Origin: Terribacillus halophilus
GTDB lineage: Bacteria; Bacillota; Bacilli; Bacillales; Amphibacillaceae
Direction of reading: 5' to 3'
Length of the DNA: 64,000 bases
Assembly: GCF_900162685.1 (NCBI RefSeq)
Contig: NZ_LT727828.1
Span: 1,977,214 to 2,041,213 of the forward strand
Part shown: in pieces, positions 1 through 64,000 of the stretch
Numbering within the stretch: the stretch's first letter is position 1
Layout of the letters: each line of letters opens with the position of its first letter
The notes under the pieces: generated by a model
What the model saw: only the letters and a program-made list of their open reading frames with translations
Database searches by the model: none
Told to the model about the DNA's origin: nothing
Program-made: the position numbers and the translations under genes

Positions 1-602
1 TCACCTGTAATCACTTCTCCAGTCAATGTGAGCGGATGGCCAAGTAATTTAAACGCTTTTTCTATTTCTCCAGCAGCCACTAACTCCCTGATTTGTGTGG
101 AACTGATTTTTTCATTTGCGTTTTCTACTTTTGCTACCGCTTCATAGCTGAATGCATTGCTTTGTGCTGCATCTTGGAGAGATGCAGCATTTCCGGCGCC
201 TTTTTGCCCGTACGTAAAATCGAAACCAGATACAAGATGCTGCACCGACAGCCCATTGATGAATCGATCAATAAAGCTGTCCGGACTTAAACTTGCAAGC
301 TCTTTCGTGAATTCAATTAAATAAAGATAATCAATACCCATCTTCTCAAGTATTGCTTCTTTTTCACGAAGTGGTGTTAAATAATCTTCTCTTGTCTCTG
401 CTTTACCAAGAATAACTGATGGATGCGGATGAAAAGTGATGACTGCGCTTTTAAGCTGTTTTTCCTTCGCATAGTCAATCGCACACTGGATAACCTGCTG
501 ATGGCCGCGATGGATTCCATCGAAAAAACCAATCGCTGCACTGATTGCAGGCATATCATTCAATTCCATTGTTTCTGTATATTGTAGTTTAATCGTTTGC
601 AT
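1..602 (-). CDS. ribF: Bifunctional riboflavin kinase / FAD synthetase RibF (3' end outside window)
   Basis: This is the N-terminal 200 codons of RibF, read on the minus strand from an ATG at 602; the C-terminal kinase part lies beyond the window. RibF phosphorylates riboflavin to FMN and adenylylates it to FAD in the cytoplasm. Visible is the FAD synthetase (nucleotidyltransferase) half with the GFFDGIHRGHQ motif (HxGH class) near residues 26-36, the TFHPHP segment, and the STQIRELV motif near the end of the domain. The start overlaps the end of truB by 14 bp, so the two are probably translationally coupled. truB-ribF is the conserved order in Bacillaceae. Confidence 0.95.
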   Translation of the reverse strand, partial: MQTIKLQYTETMELNDMPAISAAIGFFDGIHRGHQQVIQCAIDYAKEKQLKSAVITFHPHPSVILGKAETREDYLTPLREKEAILEKMGIDYLYLIEFTKELASLSPDSFIDRFINGLSVQHLVSGFDFTYGQKGAGNAASLQDAAQSNAFSYEAVAKVENANEKISSTQIRELVAAGEIEKAFKLLGHPLTLTGEVITG

Positions 603-1509
603 CTGTGCCACCTGCTTTCCCTGATACGAATACTCGTTTTGGCTTTAATAGCTGTGAATAAGAAGGATGCGTCTCATAAATGCCAAGCAGCTGTTCTCCT
701 CTTTGGACACGATAAAGATCCGCTTGTGCCGGCCGAGGAAGACGCTGACCGTATCGGACCTTTTGTTCGATCTCGGCATCTGCTTCGATGAGCGGCAGAT
801 AGTCAACTGCTTTCGTGACAGGCTGCAGCAGCTGTTCTATCGTCCCTGCTTCCATTGCTTCCTCTATTTTAGCAAACGTAACCGTATCTTGCGCAGAAAA
901 TGCTCCAGCTTGTGTGCGCACCAAACTGCTCATATGCGCCGGGTATCCTAGAGCCTTGCCGATATCAACACAAAGCGTACGAATATAAGTACCTTTTGAA
1001 CAGCTTACCGTAAAACCAAACACACTGCCATCTTCGCTAACTGAATCTTGGTGCAAGTCAATGCTGTGGATTGTAATTTGCCGAACTGGACGCTCCACAA
1101 CTTGTCCTTGTCTGGCGTATTCATACAGCTTTCTGCCTCCTACCTTTACAGCAGAATACATGGGCGGTATCTGTTTCGTTTCACCAAGAAAGCTTTTGAG
1201 TACTTCTTCAATAGCAGGTAAAGAGATCGGCTCTGTGATCTGTTTCTCTTCAATTACCTCTCCGCTTTTGTCTTCTGTTTCCGTCGAGGTACCAAGCGTT
1301 ACTTCCGCTACGTATGTTTTGGAAGTATCCGTCAAATACGGAACAATCTTAGTAGCTTGTCCGATACAAAGCGGCAAAACACCTTCCACATCGGGATCAA
1401 GTGTGCCGGTATGCCCGATTTTTTTCGTTTGTAATAGCTTGCGTGCTTTGAACACACAGTCATGGGAGGTCATCCCTTTCGGTTTCCATAACGGCAGGAT
1501 TCCATCCAA
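589..1509 (-). CDS. truB: tRNA pseudouridine-55 synthase TruB
   Basis: TruB isomerises U55 in the T loop of tRNAs to pseudouridine. The protein is 306 aa from a TTG at 1509. That start gives the family N-terminus MDGILPLWKPKGMTSHD and has a GGGGTG ribosome binding site 6 nt upstream. An ATG further upstream at 1554 is in frame but would place the start inside a terminator hairpin, so I reject it. The catalytic Asp is D38 in GHTGTLDPD (residues 32-40). The C-terminal PUA-like part follows. It sits downstream of an intrinsic terminator after rbfA, so truB-ribF expression may depend on read-through or on a promoter I do not see. Confidence 0.95.
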   Translation of the reverse strand: MDGILPLWKPKGMTSHDCVFKARKLLQTKKIGHTGTLDPDVEGVLPLCIGQATKIVPYLTDTSKTYVAEVTLGTSTETEDKSGEVIEEKQITEPISLPAIEEVLKSFLGETKQIPPMYSAVKVGGRKLYEYARQGQVVERPVRQITIHSIDLHQDSVSEDGSVFGFTVSCSKGTYIRTLCVDIGKALGYPAHMSSLVRTQAGAFSAQDTVTFAKIEEAMEAGTIEQLLQPVTKAVDYLPLIEADAEIEQKVRYGQRLPRPAQADLYRVQRGEQLLGIYETHPSYSQLLKPKRVFVSGKAGGTDAND

Positions 1510-1536
1510 TGCCAGCACCCCTTTACTATATGTAAA

Positions 1537-1572
1537 AAGAATCCCTTCTCCCATAAGGGCGAAGGGATTCTT
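1537..1572 (-). terminator. Intrinsic terminator/attenuator between rbfA and truB
   Basis: There is a perfect 12-bp stem (AAGAATCCCTTC at 1537-1548 against GAAGGGATTCTT at 1561-1572) with a 12-nt loop. On the minus strand it is followed by a short T run (TTCTTTTTACA). It lies 10 nt after the rbfA stop and ends 28 nt before the truB TTG start. It would end or attenuate the rimP-to-rbfA transcript. Confidence 0.75.
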
Positions 1573-1581
1573 TTCGTGTTC

Positions 1582-1932
1582 TTATCTTTCGGAATCGTCA
1601 AGCTCTTTTAGCAAATGCTCGATGCGATTTCCCTGTTCTACTGCTTCATCGAATTCGAAGGCTAGCTCCGGCGTTTTGCGCAAACGGATTCGCTTGCCAA
1701 TCTCAGAGCGAATAAATCCTTTTGCTTTCGCCAATCCGAGAAGTGTATTATTTTTCTGCTTTTCTTCACCGAGGACGGAAATATAAACTTTCGCCTGCTG
1801 TAAGTCACCTGTAACTTCTACATCGGTTACTGTTACAAAACCAATCCGCGGATCTTTAATCTTTCTGGAAATAATGTCGCCGAGCTCTTTTTTCATTTGC
1901 TCTGCTACACGATTTGCACGTAATTCACTCAT
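1582..1932 (-). CDS. rbfA: Ribosome-binding factor A
   Basis: RbfA is a small KH-like (type II KH fold) protein that binds the 30S subunit and supports maturation of the 5' end of 16S rRNA, notably at low temperature. The 116-aa product begins [21 protein letters not shown], typical of the family, and carries the [20 protein letters not shown] segment (residues 27-46) conserved among RbfA proteins. Its length matches the family. It is the last gene of the rimP-nusA-rnpM-ylxQ-infB-ylxP-rbfA cluster, which groups transcription termination and ribosome biogenesis factors, and is followed at once by a hairpin terminator. Confidence 0.95.
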
Positions 1933-1962
1933 ATATTCACCTCATCGTCATTTGGAGGGATT

Positions 1963-2241
1963 CTAAAGCCACTGTTTATCAGCAGCTGTTCTCTCGATCT
2001 CCGGAAAAGAATCAATCAAAGCAAGTGCCTGGTCTATTACCCGCTCAGCACGGACACGGTCAGGAGAAGTTGTTACCAATTCAAAGCAGGTGCGCTGCCA
2101 TAAATCATGATAATCCACTTCACTGATGGCGATATTGAAGGAACCGCCAATCCGTGTCGTGATCCGTTTAACGACCGACCGCTTATCCTTGAGGGAATGC
2201 GCGTCATAGATGATACATTCTACAACCGCAGCCAGAATCAT
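1963..2241 (-). CDS. ylxP: YlxP family protein (DUF503)
   Basis: This is a 92-aa protein of the YlxP/DUF503 family, always found between infB and rbfA in Bacillaceae. Recognisable are [25 protein letters not shown] at the N-terminus (hydrophobic strand then the SLKDKRS motif) and the [11 protein letters not shown] segment near residues 39-49. The biochemical role is not firmly established; the location suggests ribosome assembly. Its ATG overlaps the infB stop (ATGA), implying translational coupling. Confidence 0.9.
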
Positions 2242-4379
2242 TTTCTTTCGATTTCTTCCATCACATATGCTTCAAAGGTGTCGCCTTCTTTAAGATCGTG
2301 GAAGTTTTTCAGCGTAATTCCACACTCATAGTTTGTAGCAACTTCACGTACATCATCCTTGAAACGTTTCAAGGAGTCGATTTCGTCTTCTACGATTACG
2401 ACACTGTCACGAATAACGCGGATAGATGCATCACGTGTAATCTTACCTTCTGTTACATAAGAACCTGCAATGGTACCGATACGAGAAACCTTAAAGATTT
2501 CACGAACTTCTGCCTGTCCAATGACTTTTTCTTCAAATTCTGGATCCAGCATGCCTTTCATAGCAGACTCAATCTCTTCAATTACTTTGTAAATGATACG
2601 ATGCTGTCTGATATCAACATTCTCCGATTCAGCGGCTTTCTTCGCATTTGTATCCGGACGAACGTTAAAACCGATGATGATAGCATTCGAAGCAGATGCA
2701 AGAATAACATCTGATTCAGTGATAGCACCTACACCAGTGTGGATGATACGTACTTTAACGCCTTCCACTTCAATTTTCTCTAAGGATGCAGCCATCGCTT
2801 CTACAGAACCATGTACGTCTGCTTTCACGATTAAATTGATATCCTTCACTTCACCTTGTTTAATCTGGTTAAACAGATCATCAAGACTTACACGAGCACC
2901 TGAAGAACGGTTCTCTTCTACTTGTCTTTGCTGTTTTGCTTCACCAACTTGACGAGCTTGCTTCTCGTCTTTGAATACCATAAACTGGTCGCCGGCATTT
3001 GGCACGGAATTCAAGCCAGTAATTTCAACAGGTGTAGAAGGTGCAGCTGTCTTCACACGGCGTCCTAAATCGTTCACCATGGCACGGACACGGCCGTAAG
3101 AGTGGCCAACTACGATGCTGTCACCTACATGCATGGTACCGTTTTGTACAAGCAATGTTGCTACAGGTCCGCGGCCTTTATCAAGCTGCGCTTCAATAAC
3201 TGTACCTTCTGCTGGACGATTTGGATTAGCTTTCAATTCTTCTACTTCCGTAACAAGCAGAATCATCTCAAGAAGATCATCAATACCTTCACGCTTCTTC
3301 GCAGATAGCTGAACGAAGATTGTGTCGCCGCCCCAATCTTCTGGAATTAAGCCATGCTCAGTCAGTTCCTGCATTACACGATCCGGATTGGCACCTTCTA
3401 AGTCAATTTTATTTACAGCGATAATGATTGGTACTTCTGCAGCTTTCGCATGGTTGATTGCTTCTACTGTCTGTGGCATAACACCATCATCAGCAGCAAC
3501 AACAAGAATAGCAATATCCGTTACCTGCGCACCACGGGAACGCATGCTCGTGAACGCTGCGTGACCTGGTGTATCAAGGAACGTAATCTTCTTACCGTTA
3601 TCTTCAATCTGATATGCACCAATATGCTGTGTGATACCGCCAGCTTCGCCTTCTGTAACTTTTGTGTCTCTAATCGAATCAAGCAATGTTGTTTTACCAT
3701 GGTCAACGTGACCCATAATTGTAACAACCGCAGGACGCTCTTGAAGGTCGTCTTCCTTGTCTTCAATTTTGTAGTTGTCAAGGTCTGTAACATCAACATC
3801 TACTTCTTCTTCTACTTCTACGTTATACTCCGCACAAATTAATTCAATAGCATCTTTATCAAGCTCTTGGTTTTTCGTTGCCATGACACCTTGCAAGAAG
3901 AGTTTCTTGATAATTTCTGTGGACTCCCGGTGAAGCTTCGCTGCCAATTCACTGACAGCCAAAGACCCTTTGAAGGTGATTTTGTCTGGAGTCGGCATTG
4001 CTGGACGTTTCTGCTGCGGTTTCTGGCTGCGGTTGTTGTTCCGGCCTCCGCGTCGATTTTGTCCGCCTTTGCCAGGTCGGTTGTTGCCGCCCCGCTGTTG
4101 GCTGCGGTTTTGTCCGCCGCCGCTTTTGCCTTTTGGCTTATTGTTTTGACCATTATTTGCTGAGTTGGATGTGTTTGCTGAGTTCCCCGTTTTAATCGCT
4201 ACTTTCTCGCTACCCGCGCTTTTTACTGTGAAGCTTTTATCCAATTTATCTTTTGCCGTTTCATTAATCATCGACATATGATTGGACACTTCAACATTCA
4301 TATCTTTTAACTTATTAATAATTTCTTTACTTGAAACGTTCTTTTCTTTTGCGTATTCATAAACACGAATCTTTGACAT
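2238..4379 (-). CDS. infB: Translation initiation factor IF-2
   Basis: IF-2 is the GTPase that brings fMet-tRNA to the 30S subunit and promotes subunit joining. The protein has 713 aa. An IF2N domain (residues 1-55) is followed by a low-complexity Asn/Gly/Gln/Arg/Lys-rich linker (about 65-127) and a second IF2N domain (about 133-185). The G domain then carries GHVDHGKT (223-230), DTPGHAAF (about 269-276) and NKID (about 323-326). Domains II to IV follow. Length is normal for Bacillaceae. The Gly/Asn/Arg linker is unusually basic compared with the rest of the protein, which is common in this factor. Confidence 0.98.
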
Positions 4380-4383
4380 ACGT

Positions 4384-4701
4384 TCACCTCCGAGTGGATT
4401 CAGTGAGCAAAGATTTCAATTTGTCTGCAAAGCCTTTGTCTAAGACGGCAATTGCGACTCTGCCGGATTTACCAACCGCTTGTGATAATTGCTCCCGGTC
4501 CTCCTCTACCTGCAGAAAGGCGATGTTGTAAAAATCGGTCTTGTTGCGAAGCTTCTTTAAGGTTTGGGGACCGATATCACTGGCAGCTATTACTAGCTTT
4601 GCTTTCTGCCGCTGTACATCCCGGACGATGGCTTCTTCTCCAAAGGTACACTGTCCGGCACGCACAGCCAGCCCTAACAAATTCAAATAATTTTTACTCA
4701 T
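4384..4701 (-). CDS. rplGB: L7Ae-family ribosomal/K-turn binding protein YlxQ
   Basis: This 105-aa protein belongs to the L7Ae/L30e/S12e family (YlxQ, also called RplGB). These proteins bind kink-turn motifs in RNA. The N-terminus [23 protein letters not shown] matches the family, and [18 protein letters not shown] contains the conserved central strand-turn. It lies 4 bp upstream of infB and overlaps rnpM (ATGA), as in the B. subtilis nusA operon. The precise cellular target is not evident from the sequence. Confidence 0.92.
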
Positions 4702-4970
4702 GATTGCTGACCTTTCGCGATTCGCTCAAGCTCTTCATAAATAGAATCATCGATCTTTGTATTAAGATGGCGCGCCAGCGTATCTTGTTTCTTCGCTTTC
4801 TCGATGATCAGTGCATCCTTTGAAACATACGCACCGCGACCGTTCTTCTTGCCTGTATCATCCACGAACACTTCGCCTTCTTTGTTGCGGACGATACGAA
4901 TCAATTCCTGTTTCGGCTTCATTTCATTGGAAACCACACATTTTCGAAGCGGAACCTTTTTTTGCTTCAT
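4698..4970 (-). CDS. rnpM: RNase P modulator RnpM (YlxR)
   Basis: A 90-aa YlxR-family protein. It has the hallmark RKCVVSNEMKPKQELIRIVR (residues 9-28) and KKNGRGAYVS (residues 41-50). In B. subtilis the YlxR homologue has been reported to bind RNase P RNA and modulate its activity; I assign the function by family only. It is encoded between nusA and ylxQ in the conserved transcription/translation operon and overlaps ylxQ by 4 bp. Confidence 0.92.
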   Translation of the reverse strand: MKQKKVPLRKCVVSNEMKPKQELIRIVRNKEGEVFVDDTGKKNGRGAYVSKDALIIEKAKKQDTLARHLNTKIDDSIYEELERIAKGQQS

Positions 4971-4985
4971 ATACAGCGCCCCTTA

Positions 4986-6089
4986 TCAATATGTGTCTTC
5001 GTCAAAGTCATCGAAGTCGTCTGCTTCGGTATCTTGTACTGTCAAAATTCCGAGGTCTCGTGCTTCTGTCTCGGATTTAATATCGATTTTCCATCCAGTC
5101 AGCTTCGCTGCCAGACGGGCATTCTGGCCGCGTTTACCGATTGCCAGGCTTAGCTGGTAATCTGGCACGATGACCGTCGTCGCTTTTTCTTCTTCATCCA
5201 CTAATACTTGGATTACTTTAGATGGGCTTAATGCGTTTGATACATACTCGACTGGATCTTCAGACCACTCGACAATATCAATTTTTTCGCCTTTTAGTTC
5301 ATTTACGATTGCTTGTACACGCTGACCGCGCTGGCCAACACAAGAACCAACTGGATCAACTTCCGGCTGTGCTGCATAGACAGAAATCTTGGAACGGTCT
5401 CCAGCTTCTCTGGCTACGGAACGAATCTCCACAGTACCATCATAAATCTCAGGCACTTCCATTTCAAACAATCGCTTCAAAAGACCCGGGTGTGTCCGTG
5501 ACACAAAGATGCTAGGTCCTTTGTTCGTGTTCTCCACTTTTGTTACAAATACCTTTAAGCGGTCATGAATATCATATTTTTCCGTCGTCATCTGTTCGCT
5601 CTCAGGCAATTTCGCTTCAATCTTGCCCAGATCAACATAGATGAATCGCGGATCATTTCTGGAAACAATTCCCGTCATAACATCTTCTTCACGATCTGCA
5701 TATTCACTGAAGATGACGCCGCGTTCTGCTTCACGCACACGCTGTGTTACCACTTGTTTGGCTGCTTGTGCTGCAATTCGCCCGAAGTCTTTTGGTGTTA
5801 CTTCGATCTCAACAACGTCACCGATATCATATGTACCGGAAACTGCACGAGCTTCGTCTAAAGTCATCTGCAGCTGGCTGTCCTCGACTTCTTCGACGAC
5901 ATCCTTGCGCGCAAAGACTTTCATAGAACCAGTAGTTTCATTCAAATCAACACGTACATTTGTAGCAGATTTGAAATTCTTTTTATAAGCGGAGATCAAG
6001 GCTGCTTCCAGCGCTTCAATAAGGACGTCTTTATTAATCCCCTTCTCTTTCTCCAAATAATTAATGGCATCAAAAAGCTCGCTGCTCAC
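4986..6089 (-). CDS. nusA: Transcription termination/antitermination factor NusA
   Basis: NusA binds RNA polymerase and stimulates pausing and intrinsic termination, and supports antitermination on rRNA operons. The 367-aa protein has the N-terminal polymerase-binding domain (1 to about 130), an S1 domain (about 135-200) and two KH domains. Visible KH segments are VGQRGQRVQAI and LAIGKRGQNARLAAKLTGW. It lacks the C-terminal acidic repeats of proteobacterial NusA, as usual for Firmicutes. The C-terminal tail is acidic (DDFDDFDEDTY). It lies 14 bp downstream of rimP. Confidence 0.98.
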   Translation of the reverse strand: MSSELFDAINYLEKEKGINKDVLIEALEAALISAYKKNFKSATNVRVDLNETTGSMKVFARKDVVEEVEDSQLQMTLDEARAVSGTYDIGDVVEIEVTPKDFGRIAAQAAKQVVTQRVREAERGVIFSEYADREEDVMTGIVSRNDPRFIYVDLGKIEAKLPESEQMTTEKYDIHDRLKVFVTKVENTNKGPSIFVSRTHPGLLKRLFEMEVPEIYDGTVEIRSVAREAGDRSKISVYAAQPEVDPVGSCVGQRGQRVQAIVNELKGEKIDIVEWSEDPVEYVSNALSPSKVIQVLVDEEEKATTVIVPDYQLSLAIGKRGQNARLAAKLTGWKIDIKSETEARDLGILTVQDTEADDFDDFDEDTY

Positions 6090-6103
6090 TCGTATATCCC
6101 CCT

Positions 6104-6577
6104 TTAGTTAAACGTTACAGCCAGACGTGCCTTGGCGATTTTTTCGTAAGGAAGTGCCACTTCCTTCTTTCTCGCTTTGACCATGACTTCTAAAGTCAGA
6201 ACGTCGTCTTCGAACGCTTTCAACGTACCTTCGTACTCTTTCTCGTTATCAATCGGCTCATATAGCTTTACGTATACATTCTTGCCGATGTTTTTGGTAA
6301 TTGCTTGTTTCGTTTTAAGCGGTCTTTCCGCTCCTGGAGAAGAAACCTCCAAAAAGTATGGGAAATCAACCGGATCATTTTCATCTAGAATGGCGCTTAA
6401 TTTTTCTGAGACCACTGCGCATTCCTCGATGTCGATGCCTTCTGTCTTGTCGACATACACTCGCAAAAACCAGTTCTTTCCTTCTTTCACGAATTCCACA
6501 TCGACTAACTCAAGCTGCAGCTCTTCCACGATCGGTTGTAGATAATCTTCCGTAACTTCCGTTATATTGGCTGCCAA
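6104..6577 (-). CDS. rimP: Ribosome maturation factor RimP
   Basis: RimP assists 30S assembly. I choose the TTG at 6577, preceded by GGAGG 7 nt upstream, giving a 157-aa product that begins MAANITEVTEDYLQPIVEEL. A longer in-frame reading from 6685 has no ribosome binding site and would start inside a hairpin. The conserved core VEFVKEGKNWFLRVYVDK and FLEVSSPGAERPL (RimP signature) is present. It heads the operon rimP-nusA-rnpM-ylxQ-infB-ylxP-rbfA. The upstream region holds two hairpins that separate it from polC. Confidence 0.95.
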   Translation of the reverse strand: MAANITEVTEDYLQPIVEELQLELVDVEFVKEGKNWFLRVYVDKTEGIDIEECAVVSEKLSAILDENDPVDFPYFLEVSSPGAERPLKTKQAITKNIGKNVYVKLYEPIDNEKEYEGTLKAFEDDVLTLEVMVKARKKEVALPYEKIAKARLAVTFN

Positions 6578-6655
6578 AATGCTTCCTCCTTTACTGCACG
6601 CTTTCAGACATTTATTACTTCGAATGGGTGGGGTGTGCCTCTCATCAATAGAAAA

Positions 6656-6680
6656 CCCTTGCCCGAAAAGGAAGCAAGGG
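6656..6680 (-). terminator. Second hairpin in the polC-rimP intergenic region
   Basis: A 7-bp stem CCCTTGC/GCAAGGG with an 11-nt loop that can add a CC/GG pair, followed on the minus strand by TTTTC. It lies about 85 nt downstream of a stronger polC terminator and 80 nt upstream of the rimP start. It may be a backup terminator or an attenuator in the rimP leader. I could not place a convincing promoter between the two hairpins. Confidence 0.5.
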
Positions 6681-6764
6681 AACAATGTTTATCATGTGCA
6701 TTTTGCTACAAAACAACGAAGAGGCGCTCCCCGTACAAATGATGCCGAATCCATGGGTATGAAA

Positions 6765-6786
6765 AAGAGTGGGTAATCCCACTCTT
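6765..6786 (-). terminator. polC intrinsic terminator
   Basis: A perfect 9-bp stem AAGAGTGGG/CCCACTCTT with a 4-nt loop. Read on the minus strand it runs directly into TTTTTC. It is 69 nt past the polC stop and is a textbook Rho-independent terminator. Confidence 0.85.
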
Positions 6787-6854
6787 GATCTGGTTCGTAT
6801 CAATACCGCTATTGGATAATATACCACAAGTTTCTTGTTTAGGCAAGAATCCTG

Positions 6855-9800
6855 TTAGAATAGCGAAAGCTGGTTCTGGTCTGCCATGCCTTCCAGACAG
6901 CCATGCTGATCCATATACTCCAACACGGTTTTACTGATTCTGCTGCGCTCACGCAAGTCTTCCTTCGACAAGAACTCGCCATCCTCCCGCACTTTTACAA
7001 TATTAAGGGCGGCATTGGTTCCTAGCCCATCAATTGCATTGAATGGTGGAATAAGACTGTTTCCATCAACAAGGAAGTCAGTTGCACTGGATTTGTACAA
7101 GTCTACTTTTTGGAAATGAAAGCCGCGTTCACACATTTCAAGTGACAATTCCAAAACCGTAACAAGACTCTTCTCTTTTGGAGAAGCATCATTGCCTTTT
7201 TGATTAATTTCGTTAATACGCTGACGAATGGCATCCGACCCTTTGACCATCGTATCCAATTCGAAATCGCTGGCACGCACACTAAAGTATGCTGCGTAGA
7301 ACAGTATCGGGTGATGCACTTTGAAATAAGCAATCCGTACTGCCATGAGCACATACGCCGCAGCGTGGGCTTTCGGGAACATGTACTTGATCTTCAAGCA
7401 GGAATCAATGTACCAATCTGGTACATTATTCTTTCTCATTTCTTCGATCCATTCATCTTGCAGTCCTTTACCTTTACGAACAAACTCCATGATCTTAAAT
7501 GCAAGCGAGGAATCCAGCCCTTTGTGCATCAGATATACCATGATGTCATCACGGCAGCCGATTACTTCAGGCAACGTACAAATACCCTTATTAATTAGTT
7601 CCTGAGCGTTGCCTAACCATACGTCGGTACCATGTGACAAACCAGAAATCTGAACAAGTTCTGCAAAGGTTGAAGGATTCGTATCTTCCAGCATCTGCCG
7701 AACAAATCGGGTACCAAATTCCGGCACGCCAAGCGTTCCTGTTTTACACATTATTTGTTCTGCCGTTACACCTAAAGCCTCTGGTCCGGAAAAGATCTTC
7801 ATCACTTCCGGATCATTTGTCGGTATTGTTTTCGGATCAATACCGGATAAATCCTGCAGCATACGGATTACGGTCGGATCATCGTGTCCGAGTATGTCCA
7901 GCTTCAGCAGATTATCATGAATGGAATGAAAGTCGAAGTGTGTCGTTCGCCATTCCGAGTTCCGATCATCCGCCGGATACTGAATCGGTGTGAAATCATA
8001 TATATCTTGGTCATCAGGTACAACAATTATACCCCCAGGATGCTGACCAGACGTTCTTTTTACGCCGGTACAGCCTTGAACAAGGCGATCGACTTCTGCG
8101 TTTCGGATATGCAGCTGATTATCGCTCGCATAGCCCTTTACATAACCATAAGCCGTCTTTTCAGCTACCGTACCAATTGTTCCGGCACGATACACTTTAT
8201 CTTCACCGAATAACACTTTCGTATAGTTGTGTGCTTGCGGCTGATACGTACCTGAGAAGTTCAAGTCAATATCGGGAACCTTATCTCCTTTAAATCCAAG
8301 GAAGGTTTCAAACGGTATATCCTGGCCATCACGATTCAGCGCTTCTCCGCAAGAAGGACAAGCTTTTTCCGGCAAATCATAGCCGCTGGCTACAGATCCA
8401 TCATCAAAGAACTCGTTAAACTTGCAGCTTGGGCACACATAATGCGGCGGCAGCGGGTTAACTTCGGTAATATCGGTAAGCGTTGCGACCAAAGAAGATC
8501 CGACAGAACCCCGCGAGCCGACAAGATAGCCATCTTCAAGCGATTTCTTCACGAGCTTATGCGATATTAAATAAATAACGGCAAAACCATGACCAATAAT
8601 ACTTTTTAACTCCTTCTCAATCCGTTTTTCAACGATGTCCGGGAGTGTATCTCCATAGATGCTTTTCGCACGGTCGTAGCTCATCTGGCGCATTTCATCC
8701 TCTGCCCCGTCGATATTCGGCGTATATAGATCTTCTTTTACCGGTTTCACATCTTCCATCATTGCAGAAACTTTTTGTGTGTTCGTTACAACGATTTCTT
8801 TTGCTTTTTCAGCTGGCAGGAAGTGAAAGCATTCCAGCATTTCTGGTGTAGTGCGGAAATGTACATCCGGTAAAGTCTGCCTGCTGAGCGGATTACCATT
8901 TTGAGATTTAATTAAAATATTCCGGTACTGTTTTTCGTGTTCTTCTATATAATGCACATTTCCTGTTGCGATCACTGGCTTGTCTAAGTCATCGCCCAAT
9001 TCGACGAGGTTGCGCATAATATCGTAGAGATGAGCTTCGTTCTGCACAAGTTCCTTCTCAATTAAATGATAATAATTGGACGGCGGCTGAATCTCAATTA
9101 CATCATAGAAAGCTGCTGCTTCTGCTGCTTCTTCCTTTGATTTCTGCATCATTGCTTCAAAGACTTCACCTTTATCACAGCCAGAGCTGATGATTAAGCC
9201 TTCTCGATGCTGTACCAGCTTAGAGCGCGGAATACGCGGCACACGATAGAAATAATCGACGTGCGACATGCTCACAAGTTTGTACATGTTTTTTAAGCCA
9301 ACCTCATTTTGTACATAGATGGTGCAATGGTATGGGCGGGAACGCTGATATGCATTTCCTTGTCCCATATAGTCATTCAGCTGATTGTGGTTCATAATCT
9401 CTTGTTTGAACGCTTCCTTCAGCAAACGCCACAGCAAATACCCGGTCGCTTCTGTATCATAGATCGCACGGTGGTGCTGTGTCAGTTCAATATCCAAGAA
9501 CTTACATAATGTATTCAATCTGTGATTCTTCAGCTGCGGGAATAAAAATCGAGCTAATTCAAGCGTATCGATGACACCATTTTCTGCTTTCGGCAAGCCG
9601 ATACGTTTAAATCCTTGATTTAAGAACCCCATATCGAAGCTGGCATTATGGGCAACTAATATGTCATCTCCCATCCAAGCATGAAAGTCTTGCAGAACTT
9701 CATCGATTTCGGGTGCATCAACAAGCATATCATCGGTTATACCAGTCAGATCGATAATTGTCTGACTTAGTTTTTGATGTGGATTAGCAAACCGCTCGAA

Positions 9801-11150
9801 TCTGTCAACGATTTCTCCATCGCGGAATTTTACGCCTGCTAATTCAATAATTTTGTCATAGGAAGCAGACAAACCTGTTGTCTCTACGTCAAATACGATA
9901 TAAGTTGCTTGTTCCAGATTCATATCTTTTGTGTTATAAGCAATTGGCACCCCGTCATCGACAAGATTGGCCTCCATGCCGTAAATCACTTTAATATTAT
10001 TCTTTTTACCGGCAGCATAAGCTTCCGGGTAACTCTGTACAACAGCATGATCAGTAATTGCAACACTATCGTGACCAAATCTGGCTGCGGTCTCAATCAA
10101 TCTGCTAGCAGAAGTGACAGCATCCATTTGACTCATAAGCGTGTGCGTATGAAGTTCAACACGTTTCTCGCCTGCTTGTGCTTTATCTTCACGCAAACGG
10201 ACAGTGACTTCATTGATATCATTCGCCATCATTGTCAATTCATTGGTGAAGGTATCTGTTTGAATGCTTCCCCGCGCTTTAATCCACATGCCTTTTTTAA
10301 GCTGCTTGAATCGGTCCGCATCTTCATTATTGCCTTTAGAGAACATTTTGATTTGGAAGCTATCCGTGTAATCTGTCACTTTGGCAATAAGTAAATGCCG
10401 CCCGGAACGCAATTCGCGAATATCCACATCAAATACATAGCCTTGTACAGCCATACGCCGTTCTTCATCTTGTATATCACGCATCGATGTTAGTTCATCA
10501 TTTATTGCATACCCAATCATAACTGGGCCTTGCGGAACATCGTCTTGTTTCTTCGCACGTTCTTCTTGATCTTTCATTGCCTTTTGTACGAGCAAGCTAT
10601 CTTCTAGTGCTTTTTGTTCTCGGAATTTCGTTATTTCTTCCATGTTTTGCTCTTGTACGGTGACGGTCAGCATATAAACGCTGGCGCCGATACGTTGACA
10701 GTACGTTTGAAATGCAGGTTCAAGCCTTTTTTTCAGTGCACTTGCTTCTGCTTGATTCCTCGCAGTTAACATAATCTTATTACCGTTAACTGCAGGTACT
10801 TGCGACTGGACTAAATCCTTATATGCTGGTGACATTTGCGGATAGGTAAGTACAAAATCCTGCCAATAGTCAGCAATATGAGCTGACTCCAGCGTATTAG
10901 AGACACATTTAATTGACCAATTCACCGCAGCAATATGCGCAAATGTGTCTGTCAATTTTGTCGTGAAAATTTTATATATAGTTGGTGGCAGCAGATTGGC
11001 CAGCTGAAAATGGAAATGCCAGGTTTTTGACTTTGGATCAACTTCCAATTTTTCCAGCTGACTTTCTTTAAAATGAGCAGTGATGGTTTCTTCATCAAGC
11101 TGGATTTGATCTAGCAGCATGTCCATTTTCTGATTGCTGGTAAGACTCAT
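6855..11150 (-). CDS. polC: DNA polymerase III alpha subunit, PolC type
   Basis: PolC is the Gram-positive replicative DNA polymerase with intrinsic 3'-5' proofreading. The 1431-aa product is the normal family length. From the N-terminus there are the polymerase N-terminal domains, an OB-fold region (about 240-330), a PHP domain starting near [13 protein letters not shown] (about 335), and an inserted DEDD exonuclease with FDVETTGLS (about 423) and [10 protein letters not shown]. The palm follows, with a Cys4 zinc motif (CPSCKFNEF...CPSCG) and the catalytic [13 protein letters not shown] segment. The ATG at 11150 has GGAGGAGAAGG upstream. Confidence 0.98.
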
Positions 11151-11192
11151 ATTGACCTTCTCCTCCCCCGCTACTAAAATGCGGTCTTACGA

Positions 11193-11221
11193 AAGCCCCT
11201 GTCAATAATTGACAAGGGCTT
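11193..11221 (-). terminator. Hairpin downstream of proS (weak U tract)
   Basis: A 13-bp stem (AAGCCCTTGTCAA against TTGACAGGGGCTT on the minus strand, one G-U pair) with a 3-nt loop, 8 nt past the proS stop. The following run is only TTTCG, so termination may be partial. It lies in the 78-nt gap before polC. The pairing is perfect only in the minus-strand RNA because the plus strand has a C-A mismatch, which supports function on this strand. Confidence 0.55.
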
Positions 11222-11228
11222 GTACTTT

Positions 11229-12926
11229 TTATAGATAAGCAGCTAGTTGATCTAGCAGATCATTTTCATGTGAAACTGCTTCTTGTTCTGTATCACGGAA
11301 CTTCACTTCCACTTCGCCATTAGCAGCTAGTTTACCTACCGTAACGCGAACTGGAATACCAATCAAATCACTATCAGCGAATTTGACACCGGCACGTTCC
11401 TTACGATCATCGTACAACACATCGACGCCAGCTTCAAGTAATCTTTCATAAAGACGGTCTGACAGCTCACGCTGTTCGTCTTTTTTCGGATTCAAGCTGA
11501 TTAAATGCACTTGGAATGGACTGATTGCTTTCGGCCATATAACTGCTCCGTCCTTGCTATGCTGTTCAACAGCTGCTGCAAGCGTACGGGAAACACCGAT
11601 TCCGTAGCAACCCATAATAAGGTTCTGTGCTTTCCCTTGTTCGTCAAGGAATTTTGCCTGCATCTTATCTGCATAAAATTCGCCAAGTTTGAACACTTGT
11701 CCAATTTCAATTCCTTCTGCAAACTGGATAGTACCTTGACCATCTGGAGAAGCGTCTCCAGCTTGGATGAATCGAAGATCAGCATATTGCTTCACTTGGA
11801 AGTCACGCTCTGGATTTACGTTTTTAAAATGGTAACCATCTTCATTCGCACCGCATGTAACATTAGCAACATACTTCACACTATTATCAGCAATAACATC
11901 TACTGCTTCTGGTACATTGATTGGTCCAAGCGATCCAAAACCTGCTCCAAGAAGTTCTTTTACTTCTGCCTCATCCGCAAGCTCAACCAGCTGTGCCTGA
12001 TACAGGTTTTTCACCTTAATATCGTTAATATCATGATCACCGCGCGCGATAACCATTACGAGCTGTTCATCCACTTTGAAGACGACTGCTTTTAAGCCTT
12101 CTTCTAACGTATGACCAAGATAATCTGCAACTTGCTGCATCGTTTTTACATGTGGTGTTTCTACCTTCTCTAATGGCAGCGCTTCTGTTTCCGGCTTTTG
12201 GCCTTGATCAAGCACCTCTGCCATCTCAATATTAGCAGCATAATCTGATGTATCACTAAAGGCGATTGTGTCTTCCCCGACAGAGGCAAGCGCCATGAAT
12301 TCATGCGTATCTTTTCCGCCCATTGCACCAGAATCAGCAACAACTGCTCGGAAATTCAATCCTACGCGTTTGAAGATTCGATGGTAAGCATCAGACATTG
12401 TCTTATAGGCTTCATCTAGGCTTTCATAATCTGCATGGAAAGAATAAGCATCCTTCATAATAAATTCACGTCCGCGCAGCAGTCCAAAACGCGGACGCTG
12501 TTCATCACGGAACTTTGTTTGGATTTGATAAACTGTAAGCGGAAGTTTTTTGTAACTGTTCAACTCATCACGCACTAAGCTGGTTGTCACTTCCTCATGT
12601 GTAGGTCCGAGCGCAAACTGTCGGCTATTTCGGTCATGCATGCGCATTAGTTCAGGTCCGTACACCTTCCAGCGTCCTGTTTCCTGCCAAAGTTCTGCTG
12701 GCTGCAATGCCGGCATTAGCATCTCACTTGCTCCTGAACGATTCATTTCTTCCCGAATGATGGCTTCCACTTTACGCAGCACTTTTGTACCTAGCGGCAG
12801 GTAGCTGTATATTCCGGAGGCTGTCTGACGGATATAGCCACCTTTGACGAGTAGCTGATGACTGATAGCTTCCGCATCAGCCGGTACTTCTCTTAATGTT
12901 GGTATAAATGTTTTACTTTGTCGCAT
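11229..12926 (-). CDS. proS: Prolyl-tRNA synthetase
   Basis: Charges tRNA-Pro with proline. The 565-aa product is the bacterial type: a class II catalytic core with the motif 2 loop ([22 protein letters not shown], about residues 137-158), an INS editing domain between motifs 2 and 3 (about 225-405), motif 3 ([19 protein letters not shown], about 434-452), and a C-terminal anticodon-binding domain starting near [10 protein letters not shown]. It starts with ATG at 12926 and follows rseP by 15 bp. No T-box leader is visible upstream; it appears to be transcribed with rseP. Confidence 0.97.
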
Positions 12927-12941
12927 TCTTCCACCTCTGCA

Positions 12942-14198
12942 TCATAAAAATAACCGCTGTATATCATTCCAGGTGACCACAATCATTAAAAGCATCAGCA
13001 GTGCGAATCCAATGAAATGCACTACTGCCTCTTTCTGCGGTTCAACTGGTTTACCGCGCAACGCTTCCACACCGATGAATAGGAGTCGACCTCCATCTAG
13101 AGCGGGCAGCGGTACGAGATTAACTATTCCTAAATTGACGCTCAATAAAGCAGTCCATTGAATCAAGTTGATCAAGCCAGTCTTCACTACTTGGTCTGTC
13201 ACATCATAGATTCCAACCGGACCGGATAAAGCATTAAAACTAAGCTGGCCAGTGACGAGTTGTCCTAGATTCGTTAAGATCAACGTACCAAATTGATAGG
13301 TTTGCTGGAAACTGTATGGTATTGCACCCCAGAAGGATTTTTCCATCGCGAGTGTCACACCAATCTGTCCAATCTTTTGGTCTCCGCTCTCCACGAGCGC
13401 AGGAGTGATTGGCACTTGCTGTTCTTGACCATCCCGTACAATCGTAGCTTCCAATTCTTCTTCCGGGCTGTCTTGAACAATTGCTGTGAATTCCTCCCAC
13501 GTCTGTACAGGTGTCCCATCGATGGCTGTAATGTCATCACCGGATTGCAGTCCTGCTTCTTCTGCTGGGGAATCCTTCTGTACGGTTCCTACAGCAGCAT
13601 TATCAGCCGGGATGCCTTGTATAAGTGCTAGCACAAAGAAAAGGAAAATCGCTAGCAGAAAATTCATTAAAGGCCCGGCAAATAATTGCATTGCCCGCTG
13701 CCTTTTGTTCTTTGACGCAAATTGACGATTATAAGGTGCAATCTGCGTTTCGGTCTCGTCCATAACGTACATGGCTTTTTCATGAACAGGGAATGACAGA
13801 CGTTCTTCCTCCCCGATTTCATAGCCATAAATCATTAGACTATGATCCAAATCTGCCCGTTCTACTTCAATGACACGGGAGTTTGGGTGCTTCGATTTAT
13901 TGTTGACGATAATCTTTGTTACTTCTTGTTTGTCGTTGAATTCCAAGCCGATATGATGGCCTGGTTTTAATTCCACAATTTCCGGATCTTCCCCCGCAAC
14001 GCGGACATATCCCCCAACTGGAAGAAGCCTAATTGTATAAAGTGTCTCATTTTTCGTCCAAGAGAAAATTTTCGGCCCAAAGCCGATAGCGAATTCACGT
14101 GCTAGCATGCCAGCACGCTTTGCAAATATCAAATGTCCGAGTTCATGCACGAACACGAGCAGCCCGAACACGAGAATAAACGCAATAATAGTTGTCAT
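12942..14198 (-). CDS. rseP: Site-2 metalloprotease RseP (RasP/YluC)
   Basis: Intramembrane zinc protease that performs site-2 cleavage of anti-sigma factors and clears signal peptides. I use the ATG at 14198 (AGGTG 6 nt upstream), giving 418 aa. The first membrane helix holds HELGH (residues 18-22), the zinc-binding HExxH. A PDZ domain covers about 195-275 (AEEAGLQSGDDITAIDG). The third membrane segment carries NLVPLPALDGG, the conserved second zinc-ligand motif. A final hydrophobic helix ends the protein. It stands between dxr and proS as in B. subtilis. Confidence 0.97.
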   Translation of the reverse strand: MTTIIAFILVFGLLVFVHELGHLIFAKRAGMLAREFAIGFGPKIFSWTKNETLYTIRLLPVGGYVRVAGEDPEIVELKPGHHIGLEFNDKQEVTKIIVNNKSKHPNSRVIEVERADLDHSLMIYGYEIGEEERLSFPVHEKAMYVMDETETQIAPYNRQFASKNKRQRAMQLFAGPLMNFLLAIFLFFVLALIQGIPADNAAVGTVQKDSPAEEAGLQSGDDITAIDGTPVQTWEEFTAIVQDSPEEELEATIVRDGQEQQVPITPALVESGDQKIGQIGVTLAMEKSFWGAIPYSFQQTYQFGTLILTNLGQLVTGQLSFNALSGPVGIYDVTDQVVKTGLINLIQWTALLSVNLGIVNLVPLPALDGGRLLFIGVEALRGKPVEPQKEAVVHFIGFALLMLLMIVVTWNDIQRLFL

Positions 14199-14213
14199 AA
14201 TGAGCACCTGCCT

Positions 14214-15359
14214 TTATTGGATATAGGACCTCACTTGACTGCGTGTGAGTCGATCAGTCTCCATAATCGTTTCTAAGGACGGGAAAGATTCATAGTCGTG
14301 TGCATCAAGCGCACGTGCGACATAATCCTCAATCGTGAGAAAGTCAATTTTCCCAGCAAGAAACTGTGCGACCGCTTCCTCATTCGCAGCATTCAGTACC
14401 GTTGTAGCGGTACCGCCTGCCCTGCCTGCTTCATAAGCCATGCGCAAACAAGGGAACCGATCCAAACTCATTTCTTCAAAGTGGAGCTTGCCTATTTCAA
14501 CTAAGTTTAACCTTTTTGAGACAGCTAAATCAAGTCTTTCCGGGTAGGTGAGCGCATACTGGATCGGAACACGCATATCTGGTGTTCCAAGCTGTGCAAG
14601 GACACTATAATCCTTGTATTCCACCATGGAATGGATAATACTTTCACGGTGCTGAACAACTTCAATATCATCATAATCAATGCCAAAAAGCCAATGCGCT
14701 TCAATTACTTCCAAGCCTTTATTCATCATTGTGGCAGAATCGATTGTAATCTTTTGCCCCATGCTCCAGTTCGGGTGGCGCAGTGCATCCTCAAGTGTTA
14801 CCTTTTTCAGTTCGTCTCTCGTATAATCGCGGAAGCTGCCGCCAGATGCTGTTATGATGAGTTTGTTTACATCTTCAAGCTTCTCCCCATTCAAGCATTG
14901 GAAAATAGCTGCATGCTCGCTATCCACTGGAAGCAGATTCACACCATGTTTCTTCGCTTCTGCCATGACAAGATGTCCAGCAGAAACAAGTGTTTCCTTG
15001 TTCGCAAAGGCTACTTGCTTTTTCGCACGGATTGCTTCCAGTGTCGCTTCTAGTCCGATGCTGCCGAGCACCGCATTTACAACAACATCTACCTCACGTG
15101 CCGAACTAATGGCCACCATACCAGCTGAGCCAACCAAGATGTCGATGTGAGGCATTGCCTGGTGAAGCTTTTCTTTTGCTGTTTCGTCCTGTACGACGAC
15201 AACCGATGGCTTAAATTCTTTAATAAACGGTACAGCTTTTTCAACGTTACGTCCGAATGCCATACTGTGCAGTCGAAAAGCTTCCGGATGATTTCGGATA
15301 ACATCTAAGGTTTGCAGACCAATTGAACCGGTTGCCCCTAATAATGCGATTGTCTTCAT
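14214..15359 (-). CDS. dxr: 1-deoxy-D-xylulose 5-phosphate reductoisomerase
   Basis: Second enzyme of the MEP isoprenoid pathway; it converts DXP to MEP with NADPH. The 381-aa protein begins with the Rossmann motif [15 protein letters not shown] (residues 6-20). It carries the metal-binding segment [11 protein letters not shown], the SASGGSFRD-like loop ([15 protein letters not shown]), and the [23 protein letters not shown] signature. Length is normal. It lies between cdsA and rseP; its neighbour uppS uses the isoprenoid products. Confidence 0.97.
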
Positions 15360-15384
15360 CGGACACGCCCCTCTCTATACTCTA

Positions 15385-16209
15385 TTAAAAGAATGGAATT
15401 AAATGCAGAATTGGAAAAACAAAAATCATACTGTCGAATCGATCTAAAATTCCGCCATGACCCGGCAGTATCTTACCGGAATCTTTTACAAGATAATGCC
15501 GTTTGAATGCGGATTCGACCATATCACCAAGCTGTCCGAATACAGCAATTAGAATACATACCCCGATGACGGCCCACATAGAGGCACTTACCGGTGAAAT
15601 AATCTGGAAAATAACACCGACCAAACAACCAAGCACGAGACCGCCAATACCGCCCTCAATCGTTTTATTGGGACTGATAGTTGGCCAAAGCTTATGCTTT
15701 CCGAATGCCTTGCCGAAGAAATAAGCGCCAGAGTCTGTTGCCCATATCACGACAAGTACAAAAATAAATTTAGCTAAACCAGTAACAATATGGCCTTCAA
15801 CAATAACATCCGGGGAATTTCTCGTTATTAGGAAGTAAAGGAACCCAAATCCAATGTATACGACTGTGATGAGCAGAAACCCTGCATCTTCAAATGTGAA
15901 TCGATTCTTGGCAAGTACCGTATAGCTTAAAAGCAGAATTACCGAGAACAACAGAATGTCTGTCTTATTGATATGTACATCAAATATGGCATTGATCATG
16001 CCGAGTTCCGGTGACAATAGACCCCAAAGCATCAGGATACTGACGACCGATGGTATTTTATATTTTGCGATTTTGCGCATACGCAGCAGCTCTATGAAAG
16101 CAATGGTAGCGATCAAATAAACGAACGCTTCGAACCATTCCCCACCGAGCAGTACGAATATCATGAAAAATATGCCTGCAACAACCGCTGTGATTAAACG
16201 TTGCTTCAT
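15385..16209 (-). CDS. cdsA: Phosphatidate cytidylyltransferase CdsA
   Basis: Makes CDP-diacylglycerol from phosphatidic acid and CTP, the branch point of phospholipid synthesis. The 274-aa protein is almost wholly hydrophobic with about eight predicted membrane segments. The C-terminal signature region is present: SPNKTIEGGIGGLVLGC and then GDMVESAFKRHYLVKDSGKILPGHGGILDRFDS. It is encoded 15 bp after uppS. Confidence 0.96.
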   Translation of the reverse strand: MKQRLITAVVAGIFFMIFVLLGGEWFEAFVYLIATIAFIELLRMRKIAKYKIPSVVSILMLWGLLSPELGMINAIFDVHINKTDILLFSVILLLSYTVLAKNRFTFEDAGFLLITVVYIGFGFLYFLITRNSPDVIVEGHIVTGLAKFIFVLVVIWATDSGAYFFGKAFGKHKLWPTISPNKTIEGGIGGLVLGCLVGVIFQIISPVSASMWAVIGVCILIAVFGQLGDMVESAFKRHYLVKDSGKILPGHGGILDRFDSMIFVFPILHLIPFF

Positions 16210-16224
16210 TATTAACTATTCACC

Positions 16225-16989
16225 TCAAATACCGCCATAGCGCCTTTTTCTGTTCTGGAAGTCACTCACAGCCTGCTCAAACAGCAGCTCATCAAAATCA
16301 GGCCATAATACTTCCGTGAACCAAAGCTCTGCATAAGCACTTTGCCATAACAGGAAGTTGCTTAAACGATGCTCGCCGCTTGTACGGATAATCAAATCTG
16401 GATCTGCCATTTTTTCTGTATATAAATAACGAGATATGCAAGACTCATCTACTTCATCTAACTGCAGCTTATTCTCTTGAACATCCTGCATGATACTTTG
16501 AACAGCGTTCACCAACTCATAACGACCGCCATAATTTAACGCAAAGTTAAGGATCAGCCCATCGTTATGCTTTGTCTGTTCCATTGCTTCACGTACAGCT
16601 TCTCTTGTAAAAGAAGGCAGTCCTTCTAAATCACCAATTGTTTGCACTTTCACATTTTCTTCTACCAACTCAGGCAGATACGTTGTCAGAAACTCTTTTG
16701 GCAGCTTCATTAGAAATTCGACTTCTGCTTGCGGTCTTTTCCAATTTTCTTTAGAAAAGGCATACAAAGTCAGTACCTTCACATTAATACGGTTGGCAGC
16801 TTTTACGATTCGCCGTACAGTAGTCATACCTTCTTTGTGACCAGCTATACGCGGAAGTCCTCGTTTTTTGGCCCAGCGACCGTTACCATCCATAATAATA
16901 GCTATATGATTTGGAATATTCTCCAGCTGTAATGTTGTCGGCTGCAATTCTATTCTTCTTTTCCTGTTAAAAAAAGGAAGTTTAATCAT
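16225..16989 (-). CDS. uppS: Undecaprenyl pyrophosphate synthase (cis-prenyltransferase)
   Basis: Condenses FPP with eight IPP units to give the C55 lipid carrier for cell-wall synthesis. The 254-aa protein has the signature HIAIIMDGNGRWAKKRG (residues 28-44, with the catalytic Asp of the DGNGRW motif), the FSKENWKRP motif (residues 79-87) and the C-terminal DLIIRTSGEHRLSNFLLWQ motif. A GGAGG lies 7 nt before the ATG. It begins after the frr terminator and so may have its own promoter; a possible one is noted under rejected items. Confidence 0.97.
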   Translation of the reverse strand: MIKLPFFNRKRRIELQPTTLQLENIPNHIAIIMDGNGRWAKKRGLPRIAGHKEGMTTVRRIVKAANRINVKVLTLYAFSKENWKRPQAEVEFLMKLPKEFLTTYLPELVEENVKVQTIGDLEGLPSFTREAVREAMEQTKHNDGLILNFALNYGGRYELVNAVQSIMQDVQENKLQLDEVDESCISRYLYTEKMADPDLIIRTSGEHRLSNFLLWQSAYAELWFTEVLWPDFDELLFEQAVSDFQNRKRRYGGI

Positions 16990-17088
16990 TTTGAATCCTC
17001 CATTGGGCTTATTTCTCTGCTGACTGCATGAGTCAAACTGGGTGCCCTGTACAGTACTTGCTCCTTAGCTCTCGCAAAAAGAGCAAAA

Positions 17089-17108
17089 ACCCCCTTTAGC
17101 AAGAGGGT
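17089..17108 (-). terminator. frr intrinsic terminator
   Basis: An 8-bp stem (ACCCTCTT against AAGGGGGT on the minus strand, one U-G pair) with a 4-nt loop, followed by TTTTGC. It lies 30 nt after the frr stop in the 149-nt frr-uppS gap and would end the pyrH-frr message. The pairing favours the minus-strand RNA. Confidence 0.75.
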
Positions 17109-17138
17109 CTTGTACTGCTTATTTTACATGGTTAAGGG

Positions 17139-17696
17139 TCAAACTTCCATTATTTCTTTTTCTTTGTCTTTAGCAAGGTTTTCCAGTTCGCCGATATGAT
17201 GATCTGTTTCTTTCTGCACATCATCCTGGAAGCCTTTCAAATCATCTTCTGTAATTTCTTTATTCTTCTCAGCTTTCTTCAGCTGATCATTGCCGTCACG
17301 GCGTGCGTTTCGGATTTGAACTTTCGCTTCTTCCAAATACTTGGATACAACTTTAACTAGATCCTTACGACGCTCTTCCGTTAAAGCTGGGATGCTTAGA
17401 CGAATGATATTTCCGTCGCTGGAAGGAGATAAGCCTAAGTCTGCTTTTTGGATAGCTTTCTCGATATCTGAAATAGCTGTTTTGTCATATGGTGTAATAA
17501 CAAGCATACGTGCTTCAGGTGCCGTAACGCTTGCAAGCTGATTAAGCGGTGTAGAAGCGCCATAATAATCAACATAAACATTATCTAATAAGGACGGGTT
17601 AGCGCGTCCTGCACGTACAGTTGCCAACTGTCTGGAGAAAGCTTGTACTGTTTGTGTCATTTTACTTTTTGCATCATTTACAATTGCCGTTGACAT
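17139..17696 (-). CDS. frr: Ribosome recycling factor
   Basis: With EF-G it splits the post-termination ribosome. The 185-aa product has the standard length and segments: [23 protein letters not shown] (residues 16-38, the helix I region), [20 protein letters not shown], and the C-terminal helices with [13 protein letters not shown] and [16 protein letters not shown]. The ATG overlaps the pyrH stop by one base (TAATG), so the two are probably translationally coupled. Confidence 0.98.
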
Positions 17697-18421
17697 TATT
17701 TATTCCCCCTGATAATTGTGCCGATATCCTCACCGGCAACTGCTTTTTTAATATTGCCTTGTTCACTGATTGAGAAAACGAGCAGCGGGATGTCATTATC
17801 CATGCATAGAGATGAAGCAGTCGCATCCATAACACCTAATCCCTCATTCAGGATATCCATGTATGTTAAGGAATCATATTTTACAGCATCTGCAACTAAT
17901 TTCGGATCCGCATTGTAGACACCATCAACATTGTTTTTCGCCATTAAGATAACTTCTGCTTCCACTTCAGCTGCACGAAGCGCTGCTGTCGTATCTGTTG
18001 AGAAATAAGGGTTCCCCGTTCCGGCTGCGAAAATAACAACACGCTTCTTCTCAAGGTGACGAATTGCTTTTCGACGGATATATGGTTCAGCAACCTGGCG
18101 CATTTCAATGGAAGTTTGCACTCTTGTCGGAATGCCTAGGTTCTCCAAGCTATCTTGTAAAGCCAGTGAATTCATCACTGTAGCCAGCATACCCATGTAA
18201 TCGGCATTTGCACGATCCATGCCCATTTCACTTCCGACTTTGCCGCGCCAAATGTTACCGCCGCCGACAACGACAGCAACTTCTACGTCCATTTCCGCAA
18301 CTTCTTTTACTTGTTCCGCAATATTGCGAATTACAGATGGCTCGATTCCGTAACCAACTGTTCCGCTCAATGCTTCTCCACTTAATTTCAGTACAATTCT
18401 TTTATAGCGCGCTTTAGTCAT
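17696..18421 (-). CDS. pyrH: Uridylate kinase PyrH
   Basis: Phosphorylates UMP to UDP; bacterial UMP kinases are hexameric amino-acid-kinase-fold enzymes. The start is the ATG at 18421, with GGAGG 5 nt upstream; an ATG four codons earlier overlaps that ribosome binding site and is rejected. The 241-aa product has [11 protein letters not shown] (residues 9-19), [10 protein letters not shown] (about 50-59), the [17 protein letters not shown] signature (about 129-145) and DGVYNADP. It is flanked by terminators of tsf upstream and frr downstream. Confidence 0.97.
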
Positions 18422-18448
18422 TGTTGCCTCCAAAGGTATGTATTTTGT

Positions 18449-18479
18449 AAAAAAGGGAACACTACGTGTCCCCTTTTTT
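18449..18479 (-). terminator. tsf intrinsic terminator
   Basis: A stem GGGGACAC/GTGTTCCC with a 3-nt loop, flanked by A6 and T6 runs that extend the helix, on the minus strand. It lies immediately after the tsf stop and just before the pyrH ribosome binding site. The symmetric A/T flanks would also allow activity on the plus strand. Confidence 0.8.
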
Positions 18480-18486
18480 GTCGTGC

Positions 18487-19368
18487 TTATTTTTTAACTT
18501 GGCTCATTACTTCATCAACGAAATTATCTTCGCGTTTTTCCATACCTTCGCCGACTTCATAACGAACAAAGTTCACGACTGAAGCACCTTTGTCGGATAC
18601 ATATTTTTTCACTTTGTGATCCGGATCTTTAATGAAGCTTTGCTCAAGCAAGCAGATTTCTTCGAAGAACTTGCCAAGACGTCCTTCTACCATTTTTTCT
18701 ACGATGTTTTCTGGTTTGCCTTCGTTTAAAGCTTGTGTTTTCAATACTTCACGCTCGCGGTCGATTTCTTCTGCAGCAACTGCATCACGAGAAACATAAC
18801 GTGGGTTAACAGCAGCAACGTGCATTGCAACATCTTTTGCAAGGTCAGCATCAGTTGTGCCATCAAGCAATGTCAATACACCAATACGGCCGCCGCCATG
18901 CAGGTAAGCACCGAATGCTTGGTTTTCTGTTTTGCTTACAAGTGCGAAACGACGAAGAGAGATTTTCTCACCAATTTTAGCGATTGCAGCGTTGATGTAT
19001 TCACCAACAGTTTGCTCATCGTTCATTTTTTGCTCAAGCGCTTCTTCCACGTCTGCTGGTTTGTTAGCAAGGATATGCTGTGCCAAATCATTCAATAGTG
19101 TTTTAAACTGATCATTCTTTGTAACGAAGTCAGTTTCACAGTTTACTTCGATTAGTGCTGCAAGATCGCCTTCTGTAGCGATGAATGCAAGACCTTCTGC
19201 TGCGACGCGGTCAGCCTTTTTCGCTGCTTTCGCAATACCGTTCTCGCGAAGATAGTCGATTGCTTTTTCCATGTCACCATCAGTTTGTGTTAGCGCTTTT
19301 TTACAGTCCATCATTCCTGCGCCTGTTTTTTCGCGCAATTCTTTTACCATTTGTGCTGTGATTGCCAT
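18487..19368 (-). CDS. tsf: Elongation factor Ts
   Basis: Nucleotide exchange factor for EF-Tu. I use the ATG at 19368 with GGAGG 8 nt upstream, giving 293 aa; a longer reading would run through the rpsB-tsf hairpin. The N-terminal UBA-like domain shows [26 protein letters not shown], and the core carries [20 protein letters not shown], both classical EF-Ts signatures. It lies between rpsB and pyrH with its own terminator. Confidence 0.98.
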
Positions 19369-19411
19369 CGTAAATGCCTCCTTAGGGTTTGGACAATTTA
19401 TTTCTTGAAAA

Positions 19412-19444
19412 AAGGGTGATAAAAGGTCCCCCCTTATCACCCTT
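19412..19444 (-). terminator. Attenuator/terminator between rpsB and tsf
   Basis: A perfect 11-bp stem AAGGGTGATAA/TTATCACCCTT with an 11-nt loop; on the minus strand it is followed by TTTTTTC. It lies 7 nt after the rpsB stop. Partial read-through would set the S2 to EF-Ts ratio. Confidence 0.8.
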
Positions 19445-19450
19445 CATCCA

Positions 19451-20197
19451 TTACTCGCTTACAGTTTCTGCAGCTTCTTCTTCAGCAGCTGGAGCTTCTT
19501 GTTCTTCCAACTCTTCACCTTGCTTGGATTCCAAGATAGCATCCGCCATTTTGGAAGTAAGCAATTTGACAGCGCGGATAGCGTCGTCATTCGCAGGGAT
19601 CACGTAATCGATTTCGTCTGGATCACAGTTCGTATCAACGATACCGATGATCGGGATGTTCAATTTGTGAGCTTCTGCAATTGCGATTCTTTCTTTACGC
19701 GGGTCGATAACGAATAGAGCGTCTGGAATTCTTTCCATGTCTTTGATACCGCCAAGGAATTTAACAAGACGTTCTTTTTCTTTAAGAAGACCTACTACTT
19801 CTTTCTTCGGAAGTACTTCGAAAGTACCGTCTTCTTCCATGCGCTCGATAGATTTCAAGCGGTTGATACGTTTGCGGATTGTTTGGAAGTTTGTAAGCGT
19901 ACCACCCAACCAGCGTTGGTTAACGAAGTACTGACCAGAACGGATCGCTTCTTCTTTAACAGATTCCTGTGCTTGTTTCTTCGTACCTACGAATAGGATT
20001 GTACCGCCATCAGCAGCAAGTTCCTTCACATAATTGTACGCTTCGTCAACCTTCTTAACTGTTTTCTGAAGGTCGATGATGTAGATACCGTTACGCTCCG
20101 TGAAGATGTATTTCTTCATTTTCGGGTTCCAACGGCGAGTCTGGTGACCGAAATGAACACCAGCTTCAAGCAATTGTTTCATTGAAATGACTGACAT
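19451..20197 (-). CDS. rpsB: 30S ribosomal protein S2
   Basis: S2 is a late-assembling protein of the small-subunit head/body junction. The start chosen is the ATG at 20197 with an AGGAGG ribosome binding site, giving 248 aa. The diagnostic N-terminus [27 protein letters not shown] and [19 protein letters not shown] (about residues 107-125) are present. The C-terminal tail is Glu/Ala-rich ([17 protein letters not shown]). It has a sigma-A promoter 120 nt upstream and a hairpin directly after it. Confidence 0.98.
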
Positions 20198-20313
20198 AGT
20201 GTTTCCTCCTAATGGTTTTTTCTCCTCCGACTGCTTCATCTTTTATCGGGAACTGAATGAATATCAGCACCTCCCGTAAAAATCGGCAGACGTGTGTATT
20301 AACACCAAAAATA

Positions 20314-20342
20314 AATATAGCACAGCTATTGCCTTCAATCAA
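20314..20342 (-). promoter_or_regulatory. Sigma-A promoter of rpsB
   Basis: TTGATT (20337-20342), a 17-bp spacer, then TATATT (20314-20319) on the minus strand. It would start transcription near 20307 and give a leader of about 110 nt before rpsB. It begins 28 bp past the swrB stop, separating translation genes from the fla/che operon. The leader may carry an S2 autoregulatory structure, but I cannot assign a known family. Confidence 0.75.
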
Positions 20343-20369
20343 GTTTATTAGACATGTTTTTATACTTTC

Positions 20370-20849
20370 TCAGCTTTTTTTATTTGTTTTGCCATTATTC
20401 CTCATTAAAAGGATTAATTCTACTTCTGTCTTCCCCATTCCAAGCTTTTTGGCAATCTCTGCAGGAGCGAGCTTCTGCTCATGAAGCTGAAGGACGCGGC
20501 CGAGATTAGACATCGATACTTGATCTTCCTCCTCGGGCTGCGGAGGCGCATAATCTGCAGAACGAGGGGCTTCTTCTACTTCCTTTACAGGCTCAGCAGC
20601 AGGAACAGCATTTGGTTCCTGCTTCATGTTATTTACCGGCAAAACTTTCTCATTCACTTGCTCAGCTTGAAGCAATCGTTCATTTTCTTCTTTTAGTTCA
20701 TCTAAGATAGAGCTGAGGATTGCCTCATAGGACTGCTTTTCTTCCTTATGTCTGCTTTCTTGTCGCTGCACGTTTGATTGAAGTGTTCGAATAGCAATAA
20801 AGGTTAGAAGATGCAGCAGAAGACTGGCGGCTACTAGTAGTGTAAGCAT
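20370..20849 (-). CDS. swrB: Swarming motility protein SwrB-like (DUF6115)
   Basis: The last gene of the fla/che operon. The 159-aa protein has an N-terminal membrane helix (about residues 3-20, LTLLVAASLLLHLLTFIAI), a Gln/Glu/Lys-rich coiled coil (about 27-65), an acidic Pro/Glu linker, and a C-terminal helix-turn-helix-like tail (LAPAEIAKKLGMGKTEVELILLMR, about 127-150). This layout and the position after sigD match SwrB, which in B. subtilis activates the flagellar export apparatus. Sequence identity between SwrB proteins is low, so the call rests mainly on architecture and synteny. Confidence 0.85.
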   Translation of the reverse strand: MLTLLVAASLLLHLLTFIAIRTLQSNVQRQESRHKEEKQSYEAILSSILDELKEENERLLQAEQVNEKVLPVNNMKQEPNAVPAAEPVKEVEEAPRSADYAPPQPEEEDQVSMSNLGRVLQLHEQKLAPAEIAKKLGMGKTEVELILLMRNNGKTNKKS

Positions 20850-20885
20850 GGAGAACCTTCTTTCTATACAAAATGGAAATAGCTT

Positions 20886-21662
20886 TCAGCTGATAGCTGA
20901 AAGCTTTGCCAAAGATTCCCTTAATTTAAAAATCGCACGTTTGTGGATCTGAGAAATTCGGGAAGTTGTTAATTCCAGTATGTGACCAATCTCCGTAAAC
21001 GTCAATTCTTCCTTATAGAAGAGACTGATGACAAGCTGTTCATGTTGATTGAGCAATTTTATGCAGTCTGTGAGCTGATGCAGCAATTCCTTCTGCATGA
21101 TAGCATCCTCTGGCTGAGGCGTCTTTAAATCAGGCAGAACATAACCAGCATCTTGTTTTTCCTTTTGAGGCTGAGCAGGCTTATCGTCCATAGAAAGCAC
21201 ATTGGAAAACAGTGAGTCTCGCACAGCTTCTTCCACTTCTTCTTTACTAAAACCAGTTTGTTTGGCAATTTCGGAGCTAGTGGGCTGGCGTTCAAGCGAC
21301 TGTTCCAGACTGGCAGCTACTGCTTCAATTTTCTTCACTTTGTCTCGTACGGTGCGAGGAAGCCAGTCCTCTTTTCGTAATCCATCCATAATGGCGCCTC
21401 TTACACGAAAAGAAGCATACGTTTCAAATTTGAAATCCCGGCTCGGTTCGAATTTTTGCAAGGCATCATACAATCCTGTGTAACCAAAGCTTCTGACATC
21501 ATCTCTGCTCACACTGGAGGGAAGATGAGCAGCGATGCGCTGGGTGTGATAATCTACTACATGCATATACATTCGCATCAATTCATTGGCAGCTTCGCTA
21601 TCTTTCTTTATCAACCAGCTGTTCCAATAGTGCTGTTCTGTTTCTGATCCATTATTGATCAT
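20886..21662 (-). CDS. sigD: Flagellar/motility sigma factor SigD
   Basis: Sigma-28 family factor that directs late flagellar, chemotaxis and autolysin genes. I prefer the ATG at 21662 (GGAGGGAG upstream; 258 aa, close to the usual 254). Another in-frame ATG at 21713 directly follows cheD but gives an unusual N-terminal extension. Region 2 shows the SFGYTGLYDALQKFEPSRDFKFETYASFRVRGAIMDGLR signature in two blocks (about 55-93), then WLPRTVRDK. Region 4 has the helix-turn-helix ELTFTEIGHILELTTSRISQIHKRA (about 222-246). Confidence 0.95.
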   Translation of the reverse strand: MINNGSETEQHYWNSWLIKKDSEAANELMRMYMHVVDYHTQRIAAHLPSSVSRDDVRSFGYTGLYDALQKFEPSRDFKFETYASFRVRGAIMDGLRKEDWLPRTVRDKVKKIEAVAASLEQSLERQPTSSEIAKQTGFSKEEVEEAVRDSLFSNVLSMDDKPAQPQKEKQDAGYVLPDLKTPQPEDAIMQKELLHQLTDCIKLLNQHEQLVISLFYKEELTFTEIGHILELTTSRISQIHKRAIFKLRESLAKLSAIS

Positions 21663-21712
21663 GAAACTCCCTCCTTCGTTTGCTGTTGCGTCATAGGCAT
21701 AAAGCTGCTCCA

Positions 21713-22207
21713 TTATATGATCGCTTCCTCTTTATTTACTGTTTTGACCTTCAAAGCACACGTATCTGTATCAAACTCAATCGTCCGTCCATTGTTTCCG
21801 CCAACATCCTTACTTTCAATTGGAATTCGATATTCTTGAAGCTTCCGTTCAACTGCTTCGATGTTTCGGGGACCAATCCGCATTTTTTCATCACTTGACA
21901 TGAAAGAAAACATTTGTGCTCCCCCTGCCAGCTTCGCCTTAAAACGCATTTTGCTCGCACCTAAACGCAGCAATTTCGCAATCAGGTCGTCCATCGCAGT
22001 ATCTGCGTATTTATTACGATTCATCTGTGTCTGCCTGGCAAGACTTGAGTCAGGCAGCATGACATGTGCCATTCCAGCAAGTTTTGTTTGCCTGTCGTAG
22101 ACAACAACACCGACACAAGAACCAAGGCCTGCTGTGCGCAAATGCTGCGGAGAAGCAGCAATTTTTGCATCCGCGATTCCGACATGCAACACCTCTGTAT
22201 CAGTCAT
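21713..22207 (-). CDS. cheD: Chemoreceptor glutamine deamidase CheD
   Basis: Deamidates receptor glutamines and binds CheC to stimulate its CheY-P phosphatase activity. The 164-aa product contains the catalytic Cys region LGSCVGVVVYD (about residues 29-39) and the catalytic His in LAGMAHVMLPDS (about 43-54). It also has GGAQMFSF and the RNIEAVERKL segment. It overlaps cheC by 8 bp, fitting their functional partnership. Confidence 0.95.
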   Translation of the reverse strand: MTDTEVLHVGIADAKIAASPQHLRTAGLGSCVGVVVYDRQTKLAGMAHVMLPDSSLARQTQMNRNKYADTAMDDLIAKLLRLGASKMRFKAKLAGGAQMFSFMSSDEKMRIGPRNIEAVERKLQEYRIPIESKDVGGNNGRTIEFDTDTCALKVKTVNKEEAII

Positions 22208-22844
22208 GCGCTTCGACTCCTAAAGATCGGAATAGTTGACCGAACGCATCTGGATCCAACAGCAGAAGAAATTTCCCTTCGATCATGTGTTGTTCCTGAT
22301 TTGGGTTGAGTAAGGATATTACTGTATCAATGACAACGGTATAGTCGCTTTCCTGAGCAATTTCAATAAGTCCATTCGCTAAAATAGCACCGCCCATATC
22401 TACACTTATTTGCGGAACTGATGGCTGCATGTTTACATCGGCGAAATCACTGATAGCCGACAAATAGCTGCCAGCCAAAATATTGCCCATCTCTTGTAAA
22501 GCAGACAAATTGATATCATCATGGGAGGTGTTCGACCAAGCGAAAGTCTCACTGCCCGTAATGTAATGAACAAACATTTCTGCATCTCCTGGTTCTAACA
22601 GGAAAAACATATTTCCTGGAGCATCTCCTTGAATCCGAAGATAGATGGCTGCTACTGGCTGCTCCGCTCCACCTGTCGAATCAATCAATTCATTGAAATG
22701 ACATATCCGCACCGCAGGAACCTGCATGTCGATATCACGACGAAGCAAAGTAGAGAGAGCAGTAGAGGCATTTCCTGCTCCGATATTTCCAGCTTCCTTT
22801 AATGCATCCAGTTGATCCTCTGTTATATGCCTTAAATCATACAT
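22200..22844 (-). CDS. cheC: CheY-P phosphatase CheC
   Basis: CheC dephosphorylates CheY-P and, with CheD, forms an adaptation feedback loop in Bacillus chemotaxis. The 214-aa protein has two ExxN active-site motifs: EAGNIGAGNASTAL (about residues 16-29) and QEMGNILAGSYLSAI (about 116-130). Its ATG overlaps the cheW stop (TAATG). It is homologous to the central part of FliY in the same operon. Confidence 0.95.
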   Translation of the reverse strand: MYDLRHITEDQLDALKEAGNIGAGNASTALSTLLRRDIDMQVPAVRICHFNELIDSTGGAEQPVAAIYLRIQGDAPGNMFFLLEPGDAEMFVHYITGSETFAWSNTSHDDINLSALQEMGNILAGSYLSAISDFADVNMQPSVPQISVDMGGAILANGLIEIAQESDYTVVIDTVISLLNPNQEQHMIEGKFLLLLDPDAFGQLFRSLGVEAHD

Positions 22845-23314
22845 TAGTTTTCAATAGACTTGATTTGCTCGATTTCATGGAATTTAAGCACTTTTCGCAA
22901 ATCAAGCAAAATGATTAGTCTGTCATCCAGTTTCACAACACCGTCAATATAATCGATGTCAATTGCACCAATCACTTGTGGTGCTTCTTCAATTTTGTCG
23001 ACAGGTATATCTACGACATCATTGGCAGCATCAACAATTAAACCGATGGATGTATCAGCAAGATCAACAATAATAATTCTTGTATTCTCATCAGCTGGTG
23101 TTTCCTCTAGCCCCAGGCGGCTGCGTAAGTCGACAATCGGTGTGACGATACCACGCATATTGATAACACCTTTAATGAAGTTTTCTGTATTCGGCACTCT
23201 CGTGATATGCTCCATCTTCTCAATCGAACCTACTTGGGTTACAGGTACTGCATATTCTTCATTCTTTAATTGAAAAACAATTACTTTCACGTCTTGTACG
23301 ATTTCTTCTGCCAT
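22844..23314 (-). CDS. cheW: Chemotaxis coupling protein CheW
   Basis: Links chemoreceptors to CheA. The 156-aa CheW domain protein has the strand pattern VIVFQLKNEEYAVPVTQVGSIEKM and the characteristic NFIKGVINMRGIVTPIVDLRSRLG (about residues 42-65), followed by RIIIVDLADTSIGLIVDAANDVVDI. Length and position between cheA and cheC match B. subtilis. It is coupled to cheC by TAATG. Confidence 0.97.
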   Translation of the reverse strand: MAEEIVQDVKVIVFQLKNEEYAVPVTQVGSIEKMEHITRVPNTENFIKGVINMRGIVTPIVDLRSRLGLEETPADENTRIIIVDLADTSIGLIVDAANDVVDIPVDKIEEAPQVIGAIDIDYIDGVVKLDDRLIILLDLRKVLKFHEIEQIKSIEN

Positions 23315-23326
23315 AATGAACCCTCC

Positions 23327-25339
23327 TTATTTGATTAACGCATTGCTGTCGATAATAAGTGCTACTTGTCCATCTCCAAGAATAGTAGCTCCGGAGATTG
23401 CAAAAATGTCAGTCAGATAGTTGCCAAGTGATTTGAGCACAATCTCCTGCTGACCGATAAAACCATCAACGATTAAGCCGGCAGATTTATCGCCTTTTTT
23501 AATGATAACAACGGAATAATGATCCGTTTCTTCATTTACTTCAGGTACTTGGAACACATCTTTCAAAGAAACGAGTGGCACAACTCTGCCGCGGAAATCT
23601 ATTACTGCTTGATTATGAACGTGCATGACATCCGATTTTGAGATAATCGCCGTTTCGATGATAGACGAAAGCGGAACTGCATATTTTTCTTGTTGTATCT
23701 CTACAAGTAAGACACTAATAATAGATAATGTCAGCGGTAATTCAATACTGAATGTGGAACCTTTTCCTTCTTCAGAATCGATTGTAATTGCTCCGCCAAG
23801 CGATTCTATCGTGTTCCGCACAACATCCAACCCGACACCTCTTCCAGATATATCCGAAATAGTATCTGCAGTGGAAAAGCCGCTTTCCATGATGAGACCG
23901 AACACTTGGTTATCTGTCATAATTGAGGCTTGTTCTTTTGTGATTAACCCATTATTAATCGCTTTCTCGGTCACTTTCTTGCGATTGATTCCAGCGCCAT
24001 CATCACTAATATTAATAAAGACATGATTACCAGAATGATAAGCTTTCAGTTTAATGGTTCCTGTTTCCGGTTTTCCTAGTTTGCGTCTAACTTCCGGAGT
24101 TTCGACTCCATGATCTAAACTGTTCCGGATCAAATGTACAAGCGGATCACCAATCTCATCGATTACAGTACGGTCAAGCTCTGTTTCTGCCCCTTCAATC
24201 TGAAGGTCGATTTTTTTGTTAAGATCCTTGGCAAGCTGCCGAACCATACGTGGGAAACGATTGAACACTTGGTCAATAGACACCATCCGCATTGTCAGTA
24301 CGATACTTTGCAGATCACCAGATATCCTCGCCATCCGTTCGACTGTTTCATTCAGTTCTGGATGCTTTACATCTTCGGCAATCTGTTCTAGTCTGCCACG
24401 GTCGATCACCAGCTCCTCAAATAAATTCATGAGAATGTCCAAACGCTCGATATTTACTCGAATTGTCTTATTGTTGTGCTGCGCTTTTTTCTCTCCGGTT
24501 GTTTCCTGCTGCTTTTCTTCATTCTCAGGTACCGGTGTTTCTTTCGTTTCTGGAGCCGTATCCTGAACTTCTTTATATGTATCCACGAAAAAGTCTTGGA
24601 TGGAAACTGTGTCAATCTCTGAAACTCGAAGAATTTTCTCTTTGATTAGGTCCATCGACTGCTGCGTTACGAACAGCACTTCAAAACTTAAATCAAATGC
24701 CTCATCTTCTAACTGGGAAACATCCGGATTCGATTTTACAATTTCACCTAAGGATTCTAATACTTCAAAGACCATATAAACCCTTGCAGCTTTTAACATA
24801 CAATCTTCACGTAAAGTGACTTTTGCGTAGAAGTTTTGGTATCCTTTTTCTTCACTTTCCCGGAGAACTGCAAGTTCAAATTCGTCCAAAGCGATACCTG
24901 ATGTGTCATTGTTTGTTTCTGTTTCTTCAGCAACAGCTGCTGCCGTTTGCAACACAGCTTCGCCTGCTTCAATTGCTTCTAGCTGGCGAACAAGTTCACT
25001 GACTTCTTTCTTCCCTGTTCCGCTTGACTCAATATCGAGCACCATCTCTTCCAGGCTGTCTACAGCTTCAAAAACTACATCAAGGATGTCCGGATTGATT
25101 TTAATTTGATGATTACGGATTCCATCAAGAACATTCTCCATTTGATGCGTTAAATTAGCTAAATCCTGATACCCCATCGTAGCAGACATACCTTTCAGTG
25201 TATGAGCCGAACGAAAAATTTCATTTACTAAGCTGAGATCTTCGGGCTGCTTTTCAAGCTCAAGCAAATGCTGGTTTAATGCCTGGAGATGTTCTTTGCT
25301 TTCTTCAATGAATACATCTAGATACTGATCTGTTTCCAT
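23327..25339 (-). CDS. cheA: Chemotaxis histidine kinase CheA
   Basis: Receptor-controlled kinase that phosphorylates CheY and CheB. The ATG at 25339 overlaps the cheB stop (TAATG) and gives 670 aa. The HPt domain carries the phosphorylated His46 in RSAHTLKGMSA. A P2-like CheY/CheB-binding region lies at about 150-260, followed by an acidic linker. The dimerisation domain contains LMNLFEELVIDRGRLEQI, and the HATPase domain has HLIRNSLDHGVE (N box), DDGAGI (G1) and GRGVGLDVV (G2). A C-terminal CheW-like domain ends the protein. Confidence 0.98.
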   Translation of the reverse strand: METDQYLDVFIEESKEHLQALNQHLLELEKQPEDLSLVNEIFRSAHTLKGMSATMGYQDLANLTHQMENVLDGIRNHQIKINPDILDVVFEAVDSLEEMVLDIESSGTGKKEVSELVRQLEAIEAGEAVLQTAAAVAEETETNNDTSGIALDEFELAVLRESEEKGYQNFYAKVTLREDCMLKAARVYMVFEVLESLGEIVKSNPDVSQLEDEAFDLSFEVLFVTQQSMDLIKEKILRVSEIDTVSIQDFFVDTYKEVQDTAPETKETPVPENEEKQQETTGEKKAQHNNKTIRVNIERLDILMNLFEELVIDRGRLEQIAEDVKHPELNETVERMARISGDLQSIVLTMRMVSIDQVFNRFPRMVRQLAKDLNKKIDLQIEGAETELDRTVIDEIGDPLVHLIRNSLDHGVETPEVRRKLGKPETGTIKLKAYHSGNHVFINISDDGAGINRKKVTEKAINNGLITKEQASIMTDNQVFGLIMESGFSTADTISDISGRGVGLDVVRNTIESLGGAITIDSEEGKGSTFSIELPLTLSIISVLLVEIQQEKYAVPLSSIIETAIISKSDVMHVHNQAVIDFRGRVVPLVSLKDVFQVPEVNEETDHYSVVIIKKGDKSAGLIVDGFIGQQEIVLKSLGNYLTDIFAISGATILGDGQVALIIDSNALIK

Positions 25340-26406
25340 TAATTGACCCCCTCTAAAAGATTGATTCGCTGGTGAATGGCTTGTGCAATCGACTGCACAG
25401 GACAAACATGATGAAGCAAACCCGCTTCAGCAGCTGCCCGAGGCATACCGTAGACGACACAAGTTGACGCAGATTCTCCAATACTGTAAACAGAAGACAG
25501 CTGATTACTAATCTTGCGCAAGCCTTCTGTCCCATCAGCTCCCATGCCAGTCATAATGACTGTACATACATCCACATTTTTCAAAGCACTAATAGATTCA
25601 TACATTCGATCAACAGATGGGCGGTGTCCTCTCACAGGTGGCTCAGTCGTCAATTTAGCAACTAGTCTGTCTTCTGACTGCACAATTGTCAGATGATAAC
25701 CGCCAGGAGCGATGTATACTGTGCCATTACGCAATATTTCATGCTGCTCGGCTTCTTTTACTTTCACAGCACTCAAGCTGTCCAATCTTTCTGCCAGCGA
25801 CTTGGTAAAACCTACTGGCATATGCTGCACAACGACAACTGGAGCAGAAAGAGATGCCGGTAGTTTACCAATTACTTCCTGCAAAGCTCTTGGCCCTCCG
25901 GTGGAAGTTCCGATAGCAACCAGACTATGAGCAGAACGCCTCTTCGTTGGTGTTCTGCTGATGACTTTAACTTCCGGTTCCTTCACTTGCTGCTTAGCAG
26001 AAAGCCGGGATGAAGCTGCTGCCGCTACTTTGACAACAAGTTCATCTCGGACCTTATCCAGATCCAATGAGATGGATCCCGATGGTTTGGCGATGAAATC
26101 AACTGCACCAAGTGACATCGCTTGAATGGTCATATCCGCCCCTTGTTTTGTGAGACTGGAAAGCATGACAACAGGGAGAGGATGCTTCTTCATAATTTCT
26201 TTTAGTGCTTCCAGACCGCTCATAATAGGCATCTCGACGTCCATCGTCACAACATCTGGTTTCAGCTGCTGTATCTGATGGAGGCCATCCTGTCCGTTCC
26301 TTGCTGTTCCGATCACTTCCAGGCGGTCATCGCCATTCAGCAGATCTGAGATAATTTTCCGCATAAAAGCTGAGTCATCAACGACTAAAACGCGGATTTT
26401 TCCCAT
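25339..26406 (-). CDS. cheB: Receptor methylesterase/response regulator CheB
   Basis: Removes receptor methyl groups when phosphorylated. The 355-aa product has an N-terminal receiver domain (VLVVDDSAFMRK; phosphoacceptor D56 in VTMDVEMP) and a C-terminal methylesterase domain with GTSTGGPRALQ (catalytic Ser, about residues 168-178), VVVQHMP (catalytic His) and MTGMGADGTEGLRK (catalytic Asp). The start has AGGAGG upstream and lies inside the end of flhG, a 29-bp overlap. Confidence 0.97.
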   Translation of the reverse strand: MGKIRVLVVDDSAFMRKIISDLLNGDDRLEVIGTARNGQDGLHQIQQLKPDVVTMDVEMPIMSGLEALKEIMKKHPLPVVMLSSLTKQGADMTIQAMSLGAVDFIAKPSGSISLDLDKVRDELVVKVAAAASSRLSAKQQVKEPEVKVISRTPTKRRSAHSLVAIGTSTGGPRALQEVIGKLPASLSAPVVVVQHMPVGFTKSLAERLDSLSAVKVKEAEQHEILRNGTVYIAPGGYHLTIVQSEDRLVAKLTTEPPVRGHRPSVDRMYESISALKNVDVCTVIMTGMGADGTEGLRKISNQLSSVYSIGESASTCVVYGMPRAAAEAGLLHHVCPVQSIAQAIHQRINLLEGVN

Positions 26407-27265
26407 TGCGTGTTCCTCCTTTCAGCCAGATATCTTTCAACCGGCCAATGAATGATGTTGATTCTTTTGCTGCTGTATCCAGAACTGGCTGTTGGTAGCT
26501 GGCTGCAAGCTGCCGAATAGCTGCTGCAGCCTTTGAATCTTTTTGTTCAAAAAATGGCTGTTGAAGCTTCACTGATCTTGTTACTTGCTTATCCTCGGGC
26601 AGTATCCCCAAAAGCTTAATTTCTGCCTGCAAAAAAGTTTGTACCACTTCTTGCATTCTACTTGCTGTTTCTTGACCTTCTAGCCGATCAGCAGCTCGGT
26701 TTACAAGCAAATGCATCGGTAAGTCCGCATGCCGCTGTTTAATATGCTTGACCAAAGCGTATGCATCCATCATGCTCGTCGGCTCTGTTGTCGTAACAAC
26801 GATACTTTCATCTGCCGCCAAAATGAAGGCCGCACTTTCTTCTGTTAATCCAGCTCCCATGTCCAGGAAGACATAATCATACTGGAGCTGCGCTCTTTCG
26901 AATTCCGCTTGGAAATGGACAAATCCAGCGTCATCCATCTGGAACAGATTATTCATCCCTGTTCCCGCCGCGATGAAATCCAGGCCGTGTGGTCCAGATT
27001 CCACGATTTCCTCAAAGTCTAATCGTTTTTGGATCATGTCAATGAAGGAATAATTAGCTGATTTCCCTAACAAAATCTCAATATTCCCCATACCAAGATC
27101 TAAATCGATTAGCAGAACAGATTTGCCGAGCTTACATAGAGCCAAAGAGAAGTTCAAAGCAAAATTGGACTTCCCAACGCCTCCTTTTCCACTAGCAATG
27201 GCTATTGTACGACCTGATTCGGTACGCTGGACACTTGCCCGCAATTTCGCAGCTTGATCACGCAC
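26378..27265 (-). CDS. flhG: MinD-like ATPase FlhG (YlxH)
   Basis: P-loop ATPase of the MinD/ParA family that partners FlhF to control flagellar number and position; in B. subtilis it also interacts with FliY/FliM. The 295-aa protein has a deviant Walker A (GKGGVGKS, residues 26-33) after a short N-terminal extension that includes the family's DQAAKLR FlhF-activating element, and a Walker B (LLIDLDLGMGNI). Its start overlaps flhF by 8 bp. Confidence 0.95.
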   Translation of the reverse strand: MRDQAAKLRASVQRTESGRTIAIASGKGGVGKSNFALNFSLALCKLGKSVLLIDLDLGMGNIEILLGKSANYSFIDMIQKRLDFEEIVESGPHGLDFIAAGTGMNNLFQMDDAGFVHFQAEFERAQLQYDYVFLDMGAGLTEESAAFILAADESIVVTTTEPTSMMDAYALVKHIKQRHADLPMHLLVNRAADRLEGQETASRMQEVVQTFLQAEIKLLGILPEDKQVTRSVKLQQPFFEQKDSKAAAAIRQLAASYQQPVLDTAAKESTSFIGRLKDIWLKGGTRNGKNPRFSR

Positions 27266-28367
27266 GAGCCGTCTCCTCCATTACGCGTTTTGCCAAATAA
27301 TCTGCAGTCGGAGCTAAAATATCATCAGGTACATCTTGTCCGTGTGTTAGATAAGCAACCCCAATATGTGCTTGCTGCATGAGATTCAATATTCCGCCGT
27401 AGCGGCTTGCTTCATCTATTTTTGTGAAAATAAACTGCTTGATTGGCAGATGAGCAAACTGCTGATAGATATCTGCAAGATCACTTGCTCTAGTAGTGAT
27501 AGCTAATGTTAAATAAGTTTCTGCATCTTGCTGCAAATCGAGTGTACGCTCCAGCTCTTTTACATACGCAGCATCTTTAAAGTTTCTGCCAGCAGTATCC
27601 ACGAACACTTGATCATATGCAGCAAACTTCTTTCTTGCTGCTTCATAATCTTCAAGTGAATAAGCAACTTCCATTGGCACATCCAATATCTTCGCATATG
27701 TCCGCAGCTGATCAATGGCAGCAATACGGTATGTATCCGTCGTGATAAAAGCTACCTTCTTGTTATCGACCAACGCGCTTTTGGCTGCCAACTTGGCTAT
27801 GGTTGTCGTCTTGCCCACACCAGTGGGACCGACAAGATGAACAAATTTTTTATCAAAACTTGCCGGTTGCTGCACTTTACTAAAACGCTCTGTAAGCAGT
27901 TCAAGCAGCTTGCTTTCTGCGTCGTCAGCGTAGCCCTGTTCGATTAATCGTTCCATCAGACCAGAAGCGATTTGAGGAAGTACCTCATTATGAAGCAGTC
28001 TTTCGTATAAACGCTGCAGGGGCATGGCATAATGCCTTGTCTGGCCGGAGATTGCCGCTCTTAATTCCTGCTTTAAGGCAGTCAATTCTGAGGACATATC
28101 TGTTTGCCTTTCGCTCCCTGTTTCTTTGCTTGCTCTATTAGAAGGTGTAGCAGACATAGCTGCGACGCTCTCTTTGACAGTTTCGCTTTTGCTTACGTCA
28201 GGATCCAAAGCTGCAATAACTTCAATCTGCTTCTTTTTGAATAAACCGAGAAATCCGCCGCTTGAGAACTCTTTTGTACGCAAAATAACTGCGTCTTTTC
28301 CAAGTTCCCGTCTTACTTGTATCATCGCTTCAGGCATAGATGCCGCTGTATATTTTTTCATTTTCAT
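27258..28367 (-). CDS. flhF: Flagellar placement GTPase FlhF
   Basis: SRP-type GTPase (related to Ffh and FtsY) involved in placing flagella. The 369-aa protein has a basic N-terminal B domain (1 to about 60), a variable linker, an N domain (about 110-170) and the G domain with [15 protein letters not shown] (180-194), TTDTYRIAA, DTAGR and TKID. Its ATG overlaps the flhA stop (ATGA). A second in-frame ATG two codons later is an equally possible start. Confidence 0.95.
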   Translation of the reverse strand: MKMKKYTAASMPEAMIQVRRELGKDAVILRTKEFSSGGFLGLFKKKQIEVIAALDPDVSKSETVKESVAAMSATPSNRASKETGSERQTDMSSELTALKQELRAAISGQTRHYAMPLQRLYERLLHNEVLPQIASGLMERLIEQGYADDAESKLLELLTERFSKVQQPASFDKKFVHLVGPTGVGKTTTIAKLAAKSALVDNKKVAFITTDTYRIAAIDQLRTYAKILDVPMEVAYSLEDYEAARKKFAAYDQVFVDTAGRNFKDAAYVKELERTLDLQQDAETYLTLAITTRASDLADIYQQFAHLPIKQFIFTKIDEASRYGGILNLMQQAHIGVAYLTHGQDVPDDILAPTADYLAKRVMEETARA

Positions 28368-30397
28368 GCGACATTCACCATCCCCACACTCTTGATCTCT
28401 GTTGTATTGTCCAATTCATTATACGAAAGTACTACTGCATGCGGCAGACTGCGGTCAAGCAGCTGTCTGATATACATCCGAATTGTCGGAGAACAGAGCA
28501 CGACAACCGTTTCCTCCTGCAAAGACAACCGTTCTGCCTGCTGCATGACAGATTGGACGATTTGTTGTTGTGAATCTGGATCGAGTGATAAATAGTTTCC
28601 GTGCTCTGTCTGCTGGATATGATCAGCAATCAGCTTCTCTACTGTTCCAGAAACAGTGATTACTTGTAACGGTTGATTGCCTTGTGCATATTGTTTCGTA
28701 ATTTGCGGTGCCAGTGCTTGGCGTGCATACTCTGCCAAAAGGTCGGTATCTGTCGTCATTCTGCCGAAATCAGCCAATGTTTCAAAGATTACTGGCAAGT
28801 TCCGGACGGACACATGTTCCCGCAGCAGTTTTGCCAGCACTTTCTGCACATCTCCGACAGAGAGCGGATCTGGTGTTACTTCTTCCGCTAAAATCGGATA
28901 CGATTCTTTCAAATGATCAATTAGCTGCTTCGTTTCCTGCCTTCCAAGCAATTCATGCGCTTGACGTTTTATCGTTTCGGTCAAATGCGTAGACACAACA
29001 GAAGGAGGATCAACTACTGTATAGCCAGACAGCTCGGCTTCATCTTTTATATCATCGCTAATCCATTTAGCTGGCAAGCCAAATGCTGGTTCCAGTGTAT
29101 CAATTCCTTCAAGTCCGTCATCTTCCACACCTGGACTCATCGCTAAATAATGATCCAGCAGCACTTCTCCTGCTGCTACTTCATTGCCTTTTATTTTCAA
29201 GCGGTATTCGTTCGGGCCTAACTGGATGTTGTCACGAATACGCACAACCGGTATAACGATACCCAGCTCAATCGCCAGCTGTTTACGAATCATAACAATT
29301 CGATCAAGCAAATCTCCACCTTGATTTGTATCAGCTAACGGAATGAGTGCATAACCAAATTCAAACTCAATTGGATCCATGCTAAGCAAACTGACAACAT
29401 TATCCGAGGATTTCATTGAAGCTTCTTCTTTCACTTCCTCTGTTTCTACTTCTACTGTTTCTTGCTGCTTTTGTAATCTCGATAAGAAGAATGCAATGCC
29501 TGCTAATACACCGGCAAGTGCTGTCGTCAAGAAGAAGTTAATTGGTGTTAACCCTAACAAGAAAATTGTTCCTGCAGCGATATATAGCATACTTGGAAAA
29601 CGGAATAGCTGCTTTGTCACATCACTTCCGAGGTTTCCTTCAGACGCTACACGGGTTACCACGATACCTGTTGCAGTTGAAATCAGAATAGCTGGTATTT
29701 GAGAAACCAAACCATCGCCGACTGTAAGACGCATGTATGTATCAATAGCTTCTTGGAAACCCATGTCCAGCTGGACCATACCAATGATGAGTCCAAAAAT
29801 GATATTCATTAACAGGATAATAATTCCAGCAATAGCGTCCCCCTTAACGAACTTGCTGGCACCATCCATCGCACCGTAGAAATCAGCTTCATGCTCGACT
29901 TTCTGGCGGCGTTCTTTCGCTTGCACATCGGAAATCATACCTGCATTCAAGTCAGCGTCAATACTCATCTGCTTACCGGGCATCGCATCTAGTGTAAAGC
30001 GAGCCGCTACTTCCGAAACACGCTCTGACCCTTTCGTGATGACAAGGAACTGAATAATAACTAAGATGACGAATACAACAAAACCAACAAGCGGGTTGCC
30101 TCCAGTTACAAAGCTGCCGAACGTATCTACTACCCCGCCGGCTTCCGCTTCTGAAAGAATCGATCTAGTCGTTGAAACATTCAACGCCAGCCTAAACAGC
30201 GTAAGCAACAGTATGAGAGAGGGGAAGATCGAGAATTGCAGCGGTTCCTCGGTATTCATCGACACCAAAATAACGATTAAAGCAAGTGTGATATTAATTA
30301 GGATTAGAAAGCTGAGCAGCCAGCCTGGCATTGGGACGATCAGCATCACGATCACTAATATTACCGCTATAAGTACTGACATATCCTTCATTTTCAT
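28364..30397 (-). CDS. flhA: Flagellar type III export gate protein FlhA
   Basis: Major export-gate component of the flagellar secretion system, with a membrane channel and a cytoplasmic ring that docks chaperones and FliI. The 677-aa protein has about eight hydrophobic helices in the first 320 residues and the family loop segment RFTLDAMPGKQMSIDADLNAGMI (FHIPEP signature, about residues 134-156). The soluble C-terminal domain starts near residue 345. Length is typical. Confidence 0.97.
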   Translation of the reverse strand: MKMKDMSVLIAVILVIVMLIVPMPGWLLSFLILINITLALIVILVSMNTEEPLQFSIFPSLILLLTLFRLALNVSTTRSILSEAEAGGVVDTFGSFVTGGNPLVGFVVFVILVIIQFLVITKGSERVSEVAARFTLDAMPGKQMSIDADLNAGMISDVQAKERRQKVEHEADFYGAMDGASKFVKGDAIAGIIILLMNIIFGLIIGMVQLDMGFQEAIDTYMRLTVGDGLVSQIPAILISTATGIVVTRVASEGNLGSDVTKQLFRFPSMLYIAAGTIFLLGLTPINFFLTTALAGVLAGIAFFLSRLQKQQETVEVETEEVKEEASMKSSDNVVSLLSMDPIEFEFGYALIPLADTNQGGDLLDRIVMIRKQLAIELGIVIPVVRIRDNIQLGPNEYRLKIKGNEVAAGEVLLDHYLAMSPGVEDDGLEGIDTLEPAFGLPAKWISDDIKDEAELSGYTVVDPPSVVSTHLTETIKRQAHELLGRQETKQLIDHLKESYPILAEEVTPDPLSVGDVQKVLAKLLREHVSVRNLPVIFETLADFGRMTTDTDLLAEYARQALAPQITKQYAQGNQPLQVITVSGTVEKLIADHIQQTEHGNYLSLDPDSQQQIVQSVMQQAERLSLQEETVVVLCSPTIRMYIRQLLDRSLPHAVVLSYNELDNTTEIKSVGMVNVA

Positions 30398-30415
30398 ATG
30401 GTTATTCCTCTTCTC

Positions 30416-31495
30416 TTACATTTTACGCTCCGTCCGGTAAACAAAGGCAAGCACCTCCGCTACCGTCTGGAAAAATTCTTCCTGTATCGGCTGGTTAAGC
30501 TCTACTTTACTGTACAGTCCGCGAGCAAGCGGCTTGTTCTCTACCATCGTAACGTTGTTCGCTTTCGCTATTTCTCTGATTTTGAATGCTACATGGTCCA
30601 TCCCTTTTGCTACGACAATCGGAGTATCTGACTTCGATTCGTCGTATCGAATAGCAATAGCGAAATGCGTCGGGTTGGTAATGACGACATCTGCTTTTGG
30701 AACTTCACTCATCATGCGCATCGCGGACATCTGCCGCTGCTTTTCTTTTATCTTGGAACGAATGAGCGGGTTTCCTTCCATGTTCTTATGTTCATCCTTG
30801 ATGTCTTGCTTGGACATCTTAATATTTTTCTCAAAGTCAAAGCGCTGGTAAACGTAATCAATCACAGCAATGAACAGCAGCACAACTGTTGCAGCAAATC
30901 CCATATACAAAGTAATTCTGCCAAAGAACTGTAATGCATTTTCTGCGGTTTTCGTGAACATTGTCATCACCGTGTCCATGTTCTGCCACAGAATAAAAAA
31001 TGTAACTGCTCCCACCATGCTGATCTTGAGCAACGACTTTACTAGCTCCACTAAAGCTCTCGCAGAAAAAATACGTTTAGCACCTTGAATCGGGTCCATT
31101 TTTTTTAAATCAAATTTTATAGCCTCTGGGCTGAAAAGGAAGCCAAACTGCGCAAAGTTGGAAACTACTCCTGCAATAATGGCAATACCCATAACTGGTC
31201 CTACAATTTTAGCTAGTGAGATGCTCATCTCTACCAGCAAGGTCTGCACAGTATTCGCAGTAATATCTTTTGTGAGATATTCATCAAATACATGGGTAAA
31301 GAGATAAAGAAACTGGTTCTTAAAATATCCGCCCATTAAAGCGAGCAAACCTAACGATAACAAAAGCAGAAAAGCCGTATTGATATCTTGACTCTTGGCT
31401 ACCTGCCCTTTTTTCCTTGTATCTTGTCGTTTCTTCGATGTCGCTTTTTCCGTTTTCTCACCAGCGAAAAACTGCAGGTCTAAACGGTACTTCAT
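30416..31495 (-). CDS. flhB: Flagellar export switch protein FlhB
   Basis: Export component whose C-terminal domain autocleaves to switch substrate class from hook to filament. The 359-aa protein has four membrane helices and the self-cleavage motif NPTH (Asn-Pro-Thr-His, about residues 267-270) in VVITNPTHFAIAIRYD. The FlhB_C tail resembles YlqH, encoded at 56.8 kb. It directly abuts fliR (stop codon followed at once by ATG). Confidence 0.97.
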   Translation of the reverse strand: MKYRLDLQFFAGEKTEKATSKKRQDTRKKGQVAKSQDINTAFLLLLSLGLLALMGGYFKNQFLYLFTHVFDEYLTKDITANTVQTLLVEMSISLAKIVGPVMGIAIIAGVVSNFAQFGFLFSPEAIKFDLKKMDPIQGAKRIFSARALVELVKSLLKISMVGAVTFFILWQNMDTVMTMFTKTAENALQFFGRITLYMGFAATVVLLFIAVIDYVYQRFDFEKNIKMSKQDIKDEHKNMEGNPLIRSKIKEKQRQMSAMRMMSEVPKADVVITNPTHFAIAIRYDESKSDTPIVVAKGMDHVAFKIREIAKANNVTMVENKPLARGLYSKVELNQPIQEEFFQTVAEVLAFVYRTERKM

Positions 31496-32275
31496 TTAAG
31501 CCCCTCCAAACAAGACCATCAAATCACGCATTGTGACTAACATATAGTCAAACAGCTGTCTCACAACGGTCATATAAACGCCTATTGATATGAAAAGCAA
31601 AACAAAAGCGACCAGTATCTTGATCGGCGGACCGACAACGAAAACATTCAGCTGCGGAACGGTTCTGGCTACAATACCAATAGCGACATCAACAAGAAAC
31701 AGACTGCCAACAATCGGAATACTCATTTGGAAGGCAATAAGAAACATCTGACCAAATGTATGAAGAACAAGATCTACAATATCCTGGCTGCCGAATGGTA
31801 CCATTTCATCCAACGGAATAAGCTGATAACTGTAGAAGATACCGTCGATTAAAAGCAAATGTCCGTTTATCGAAAGCAGGAATAAAGTAGCAATCGTATA
31901 TAAAAACTGTCCGGTCAAAGGGCTCTGAGCTCTTGTGACTGGATCAATGACGTTAGCAATGGCAAATCCCATTTGAAAATCGATTAATCCGCCTGCCACA
32001 TTGATTGCCTGCATAACGATGAAAGCAAGCAGCCCAATGGATAAGCCTACTAACGCTTCCTTGAAAAGCAGCAGGAAATATGTTGAATCAACCGGTATTG
32101 TCGGTCGGTCAATGGTAAAGAAAATAATCATGGCCAGAAAGAAGCTAAACCCTATCTTAAAAGTCGTCGGCACATTCTTGTACGAGAATAACGGGACTGT
32201 GACAAAGAACGCAATTAAGCGGACTAAAACCAATGCAAATGCTGGTACAACGGTGTAATCAATCTGAGATAGCAT
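31496..32275 (-). CDS. fliR: Flagellar export protein FliR
   Basis: Integral membrane component of the export gate core (FliPQR). The 259-aa protein contains about six hydrophobic segments, including FVTVPLFSYKNVPTTFKIG near the N-terminus and the GFAIANVIDPVTRAQSPLTGQFL family segment (about residues 102-124). It is encoded between fliQ and flhB, with 4 bp to fliQ. Confidence 0.96.
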   Translation of the reverse strand: MLSQIDYTVVPAFALVLVRLIAFFVTVPLFSYKNVPTTFKIGFSFFLAMIIFFTIDRPTIPVDSTYFLLLFKEALVGLSIGLLAFIVMQAINVAGGLIDFQMGFAIANVIDPVTRAQSPLTGQFLYTIATLFLLSINGHLLLIDGIFYSYQLIPLDEMVPFGSQDIVDLVLHTFGQMFLIAFQMSIPIVGSLFLVDVAIGIVARTVPQLNVFVVGPPIKILVAFVLLFISIGVYMTVVRQLFDYMLVTMRDLMVLFGGA

Positions 32276-32279
32276 CTAT

Positions 32280-32549
32280 TCAGCCCACAAACCGATCCAA
32301 ATTCTCTAGGATACCTGCTGTAAATTCAACCATCCTGGTCAGCATCCACGGTCCAAAAAATATAATCCCAACTAATACAGCAACAATCTTTGGAATGAAC
32401 GCGAGTGTTTGTTCCTGTATTTGTGTTGTCGCTTGGAATATGCTGACGATCAACCCCACTGCAAGTGCAAGAATTAGCAAAGGACCAGTAATAATAAGTA
32501 CTGTATAAATACCGCGTTCTGCGATTGATATGACAAATTCACTGCTCAT
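32280..32549 (-). CDS. fliQ: Flagellar export protein FliQ
   Basis: Small 89-aa export-gate protein with two membrane helices (about residues 15-40 and 53-77). The core LILALAVGLIVSIFQATTQIQEQTL is typical of FliQ. It lies between fliP and fliR as in all fla/che operons. Confidence 0.96.
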   Translation of the reverse strand: MSSEFVISIAERGIYTVLIITGPLLILALAVGLIVSIFQATTQIQEQTLAFIPKIVAVLVGIIFFGPWMLTRMVEFTAGILENLDRFVG

Positions 32550-32569
32550 AATGCGTACGCTCCTTCATT

Positions 32570-33235
32570 CTAAAACCCTCTCAACAGTGAGGAAGTCACC
32601 AGATACCAACCGTCTACCAAGACGAATAACAAAATTTTAAATGGTAATGAGATAATTACCGGCGGAAGCATCATCATCCCCATTGACATCAAGATGCTGG
32701 CTACTGCCATATCGATAACCAGGAATGGAATAAAAATCATGAATCCCATCTGAAAGGCGGTCTTCAATTCGCTGATAGCAAAAGCAGGTACCAGCGTCGT
32801 TAACGGAATATCATCGATAGATTCCGGTTTATCCATTCCGGCATAATTCATAAATAAAGATAAGTCCTTTTGTCTGGTTTCTTCCGCCATAAACGCTTTT
32901 ATTGGCCCGCTTGCCTCGGTATACGCCTCATCTAACGACATTTCATTATTCATTAAAGGAGAAATCGCTTGATCATTTATCTCGTTGAAAGTAGGTGCCA
33001 TAATAAAGAATGTCATAAATAGCGCAATCCCAATTAATACTTGTGTTGGCGGTGTTTGTTGGGTACCTAAGCTCATTCGAACAAAAGATAAAACGACAAT
33101 AATTCGGGTAAAGCAAGTCATCAAGATTAAAATCCCTGGCGCCAAGGAAAATACGGTCAACAGGAGCAGCAGCTTTACCGAGGTCGATACACTCCCGGGG
33201 TCGGTTCCAGAAAATACACTTATAAAATCATTCAT
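32570..33235 (-). CDS. fliP: Flagellar export protein FliP
   Basis: Core export-gate protein that nucleates FliPQR assembly. The 221-aa product shows the family signatures FTRIIVVLSFVRMSLGTQQTPPTQVLIGIALFMTF, in two halves (about residues 42-76), and PFLVIDMAVASILMSMGMMMLPPVIISLPFK near the C-terminus. A cleavable signal peptide, present in many FliP proteins, is not obvious here. The gene overlaps fliO by 8 bp. Confidence 0.96.
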   Translation of the reverse strand: MNDFISVFSGTDPGSVSTSVKLLLLLTVFSLAPGILILMTCFTRIIVVLSFVRMSLGTQQTPPTQVLIGIALFMTFFIMAPTFNEINDQAISPLMNNEMSLDEAYTEASGPIKAFMAEETRQKDLSLFMNYAGMDKPESIDDIPLTTLVPAFAISELKTAFQMGFMIFIPFLVIDMAVASILMSMGMMMLPPVIISLPFKILLFVLVDGWYLVTSSLLRGF

Positions 33236-33914
33236 CGTCTGCGCCCTTCCTCTGCTGCTGTTTCAATTTACTTCTTGATTGCTTCAATTTCCCTAACTCT
33301 TGCTTGAAAAGGGCTTGAAACCGATCTTGGGATTCATCCTTTTCTGTTGCTGTTACTTCCTTACCAGCAGCTTGCTGTTTTCTGCCTGGCAGCATGCTTG
33401 TCAGCAAAGTCGAAGCCTTCATTTCCTGTTGTTCATTCTCCGTTAGTTCCTGAATTGTTTGTTCATCGGTAATCTCGGTGAGTAAGTCTACATTGTCTCC
33501 CACACCGATCATATACACCTTCTCGCCAACTCTGACGATCTGTACTGATTTGTTGTTTCCTAAAGCAATCCCGCCTATATTCTCCATGGCGCGCACTTGC
33601 TGAAACAATCGATTGCGTTTGTTTAAAAACTTCAGTAGGACATAGATCAGTCCGAGCACAACCACTAAAGCCAATGCAAGCTTGACAAGATTCAGAAAGG
33701 TAGATGTACCTCCGGCTGCCGAATCAGCCGTATCTGTTGTTGGTGTATTTTCTTGTTGGTTACCGGCTTCATTCATGTCCTTGCAGGCATCCGTTTGCGC
33801 GGCATCTTCTTTTAAGCAATCTCCTACACTTGCCGCAGCCGAGACTGTGACTGGCGAAACGGCAACATGCAGCACTAGCAGAAGCACGCATGCCCAGACT
33901 GTTCTTTTTATCAT
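33228..33914 (-). CDS. fliO: Flagellar biosynthesis protein FliO (FliZ)
   Basis: Assembly helper for the FliP ring. The 228-aa protein has an N-terminal signal peptide (residues 1 to about 27), an extracytoplasmic segment of about 45 residues, one membrane helix (about 73-95, FLNLVKLALALVVVLGLIYVLLKFL) and a basic cytoplasmic tail. It contains the FliO core MENIGGIALGNNKSVQIVRVGEKVYMIGV. The outer segment carries two cysteines (GDCLKEDAAQTDACK), uncommon for exported Firmicute proteins. Confidence 0.92.
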   Translation of the reverse strand: MIKRTVWACVLLLVLHVAVSPVTVSAAASVGDCLKEDAAQTDACKDMNEAGNQQENTPTTDTADSAAGGTSTFLNLVKLALALVVVLGLIYVLLKFLNKRNRLFQQVRAMENIGGIALGNNKSVQIVRVGEKVYMIGVGDNVDLLTEITDEQTIQELTENEQQEMKASTLLTSMLPGRKQQAAGKEVTATEKDESQDRFQALFKQELGKLKQSRSKLKQQQRKGADDE

Positions 33915-33930
33915 TTCCTACTCACCTTTT

Positions 33931-34293
33931 TTAGCTTAAAGCTTTTGTAATTGCTTCTACAACACGATCTGCTTGGAATGGTTTAACGATGAAGTCCTTC
34001 GCTCCAGCTTGGATAGCGTCAATAACCATCGCCTGTTGTCCCATCGCTGAACACATAATAACTTTTGCATCAGGATATTGGCTTTTAATTTCTTTCATAG
34101 CCGCAATTCCGTCCATTTCCGGCATTGTAATATCCATTGTTACGAGATCTGGTGTTAATTCTTTGTATTTCTCTACCGCTTGCTGGCCATCTTGGGCTTC
34201 TCCTACAACCTCAAACCCGTTCTTTGTCAAAATGTCCTTAATCATCATGCGCATGAATGCCGCGTCGTCTACAATTAGAATTCTTTTCCCCAT
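33931..34293 (-). CDS. cheY: Chemotaxis response regulator CheY
   Basis: Phosphorylated by CheA; in Bacillus CheY-P binds the switch (FliM/FliY) and promotes running. The 120-aa receiver domain starts at the ATG at 34293. It has the acidic pocket D9/D10 (LIVDDAAFMR), phosphoacceptor D54 (VTMDITMPEMDG), CSAMG and KPF with the conserved Lys. It is placed between fliY and fliO, the B. subtilis order. Confidence 0.97.
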   Translation of the reverse strand: MGKRILIVDDAAFMRMMIKDILTKNGFEVVGEAQDGQQAVEKYKELTPDLVTMDITMPEMDGIAAMKEIKSQYPDAKVIMCSAMGQQAMVIDAIQAGAKDFIVKPFQADRVVEAITKALS

Positions 34294-34319
34294 ATTATCT
34301 CTTCCTCTCAATGGTCAAA

Positions 34320-35447
34320 TTAGTTGATTGATTTTAATCGATCTGTCTGGCTTAGGATGTCTGTTACACGTACACCGAAGTTTTCTTCAATTACGACAAC
34401 TTCTCCCTTAGCAATCAATTTATCATTAACATGAATATCTACTGGCTCGCCAGCAAGCTTGTCCAGCTCTACTACAGAACCAACAGAAAGCTCTAGGATA
34501 TCTTTAATGGTTCTTTTCGTACGGCCTAGCTCTACTGACACCTTTAATGGAATATCCATCAATAAGTCCAGATTGCGCGGCTGTTCTGCCGGCGGAGCAG
34601 CTGGTGTATCAAACGTTGTGAATGCTGCTTGCTGCACATTGGGAGCAGGCTGACTTGGTGCTGGCTGCTGCTGTACAGGTGCTGGCGCTGTTGGCGCACT
34701 TTGTTGTGCACTTGATGCTGGCTGTGTACTGCTTGCTGCCGGCGCCGGCTCTTCAGCAGCTGGAGCAGGAGGGTTAAGCAATTCATCTACCATATCTTTC
34801 GCAAACTCAGTTGAAAGCAGCTGCATAATAGAAGAATCTATTAAATCTCCAATCTTCAAGTCGAAAGAAACACTTACAACTTGATCATCATCTGGAAGCT
34901 TTTCAGTACCTGTCCCTTCAGAAAGATCCATTAGTGCTATGGAAGGCGGGGAGATATCCACTTTTTTACTGAATATTGTACTCATGCTAGTCGCAGCAGC
35001 ACCCATCATTTGGTTCATCGCTTCCTGCACGGCACTTTGGTGTATCTCATTGAATTCTTCAGCTGGAGCACTTCCGTCACCGCCAAGCATTAAATCAGCG
35101 ATAATGGCAGCATCACTTTGTTTGATGACAAAGAGATTTGCACCAGTAAATCCTTCCGTATAACTTACTTCAATGGCCACATTCGGCTGCGGGAACTCCT
35201 CATATAAACTTGATCTTTTAACCACAGCTGTCTTCGGTGTTGTGATCTCTACTTTCTGATTTAGTAAGGTAGAAAGCGTTGTTGCTGAACTGCCAAAAGA
35301 GATATTACCAATCTCCCCTAATGCATCCACTTCCATCGTTCCCAAGTCATCTCCAGGGAGGAGCTGCTCATCGCCTGTGGTAGTTGAAATATCGTCTGAA
35401 CCGTTTAATAACGCATCTATTTCTTCTTGGGATAACATATCACTCAT
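34320..35447 (-). CDS. fliY: Flagellar switch/CheY-P phosphatase FliY
   Basis: C-ring protein of Gram-positive bacteria that combines FliN with a CheC-type phosphatase. I choose the ATG at 35447, with a GGGGGGGAAG ribosome binding site and an 8-bp overlap with fliM, giving 375 aa. The N-terminal peptide MLSQEEIDALLNG binds CheY-P in homologues. Two ExxN motifs follow (EIGNISFGSS and EAMNQMMGAAATSM). A Pro/Ala/Gln-rich linker of about 65 residues precedes the C-terminal FliN domain (LDLLMDIPLKVSVELGRTKRT). Confidence 0.96.
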   Translation of the reverse strand: MSDMLSQEEIDALLNGSDDISTTTGDEQLLPGDDLGTMEVDALGEIGNISFGSSATTLSTLLNQKVEITTPKTAVVKRSSLYEEFPQPNVAIEVSYTEGFTGANLFVIKQSDAAIIADLMLGGDGSAPAEEFNEIHQSAVQEAMNQMMGAAATSMSTIFSKKVDISPPSIALMDLSEGTGTEKLPDDDQVVSVSFDLKIGDLIDSSIMQLLSTEFAKDMVDELLNPPAPAAEEPAPAASSTQPASSAQQSAPTAPAPVQQQPAPSQPAPNVQQAAFTTFDTPAAPPAEQPRNLDLLMDIPLKVSVELGRTKRTIKDILELSVGSVVELDKLAGEPVDIHVNDKLIAKGEVVVIEENFGVRVTDILSQTDRLKSIN

Positions 35448-36441
35448 TTTCTTCCCCCCCTGTATCAATCTCTTCCAAAATTTGAATAGCCATTCTATTT
35501 TTCTTTTTGCCTGGCTGCGCATTAAATTTCACTTGATTATCTACCTTAACTTGCAAAGGGGCGTCAATGGGCTGATTCAGCATCAACACATCCCCTTCCC
35601 GAAGATTAACTAATTCTTCTACATCAATCGACGTTTCTCCGAGTATCGCTTTCACATCGACTGAAGCTCTTTGAATTCCTGCAGAAAGATCACGCCATTC
35701 TGTCTCGTTTCCTTCTTTATTTGAAGGTGCTTGCATCCAGTAATGAATGGACAGCTTCGATACAATTGGTTCTAATATGACATGTGGGATACAAATATTA
35801 ATCATGCCGGTTGTTTCTCCAATTGTAGAATTCAACGTAACAACTACAACTGTTTCATTAGGTGAAACCATTTGCAGAAACTGCGGGTTAATCTCAAAGT
35901 CCTCAAGTATCGGATCTACATCTTCAAGCGATTGCCAGGCAACTTTCAAGTTTTCCATACTTGACTCAAATAACTGCGTCATTAATGTCGTTTCGATTTC
36001 AGTCAAGTTGTTTATCTTATTCACATTGCTTCCTTGCCCGCCAAGCGTTCGATCAAGCATTGCAAATGCAATGGTAGGATCATACTCAATGAGTATTTTC
36101 CCTTCAAGCGGTGACAAACTGTACGTGTTCAAGATAGTCATCGTCGGAATCGAGCGAATGAACTCTTCATAAGGCACTTGATCCACTGAAGCAACTGCTA
36201 TCTGGACAAACGTTCTTAGCCTGGCTGAATAATAAGTAGTCAGCATTCTGGCAAAGTTCTCATGTATTCTCGTCAGACTGCGAATCTGATCTTTAGAAAA
36301 ACGGAGTGCCCGCTTAAAATCGTACGTCTTCACTCGCTTGTTCTTCTCGTCTTGTTTCAGCTCGTCGGCATCCATCTCTCCGGAAGATATAGCGGATAAC
36401 AGTGCATCGATCTCATTCTGTGATAAGACCTCTTCTGCCAT
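35440..36441 (-). CDS. fliM: Flagellar motor switch protein FliM
   Basis: C-ring switch protein that binds CheY-P and sets rotation direction. The ATG at 36441 with GGAGG 8 nt upstream gives 333 aa. The CheY-binding peptide LSQNEIDALLSAIS is at the N-terminus; the middle CheC-like domain (about 45-230) and the C-terminal SpoA/FliN-like domain (about 250-325) follow. The N-terminal peptide is similar to that of FliY next door. Confidence 0.97.
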   Translation of the reverse strand: MAEEVLSQNEIDALLSAISSGEMDADELKQDEKNKRVKTYDFKRALRFSKDQIRSLTRIHENFARMLTTYYSARLRTFVQIAVASVDQVPYEEFIRSIPTMTILNTYSLSPLEGKILIEYDPTIAFAMLDRTLGGQGSNVNKINNLTEIETTLMTQLFESSMENLKVAWQSLEDVDPILEDFEINPQFLQMVSPNETVVVVTLNSTIGETTGMINICIPHVILEPIVSKLSIHYWMQAPSNKEGNETEWRDLSAGIQRASVDVKAILGETSIDVEELVNLREGDVLMLNQPIDAPLQVKVDNQVKFNAQPGKKKNRMAIQILEEIDTGGEENE

Positions 36442-36473
36442 GCACGTCACCTCCGTTCCTGCTTCTCACTGGT

Positions 36474-36893
36474 TTATTGTAGTACCTTGTTGATCGTATA
36501 CACATCATCGATCTTGCCTTCTTGCATTTCTTCATTCAGTTTTTTCTTCAGACTCTCTTCCAGCTCAGTTAAGCCTGATTCAATATCTTCTTTATTCATT
36601 GTCGTCAGTTCCTTGATAACGACATTTTTCAGCTGGAACTGTCTCGCAGTCACTTCTTCTTTGGCTTTCTCGCCATCTGTAATAACTTGGAACTGCAGAC
36701 GGACAATGCTGCCATCTTTTAGATTTGTTGTAATTTCGTCAGTTGTCACAGAATGTTCAGCAAGCTCCGTTGCAGATGGTTCCTTTGCTTCCGCCTCTGA
36801 AGTAGGGCTTATAAAGAAACTCCAAGCTGCATAGCCGCCCGCTCCTAAGATGATTACAACTGATAAAATGATAATAATTAGTTTAGCGTTCAT
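36474..36893 (-). CDS. fliL: Flagellar basal body-associated protein FliL
   Basis: Single-pass membrane protein that supports stator function. The 139-aa product has a helix near the N-terminus (about residues 4-27, [23 protein letters not shown]) and an extracellular domain with [22 protein letters not shown]. It overlaps swrD by 11 bp, forming the swrD-fliL-fliM order of Bacillaceae. Confidence 0.94.
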
Positions 36894-37101
36894 TTTTCTC
36901 TTGCTTCTCCTTTACAACGACCAGACCGATAGTTTGGTAGAATTCGCGTATTTTTCTCGCAACCTCTATCTCAGGTTCCCGTACGATAATTTTCTTACTG
37001 GAAGTCAGTGTGATCGTCGTATCAGGAAACGACTGTATCTGCTCAATGAACAATGCATTTAACGTAAATGTCTCTCCGTTTAATCTAGTTAACAGAATCA
37101 T
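36883..37101 (-). CDS. swrD: Flagellar motor power protein SwrD (FlbD family)
   Basis: Small cytoplasmic FlbD-family protein; in B. subtilis SwrD raises motor torque for swarming. From the ATG at 37101 the product is 72 aa, [22 protein letters not shown] onward, with [16 protein letters not shown], both family hallmarks. This ATG has no close ribosome binding site: the GGAGGTG lies about 32 nt upstream, and a short hairpin lies between. A GTG 11 codons earlier overlaps that GGAGGTG and is unlikely to be used. Confidence 0.9.
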
Positions 37102-37141
37102 GTTATGAAAGGGAGTCTGGAAAACCCCCTTCACCTCCTTC

Positions 37142-37966
37142 TTAACGCTTCAAGTTAACAAGCTCTTCCAAAATTTGGTCAGAAGTTGTGATGATTCTTG
37201 TATTTGCCTGGAATCCACGCTGCGCAATGATCATGTTTGTAAATTCTTCAGATAGGTCAACATTGGACATTTCTAAAGCGCCGGATACTATTGTTGCTGT
37301 TCCATCTTCTCCCGGAACGGAGATACCTTCACCCAACAGACCTGCGTTTGGTGTGTTTCGATACGTGCTGTTACCGTTCTTTATCAAGCCATCTGGATTA
37401 GAGAATTTGGCCAAACCAATTGTACCCGCTTCTTCAAGTTCGCCATCCTCTGTATTGTAAGAAACTAATCCTTGAGAATTAATGCTTAAATTCGTTGCTC
37501 CTTCAGGAACTGTAATAGCATCACCAGCTGTATCTAGCAAGAATAAACCACTGCTGTTTACAAGTCTGTTTTCTCCATCCAGATAAAAGTTACCAGCTCT
37601 TGTGAATCCAATAGCTGCAGAATTCAAATCGGTATTACCTGTTGGTGATTCAGCAACAATAAACATTCCATCTCCCTCAAGTGCCAGGTCTAATGTTCTG
37701 TCTGTATTTTGACGATTCCCTTGGGTATGTACATTATCAATGGATCCTATCTTTGAGCCTAATCCTACTTGACTGGCATTTGTACCACCCGTTATCTCAG
37801 TTGGATCATTGGAAGATTTGATTTGCTGATTCATCATGTCCTGAAAAGTGATTCTGCTTTTCTTATAACCTGAGGTATTAACGTTTGCAATGTTGTTTCC
37901 AACAACATCAAGGTTTGTTTGGAAACCTTTCATACCAGAAATACCGGAATATAGTGAGCGTAACAT
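37142..37966 (-). CDS. flgE: Flagellar hook protein FlgE (FlgG-like length)
   Basis: Forms the hook, exported by the flagellar type III system. The 274-aa product begins [35 protein letters not shown], the rod/hook N-terminal motif. It ends with [37 protein letters not shown], the C-terminal heptad-repeat domain. The short central part means it can also be labelled FlgG. In B. subtilis the gene in this operon position encodes the hook protein, and the preceding flgD (hook cap) and fliK (hook length) support that here. Confidence 0.9.
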
Positions 37967-37993
37967 TCATCATCATCCTTTTCTTTAATTGTT

Positions 37994-38440
37994 TTATTCG
38001 TTGCTAACCTTCGTCACCGCATCTGCGAAAATTGACTTTCCGTTCTCCAATTCAAGCACCGCATAACCACCCTTTTGGGTAATGGCTTTTACTTTGCTTG
38101 TAATAGTGTCCGTAACCGTTTGACCTGTTTCCTCATCATATTCGTTATATGTCACTTGTTTATCAATCATATGACTATATTGGAGAACTGGCGACATGCT
38201 TGTTTGCTTACCAGCAATTTTTTGAACAGCTTCTGAAATATTCATTACCTGTTCTAGGTTAGTGAAAGTGGTCATTTGATCCACAAACTTTGAATCGTCC
38301 ATAGGACTGGTCGGATCCTGGTTCTGTAATTGAACCATTAAGATTTGGAGGAAATCATCTTTATCAAGCGTAGCACTTGGCGTGCGTGTTGATTGCGAGT
38401 CCAGATAGTAGTTAGAGTCTATAGCTCCTGTTGTCTTCAT
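37994..38440 (-). CDS. flgD: Flagellar hook cap protein FlgD
   Basis: Caps the growing hook and is needed for its polymerisation. The 148-aa protein contains the FlgD signature DKDDFLQILMVQLQNQDPTSPMDDSKFVDQMTTFTNLEQ (in two parts, about residues 25-63). It is short, as in B. subtilis, and lacks the large FlgD Ig domain of enterobacteria. Its ATG overlaps the fliK stop (ATGA). Confidence 0.95.
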   Translation of the reverse strand: MKTTGAIDSNYYLDSQSTRTPSATLDKDDFLQILMVQLQNQDPTSPMDDSKFVDQMTTFTNLEQVMNISEAVQKIAGKQTSMSPVLQYSHMIDKQVTYNEYDEETGQTVTDTITSKVKAITQKGGYAVLELENGKSIFADAVTKVSNE

Positions 38441-39831
38441 ATCCTTATCTCCTTCTGTTCAGATAATATATCTGCAAACGCGAAATCGGTATTCTCTCGT
38501 GTAAGATTATTTCGCTGTTCCTGCTGTTTTTCTTTTCTCTCCTCATCAGCATTATCTTGAAAACTTTGGTCCGTGTTTCTCTCTGCCTGAGACCCGTCCG
38601 GTTGATCAACTCTTTCCAAAATACTCACCTGATGAGGCGAGAACATGTGCTTAAGACTAGATATATTAGAGTCCAGCATATCCTTGGCTTGTTTAGAAGC
38701 AGCAATTATCTGAACTGTAATCTCACCATTTTCACGATGTAACTTTACTTGTAAATCCCCTAAGTTACCGGGACGAAGCTGTATTGAGAGTTCCTTCAGG
38801 CCATTCCTGTCAGATAATATTCCGCTAAATTTTACTGCTTGCTCTATTTTTTCTACTAGCTCTTTACCTGCTTGCTGCGGAACTTGATCAGCTTGTTTTA
38901 AGTGGAAGACAAGCTGTTCCTGTTTAGACATCTGGAAATTACTCACTTGCTTCGAATCTAATGGTATAGATTCCTCTTGCTGCTGATTCACAACATTACC
39001 TAACGATGATTTTCCAGCTCTGTTAGAAGACTCAACAATACTTTGGATTGCTTTTGCTGTTTCCGTAACTGTCTGCTTACCGACAGCGTGCTGCATGGAT
39101 GCGGAAGCGTTACTAGGTTGCTGTTTTACTGTCAATTGATCTGTCGGCGTATTTTTTTTTACAAGCGTCTGTGTTCCATGAGATTCTGAAATTGAGGTTC
39201 GACCTTGTAATTTCAACCAGGCTGCATTCGATTCTGTCTCCTTAACTGGAGCTGCTTGACCAACAGTAGTCTTTTGCAAACTGACTGCAGTGTTAGCTGG
39301 TCGATTACCCATTAATTCACTCGAGAATACGTGTGAAGAGGCTGCTTTTTCTTGCGCTGCGTTTTTTGACACGTAGTGAATACTGTCCGTGTTCATAAGA
39401 TATGATTGCAACCCTTGAAGTTTCTCTAGAAGCCCTTCAACGGATAAATTGTTATGATCTGCCTTTATGTCTTTAAGAATTGTCTCTGCCTTTACTTTTA
39501 TTTGATCGGGCAAATAGGCAGTAAGTTTATCTTCTCCTAGCACTTGCTCCATTAATTCCCAAGCATTTGCAGGCTGTTCTTTTAACTGCATAGATCCATT
39601 GTCTGGTAGTTTATCAAAGAATGCTTGTAAAATAACCTGTATATCCTGCTTATCTTGTAAGTCCAGATCCTGATTGCTCTTGGAGTCTTTATTTACTGCC
39701 AGCTCGGTATTTTTATCTGTACTAACTTGCTGAAACAGACTTTGAAAGAGGCTATCCCCTGAGGAAGATTGATTCTGTTGACCTTTCACAATCCCCGCCG
39801 CTTGCAGCAGTGGTGTAATTACATTATTCAA
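38437..39831 (-). CDS. fliK: Flagellar hook-length control protein FliK
   Basis: Measures hook length and triggers the FlhB substrate switch. I take the TTG at 39831, preceded by GGGGGG 8 nt upstream and 4 nt after the ylxF stop, giving 464 aa. An ATG nine codons earlier lies inside ylxF without a ribosome binding site. The N-terminal two thirds are low-complexity and Gln/Ser-rich, as expected. The conserved C-terminal domain includes LRPGNLGDLQVKLHRENGEITVQI (about residues 360-383). Confidence 0.92.
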   Translation of the reverse strand: MNNVITPLLQAAGIVKGQQNQSSSGDSLFQSLFQQVSTDKNTELAVNKDSKSNQDLDLQDKQDIQVILQAFFDKLPDNGSMQLKEQPANAWELMEQVLGEDKLTAYLPDQIKVKAETILKDIKADHNNLSVEGLLEKLQGLQSYLMNTDSIHYVSKNAAQEKAASSHVFSSELMGNRPANTAVSLQKTTVGQAAPVKETESNAAWLKLQGRTSISESHGTQTLVKKNTPTDQLTVKQQPSNASASMQHAVGKQTVTETAKAIQSIVESSNRAGKSSLGNVVNQQQEESIPLDSKQVSNFQMSKQEQLVFHLKQADQVPQQAGKELVEKIEQAVKFSGILSDRNGLKELSIQLRPGNLGDLQVKLHRENGEITVQIIAASKQAKDMLDSNISSLKHMFSPHQVSILERVDQPDGSQAERNTDQSFQDNADEERKEKQQEQRNNLTRENTDFAFADILSEQKEIRI

Positions 39832-39835
39832 CCGC

Positions 39836-40465
39836 TTATCCCCCCTTCTCGGCTTCATCCACCATGGTACTTGTGTATGACGCTGCAGCTTCCGGATCCA
39901 TTTCTGCTAGAATTGTTCCTCGCTTCTTACCAGAAAGCTGCTGAAGGACACCTAATGCTTTTTCACTGTCCAGCTTACTGATGATTGCGGCAGCCTTGCT
40001 GTCTTCCATTTTATTAAAAGAAGTTGCAGCTTCTTTATAAGGAGATATTTCTTCTTCTCCCTCGGCCTCACTATTACTGCCGGCCGTTTGTGCTGTTGCA
40101 TCACTAGCTGGTTCAGCACCGTTTAATTGGTTCTTTAGCTTGAGGATTTGTTGATTCAGATCATCAATTTCTGCGTTTTTCGCGTCTTCCGTCTCTTTCA
40201 TCATATCAATGGCCTCTTGCTGCTCTTTCAGCTGTTTTTTAAGTTTTTCTGTATCTGCTGAACTAGTGGCTGGTGCTGCAGTCTCTTCACTGACGAGATT
40301 TCCAATTACCGGGATACCAGAAGCTACCTTTGCAACAGATACGCCCGAGAATTCGAGTATCGCGACGACAAGTAGTGCTGCTAGTACAATTGGCAAGAGA
40401 AAATAAAGTAAGAATCCTTTGCCTTTTCCTTTTTTCTTTTGTTGATCTGTTTTTTGTTTTGCCAT
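39836..40465 (-). CDS. ylxF: YlxF, MotE-like flagellar operon protein
   Basis: A 209-aa single-pass protein encoded between fliJ and fliK. It has a basic N-terminus, one membrane helix (about residues 20-42, LLYFLLPIVLAALLVVAILEF), a long coiled coil (about 75-115) and a MgtE-N-like C-terminal domain with FNKMEDSKAAAIISKLDSEKALGVLQQLSGKKRG. Proteins of this layout are called MotE or YlxF; a role as a chaperone or regulator in flagellar assembly is inferred. The ATG at 40465 follows the fliJ stop by one base. Confidence 0.9.
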   Translation of the reverse strand: MAKQKTDQQKKKGKGKGFLLYFLLPIVLAALLVVAILEFSGVSVAKVASGIPVIGNLVSEETAAPATSSADTEKLKKQLKEQQEAIDMMKETEDAKNAEIDDLNQQILKLKNQLNGAEPASDATAQTAGSNSEAEGEEEISPYKEAATSFNKMEDSKAAAIISKLDSEKALGVLQQLSGKKRGTILAEMDPEAAASYTSTMVDEAEKGG

Positions 40466-40466
40466 G

Positions 40467-40913
40467 CTATCGTGCTCCATTTGCTAAGAATTGCCGGATT
40501 GAAAGCTCGTCCATCTGCTTGTTTTCTTCTTCTTGCAGCTTTCGCCAAGCTTCTTGTCGTTTTTTCTCTAAAAGCTTATCGATTTTCTTCACTTCTATAT
40601 ACGCCTCAGAGAGCAGTTCCTGCTTCTCTAACATCGCTGTGCGGGCAAATTGTACCGCAATCTGCGCCCTGTCGATTTGCCGGTTAATTGTTTCCAGAAA
40701 TGCATGATGCTCTGATAATCGCTGTATAGGAAGTGATGCTGCTAAGCCATTGGCTAGGAGTGCTTCTGCATCTTCTTTTTTCTTCAGCAATTCATATAAA
40801 TTGGTTGCAGCTTTTTCAAAATGTTCTTGTTTTTCAGTAAAAGCTTGCTGGGCCGCTTTGCGTTCACGGTCCTTCATACGCAATATCTTTTCAAATACCT
40901 TCGTATCGGCCAT
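40467..40913 (-). CDS. fliJ: Flagellar export chaperone/stalk protein FliJ
   Basis: Stalk protein of the FliHIJ ATPase complex. The ATG at 40913 gives 148 aa; the longer in-frame reading would run through fliI and is discarded. The protein is nearly all alpha-helical coiled coil, Lys/Glu/Gln/Ala-rich from KVFEKILRMKDRERKAAQQ to the end, as in other FliJ proteins. Sequence conservation in the family is low; position between fliI and ylxF is strong support. Confidence 0.93.
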   Translation of the reverse strand: MADTKVFEKILRMKDRERKAAQQAFTEKQEHFEKAATNLYELLKKKEDAEALLANGLAASLPIQRLSEHHAFLETINRQIDRAQIAVQFARTAMLEKQELLSEAYIEVKKIDKLLEKKRQEAWRKLQEEENKQMDELSIRQFLANGAR

Positions 40914-40917
40914 CAAG

Positions 40918-42228
40918 TCATCCCTTCCCGAGCAGCTGCCGCATCGCCTGCATCGTGTCGCTGCGGTTGGTAAACTCATGCATGCCTTGCTTGAGAAATT
41001 CAAGAATCGGTTTTTGATACGTGATCGCTTCATCGATTTCTTGATTGGTGCCTTTTCGGTACGCACCGATTTGGATTAGCTCCCGATTTTCCTCAAATAA
41101 AGCAAGCATTGTTCGCAGTCGCTGTGCCAGATGATAATCTTCTTGATCTGTTATTTGCGGCATCACACGGCTGATTGATTTTAGAACATTTACAGCAGGA
41201 AACTGCCCCTGTTCTGCTAACTTACGATCCAGCACAAAGTGTCCATCCAAAATTCCGCGTACAGTATCTGCTATTGGTTCATTCATATCGTCCCCATCTA
41301 CAAGCACAGTGTAAAAACCGGTAATAGCTCCCGTATCATTTGTACCGGTACGCTCGAGAAGTTTTGGCAGAGCTGCGAAAACCGAAGGTGTGTATCCCTT
41401 CGTTGTTGGCGGCTCGCCTGAGGCAAGACCGATTTCCCGCTGTGCCATTGCCACTCGTGTTACCGAGTCCATCATCAAATTGACATGCATTCCTTGATCA
41501 CGGAAATATTCACAAATAGCAGTAGCTGTATATGCTCCTTTTATCCGCATGAGTGCTGGCTGATCCGAGGTGGCGACAACGATAATCGATCTTTTAATAC
41601 CTTCTTCGCCCAAGTCTTTTTCAATAAATTCTCGAACCTCTCTCCCGCGCTCACCAATTAGAGCAATCACATTCACATCTGCACTCGATTTACGGGCAAT
41701 CATACCGAGTAAAGTACTTTTCCCGACACCACTTCCGGCAAAGATGCCTACTCGCTGCCCTTGACCGACCGTCAGCATACTGTCAATAACTCGCACGCCT
41801 GTTTCCAAAGGCTGCAAAATCCGCGGCCTTGTCATCGGGTTCGGCGGGTTTCTATCTGTCGTAAATGACTTTAATCCCTTCGGAAGCATGCTGCCATCTA
41901 ACGGTTGTCCTAACGGATCAATAATGCTGCCAATTAAGCCATGTCCAATCTTCACTGACAACGGTTGAGCAGTAGCTTCTACTAAACAGCCTGGACCTAC
42001 ATCCTTTAATGGAGCAAACGGCATGAGCAATACTTTTTCATCATCAAATCCGACGACTTCTGCCAGAAATCTTTCTCCTGAGTTCGAAGAAGGATGGATG
42101 TAACAAACCTCTCCAACACTCGTAACCGGTCCATGTGATTCAATCAGTAACCCGACAACCCGATGAATTCTTCCGTATCTTTTATACGTATCCATTTTAT
42201 CAATTTCATCAAAGTAACGTTGTAGCAT
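40918..42228 (-). CDS. fliI: Flagellar export ATPase FliI
   Basis: Hexameric ATPase related to the F1 beta subunit that energises and orders flagellar protein export. The 436-aa protein has AGSGVGKST (Walker A, residues 164-172), the ERGREVREFI segment, Walker B in LMMDSVTRVAMAQREIGLASGEPP, and the T3SS-type N-terminal domain (1-90). Its ATG overlaps the fliH stop by one base. Confidence 0.97.
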   Translation of the reverse strand: MLQRYFDEIDKMDTYKRYGRIHRVVGLLIESHGPVTSVGEVCYIHPSSNSGERFLAEVVGFDDEKVLLMPFAPLKDVGPGCLVEATAQPLSVKIGHGLIGSIIDPLGQPLDGSMLPKGLKSFTTDRNPPNPMTRPRILQPLETGVRVIDSMLTVGQGQRVGIFAGSGVGKSTLLGMIARKSSADVNVIALIGERGREVREFIEKDLGEEGIKRSIIVVATSDQPALMRIKGAYTATAICEYFRDQGMHVNLMMDSVTRVAMAQREIGLASGEPPTTKGYTPSVFAALPKLLERTGTNDTGAITGFYTVLVDGDDMNEPIADTVRGILDGHFVLDRKLAEQGQFPAVNVLKSISRVMPQITDQEDYHLAQRLRTMLALFEENRELIQIGAYRKGTNQEIDEAITYQKPILEFLKQGMHEFTNRSDTMQAMRQLLGKG

Positions 42229-42983
42229 CAGACATTTCCCTCGCGTCTAATCTCGAACAGCTTGTCTCGCAGAACGGTCAGCTGGGAATCGATGCTGGCA
42301 TCAATTCGGCCGTGCTTGGTTTCCAACATACATCCTCCTGCCTGCATATCGTGCTGTGGCAAAATGGAGATGTCGAAATCTTTCCCTGCCAAGACTGCGA
42401 GCTCTTCTTTCTGCTGTAACACAAGTTCATAACTATCCGGATGAACAAAGATGCGCACGTCACTTCGCTCTTTCCAATCAGAAATGGCACCTTTTACAAG
42501 CTGTACATAACGTTCTTTACCAGCCGTCAATTCTGCATGCAAAACTTTTTCTGCCAGTTTCAGCCCTAACTCGAGAACAGCATCCTCGCTTGCTTCTACT
42601 GTTGCTTCATAGTCTTGCTGTGCTAAAATTGCAAGCCGCTTCGCTTCGGTAATACTCGCTTGGTATGATTGAAGACCTTCTTGCTGTCCGGTGGCAAAGC
42701 CTTTCTGATAGCCTTCCAGCTGTGCTTGTTCCACGAGTTCCTGTCGATCCGTTTCCCATTGCTTTTTCTGTTCTTCAATTTTAAGTTTAGCAGCAGCTAA
42801 CATCTGCTCCGCTTCCGCTTTGACTTCTTGAAGATGTTGATTTTGCAGCTCTTTCTTTGCCTGTAGATCAGCGTTATAGTTTGTGTCATCCATCACTTCA
42901 AAAGAAGTTCGAATTGGTTTCAATTCAATTACTTTTGACTCTTTCACTGCAACTGATTGCCAGATATTAGACAATGATGTCAT
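42228..42983 (-). CDS. fliH: Flagellar export stator protein FliH
   Basis: Binds and regulates FliI, like the peripheral stalk of F-ATPase. The ATG at 42983 gives 251 aa beginning MTSLSNIWQS, like B. subtilis FliH, and overlaps fliG by 17 bp. A GGAGGAG sits only 2 nt upstream, so a TTG three codons later is also possible. A long coiled coil covers about residues 35-115, followed by a C-terminal domain with ELGLKLAEKVLHAEL and ILPQHDMQAGGCMLETKHGRIDASI. Confidence 0.93.
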   Translation of the reverse strand: MTSLSNIWQSVAVKESKVIELKPIRTSFEVMDDTNYNADLQAKKELQNQHLQEVKAEAEQMLAAAKLKIEEQKKQWETDRQELVEQAQLEGYQKGFATGQQEGLQSYQASITEAKRLAILAQQDYEATVEASEDAVLELGLKLAEKVLHAELTAGKERYVQLVKGAISDWKERSDVRIFVHPDSYELVLQQKEELAVLAGKDFDISILPQHDMQAGGCMLETKHGRIDASIDSQLTVLRDKLFEIRREGNV

Positions 42984-43980
42984 CTCCTCCACCACGAGAT
43001 ATAACTATTTCGCCTACTTCCTCCAGTCGTCGAATCACAGAAACAATTCGACTTTGTGCTTCTTCCACATCTTTCAAGCGAACAGGTCCCATGAATTCCA
43101 TTTCTTCTTTAAATGTCTGTGCCATTCTGTCAGACATATTTTGGAATACGATATCCTTCACTTCGTCACTTGCCACTTTTAGGGATAGTTTCAAGTCATC
43201 ATTTTCCACTTCACGGATCACACGCTGAATAGCACGGTTATCAAGTGTAACAATATCTTCAAAGATGAACATTCGTTTCTTGATCTCCTCAGCCAAATCA
43301 GGGTCCTGGACTTCCAACTCTTCCAGAATGGTACGTTCCGTGCTCCGGTCTACTCCATTTAGCACTTCAACAACTGCTTGAATACCTCCAGTTTGGGTAT
43401 AATCCTGGGTCGCCGTTGCGGATAGATTTTTTTCTAATATCTGTTCAACCTGACTAATAATCTCAGGTGATGTACTGCTCATCGTGGCAATACGCTTCGC
43501 TACATCAGCCTGCATGTCTTGCGGTAATTCAGACAAAATTTGACCAGATTGTTCCGCATCCAGATAAGATAGTACTAACGCAATGGTTTGCGGATGCTCG
43601 TTTTGAATAAAATTAAGTATTTGGGTTGGGTCCGCCTTTCGCGCAAAATCAAATGGTCTGACTTGCAAAGTGGAAGTGAGCCTGTTCATGATAGCAGCTG
43701 CCTCATCTGCTCCAAGTGCCTTTTCTAATACGGATTTCGCATAGCTAATCCCGCCTTGCGATATATAATCCTGAGCAATGGCAATTTGGTGGAATTGGTC
43801 AACAATGGACTCCTTTTCTGCACTATCTACTTTCTTAACAGAAGAAATCTCCAATGACATACGCTCAATTTCTTCTTCTGTTAAATGCTTATATACGTTT
43901 GCTGCCGTATCAGCGCCAAGAGAGATCATCAAGACCGCCGCTTTTTGTTTTCCTGTTAAACGTCCTTTCACAGCTGCCAT
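42967..43980 (-). CDS. fliG: Flagellar motor switch protein FliG
   Basis: Rotor protein that couples the C ring to the MS ring and interacts with the stator. The 337-aa product has the N-terminal GKQKAAVLMISLGADTAANVYKHL, the middle EHPQTIALVLSYLDAEQSGQIL (EHPQ motif, about residues 125-146), and the torque helix region with KRMFIFEDIVTLDNRAIQRVIREVE near residues 238-262. The charged rotor helix is intact. Confidence 0.97.
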   Translation of the reverse strand: MAAVKGRLTGKQKAAVLMISLGADTAANVYKHLTEEEIERMSLEISSVKKVDSAEKESIVDQFHQIAIAQDYISQGGISYAKSVLEKALGADEAAAIMNRLTSTLQVRPFDFARKADPTQILNFIQNEHPQTIALVLSYLDAEQSGQILSELPQDMQADVAKRIATMSSTSPEIISQVEQILEKNLSATATQDYTQTGGIQAVVEVLNGVDRSTERTILEELEVQDPDLAEEIKKRMFIFEDIVTLDNRAIQRVIREVENDDLKLSLKVASDEVKDIVFQNMSDRMAQTFKEEMEFMGPVRLKDVEEAQSRIVSVIRRLEEVGEIVISRGGGDDIIV

Positions 43981-43995
43981 TCCTTCATTGCTCCT

Positions 43996-45615
43996 TTAAT
44001 CTTCAGCCATCCAGCTTCGCAATAATTTCGCGAAGTCTTCTGGTGACTCTTGTGCTAATTTTTCCAATTGTTTTTGCTTCATTGTTGCTTCTGTTTCCGG
44101 TGCATCATCAATTTCTTCCACATTAACTGTTGGGGATACAACTTCTGGTACGTCATCCATTTCACTTTCTTCGACTTGATTTCTTCTCGAACGAATCAGT
44201 ATGAAGACTAATACCACTACAGCCGCTAATAAAATACCGCCAGCGATATAGGCCCAAATTGGGATTCCTGCTTTCGCTGCGTCATCAGCTTGTGTACCCG
44301 TACTCTTTGCAAATGGCTGGAACACAACTGAAATACTGTTTTCCGGATCGATAGCCTGTACCGCTTCTGCATCAACTGATGTGGACACAATGGAATTTAG
44401 AATCGAAGTGATACTTTCTTCAACCTCGGTTTGCTCTTGCGCACTCAGCTGTTCTGTCTCACCATTTTGTGCAGCTGTGTTTTTATTGCTGTCTACGGCT
44501 ACCTGGATACCGATGTCTTGGATGCTGTATGGACTCTCTGTGATTTCTTTCTTGATCTTATTAAACTCATAGTTCACAGACTCTTTTACATTGTTATAAG
44601 CACCATCACCTGCTGTCTCTTCTTCAGCAGCGACGTTTGGAACCTCTTCTTGACCAGTTCCCGCTACGCCCGCTTCATCTCCAGGCTCACCTTCGTATGT
44701 TTCTGTGATGGTTTCTACACTCACTGGCAGACCTTCATTGTTTTCTTCATCTACTGGTTCAACCAGTTCTTCCGTACGTGTTTCCTGATCAAAGTTTATG
44801 TCAGTTGTTACGGATACGCGTACATTTTCGGCGCCGACCATAGCTGCGAGCATTTGCTGCACACGCTGCTGAAGTCCTTGCTCCACTTCCTGCTTGATGC
44901 CCATTTGATTTGTGTAAGCATCTCCGCCGCCGGATTGCGCTGTTTCCATATTGATGTATTCGAAGTCCTGGTTAGTGATAACGATATTATCCTCAGGAAG
45001 ATTAGGTATCGTTTTCGAAACAAGTCGATACATTGCTTCTACTTGATTCGGCTGAAAATCGTATCCTGTTTCTGTGTTCAGCACGATGGAAGCGGAAGCT
45101 TCTTCCTGCTCATCGGTGACAAATACAGGGTCAGTTGGCTTATTAATCATCACTTCCGCACTTTTAATACCGTCTATATTCGTCAATAATGTTGCCAATT
45201 CCGTTTGAAGGGCATCCAGCTTGATAACATCAAATTCATTATCCGTCATGCCCCAGGATGCATTGTTACTGAAGAAGGAGTAATCAATGCTCCCTGTCTT
45301 CGGCAGTCCTTCAGCAGCCAAATCGACAAGCAATCCTTCTGCCTCTGTATCTGGCACAAGGATAGTGGTACCATTTCCTTCTAATTCATAGGTTACACCT
45401 TTAGCGTCCAATTCTTCCTTGATCTGCCCGGTCTCTTGCGCAGATAGGTCTTTGTACAGCGGCACCATCGTTTCTTTTGATGCAAAAAAAGATGTGATAC
45501 CGATGATTAAAATCAGAAGAATTGGGGTACCTATTAGTAAAGCTTTTTGCCAGGCTGGTCTTGTTTGCCAGAAACCAGCCATTTTTTCTTTGTATTGAGC
45601 AATTTGCTGATTCAT
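43996..45615 (-). CDS. fliF: Flagellar MS-ring protein FliF
   Basis: Membrane ring on which the motor and export gate are built. The 539-aa protein has two membrane helices (about residues 25-45 and 445-470, WAYIAGGILLAAVVVLVFILI), two ring-building motif domains in between, and a C-terminal FliG-binding tail (ESPEDFAKLLRSWMAED). A Glu-rich insertion (about 290-340) is the beta-collar region. It follows fliE after a 70-bp gap in which I see no clear signal. Confidence 0.97.
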   Translation of the reverse strand: MNQQIAQYKEKMAGFWQTRPAWQKALLIGTPILLILIIGITSFFASKETMVPLYKDLSAQETGQIKEELDAKGVTYELEGNGTTILVPDTEAEGLLVDLAAEGLPKTGSIDYSFFSNNASWGMTDNEFDVIKLDALQTELATLLTNIDGIKSAEVMINKPTDPVFVTDEQEEASASIVLNTETGYDFQPNQVEAMYRLVSKTIPNLPEDNIVITNQDFEYINMETAQSGGGDAYTNQMGIKQEVEQGLQQRVQQMLAAMVGAENVRVSVTTDINFDQETRTEELVEPVDEENNEGLPVSVETITETYEGEPGDEAGVAGTGQEEVPNVAAEEETAGDGAYNNVKESVNYEFNKIKKEITESPYSIQDIGIQVAVDSNKNTAAQNGETEQLSAQEQTEVEESITSILNSIVSTSVDAEAVQAIDPENSISVVFQPFAKSTGTQADDAAKAGIPIWAYIAGGILLAAVVVLVFILIRSRRNQVEESEMDDVPEVVSPTVNVEEIDDAPETEATMKQKQLEKLAQESPEDFAKLLRSWMAED

Positions 45616-45685
45616 TTTGTTCCCCCAAAGCTAGGTCAAATTCATAACAACAGCATGTCTGATAAAACAAAAGATATTCCTTCTG

Positions 45686-45985
45686 TTACATAGACATGCG
45701 CATCATTTCTGTATAAGCGTCAATTGCTTTCCTTTGTACTTGAACAGCCGCATCCATCGCTACACTTGCTTTTTGAGACGCAATCATAACATCATGCAAA
45801 TTATTGACTTCACCAGCTGCCAGCGCTTCTGTCATTTTATCCGATGCTTGCTGGGTTTCGTTTAAACTATCAATTGCTGTTTTTAGACGTTCGGTGAAAC
45901 TGGATTGTGCTTGTGCTGGTGTAGCTTGTTTGACTGAAGATACGCCATTCAACCCGCTTAATCCGCTAATTCCTTCAACTGCCAT
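45686..45985 (-). CDS. fliE: Flagellar basal-body protein FliE
   Basis: Connects the MS ring and export gate to the rod. The 99-aa protein shows the family core SFTERLKTAIDSLNETQQASDKMTEALAAGEVNNLHDVMIASQKASVAMDAAVQVQRKAIDAY in sequence, with the C-terminal YTEMMRMSM. It lies 13 bp after flgC. Confidence 0.96.
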   Translation of the reverse strand: MAVEGISGLSGLNGVSSVKQATPAQAQSSFTERLKTAIDSLNETQQASDKMTEALAAGEVNNLHDVMIASQKASVAMDAAVQVQRKAIDAYTEMMRMSM

Positions 45986-45998
45986 GTTTTAACCTCCT

Positions 45999-46454
45999 TT
46001 ATTTACCGATTTCCAATGCTTTTTGAAGCATACCTTTTGTCGCATTCATTGCAGTTACGTTCGCTTCGTAAGAGCGAGTAGCGCTAATCAAATCTGTCAT
46101 TTCCTTTAGTGGATCGACATTGGGCATCGCGACATACCCTTGTTCATTTGCATCTGGTGATGTGGGGTTGTATACCATTTGGAAGGGTGTTTCATCTTCA
46201 GTAATCTCTGATACCCTAACACCGCTTGAGGCTTGCTTTCCGCCTTGTGCGCGTTCTAGAAAGGAAGAAAAAGTATTAGAATCGCGTGATTCCAGAGATA
46301 CCATTTTTCTTCGGTATGGAACATAATTCCCATCTTCATCAATCGTTGCCCGAGTTGTCTCTGCGTTTGCAATATTGGACGAAACAACATCCATTCGCAG
46401 ACGCTGGGTTGTAAGCGCGCTCGCACTCATATTCATAGATGAAAAAATCGTCAC
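45999..46454 (-). CDS. flgC: Flagellar rod protein FlgC
   Basis: Proximal rod subunit. The 151-aa protein begins with the rod motif ASALTTQRLRMDVVSSNIANAETTRA (ANAxTT, about residues 10-35) and ends with the helical domain LKEMTDLISATRSYEANVTAMNATKGMLQKAL. It lies two bases downstream of flgB. Confidence 0.96.
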   Translation of the reverse strand: MTIFSSMNMSASALTTQRLRMDVVSSNIANAETTRATIDEDGNYVPYRRKMVSLESRDSNTFSSFLERAQGGKQASSGVRVSEITEDETPFQMVYNPTSPDANEQGYVAMPNVDPLKEMTDLISATRSYEANVTAMNATKGMLQKALEIGK

Positions 46455-46456
46455 AA

Positions 46457-46855
46457 TTAATTGCCTCCCTTAATAACTTTGGATAAGCTGTTGAATTTAC
46501 CACTTATCCGATCAGCAAGCGCTTGGTAGTATAGTTGGTTATCGGCTAATTCCGACATCTCCTTATCTATATCTACGTTATTGCCACTGTTCATATAGGA
46601 AGTGCCTTCCCTTTTGGTTACTTGAAAAGCTGATGAACTTTCAGAACTGCCGAAAGTGAGGTGTTTGAGATTGGTACGCTTAGCAGAAAAAGTAGAATTC
46701 ATTGTCTGCTGCAAAGTGTCCTTGAAGGAAACTGTTTCTGCCTTAAACCCGGGTGTATCGGCATTCGCTATATTATTGGCAATGGTCTGATTTTTAAGAT
46801 TGGCATAATCCAATGAACGATCCAATTTTTGAATCGCCCCCCCATATAGGTCCAT
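46457..46855 (-). CDS. flgB: Flagellar rod protein FlgB
   Basis: First gene of the fla/che operon and a proximal rod subunit. The 132-aa product has LDYANLKNQTIANNIANADTPGFKAETVSF (rod N-terminal motif, about residues 15-44) and a C-terminal helix ending LADRISGKFNSLSKVIKGGN. The ribosome binding site AGGAGGG lies 7 nt before the ATG. An upstream leader element can pair with it (see findings). Confidence 0.96.
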   Translation of the reverse strand: MDLYGGAIQKLDRSLDYANLKNQTIANNIANADTPGFKAETVSFKDTLQQTMNSTFSAKRTNLKHLTFGSSESSSAFQVTKREGTSYMNSGNNVDIDKEMSELADNQLYYQALADRISGKFNSLSKVIKGGN

Positions 46856-46983
46856 TGTCGTCCCTCCTAGAGTGCTATGTATATTGTCGAATTAGCTCTA
46901 ATGTACAGGATAATTGTATTGAAAGGAGGTACGTGTGTCTATATGTTCTGTGATAAATTTCTTATATTTTACAAAATAGTCTA

Positions 46984-47012
46984 AGCATACTAATCCTATA
47001 TACCTATTTCAA
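46984..47012 (-). promoter_or_regulatory. Candidate sigma-A promoter of the fla/che operon
   Basis: TTGAAA (47007-47012), a 17-bp spacer, then TATGCT (46984-46989). Transcription would begin near 46977, about 120 nt before flgB. The -10 matches the consensus at four of six positions, so this is a candidate, not a certainty. A sigma-D-type site is not convincing in the region. Confidence 0.5.
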
Positions 47013-47133
47013 TTACAGTAACTTACATATTTTGCGGATATTACGATATTAACTTTTTTGCACAACTGATATTAATCTACTAGGCAACTCATCTATCCTG
47101 CTTAATTACCTTTCTTTTTCTAGCTATCTGAAT

Positions 47134-47155
47134 ATATTTTACTAGACTAAAATAT
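47134..47155. promoter_or_regulatory. Inverted repeat, possible operator upstream of fla/che
   Basis: ATATTTTA-N6-TAAAATAT, perfect 8-bp arms, about 120 bp upstream of the candidate -35 box. It lacks a T tract, so it is not a terminator. The binding factor is unknown. Confidence 0.45.
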
Positions 47156-47177
47156 TTCTTTTCGAGATACATGTAAG

Positions 47178-47192
47178 GGTTTTCTTAAATTT
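47178..47192. promoter_or_regulatory. CodY-box-like site
   Basis: The 15-mer GGTTTTCTTAAATTT matches the CodY consensus AATTTTCWGAAAATT at 11 of 15 positions. CodY is known to repress the fla/che promoter in B. subtilis, and codY is the adjacent gene here. Such a match is expected by chance fairly often in AT-rich DNA. Confidence 0.3.
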
Positions 47193-47245
47193 TTATATCT
47201 TTCTAACAACTTTCTAGTATAAGAGTCACGCTTTTAATACAAAAA

Positions 47246-47275
47246 AAAGAAGCAGGGCTGAATACCTGCTTCTTT
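47246..47275 (-). terminator. codY intrinsic terminator
   Basis: A GC-containing stem AAGAAGCAGG/CCTGCTTCTT with A/T extension, 8-nt loop and a T8 tract on the minus strand, starting 5 nt after the codY stop. It is strong and separates the xerC-hslV-hslU-codY message from fla/che. Confidence 0.9.
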
Positions 47276-47279
47276 TTGA

Positions 47280-48056
47280 TTAACTCGTATGTTTTTGTAG
47301 CTCTACTAAGAATTTATTGTTAAGAACTTTGATATAAGTTCCTTTCATACCTAACGAACGAGATTCGATAACGCCTGCACTCTCAAGCTTACGCAGTGCG
47401 TTTACAATAACGGAACGCGTAATACCGACACGGTCGGCAACTTTACTTGCCACAAGCAAGCCTTCACTTCCATCCAGCTCTTCGAAGATGTGCTCGATTG
47501 CTTCTAATTCGCTATAAGACAATGAACTAATCGCCATTTGTACAACAGCTTTACTGCGTGCTTCTGTTTCAATTTCCGCTGATTTTTGATGAAGTATTTC
47601 CATACCTACTACTGTTGCACCGTATTCTGCTAGAAGTAGATCATCATCACTGAAGTTCTCTGCGATTCGGCTCAAAATCAAAGTACCAAGACGCTCTCCA
47701 CCGCCGATAATTGGTACAATTGTTGTTAATCCGCCTTGGAAGAGATCTTTATTCTCGACAGGGAACGCTGTGTATGGGCTGTCGATATCAATATTAGCTG
47801 TTGTCTGCTGAATTTGGAATAAACTATCTGTGTATTCTTTCGGGAACTGTCTTTCTTCAAGCATTTGTTTCATCCGGTCATTTTCAATTGCCTGGTTAAT
47901 GCTAAACCCGAGCAGTTTACCGCGACGACTGACAATGAAAGTGTTACTCTCAATAACTTGCTGAAGTGTTTCCGACATATTATTAAAGTTAACAGCCTTT
48001 CCTGCTGTCTTTTGCAGCATAAAGTTTATATCTCTTGTTTTATCTAATAATTTCAT
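47280..48056 (-). CDS. codY: GTP/branched-chain amino acid sensing repressor CodY
   Basis: Global regulator of stationary-phase and nutrient-limitation genes, activated by isoleucine/valine/leucine and GTP. The 258-aa protein has an N-terminal GAF domain (about residues 1-155, with [26 protein letters not shown]) and a C-terminal winged helix with the recognition helix segment [34 protein letters not shown] (about 203-236). It is the last gene of the xerC operon, as in B. subtilis. Confidence 0.98.
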
Positions 48057-48072
48057 GTTGTCCTCCTGTGAT

Positions 48073-49461
48073 TTATAAAATATACTGGCTTAAATCTTTA
48101 TTCTTTGCAATGGACGCCAGTTTGTCATCTACGTAACTTGGTGTAATCTCTATGGTACCCATGCTGATATCTGAAGCTTCAAAGCTCAAGTCCTCCAGCA
48201 GCTTCTCCAAAATCGTATGAAGACGACGAGCACCTATATTATCTGTTTCCTGATTCACTTCAAAAGCCACTTCTGCTAGTCTGGTAACAGCTTCGTCTGT
48301 AAACACAACATTTATACCCTCTGTTTCCAATAACGCTTGATATTGTTTCAGCAGCGCATTGGATGGCTCGACGAGAATTTTTTTGAAGTCCTCTACAGAT
48401 AGTTTTTCTAGTTCTACACGGATTGGGAACCTGCCTTGCAATTCCGGTATAAGATCAGAAGGTTTTGCCATATGAAAGGCACCTGCTGCAACGAACAGGA
48501 TGTGATCAGTCTTCACCGGCCCGTACTTTGTTGTAACAGTCGACCCTTCGACGATAGGAAGAATATCACGCTGTACACCTTCACGCGATACATTGGCGCC
48601 TTGATCTCCCTTAGCAGCTACTTTATCTATCTCATCAATAAAGATAATACCGGACTGCTCTACTAACTGCACAGCCTCTTGTGATACTTCATCCATATCA
48701 ATCAGCTTTTGTGCTTCCTGCTGCACGAGCAGCGGGCGCGCTTCGGATACCGGCAGCCTGCGCTTTTTCTTTTTCTTTGGCATGAACTGACCGAGTGCAT
48801 CCTGCATATTCATCCCCATCTGTTCCATTCCGGAGCCTTGGAGCATATCAAACATGGATGATTGTTGTTCTTCGATTTCGATGGTCACCATTGTATCTTC
48901 CAATTCACCCATCTCAAGCATACGCTTTGTGCGTTCACGCTTCGATTCTGTCTCTTCGGAAGGTTTTTCATCTTGCTCTTCGTGCTGCTGCTGATTGAAG
49001 AGCATCTCGAGAGGATTTTTAAAGTTGTTATGCTGCTTCTTTGTTTCTGGCACAAGCAGTTTCACAAGCCGTTTATGCGCTTGCGCTTCCGCCTTCTCGG
49101 TCACAGATTCCAGTTTGTTTTCCCGTACGATTCTGACAGCTGCTTCAACTAAATCACGGACCATGGACTCTACATCACGTCCGACGTAGCCAACTTCGGT
49201 AAATTTTGTTGCTTCAACTTTAACGAATGGCGCATTGACAAGCTTTGCCAGTCTTCTGGCAATCTCTGTTTTTCCCACACCCGTCGGACCAATCATCAAA
49301 ATGTTTTTCGGCGTTATCTCATCACGTAAGTCACTGCTTAGCATCATGCGGCGATAACGGTTCCTAAGCGCAACAGCAACCGATTTCTTGGCACTTTTCT
49401 GTCCAATAATATACCGATCCAGCTGCGCCACAATTTGTTTTGGTGTCAAATTCGTTTCCAT
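48073..49461 (-). CDS. hslU: HslU (ClpY) AAA+ ATPase of the HslUV protease
   Basis: Unfoldase that feeds substrates into HslV. The 462-aa protein has GPTGVGKTE (Walker A, residues 58-66), an I domain inserted at about 110-240 that is rich in Gln/Glu/Lys, Walker B in [12 protein letters not shown], the GAFH segment, and sensor 2 in [25 protein letters not shown]. The C-terminal YIL docks into HslV. It is 11 bp after hslV. Confidence 0.98.
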
Positions 49462-49472
49462 TTTAACGCCTC

Positions 49473-50018
49473 CTATTCCAGAGTTTCCAACGTGATTTGA
49501 TCATTTGTGAATACACAAATTTCTCCAGCAATCTCCAAGGCTGCACGAGCAATTTCAGCAGCAGACTTTTCTTCGGAATATCTTTTCAGCGCACGGCCGG
49601 CACTAAGGGCGAAATTACCGCCGGAGCCAATTGCCAAAATATCGTCATCTGGTTCAATTACTTCTCCAGTTCCGGAAACTAGAAACATCTGCTCTTTATT
49701 CATGACGATGAGCATTGCTTCAAGTTTTCGGAGCACTTGATCGCTCCGCCATTCTTTTGCCAATTCTACAGCGGCGCGCGCAAGATTGCCATTATAGGCC
49801 TCAAGCTTGCCCTCGAACTTCTCAAACAGTGTAAAAGCATCTGCAACGGAGCCCGCAAAACCTGCCAGCACCTGTCCTTTAAATAGTCGTCTGACTTTCT
49901 TCGCTTTATGCTTCATGACTACTTGATTGCCAAGTGTTACCTGTCCATCTCCCGACATCGCACACGTACCTTTATGGCGTACGGCGAAAATCGTGGTCGC
50001 ATGAAATTCCGAACTCAT
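49473..50018 (-). CDS. hslV: HslV (ClpQ) peptidase
   Basis: Proteasome-related peptidase that forms a double hexamer with HslU. The 181-aa protein has the [12 protein letters not shown] motif near the N-terminus and [26 protein letters not shown]. In B. subtilis ClpQ the N-terminal serine after Met removal is the nucleophile; here the N-terminus MSSEFHATT also offers Ser2. The signature [16 protein letters not shown] (about residues 54-69) is present. It lies between xerC and hslU. Confidence 0.97.
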
Positions 50019-50034
50019 GTTTAGTCCAACTCCT

Positions 50035-50943
50035 TTATTCCCGATTCGCTCTCGGATGGCTATTCATATATATCGTACGCAAACGATCTTTTGTTACATG
50101 CGTATAAATCTGTGTAGAAGATAAATGCTCATGTCCGAGCAACTCCTGCACTGCACGCAAATCAGCACCTTCATTCAGCATGTGCGTGGCAAAAGTGTGG
50201 CGCAGCTTGTGCGGATGCAGGTGCATATGTACAGCGGACTGCTCCACCAATTTATTCAGAATGAGACGAATACCCCGCTCTGTTATCGGTTTTCCTCTGC
50301 TGTTCAGAAATACTTTATCGGTGTTTTCTTGCGATTTCTCTAAAAGACGTCGGCGGCCATCCTCCACATAGGTCCGGATTGCTTTCTCCATAAAGCTGCC
50401 GAACGGAATATACCTCTCTTTACGCCCTTTCCCTCGCACTAGCACAGTGCCAATGGACAAATCGATATCATCCAAAGTCATACCAGCACATTCACTGACT
50501 CGCATTCCTGTTCCATAGAGAGACTCCAAAATAGCTTGATCCCGCTGTCCTAAAGGCGAATCCAGGTCGGATGCCTCAAACAGCTTATCAAGTTCCTGTT
50601 CATAAAGAAAGCTCGGTACATAAGCTGGCGCTTTCGGTTGTACAAGACGTAAAAATGGATTAGCTGAAACAACGTCTTCGCGTTCTAGAAACTTATAAAA
50701 AGCACGCAAGCTGGATATCTTCCGGGAAACAGTTCGTCTGGAAAGCTTACGATTATATAATTGCGTAAGAAACACGCGGACAACACCAGGATCAACCTGT
50801 TCAAACTGAATTGCTTCCGTTTGAAGGAAATCAAGGAAAAAATTCACATCATTCAGATAATAGTAAACGGTATGCGAAGAAGCATGCTTCTCCACTTGCA
50901 AGTACGATTTAAACGCTTGTACGTACTGTTCTGCTTTTTTCAA
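50035..50943 (-). CDS. xerC: Tyrosine recombinase XerC (CodV)
   Basis: Acts with XerD at dif to resolve chromosome dimers. The 302-aa protein starts at a TTG (50943) with GGGGAG 6 nt upstream. It has the SAM-like core-binding domain (1 to about 85) and the catalytic residues R148 (GTGMRVSE), H245 and R248 ([14 protein letters not shown]), H271 and Y280 (SSTQIYTHV). It heads the xerC-hslV-hslU-codY operon with its own strong promoter. Confidence 0.97.
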
Positions 50944-51100
50944 TTTGATCTCCCCACTTCAAGCGTATAAAGCTTATCATAACTGCGAGCGCATAAGCAA
51001 ACGATAATAGCAAGTTGTGGCAAAATTCTGAAATAGAGTCCATGCTGACCAGCAAAGCTTGTGATTGCTTCTGCTTCGTTGGCGGTCCATTTATATCCAT
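50944..51100 (-). pseudogene. Possible relic of trmFO, otherwise unexplained leader
   Basis: trmFO (the folate-dependent tRNA U54 methyltransferase) normally lies between topA and xerC, but only 346 bp separates them here. A 63-codon reading on the minus strand (51100 down past the xerC start) contains [12 protein letters not shown], resembling from memory the FQTHLKWGDQKE segment of TrmFO. The match sits at the xerC ribosome binding site (GGGGAGATC) and could be chance. The rest of the reading shows no TrmFO motifs, notably no N-terminal FAD-binding GAGLAG. Confidence 0.25.
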
Positions 51101-51172
51101 TACTGTCTATATGCATCTAGGCACTTCGCTTGTACCTCTCAAGTGTCAAGCAAAATCCCTTTCCAATCCGTT

Positions 51173-51201
51173 ATTATAGACCTCGTGCAAAACTGTGTCA
51201 A
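51173..51201 (-). promoter_or_regulatory. Consensus sigma-A promoter of xerC-hslVU-codY
   Basis: TTGACA (51196-51201), a 17-bp spacer and TATAAT (51173-51178): a perfect consensus on the minus strand. The start of transcription would be near 51166, giving a leader of about 220 nt before xerC. An A/T-rich stretch upstream of the -35 could act as an UP element. Confidence 0.88.
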
Positions 51202-51255
51202 ATTATTTCCCGTATATATTTTCATTTTCACTAACTCTTAACAGTTTAAACAAAA

Positions 51256-51280
51256 ACTCCGACTTATCAAAAGCCGGAGT
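51256..51280 (-). terminator. topA intrinsic terminator
   Basis: A 10-bp stem (ACTCCGGCTT against AAGTCGGAGT on the minus strand, one G-U pair) with a 5-nt loop, followed by TTTTG. It lies 10 nt past the topA stop. Confidence 0.85.
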
Positions 51281-51289
51281 CTGTGTGCC

Positions 51290-53368
51290 CTACTGCTGCA
51301 CTTCTTCTTTATAATCACAGCTGGAGCATGTAATTTGTGTGCCTTTCTTCGCTTTCTTTTCGACAAGCATCGAGGAGCATTTTGGACATGGTCTGGATAT
51401 CGGTTTGTCCCAGCTGAGGAAATCACAGTCAGGATAACGATCACAACCATAAAATACCCGATTTTTCTTCGACTTACGCTCTACAACTTCGCCCTCTTTA
51501 CATTTCGGACATGTTACACCGATTTTCTTCAAAATTGGCTTTGTATTCCGGCAGTCCGGGAAGTTGGAGCAAGCCAGAAATTTACCGTAGCGTCCCATTT
51601 TATATACCATCTCATGGCCGCATTCTTCACAATCGATGCCGGCTGGTTCATCGCGTATTTCGATTTTTTCCATTTCTTGCTCGGCCTTTTCCAATCTTGT
51701 GTCAAAGCCTTTATAAAACTCATCGATAATGGTAACCCACTGCGTCTTGCCATCTTCTACATGGTCAAGGTCTTCCTCCATCTTAACAGTAAACTCTAAG
51801 TCAATAATCTCCGGGAAAAATTCCTTAAGAATATCAATCACAATTTCGCCTAGTTCTGTTGGAACAAAGCGTTTATTATCTAGTGTTACATAGCCGCGGC
51901 GCTGGATTGTATCCAATGTCGGTGCAAATGTGGACGGTCGTCCAATTCCCTGCTCTTCCATCGTACGTACGAGCCGCGCCTCTGTATAACGCGGAGGCGG
52001 CTGCGTGAAATGCTGATTCGGCGTAATTTCTTCTGCTTTCACTTGCATGCCTTCTTCCAGATTTGGAAGCATTTTATCTTTCTCGTCCTTATTATCATCA
52101 TTTCCTTCGACATAGACTTTCATAAACCCTTTAAATTTCACTTTCGACCCGGTAGCACGAAACTCGACACCCTCATTGATTAAGTGCACAGTCATCGTAT
52201 CCAAAACCGCTTGTGACATCTGGCTTGCAATAAAGCGTTCCCAGATAAGCTTATACAGTCTGAACTGATCACGAGAAAGAATTGCTTTCACACTATCTGG
52301 ATGTCGAAAAGCAGATGTCGGACGAATACCTTCATGGGCATCTTGGGCGCCTTCTGTTTTCTTCGCTTTCGCTCCAGCTCCGAGGAATTCCTCGCCGTAA
52401 GTTTCTTTAATGAAATTGGCTGATTCTTCCTTCGCTGTATTAGAGATTCTGGTAGAATCGGTACGCATATAGGTGATTAAACCGGTAATGCCGCCTTCTT
52501 TCTTCCCTAAATCGATACCTTCATACAGCTGTTGCGCAACCATCATCGTTTTACGAGCACGGAAGTTCAACTTACGAGCTGCTTCCTGCTGCAGAGAAGA
52601 AGTTGTAAAAGGAGCTGCTGGGTTTCGCTTACGTTCCCGTTTGTTCACTTTATCTACCTGGAAATCATTACCGCTCAATTTCCCAATAATTTCTTGCACT
52701 TCCTCTTCAGAGGCAAGGCTGACCTTCTCGCCGTCCACTCCGTAAAATGCTCCTTCAAAGCTATTTTTACCGGATTGGAACGCTGCATCAATTGACCAAT
52801 ATTCTTCAGGAATGAATGCTTTAATTTCATTTTCGCGATCCATAATCATTTTCACGGCCACAGATTGGACACGGCCGGCACTTAATCCTTTTTTCACTTT
52901 TTTCCAAAGCAAAGGGCTGATGTTGTAACCAACAAGCCGATCCAAAATTCGACGTGCTTGCTGTGCATCGACCAGATCCATATTAATGCTGCGCGGATGC
53001 TTGAAGGATTCTTTAATAGCATCCTTTGTAATTTCGTTAAATACGACGCGGCAATCTGAATTTTCATCTATATTCAGGCTATGCGCAAGGTGCCAGGCAA
53101 TTGCCTCTCCCTCGCGATCGGGATCGGCTGCGAGATACACTTTTTTCACTTTCTTAGCAGCACTTTTTAATTCTTTCAGCACAGGACCTTTTCCGCGGAT
53201 AGTTATATAACGAGGCTCAAATGATTCTTCGACGTTGATACCCATCTGACTTTTAGGCAAGTCACGAATATGTCCCATAGATGCTTTTACTTTATATTTT
53301 TTTCCTAAATATCGTTCAATTGTTTTCGCTTTTGCTGGAGATTCCACGATTACAAGATAATCTGCCAT
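51290..53368 (-). CDS. topA: DNA topoisomerase I
   Basis: Type IA enzyme that relaxes negative supercoils. The ATG at 53368 (GGGAGGA upstream) gives 692 aa. The TOPRIM domain shows [19 protein letters not shown] (residues 4-22) and [15 protein letters not shown]. The catalytic Tyr is in [14 protein letters not shown] (about residue 297). Three C-terminal Cys4 zinc modules are visible: CEECGHEM...[15 protein letters not shown]...CDRYPDC and CPKCSSML...CSSC. It has its own promoter and terminator. Confidence 0.98.
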
Positions 53369-53435
53369 ATTGTTTCCTCCCAAGAGGTTTTTCTTTTCTG
53401 TTCTCTTTTTGTATATTGTTTGATAAATCTTCCCT

Positions 53436-53465
53436 ATTATTGAATACTTATCTTCTGTTTGTCAA
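53436..53465 (-). promoter_or_regulatory. Sigma-A promoter of topA
   Basis: TTGACA (53460-53465), an 18-bp spacer, then AATAAT (53436-53441). It lies in the 139-bp dprA-topA gap and would yield a leader of about 60 nt. I see no convincing dprA terminator in this gap. Confidence 0.7.
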
Positions 53466-53507
53466 ACATAACTTGCTATTTTTTGTAATATAAGAGCTTT
53501 AAAAATG

Positions 53508-54413
53508 CTAGTTTCTACTATTATAGTGTGCCCAATTTGTCTTATTCTGTTCCCATTCCTCAAGCAGCTGTCCTGGTTCAAAAATAATTCCAGCTCCCTC
53601 TGAAATCATTTGATGACAGCCTGCTGTTTGGGCGTTGAGTGGATCACCTGGTATGGCAAAAACTTCCCTTCCTTGTTCAAGTGCATGCATCACCGTATGC
53701 ATGGAGCCGCTTTGCTTTTTCGCTTCCACAACGATGGTGCAAAACCCCAGCGCACTAATGATTCGATTGCGTTCTGGGAAATGATACTTGCGTGGCGGCT
53801 GATCAGGGTAATACTCACTAATCAGCAGCTGTGACTCTGCCATTGTCTCGAATAATTTCTTATTGGATAGCGGGTAAATATGCTGTAAACCGCTGCCCAG
53901 AACAGCAACGGTGCTTCCATGAACGCGTAATGCAGCATGATGAGCCATGCTGTCTATTCCCTTGGCCATACCGCTAACAATTGTCCATCCAGATGATGCT
54001 AAAGGCTCTAGTAAATATGCTATCTTCCCTGGGGCAGCAGCTGTGGGCTGACGGCTGCCGACAACACTGACAGCAGGCATTTGGTCAAGAAGCTCAAGTC
54101 TGCCAGCACCGTACAGTACAAGCGGTGCATCCGGAATAGTCCGCAGAATAGCTGGGTAAGCTGCATCTAAACATGTTATCGTATGAAAAGTTTGCACAGC
54201 TTGTTCGATTGCGTACCGATGAGAAGCGTTTTGCAGTGCGTGGAATAGTTTACCAGCAAAAGTCTCAGAGAGGTGGTAGTGCAGCCTCAATTCCTGTGAG
54301 GATGCCTGTAGGAGGTTATCCAGTTGAGGATCGCATGCGAGGATATGCCGCATGACCTTGCGCCTTCCTTGCAGCACACGATGTAACAATAACAATCTTT
54401 CCCGTTTCTCCAA
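53508..54413 (-). CDS. dprA: DNA processing protein DprA (Smf)
   Basis: Loads RecA on incoming single-stranded DNA during transformation. The 301-aa product starts at a TTG (54413) with GGAG 7 nt upstream. It contains the Rossmann-like DprA core: VSVVGSRQPTAAAPGKIAYLLEPLASSGWTIVSGMAKGIDSMAHHAAL in order (about residues 114-161), TVAVLGSGLQHIYP, and the FPERNRIISALGF segment. A C-terminal winged-helix DML1 domain seems to be missing or very short, as in other Bacillus Smf proteins. Confidence 0.95.
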   Translation of the reverse strand: MEKRERLLLLHRVLQGRRKVMRHILACDPQLDNLLQASSQELRLHYHLSETFAGKLFHALQNASHRYAIEQAVQTFHTITCLDAAYPAILRTIPDAPLVLYGAGRLELLDQMPAVSVVGSRQPTAAAPGKIAYLLEPLASSGWTIVSGMAKGIDSMAHHAALRVHGSTVAVLGSGLQHIYPLSNKKLFETMAESQLLISEYYPDQPPRKYHFPERNRIISALGFCTIVVEAKKQSGSMHTVMHALEQGREVFAIPGDPLNAQTAGCHQMISEGAGIIFEPGQLLEEWEQNKTNWAHYNSRN

Positions 54414-54442
54414 TATCTCACTCCTGTCTCTTAAAAAGATAA

Positions 54443-54472
54443 GAAAGCGGGCCGACTCATCGGCCCACTTTC
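54443..54472 (-). terminator. sucCD intrinsic terminator
   Basis: A 13-bp stem GAAAGTGGGCCGA/TCGGCCCGCTTTC on the minus strand (one U-G pair) with a 4-nt loop and an A/T extension (AAGAT/ATCTT), followed by TTTTTAAG. It begins 3 nt after the sucD stop and ends 30 nt before the dprA start. Confidence 0.88.
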
Positions 54473-54475
54473 ATC

Positions 54476-55378
54476 TTAATGTGTCTGACAGATTTCGTAC
54501 AGCCCTTTTTCTTTTAGTACTTCAATTAGCGTTTCACCCATAACAGCAGGTGTATCCGCAACCTTCACACCGCATGCTTCCAAAACTTTCATTTTTTCAG
54601 CTGCAGTACCTTTCCCGCCGGAAATGATTGCCCCAGCATGTCCCATTCGTTTTCCTGGAGGTGCTGTTGCGCCGCCGATAAAGCCTACTACCGGCTTTGT
54701 CATATTATTACGGATCCATTCAGCAGCTTCTTCTTCTGCCGTACCGCCAATTTCTCCAATCATAATAACAGCTTCCGTCTCACGGTCTTCATTGAAAGCT
54801 TTTAAAACATCAATGAAGTCTGTGCCATTTACCGGATCTCCACCAATACCGACAGCTGTGGACTGTCCAATACCTGCTTGTGTAAGCTGATGCACAGCCT
54901 CATACGTAAGGGTGCCCGAACGGGATACAACACCAATATGACCTTTTTTATGGATATAGCCTGGCATGATGCCGATTTTACATTCGTCAGGTGTGATAAC
55001 ACCTGGGCAGTTCGGTCCTACCAGTCTTGTATGCTTGCCTTCCATTGCGCGTTTCACACGTACCATATCCATAACTGGAATATGTTCCGTGATGCAGATT
55101 ACTAAGTCTATCTCTGCATCTACAGCTTCCAAAATTGCATCGGCAGCGAATGGAGCCGGTACATAAATAACCGAAGCAGTAGCTCCAGTTTCGTGTACAG
55201 CCTCTTTCACTGTATTATAAACCGGTACGCCTTCCACTTCCGTACCGCCTTTTTTCGGCGTAACACCCGCAACGATTCGGGTACCGTATTCAATCATCTG
55301 CTTTGTGTGGAATAATGCAGTTGAACCAGTAATACCTTGTACGAGTACTCTTGTATCCTTATTAATGAAAACACTCAT
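54476..55378 (-). CDS. sucD: Succinyl-CoA synthetase alpha subunit
   Basis: ADP-forming TCA-cycle enzyme that makes ATP from succinyl-CoA. The 300-aa alpha subunit contains the CoA-binding [19 protein letters not shown], the loop [10 protein letters not shown] (residues 121-130), and the phosphorylated His247 in [17 protein letters not shown]. It is 18 bp after sucC. Confidence 0.98.
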
Positions 55379-55396
55379 GTATTTGTACCTCCCCCG

Positions 55397-56557
55397 TTAG
55401 TTTACAAGTGCAACGATTTTTTCAGCCGCATCAGCCATGGAAGATGCTGAAGTGATATTCAGACCGGATTCTTCCAACAGCTGCTTGCCTTGTTCTACAT
55501 TCGTACCTTCCAGACGCACAACAAGCGGAATGTCCAACCCGACTTGACGAGATGCACCAATGACACCTTCTGCTATTACGTCACACTTCATGATGCCTCC
55601 GAAAATATTAACCAAGATACCTTTTACATTTTGATCGGCCAAAATGATTTTAAACGCCTCGGTTACTTTTTCCGTTGTAGCACCGCCCCCAACATCGAGG
55701 AAGTTAGCGGGATCTCCGCCGTAATGTTTAATAATATCCATTGTGGCCATGGCAAGACCAGCTCCATTTACCATACAGCCGATATTCCCATCTAAGGAGA
55801 TATAACTCAAGTCATATTTTGACGCTTCAATTTCTTTTTCGTCTTCTTCGTCAAGATCGCGAAGTCCAGCGATGTCTTTATGTTTGTATAATGCGTTTTC
55901 ATCAAAGTTCAGTTTAGCATCCAGCGCCAATACCTGACCGTCGCCTGTCGTAACAAGCGGATTAATCTCGGCAATTGAGCAATCCTTCTCCACGAAAGCC
56001 TGATACAAACTCATCATGAAGCCGACAGCTTTATTTAAGGACTCTGGCGGAATATTAATTGCAAATGCCAATCTTCTAGCTTGGTAGCCAGTCAAACCGA
56101 CAACAGGGTCAATCGTTTCTCGGAAAATCTTTTCCGGCGTCTTTTCAGCAACTTCCTCAATCTCCGTGCCGCCTTCTTCAGAAGCCATCATGACGATACG
56201 GGATGTGCTGCGGTCAAGTACAAGACCGATATAATATTCCTTCTGGATATCACAGCCCTCTTCTATGAGAAGCCGTTTAACTTCTTTCCCCTCAGGGCCT
56301 GTTTGATGCGTCACAAGCGTTTTGCCTAAGATTTCCTCCGCATATGTACGAACTTCATCCAAGCCTTTCGCTACTTTAACACCGCCTGCTTTACCGCGTC
56401 CGCCGGCGTGGATTTGCGCTTTGACAACGCATACATTTGTGCCTAAGCTTTCAGCTGCTTCCACAGCATCTTCGACACTAAACGCCACTTTACCAGCAGG
56501 AACAGACACACCAAATTCACGTAAAACCTCTTTGCCTTGATACTCATGAATATTCAT
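55397..56557 (-). CDS. sucC: Succinyl-CoA synthetase beta subunit
   Basis: Beta subunit with an ATP-grasp fold that binds nucleotide and succinate. The 386-aa product begins [20 protein letters not shown], has [21 protein letters not shown] (about residues 44-64), the LEINPL-type [11 protein letters not shown] and [19 protein letters not shown], and [15 protein letters not shown]. It has its own promoter 30 bp upstream. Confidence 0.98.
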
Positions 56558-56591
56558 TCTGTACCCTCCCCGTCAGATTCCGTGCAAGACT

Positions 56592-56621
56592 ATTGTAAAC
56601 GATTTCTTTTAGGAATGTCTA
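56592..56621 (-). promoter_or_regulatory. Sigma-A promoter of sucCD
   Basis: TAGACA (56616-56621), an 18-bp spacer and TACAAT (56592-56597), five of six matches each. It would give a leader of about 28 nt with GGGGAGGG before sucC. Confidence 0.65.
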
Positions 56622-56737
56622 CCAAAAACTATAGAAAATACAGAATCTATATAAAACTTATAAGCACATATGAAGAAGAGAGTGCAGGTTCCAATAAAGA
56701 TTTATGAAAATGCTTTCATAAGAGAATTTATGGAAAA

Positions 56738-56760
56738 AAGCATCCTGCAGTAGGATGCTT
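56738..56760 (-). terminator. ylqH intrinsic terminator
   Basis: A perfect 9-bp stem AAGCATCCT/AGGATGCTT with a 5-nt loop, then TTTTCC on the minus strand. The stem includes the ylqH stop codon region. Downstream, 56622-56737 shows no gene. Confidence 0.85.
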
Positions 56761-57034
56761 ACTCTCCCGCCTGTTTGTCCGCTTGATAGATAAAAGCAAA
56801 AACTTCTGCCACAGCTTCGTATAAATCTGCCGGAATTGTATCGTTTACCTTTAATTCGCTTAATAGACCTACCAATGCAGGGTCTTGCTGGATTGGGACA
56901 CCATTATCTTCGGCACGCTTGATTATAGCTTCAGCGGTTAGACCGTGCCCACTCGCTGTAAGCACAGGGGCGCGCTGCTTCGCTGCATTATATTTTAAAG
57001 CTGCTGCTTGGCGTACAGGATGCTTGTCTGTCAT
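56759..57034 (-). CDS. ylqH: YlqH, FlhB C-terminal-domain paralogue (FlhX-like)
   Basis: A 91-aa protein homologous to the cytoplasmic FlhB_C domain: RQAAALKYNAAKQRAPVLTASGHGLTAEAIIKRAEDNGVPIQ, then LYEAVAEVFAFIYQ, matching the AEVLAFVYR end of FlhB at 30.4 kb. It lacks the membrane part and the NPTH cleavage motif. It overlaps ylqG (ATGA), so a FliK-like protein and an FlhB-like protein are made together. A role in secretion switching is inferred only from homology. Confidence 0.88.
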   Translation of the reverse strand: MTDKHPVRQAAALKYNAAKQRAPVLTASGHGLTAEAIIKRAEDNGVPIQQDPALVGLLSELKVNDTIPADLYEAVAEVFAFIYQADKQAGE

Positions 57035-58794
57035 ATCCGGAAATCGACTCCTCTCTGTTCAAAGGATACGTTTGGCTTCGCAGCAGTATACTGACTGCCT
57101 GTATTAGCTTTTCTCGACAAAGAATATTTTACAGAGGAGAGATGATAGCCGCTATTTTCTAATGCTGCCTTCAACTTGTTCTGCAGCGGCCGCATTGCAA
57201 TCTCTGTTGCTTCAGATTGTGTATAAATATGCAAATTAACTGTCTTTTTCTGCACAAACATGTCAACTGCCAGCTCTTTCAGAACCGGCATATCCAGATA
57301 GAACATGATCCGGCAATGTTCTGCAGATAATTGGCCATCAGCTTCTTTTCTGCTCTCGATGTCCAGGAGCATATCCTTGTCCAGACCAAACGGTGCACCA
57401 GGCAATTGCAGCTGAATATAAGCCATTTGCTTGTCATCTTGAACTTGCAGCAGCTGACTGCCAGTAATTTGCTGCAGCAGCTGAGAAGATAGCTCTGCTT
57501 TCTCGGCCCCTGATGCATAATGCTGAAGAAGCAATCCTTTTAAAGGCAGCTCCGTTACAGCATGTGCCAAATCGTGTTCATAGGAAAATCCCGTCACCCG
57601 AAACACGTCTTGCAACAGCACTTTAAAAAATGCACCATCTTTGCTTTGCTCATTCCGCTGCGCCAACTGGAGAAGCTGCAGCATGTCTGAAGTTTTTGCC
57701 AACAGTTCCTCATGCTTCGGGTTGCTGTTTGTGAGCATTTCTTGTAATTTCTGAGATGTTGAGACCATGTTGAACGCATCTAACGCCTTGCTTACGCTGG
57801 CTTGAACATTTTGTGCTAGTGGCTGGTCCGGGAACATACGAAGCAGCTGCTGCGCTGTAGAAAGTGCTGTTTGAGCATTTGACTGCGCAGCAGCAATCGG
57901 TTTCGCAGCCTGTTGTATTTCTTCCATAAATGATTGCAAAGCAACCGAGAAAGGAATTTTGCCTTCTTTCGAAAAGCCGTTTATGACTAATTGCTGCAGA
58001 CTTTGCATATCCATTGCTTTTAGTGTCTTTGCGTCAAAAGTCAGCCACTTCTCTTGCCACGTGTTATATGCTGGCGGATTGGAGGAAAAAAATGGTCGAA
58101 TCGCTTGATACGTATCCTGCTTTCCTGATTTCACTTCGTGGACGATCTGCTGCACAAGCTGTGCGTTATTTCCTATGGCACTACCAGGCGCCAATTTACC
58201 AAGTACGTTCTGAAGAGGCAAGTTTATCTTTCCGTCCGCTGGTGAAGCTTGCGCCAGCTGCCGTATGGATGCTGTCATATCCATCGTTTGACGTGCTGTG
58301 ATTGCTTGCAGCACATTTGCTGATAGCGGCAGCTGTCGTTTTAGCATGACTTGCAATGCTTCTTTGCTGACATCTATTACGCGTGGCTCCTGCTGCTGAA
58401 GAAGCTGTAATGCTTGTTTCAACTCTGGCATCGTAAAAGAAATTTGCTGTTTTCGCAGTGTTTCTACAAAGCTGCTAGCCGTGCTGTTTACCTTATTGCC
58501 AGTGAACTCAATTAAACCTGCGATACTGCTATGCTTTTGCACTGTTTGCGGAAGCACTTGCAGCACTGGGCGCTCGCCGCCTTCTTTTACTTCAAACCAA
58601 TAAGTACCCCCAGCTGCTAACTGCGTTTGTAATTCCGCAATCACCTGCTTGGCACCAATTTGCAGCAGCGCTTTGTTATCAGGAAAAAACTTATTGATTT
58701 TGCCTGTAACAATTTCACCTGCTCGCAGTGTTTTTTCCTGCTGCTGTGTTGCTTGCATAAGCCTCCCGGCCGCTTGAATTGATTGTTGATACAT
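57031..58794 (-). CDS. ylqG: YlqG, FliK-like protein of unknown function
   Basis: A 587-aa Gln/Ala/Leu-rich protein. The N-terminal half is low-complexity helical. The C-terminal part has the FliK/hook-length-like fold pattern with YIQLQLPGAPFGLDKDMLLDI, CRIMFYLDMPVLKELAVDMFVQKKTVNLHIYTQ (about residues 499-531) and a helix with MRPLQNKLKAALENSGYHLSSVKYS. Proteins of this kind (YlqG) accompany ylqH in Bacillus. Export or hook-related function is inferred. Confidence 0.82.
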   Translation of the reverse strand: MYQQSIQAAGRLMQATQQQEKTLRAGEIVTGKINKFFPDNKALLQIGAKQVIAELQTQLAAGGTYWFEVKEGGERPVLQVLPQTVQKHSSIAGLIEFTGNKVNSTASSFVETLRKQQISFTMPELKQALQLLQQQEPRVIDVSKEALQVMLKRQLPLSANVLQAITARQTMDMTASIRQLAQASPADGKINLPLQNVLGKLAPGSAIGNNAQLVQQIVHEVKSGKQDTYQAIRPFFSSNPPAYNTWQEKWLTFDAKTLKAMDMQSLQQLVINGFSKEGKIPFSVALQSFMEEIQQAAKPIAAAQSNAQTALSTAQQLLRMFPDQPLAQNVQASVSKALDAFNMVSTSQKLQEMLTNSNPKHEELLAKTSDMLQLLQLAQRNEQSKDGAFFKVLLQDVFRVTGFSYEHDLAHAVTELPLKGLLLQHYASGAEKAELSSQLLQQITGSQLLQVQDDKQMAYIQLQLPGAPFGLDKDMLLDIESRKEADGQLSAEHCRIMFYLDMPVLKELAVDMFVQKKTVNLHIYTQSEATEIAMRPLQNKLKAALENSGYHLSSVKYSLSRKANTGSQYTAAKPNVSFEQRGVDFRI

Positions 58795-58809
58795 GCTGTC
58801 GCTTCCCTT

Positions 58810-59586
58810 CTAGATGCGGGAAAGTTCCTTCACAGGACCAAAAGTTGTCCGATGAAGAGGCGTTGCTCCTTGCGAATGCAAAGCTTCAAGATGCTGCTTT
58901 GTGCCATAACCCATATTGTCTTTAAAGCCATAGCCCGGGTATTCTCTATCAGCATCTTTCATGAGCCGGTCGCGTGTTACTTTGGCAATAATGCTGGCAG
59001 CCGCAATACTTACACTCCGCTGATCTCCTTTAATAAGCGATTCATGAGAACATGACAATGTATCCAGCGGCATGGCATCAACCAACACATGATCAGGCTG
59101 TTGTTCCATTGCTTCGACAGCTTCCATCATTGCTTGCTTTGCAGCTTGATAGATATTAATCTCATCGATCCGCTGACTGGAGACAATACCTACCCCATAC
59201 GCGGTGCAAGAAGCAATTATTTGCTCATATAATGCTTCCCTTTTTGCTTCACTTAGCTGTTTAGAATCATTTAATCCGGCTATGTAGACTTCTCTCGGTA
59301 AAATAACGGATGCTGCAACGACCGGCCCAGCAAGTGGCCCCCGGCCCGCTTCGTCGATGCCAGCTATATACTTTTTCCCATCTGCGTAACGAGCATTTTC
59401 AAAGCTGCACATCTCGGTGTATAAATCCCGAAGCTCTTTTTCTTTCGCTTCTTTTCGTTGATGTGTCGCTATCAGCTTTTGAACACCTGCACGATGGTCT
59501 TCCTGCCAGGAAGTGAGCATCTCATTTGAATACGTGCCTTCATGTAAATGCGTGCGTATTTGCTGAATCGTCAGTGCGTCTTTCAT
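58810..59586 (-). CDS. rnhB: Ribonuclease HII
   Basis: Removes ribonucleotides and RNA from RNA-DNA hybrids. The 258-aa product has the RNase HII core YIAGIDEAGRGPLAGPVVAASVIL (residues 73-96, with catalytic D78 and E79), the DSKQLSEAKREALYEQI segment, and HVLVDAMPLDTL with the third acidic residue. An N-terminal extension of about 70 residues is usual in Bacillaceae. It follows the rbgA terminator; I see no clear promoter in the 78-bp gap. Confidence 0.97.
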   Translation of the reverse strand: MKDALTIQQIRTHLHEGTYSNEMLTSWQEDHRAGVQKLIATHQRKEAKEKELRDLYTEMCSFENARYADGKKYIAGIDEAGRGPLAGPVVAASVILPREVYIAGLNDSKQLSEAKREALYEQIIASCTAYGVGIVSSQRIDEINIYQAAKQAMMEAVEAMEQQPDHVLVDAMPLDTLSCSHESLIKGDQRSVSIAAASIIAKVTRDRLMKDADREYPGYGFKDNMGYGTKQHLEALHSQGATPLHRTTFGPVKELSRI

Positions 59587-59636
59587 AAAACTATCTCCCT
59601 TTTCTCTGTTTATCGGTCAACAAAGCAAAAAATAAA

Positions 59637-59661
59637 GACATACATAAAAAATATGTATGTC
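59637..59661 (-). terminator. rbgA intrinsic terminator (AT-rich)
   Basis: A perfect 10-bp stem GACATACATA/TATGTATGTC with a 5-nt loop. On the minus strand it is followed by TTTATTTTTT. The stem is AT-rich but the U tract is long. Confidence 0.65.
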
Positions 59662-59664
59662 CAA

Positions 59665-60522
59665 TTATTCTGCTGCTGGTTTTTCAAATGTAACATTAGC
59701 TATTCGCTTACTGCGAAGGTCACGAATAACAATTTCGTACGTTTTTTCATAGTTAATCATACCGCCGCCTTCAAGAGCACCGCGCATACGTCCAATATGC
59801 GTGAACATCTCCACTACGTCAATTTCAGCAAGATTATCAATTCCGTATCTTTCGGAAAGTTGTGCTGGATAATGTTCTTTTAAATAGGAAAGGATGAATG
59901 TCGCTACTTCTTCCATCGGCAAAATTTGATCTTTAATTGTACCAATTGCAGCTAACACAAGGCCTACTTGCGGATCTTCAAATTTCGGCCATAAAATCCC
60001 TGGTGTATCCAGCAATTCGAAATCTTTCTTTACTTTGATCCATTGCTGCTGCGTAGTGACACCTGGCCTGTCGCCTGTCTTGGCAATTTTCTTGCTGGCA
60101 AGCCGGTTGATTAATGTTGATTTGCCTACATTCGGTATACCAATTATCATTGCGCGGCCGGGAGGAGGATTTTGCAAGCCTTTGCGTTTCCATCTTTCCC
60201 GTTTGGCTGCATGCATGTCGTGTGCTCGCTGAATAACACGCTGCACGTCACCTTTTTCATCCGCATTAACAGCAAGTGCCGGAGTTCCTTGTTCCTCGTA
60301 ATAACGAATCCAAACATCTGTGACCGACTTGTCTGCTAAGTCTTTTTTCATGAGTACAACCATTTTTGGCTTATTGCCGAGTACTTTTCTGAGCATCGGA
60401 TTTTGCGATGCCTCTGGAGCTCGTGCATCAACCAGTTCAATGACAAAGTCCACGAGCTTCAGTTTTTCTTCTACTTCTCTTCTAGCTTTGGCCATATGAC
60501 CGGGAAACCATTGAATCGTCAC
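59665..60522 (-). CDS. rbgA: Ribosome biogenesis GTPase RbgA (YlqF)
   Basis: Circularly permuted GTPase essential for 50S assembly in B. subtilis. The 285-aa protein starts at a GTG (60522) with GGAGG 11 nt upstream. The order of G motifs is permuted: G4-like LMKKDLAD (58-65), then G1 GIPNVGKST (128-136), then G3 DTPGIL (about 177-182). The N-terminus IQWFPGHMAKARREV is characteristic. A C-terminal domain with GGMINYEKTYEIVIRDLRSKRI follows. Confidence 0.97.
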   Translation of the reverse strand: MTIQWFPGHMAKARREVEEKLKLVDFVIELVDARAPEASQNPMLRKVLGNKPKMVVLMKKDLADKSVTDVWIRYYEEQGTPALAVNADEKGDVQRVIQRAHDMHAAKRERWKRKGLQNPPPGRAMIIGIPNVGKSTLINRLASKKIAKTGDRPGVTTQQQWIKVKKDFELLDTPGILWPKFEDPQVGLVLAAIGTIKDQILPMEEVATFILSYLKEHYPAQLSERYGIDNLAEIDVVEMFTHIGRMRGALEGGGMINYEKTYEIVIRDLRSKRIANVTFEKPAAE

Positions 60523-60537
60523 GAGAATATGTTCCTC

Positions 60538-61095
60538 CTAATTAGTCAGACCGATGCGATTTAGCGGCCAGAAAGTCAGCTGTACTTTCCCAACAATCTG
60601 TTCCTCGGGTATTAGCCCAATGTATCTGCTATCGGTTGAGTTTCTGCGATTATCCCCGAGTACGAGTACATAGCCTTCTGGAATCTCCTCGTAATTACCC
60701 GGCAAATCTTCAAGCGTGAAATCATTGGTCAAATTACCGCCGTCTGTTAGCGCCTCTTTCTCGCTTTCCAAATACGGCTCTTCCACAACTTCACCATTTA
60801 TATATAAGGTATCGTCCATCATTTCAACATGATCGCCCGGGATACCAATCACACGTTTTATATAATCTTTCTCTTCCGTAGCATGGAAAACAACGATATC
60901 TTTCCGTTCCGGATCATGCAGATGATAGCTGAGTTTATTTACAATCATAAAATCATTATCATGCAATGTCGGCTGCATGGAAGGCCCGTCAACTACAATC
61001 GGGGCAAACAAAAACATCCGAACCACAACAGCAATGATAACAGCAATGACTAGTGCCTTTAGCCAATCCAGCCACTCGTTTTTTTGTTTGGCCAT
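60538..61095 (-). CDS. lepB: Type I signal peptidase
   Basis: Cleaves signal peptides of secreted proteins. The 185-aa product is of the Bacillus SipS type with one N-terminal membrane helix (about residues 11-31). The catalytic dyad is visible: Ser39 in GPSMQPTL and Lys80 in KDYIKRVIGIPGD. The C-terminal box GDNRRNSTDSRYIGLI is intact. In B. subtilis the corresponding place between rplS and rbgA lacks a signal peptidase gene, though several other Bacillaceae have one. Confidence 0.97.
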   Translation of the reverse strand: MAKQKNEWLDWLKALVIAVIIAVVVRMFLFAPIVVDGPSMQPTLHDNDFMIVNKLSYHLHDPERKDIVVFHATEEKDYIKRVIGIPGDHVEMMDDTLYINGEVVEEPYLESEKEALTDGGNLTNDFTLEDLPGNYEEIPEGYVLVLGDNRRNSTDSRYIGLIPEEQIVGKVQLTFWPLNRIGLTN

Positions 61096-61140
61096 GCAGA
61101 AGCCTCCAATTGTCTAATAAAATGTCATAATAGCAAAAAA

Positions 61141-61162
61141 AGAGCTTGACGAAGCAAGCTCT
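61141..61162 (-). terminator. rplS intrinsic terminator
   Basis: An 8-bp stem AGAGCTTG/CAAGCTCT with a 6-nt loop and a T7 tract on the minus strand, 12 nt after the rplS stop. Confidence 0.88.
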
Positions 61163-61174
61163 CTTTTCTGGTAC

Positions 61175-61519
61175 TTAGCGGATTTCTTTGATACGAGCAG
61201 CTTTTCCGCGAAGTTTACGTAGGTAATAAAGTTTTGCACGACGTACTTTACCACGACGGCTAACTTCAATTTTATCCAAACGTGGGCTGTGTACTGGGAA
61301 AGTACGTTCCACACCAACGCCTGAAGAAATCTTACGTACTGTGAAAGTTTCTGAAATTCCACCGTTTTGACGTTTGATTACAACGCCTTCAAATAGCTGG
61401 ATACGCTCGCGAGTACCCTCTACTACTTTAACGTGTACTTTAACCGTATCTCCGGCACGGAATTCAGGATGATCAGCGCGAAGCTGTTCTTTTGTAATGT
61501 CATGAATTAATTCCTGCAT
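61175..61519 (-). CDS. rplS: 50S ribosomal protein L19
   Basis: L19 sits at the 30S-50S interface. The ATG at 61519 (AGGAG upstream) gives 114 aa; the upstream in-frame extension is the leader RNA. Signatures include [29 protein letters not shown] and [20 protein letters not shown] and the C-terminal [21 protein letters not shown]. Confidence 0.98.
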
Positions 61520-61539
61520 TCTGTTCAACTCCTTCTCAC

Positions 61540-61576
61540 CAATGCTCATTCTCGTATAAACGACAGCGGAACATTG
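61540..61576 (-). promoter_or_regulatory. L19 leader (ribosomal protein autoregulatory element)
   Basis: On the minus strand CAATGTTC (61569-61576) pairs with GAGCATTG (61540-61547), 8 bp with one G-U. They enclose a TCGT/ACGA hairpin (61552-61563). It lies between the rplS promoter and start. Rfam describes an L19 leader family in Bacillus rplS leaders; position and shape suggest this is one, but I could not run the covariance model. Confidence 0.6.
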
Positions 61577-61610
61577 TAATATGATGCCTACCGTTGTAAG
61601 CACAGCATTA

Positions 61611-61639
61611 AATATATCATATTTACTTCATGAATTCAA
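61611..61639 (-). promoter_or_regulatory. Sigma-A promoter of rplS
   Basis: TTGAAT (61634-61639), a 17-bp spacer and TATATT (61611-61616) preceded by TGA (extended -10). It sits at the end of trmD and gives rplS its own transcript with a leader of about 85 nt. Confidence 0.78.
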
Positions 61640-61647
61640 AGCATTAT

Positions 61648-62376
61648 TTAATCTTTTTGCCACTTTTTCACTTGGTCCCGTTCTTTGTCGGACAGTGCTG
61701 CATCTGTAAGCAGGTCAGGCCTTCTTGTAGCAGTTCGATACAGCGATTGTTCCCGGCGCCAAGCTTCGATTTTACCATGGTCTCCTGATGTAAGTACCTC
61801 TGGCACTTGCATACCGCGGAAATCCGCTGGACGTGTATAATGCGGATGCTCCAATAAGCCAGTCGAAAACGAATCTTCTGGGGCAGATGAGGCATTACCT
61901 AGTACATCTGGCAATAATCTTACTACACTATCGATAACAGCCATTGCACCGATTTCTCCGCCTGTAAGAACATAATCACCAATTGAGATTTCATCCGTTA
62001 CCAGGTTTTCGCGAATGCGTTCATCATATCCTTCGTAGTGACCGCATATAAAAATCAAATGCTCTTCTTTCGCTAATTCTTCCGCTTTCTTTTGGTTGTA
62101 CGGTTCCCCCTGCGGACACATGAGTACGACACGAGGCTTAGCAGCTCCTTCTGTTACATGCTCAATCGCATCGAAGATAGGCTGCGGTGCCAATACCATT
62201 CCTGCCCCGCCGCCGTATGGATAGTCGTCAACCTTTTTATGTTTGTTTGTTGTAAACTCTCGGAAGTTCACTAAGTTTGGCTGAAAAGCACCAAGTTCCT
62301 GTGCACGCTTTAAGATGGAATGCTGCAGCACACCTTCGAACATTTCCGGAAATAAAGTTAATATATCAATTTTCAT
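61648..62376 (-). CDS. trmD: tRNA (guanine-37-N1)-methyltransferase TrmD
   Basis: SPOUT methyltransferase that makes m1G37 and prevents frameshifting. The 242-aa protein has [21 protein letters not shown] at the N-terminus, the [14 protein letters not shown] segment (about residues 50-63), and the knot region with [15 protein letters not shown] and [32 protein letters not shown]. It overlaps rimM by 4 bp (ATGA). Confidence 0.98.
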
Positions 62377-62894
62377 AGATCCAGTAATCCTTCCATTGGC
62401 TCAATGACAATTTTCTTTGCATCTATGTCGATATGTTTGACGACGTCTTCAATATAAGGCAATAGCAGATCTTTCTGCTTCACACGTTGCACAACCCATA
62501 CATCATTTGCTCCAGGTGAAAGGATTTCTTTCACTTTACCGAGCATTTCTCCTTCAGTTGTTTCGACAGAGCAGCCAATAATCTCGTGGTAATAGAACTC
62601 ATCTTCTTCTAGTTCACCAAGCTGATCCTCTCGTACTTTAAGGATACCGCCTTTCAATTCTTCCACTTGATTGATATTGGTATACCCTTGGAATGTAAGC
62701 AGATCAAATGACTTGTGCTTTCGGTGCGTTTGAATAATTAGCTTCTGCGGCTTGCTGTTTTCATCTTGAAACCAATAAAGCTCCTGGCCAGGCTCAAACC
62801 GTTCTTCAAAATCGGTTATCCGAACAACACGGACTTCACCGACAACTCCATGTGTATTAACAACTTTTCCTACATTAAACATGTTTATATCCAT
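62373..62894 (-). CDS. rimM: 16S rRNA processing protein RimM
   Basis: Binds S19 and aids assembly of the 30S head. Two adjacent ATGs (62897 and 62894) follow AGGTG; I take the second (173 aa) for better spacing. The N-terminal domain has [28 protein letters not shown], and a PRC-barrel domain covers about residues 95-173 ([44 protein letters not shown]). Position before trmD is conserved. Confidence 0.96.
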
Positions 62895-62909
62895 CATATC
62901 TCACCTTTA

Positions 62910-63293
62910 TTATTCGATCCGGATGACAGTACCATCCTGGATGACGATTTTCTGTGTTGTAAGCTCGTCCCACTTCATGCCTACTTCAACTTCAACAAGA
63001 GCTTCAACCTCTTGGACCAAAATCTCACTGCCAATTGGCAATACGTCCAGCTGACTGAGCTGGAATTCAATCGAAGCTCTTTTTTCCTGCCGCTTTCTAA
63101 TTTCTGATTGGAAACGGTTATGTACATCTTGTTTGGATACACCTTGTTTCTTTTCTAGTTTCCGTTTCTCGAACAACAGCTGTTGACTCTCTTGGTCAAG
63201 TTGATGCGCAGCCTTTTGAAGACGCTCTCTGATTGCTGTTTTGCTGGATTCAGTAATCACTTCATCGACGCGCAGTTTTCGGATGATCTTCAT
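62910..63293 (-). CDS. ylqD: YlqD family protein
   Basis: A 127-aa protein of unknown function, found in the rpsP operon of Bacillaceae. From the ATG at 63293 (GGGGGTG upstream) it has a short N-terminal strand (MKIIRKLRVDEVITESSK), a long Lys/Gln/Glu-rich coiled coil (about residues 20-75) and a C-terminal beta-rich part (LPIGSEILVQEVEALVEVEVGMKWDELTTQKIVIQDG). It follows a terminator after khpA. Confidence 0.85.
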   Translation of the reverse strand: MKIIRKLRVDEVITESSKTAIRERLQKAAHQLDQESQQLLFEKRKLEKKQGVSKQDVHNRFQSEIRKRQEKRASIEFQLSQLDVLPIGSEILVQEVEALVEVEVGMKWDELTTQKIVIQDGTVIRIE

Positions 63294-63337
63294 TGGACAC
63301 CCCCGGCTTTCTGCTGGCAAAACTTTTTTACATGGTA

Positions 63338-63367
63338 AAAAAGGGAAAGGTTTCCCTCTCCCTTTTT
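63338..63367 (-). terminator. Terminator/attenuator between khpA and ylqD
   Basis: A 13-bp stem on the minus strand (AAAAAGGGAGAGG against CCTTTCCCTTTTT, one G-U pair) closed by a GAAA tetraloop and followed by T. The pairing is complete only in the minus-strand RNA. The stem overlaps the khpA stop codon. Confidence 0.78.
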
Positions 63368-63590
63368 ACCTAATATCCAGATAAATGCGTTTTCCGTAAT
63401 CAGCGCCCGCCCGCAGCACCGTACGCAAGGCACGTGCGTTGCGGCCGTCCTTGCCGATCACTTTGCCAATATCAGATTCATGCACGTGAAGCTGATAGGT
63501 AACCTTATGCTGCTCTTCCTGTTCGTACACGACGATTTGCTCAGGAAAATCAACAAGCGGAGCAACCATCGCTTCAATGAGTGCTTTCAG
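63366..63590 (-). CDS. khpA: KH-domain RNA-binding protein KhpA (YlqC)
   Basis: Small RNA-binding KH protein that works with KhpB (Jag). The KH motif IGKVIGKDGRNARALRTVL (GxxG) lies near the C-terminus, ending GKRIYLDIR. Only an ATG at 63569 is a standard start but it has no ribosome binding site and would cut the conserved N-terminus. In-frame upstream codons encode KALIEA; the best start is CTG at 63588-63590 (or ATT just before), with AGGG upstream. That gives 74 aa, near the usual 75-80. Confidence 0.88.
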   Translation of the reverse strand: MKALIEAMVAPLVDFPEQIVVYEQEEQHKVTYQLHVHESDIGKVIGKDGRNARALRTVLRAGADYGKRIYLDIR

Positions 63591-63604
63591 AATCGATCAG
63601 CCCT

Positions 63605-63877
63605 TTACTTCTGGTTTTTTGCGTCGTGGAACTTTTTCAAAATGCCTTCGTTAGAGAAAAGATTGCGAACTGTATCACTTGGTTTCGCACCTTTAGCCAT
63701 CCAATCAAGAGCTTTCGCTTCATCCATTTTAACCTCAGCTGGGTTAACTGTTGGATTATATGTTCCGATTTGCTCGATAATACGTCCATCACGAGGAGAA
63801 CGAGAATCAGCAACTACTACACGATAGAAAGGGTTTCTTTTAGAACCCATACGTTTTAGACGAATTTTTACTGCCAT
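63605..63877 (-). CDS. rpsP: 30S ribosomal protein S16
   Basis: The 90-aa S16 begins [32 protein letters not shown], the S16 signature, with IEQIGTYNP following. It heads the rpsP-khpA-ylqD-rimM-trmD operon. The ribosome binding site GGAGGTG is 9 nt before the ATG. Confidence 0.98.
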
Positions 63878-63916
63878 GTTGTTGCACCTCCAAAATAATG
63901 TTTCTCACAAGAATTG

Positions 63917-63945
63917 ATTGTATCAGATTAAATTATCACTGTAAA
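63917..63945 (-). promoter_or_regulatory. Sigma-A promoter of the rpsP operon
   Basis: TTTACA (63940-63945), a 17-bp spacer and TACAAT (63917-63922) preceded by TGA, an extended -10. Transcription would begin near 63910, giving a leader of about 33 nt. Confidence 0.8.
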
Positions 63946-63956
63946 GGGTTTTTACA

Positions 63957-64000
63957 TTACATAAACGGAAATTTCATTCCGCGCTTCTTTTTTCCCTTTT
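63957..64000 (-). CDS. ffh: Signal recognition particle GTPase Ffh (C-terminal 13 residues only)
   Basis: Reading the minus strand from the window edge gives KGKKKRGMKFPFM then a TAA at 63957-63959. This basic Met/Phe-rich tail is typical of the end of Bacillus Ffh, which lies upstream of rpsP in Bacillaceae. The body of the gene is outside the window, so the call rests on the tail and synteny. Confidence 0.7.
   Translation of the reverse strand, partial: KGKKKRGMKFPFM

Follow-up and report, generated by a model that had tools for sequence, protein, structure and literature searches.

Why would a bacterium that already encodes FliK and a full-length FlhB keep a second pair of genes resembling parts of both? 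The question is raised by ylqG and ylqH of Terribacillus halophilus, which lie within the 64,000-nucleotide stretch of DNA analysed here (the window). The smaller gene, ylqH (56759..57034, minus strand), encodes a free-standing FlhB-CC paralogue, apparently of FlhX type, that is 91 aa long and has neither a membrane part nor an NPTH site; ylqG (57031..58794, minus strand) encodes a second FliK-like protein of 587 aa. For comparison, the fliK that this genome carries in its fla/che operon (38437..39858, minus strand) and its full-length, NPTH-containing flhB (30416..31495, minus strand) were read as ORFs in the same window, as were all gene names there except those of the genes tested. On balance, we lean towards reading ylqG-ylqH as an additional FliK/FlhB-CC cassette, soluble and directed at the flagellar type III export gate.

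The initial annotation placed both genes correctly in coordinates and strand, and its 4-bp overlap was found again as an ATGA stop/start read in the sequence (57031..57034, minus strand), which would couple the translation of ylqG and ylqH. Its common terminator takes the form of a 9-bp hairpin of terminator type and a T run directly 3' of the ylqH stop (56760-56738, minus strand), although such patterns are not rare in this region (9 found against a mean of 4.9 in shuffles). The pair is preceded by rnhB. Its description as far from the flagellar operon was overstated, because codY ends at 47280 and the flagellar genes come next, so that the distance from the pair down to the fla/che operon, within the same window, is 9-10 kb.

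YlqH matches Bac_export_2 (PF01312) only at profile positions 258-335 of 335 (E 1.4e-17), which covers just the cleaved fragment of FlhB (FlhB-CC or FlhB-CCD). Its match to TIGR00789 flhB_rel (E 1.6e-27, 95.5 bits) falls under the model cut-off of 117.35, a score exceeded by any match in only 7 of 398 Bacilli genomes, and YlqH is filed here with the FlhX-type paralogues and is not treated as a TIGR00789 equivalog. The N-terminal transmembrane part of FlhB is absent from YlqH, and NPTH occurs in 0 of 93 YlqH sequences, the window's own included, compared with 36 of 40 FlhB sequences, the other four carrying a variant. The earlier description of YlqH as an FlhB C-terminal domain without membrane part or cleavage site is borne out by the profile range and the NPTH count. 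An AF2 model of YlqH (mean pLDDT 77) suggests that it keeps the FlhB-CC fold: FlhB/YscU-family C-terminal domains make up all 25 PDB entries listed for it (Z 8.2-12.8), including EscU 263-344, Salmonella FlhB 270-353 (3b0z_B) and 3b1s_D 264-347.

YlqH nevertheless differs from FlhB in sequence. Where FlhB shows N-P-L-A-R-x-L-Y, YlqH tends towards D-P-x-L-V-E-L-L, and at this signature every first-copy sequence compared has a one-residue deletion relative to FlhB. A quick-method tree of 133 sequences and 97 columns, with SH-aLRT as its only support measure, places FlhB (n=40) and YlqH (n=93) on opposite sides of one branch (SH-aLRT 95), gathers ten second-copy YlqH in a single clade (SH-aLRT 97) and sets the YlqH of eight Campylobacterota loci apart from FlhB; its deep branching orders are unreliable because the columns are few. 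One locus (L145) was left out of both tree and NPTH count, and the second copies of L074 and L077 lie outside the tree. YlqH is a family separate from FlhB. The idea that YlqH arose by repeated truncation of the local FlhB finds no support in the tree.

Lone FlhB C-terminal homologues like YlqH, judged by name and description alone, are FlhX/HP1575 in Helicobacter and Cj0848c in Campylobacter. The title of the 2006 study by Wand et al. reportedly states that HP1575 permits export when FlhB-CC is deleted and calls it a 'spare part'. This label, together with the FlhB-CC fold that YlqH seems to keep, fits a role as backup only, in which YlqH would be a spare FlhB-CC that sustains export once the fragment of FlhB itself has been damaged or lost, YlqG would be its chaperone, and the pair would regulate nothing under normal conditions. 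That study, judged by its title, concerns an FlhB-like protein alone, whereas YlqH has YlqG as a partner, and the usual presence of a FliK-type partner exceeds what a backup needs. A separate family with its own signature and one-residue deletion is also more than a backup calls for, and second copies are retained in flagellin clusters; we therefore consider a pure backup role possible but unlikely.

YlqG matches Flg_hook/FliK (PF02120) at residues 496-561 (E 1.8e-5, 24.9 bits, under the gathering score of 29.8). Its AF2 model (mean pLDDT 78.7) starts at the N terminus with a confidently modelled OB-like barrel and helical domain, passes through a helical middle of low confidence to a second confident domain, the C-terminal one, and finishes in a disordered tail. 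The predicted N-terminal domain (residues ~20-184; 58243..58737, minus strand) consists of the barrel at 27-80 and helices at 91-183, mostly with pLDDT >90, and its fold search returned, among the matches listed, generic OB folds only. For the predicted C-terminal domain (residues ~388-563; 57106..57633, minus strand), Foldseek gave alignments to Salmonella FliK-C 2rrl (rmsd 2.0 over 64 columns, prob 1.00, E 0.25) and to the PscP switch domain 5cuk (rmsd 2.5 over 68 columns, prob 1.00, E 0.08). The same two entries were the top two rows of a VIA search at Z 6.0 each, where a Z below 8 may reflect a common arrangement, and the VIA alignments had an rmsd of 11.1 over 85 residues for 2rrl and 3.5 over 78 for 5cuk. 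The modelled domain's matches to FliK-C and PscP are modest; since both entries are the expected switch domains and the Flg_hook match falls at 496-561, the domain is probably of the FliK/PscP switch type, and the FliK-like C-terminal domain claimed for YlqG stands, with a profile score below the gathering threshold.

This kinship is most visible in profiles outside Bacilli. Flg_hook was matched at E <=0.1 in 29 of 30 scanned proteins, mostly non-Bacilli (27 loci, 25 of them non-Bacilli, from the best 80 of 560 relatives, plus the window and two plasmid-collection loci), and the FliK-like member of the pair in P. aeruginosa, Cupriavidus, locus L144 and others scored above its gathering threshold. 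Among 58 YlqG drawn mostly from Bacilli, no more than 29 reached Flg_hook at E 0.1, so the FliK kinship of Bacilli YlqG leans on alignment and fold; 12 of the 58 touched DUF6240 instead of or besides Flg_hook, and the second-copy YlqG2 of L033 had no Pfam match at E 0.001. YlqG differs from FliK in being extra to the operon fliK, in its OB-like/helical N-domain and in being encoded with YlqH. In B. velezensis, YlqG is annotated as a 'glycosyl transferase', which is likely a misannotation.

The protein ends in GVDFRI, encoded by six codons at 57034..57051 (minus strand), and relatives follow the tail consensus G-V-D-x-[RK]-[IVA]. Among 74 sequences drawn from the best 80 of 560 relatives, D stands at -4 in 61, [RK] at -2 in 63 and [IVA] at -1 in 71; L099, L145 and L138 were left out of this count, as were L152, L167 and L169, the last three as loci without an upstream ORF. 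Fourteen Bacilli FliK-like ORFs, two of them unlabelled and assigned by position, offer a comparison: 11 end in A or V, six have D or N at -4, some tails resemble that of YlqG (VDYTA, VDYTV, INYTV, IDLHV) and three are unlike it, so that the YlqG and FliK tails appear alike in part. The last five FliK residues have been proposed to act on FlhB-CCD in Salmonella, according to part of the source (PMC13344023). The ribosome-binding site of ylqH may account for some of this conservation, because a ribosome-binding-like stretch for the gene, GAGAGGAG, lies within and beside the GVDFRI codons of ylqG; D at -4 is kept in 13 of 21 loci in which the two genes are spaced differently.

The likeness to some FliK tails, together with the fold common to YlqH and FlhB-CC, also suits a decoy: YlqH would titrate FliK and YlqG would compete with FliK for FlhB-CC, which would set switch timing or hook length without docking on the gate. 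YlqH, however, differs from FlhB-CC at positions that are nearly fixed in FlhB, which suggests different partners for the two, and the overlapping genes would suggest that YlqG and YlqH bind each other first. We judge the decoy to be distinctly unlikely.

A genome-contig scan was analysed for the best 80 of 560 confirmed relatives, comprising 52 Bacilli-type loci (among them MAG L118 and a record titled Chryseobacterium, L095) and 28 from elsewhere. The 28 include Pseudomonadota, Campylobacterota, Hydrogenedentota, Syntrophales, other Desulfobacterota-type loci, Nitrospirae, Methylomirabilota, Margulisbacteria and Planctomycetota. In 77 of these best 80 loci a same-strand ORF of >=150 aa, mostly of YlqG/FliK type, lies just upstream of ylqH, and 54 of the 80 show an overlap of exactly 4 nt (48/52 Bacilli-type, 6/28 others). 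Three of the 77 ORFs are not YlqG: L138 has a RecQ-type ORF, counted among the 54 with a 4-nt overlap, in L099 an inserted ORF follows one of YlqG type, and in L145 ylqG is broken. The three loci without a counted upstream ORF are L152 and L167, both cut by a contig end, with part of a FliK-type ORF visible in L167, and L169, which has none upstream. Natural YlqG-YlqH fusions were sought in the long frames of L155 and L226-L234 and none was found, the FliK-type ORF being a separate frame; it lies just upstream in seven of the eight Pseudomonadota stretches so chosen and was not found in L233.

Within Bacilli, a YlqG profile found its target in 19 of 23 tested genomes with both YlqH and FlhB and in 0 of 29 FlhB-only genomes, save for one weak C-terminal match in G105 (E 1.4e-4, 8 kb from flhB). 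The four YlqH-bearing genomes that the profile missed belong to families f29 and f61; in the f29 loci G205 and G026 a short ORF occupies the place of ylqG and gives weak Flg_hook signals (E 0.083 and 0.0051). In G198, rnhB is directly followed by sucC with nothing between them, at the point where its congener G072 has the pair. The pair had been described as conserved in Bacillaceae; it is present there, and its reach extends well beyond that family into several phyla, which makes it probably older than the Bacillaceae-level reading implied.

First copies in Bacilli adjoin rnhB and sucC, and the neighbours elsewhere are often flagellar. Among the best 80 of 560, 15 of the 28 loci outside Bacilli have a flagellar gene (structural, export or chaperone) no farther than 6 kb away (blastp E 1e-5; a raw count, with several non-Bacilli loci cut by contig ends), namely L121, L130, L142, L144, L148, L149, L151, L152, L153, L154, L161, L162, L166, L167 and L169. 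L168 has flhF-flhG-fliA labels only, L170 has chemotaxis labels and L150 a single response-regulator label. In L144 the order is flgK-flgL-csrA-fliW-ylqG-ylqH-?-hag-?-fliD-fliS, and in L151, L152, L153 and L162 ylqH is followed by the rod genes flgF, flgG and flgA. A plasmid record of P. aeruginosa carries the pair with a 4-bp overlap beside ccm genes, and in Cupriavidus metallidurans the megaplasmid encodes a Flg_hook protein whose gene shares 4 bp with that of YlqH, FliE being next.

Second copies occupy a narrower setting. In 9 of 11 hand-chosen second-copy loci the order is YlqG2-YlqH2-(FliS-like)-flagellin, just upstream of flagellin, with the FliS-like gene present in eight of the nine and absent in L072. 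The second copy of L077 sits in a flgK-flgL-yviE-fliW-csrA cluster and that of L080 adjoins DUF327. In L033, FliS, flagellin and DUF327 were verified with Pfam, as were FliD, FliS, FliW and FlgK in L079. This setting, echoed outside Bacilli by L144, could point to an escort for late substrates, in which the pair would help to bring flagellin-FliS to the gate, YlqH serving as docking head and the N-domain of YlqG, well folded in the model, holding the substrate or chaperone. The rnhB-sucC position of the Bacilli first copies and the four loci with the pair before rod genes speak against such an escort, which we find doubtful and quite improbable.

The association with flagella was measured in 398 Bacilli genomes of >=90% completeness. 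Full-length FlhB (PF01312) is present in 276, with six further weak PF01312 matches (E 6e-4 to 2e-6) scored as absent. When the second TIGR00789 match in multi-match genomes is taken as YlqH, 247 of the 276 FlhB-bearing genomes carry it (>=2 matches) and 29 have a single match. A PF01312 check of 46 genomes identified the 29 single matches as FlhB (the gene of G295 being broken) and the single match of G409 as YlqH, and each of 13 multi-match genomes checked had one FlhB and one or more C-terminal-only genes. Since 29 of 276 FlhB-bearing genomes do without it, the pair is dispensable for the flagellum as such. G409 is the only one of 122 FlhB-lacking Bacilli genomes with YlqH: it lacks flgB-flhB, its flhA-flhF-flhG come right after hslU, no flagellin match was found in it, and its ylqG, when compared with a relative's, falls into two separate frames, so that its YlqH looks like a relic after flagellum loss.

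Pseudomonadota show a similar association. FlhB occurs in 209 of 249 genomes (a weak match in G681 being scored as absent), where full-length matches may include virulence-type FlhB relatives; TIGR00789 matches occur in the same 209, as judged by eye, and in 0 of the 40 FlhB-lacking genomes, and a short YlqH frame (<=230 aa) is present in at least 100. Fisher's test of YlqH against FlhB, which ignores kinship, gives p ~1e-72 for Bacilli and ~1e-10 for the lower-bound count in Pseudomonadota. Within flagellated groups, G062 (genus g55) and G098 (family f33) represent separate losses, each lacking FlhB, FlhA, flagellin, YlqG and YlqH together. FlhB was found in 25 of 28 genomes of the scanned loci (27 non-Bacilli plus L104; one match partial). 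The remaining three, all MAGs, have FlhA and flagellin in the first case, 21 flagellin matches in the second and the pair beside flgF-flgG in the third. The initial annotation had reasoned that a pair common in non-flagellated relatives would argue against a flagellar role; the single Bacilli case and the absence from such Pseudomonadota favour that role instead. Co-occurrence, co-loss, neighbourhood and second copies make the flagellar link of ylqG-ylqH strong. That the pair instead serves the ribosome/RNase HII neighbourhood and tracks flagella by chance, as the many nucleic-acid-binding proteins among the OB-like matches of the N-domain, the rbgA-rnhB neighbours and the position of Bacilli first copies after rnhB might hint, is very improbable given its absence from FlhB-lacking genomes in two phyla, its other neighbours outside Bacilli and the flagellin clusters around second copies.

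How might such a cassette act? In Salmonella, FliK-dependent removal of FlhB-CCD flips the switch and opens late export, according to the part of the study drawn on here (PMC13344023), and against this model, in which FliK ejects FlhB-CCD, the best reading of ylqG-ylqH is that of an additional set of switch components. YlqH would stand in, detached and ready-made, for the FlhB-CC fragment reportedly ejected by FliK at the hook-to-filament transition, and YlqG would be its dedicated FliK-type partner, whose C-terminal switch domain and conserved tail may bind YlqH and perhaps FlhB-CC. The pair could supply, hold or remove an FlhB-CC-like plug and so tune which substrates the gate chooses, most plausibly at the late (filament) stage. 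We infer this switch mechanism, including complex formation, docking on FlhB and the direction of effect, from the features described above. The earlier suggestion of a modulator of export specificity or a diverted system survives in its first half, which fits the domains and the tail; a diverted system finds no support beside the pair. A bolder and improbable, if possible, extension is that in many flagellated bacteria the switch is not one-way: after FlhB-CC is ejected, YlqH would re-occupy the gate as a soluble replacement plug managed by YlqG, and the cell could reset or grade substrate choice, for example by pausing or resuming filament export or repair, with second copies as filament-stage versions.

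Some of these elements have been described before. The name FlhX, the HP1575 study and a mention of a 'flhX-fliK' locus for Nitratiruptor, in part of the source (PMC9321776), are already known. In Campylobacter, the N-terminus of Cj0849c drove reporter export, as did 42 of 321 fusions in that screen, according to an excerpt of the report (PMC2764114); by locus number Cj0849c neighbours the flhX gene Cj0848c. A search of the open-licence literature turned up neither functional work on YlqG or the ylqG-ylqH pair nor any description of the two as a unit that spans phyla and is lost together, of its late-flagellar second copies or of the tail. The label 'poorly characterised' given to both proteins fits YlqG and the pair, and it is too broad for YlqH, known as FlhX/HP1575.

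The FliK/FlhB export-specificity switch is a long-standing question that has recently been recast, in the portion of the Salmonella work cited (PMC13344023), as FliK-dependent removal of FlhB-CC. Given a detached FlhB-CC that is widespread and comes with a FliK-type partner of its own, numerous bacteria may possess an additional set of switch components. The pair would offer a direct handle on the switch, as two genes that many flagellated relatives dispense with, that tractable lab strains possess and that carry a predicted binding tail.

Among the 58 YlqG sequences of the mostly Bacilli set scanned against Pfam, 12 touched DUF6240 (best E-value 4.9e-5); DUF6240 may be related to the YlqG family. 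The label 'glycosyl transferase' on the Bacillus velezensis YlqG (L089, 3280-4983) is probably an annotation error, and the YlqH of a contig titled Chryseobacterium sp. ISL-80 (L095) clusters with Bacillaceae, perhaps reflecting a mislabelled or contaminated record.

A swarming study (PMC11523185) reports the YlqG change P457Q in four evolved clones of B. subtilis PS-218; since these clones share other mutations, the change is weak evidence.

In Peribacillus frigoritolerans RU293 (L145, 4531-6159) the pair seems to be in decay: the ylqG reading frame is fragmented and that of ylqH is short. In G409 (L208, 9021-13119, and L065, 6900-7901), the only YlqH-positive genome among 122 FlhB-lacking Bacilli and rated 100% complete, the flagellar operon has shrunk to flhA-flhF-flhG, located after hslU; ylqH is retained, with ylqG split across two frames.

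One second-copy locus (L070, 7847-10584) places a single YlqG2 gene between two YlqH2 genes, an H-G-H array upstream of a FliS-like gene and then flagellin. Nine of the 11 second-copy loci examined have a DUF327 (YaaR) gene near the second-copy pair (L033, at 11880-12317, L034, L070, L071, L072, L076, L077, L079 and L080), and none was found close to the pair in the other two, L074 and L078. The DUF327 gene may belong to the same late-export function as the second-copy pair.
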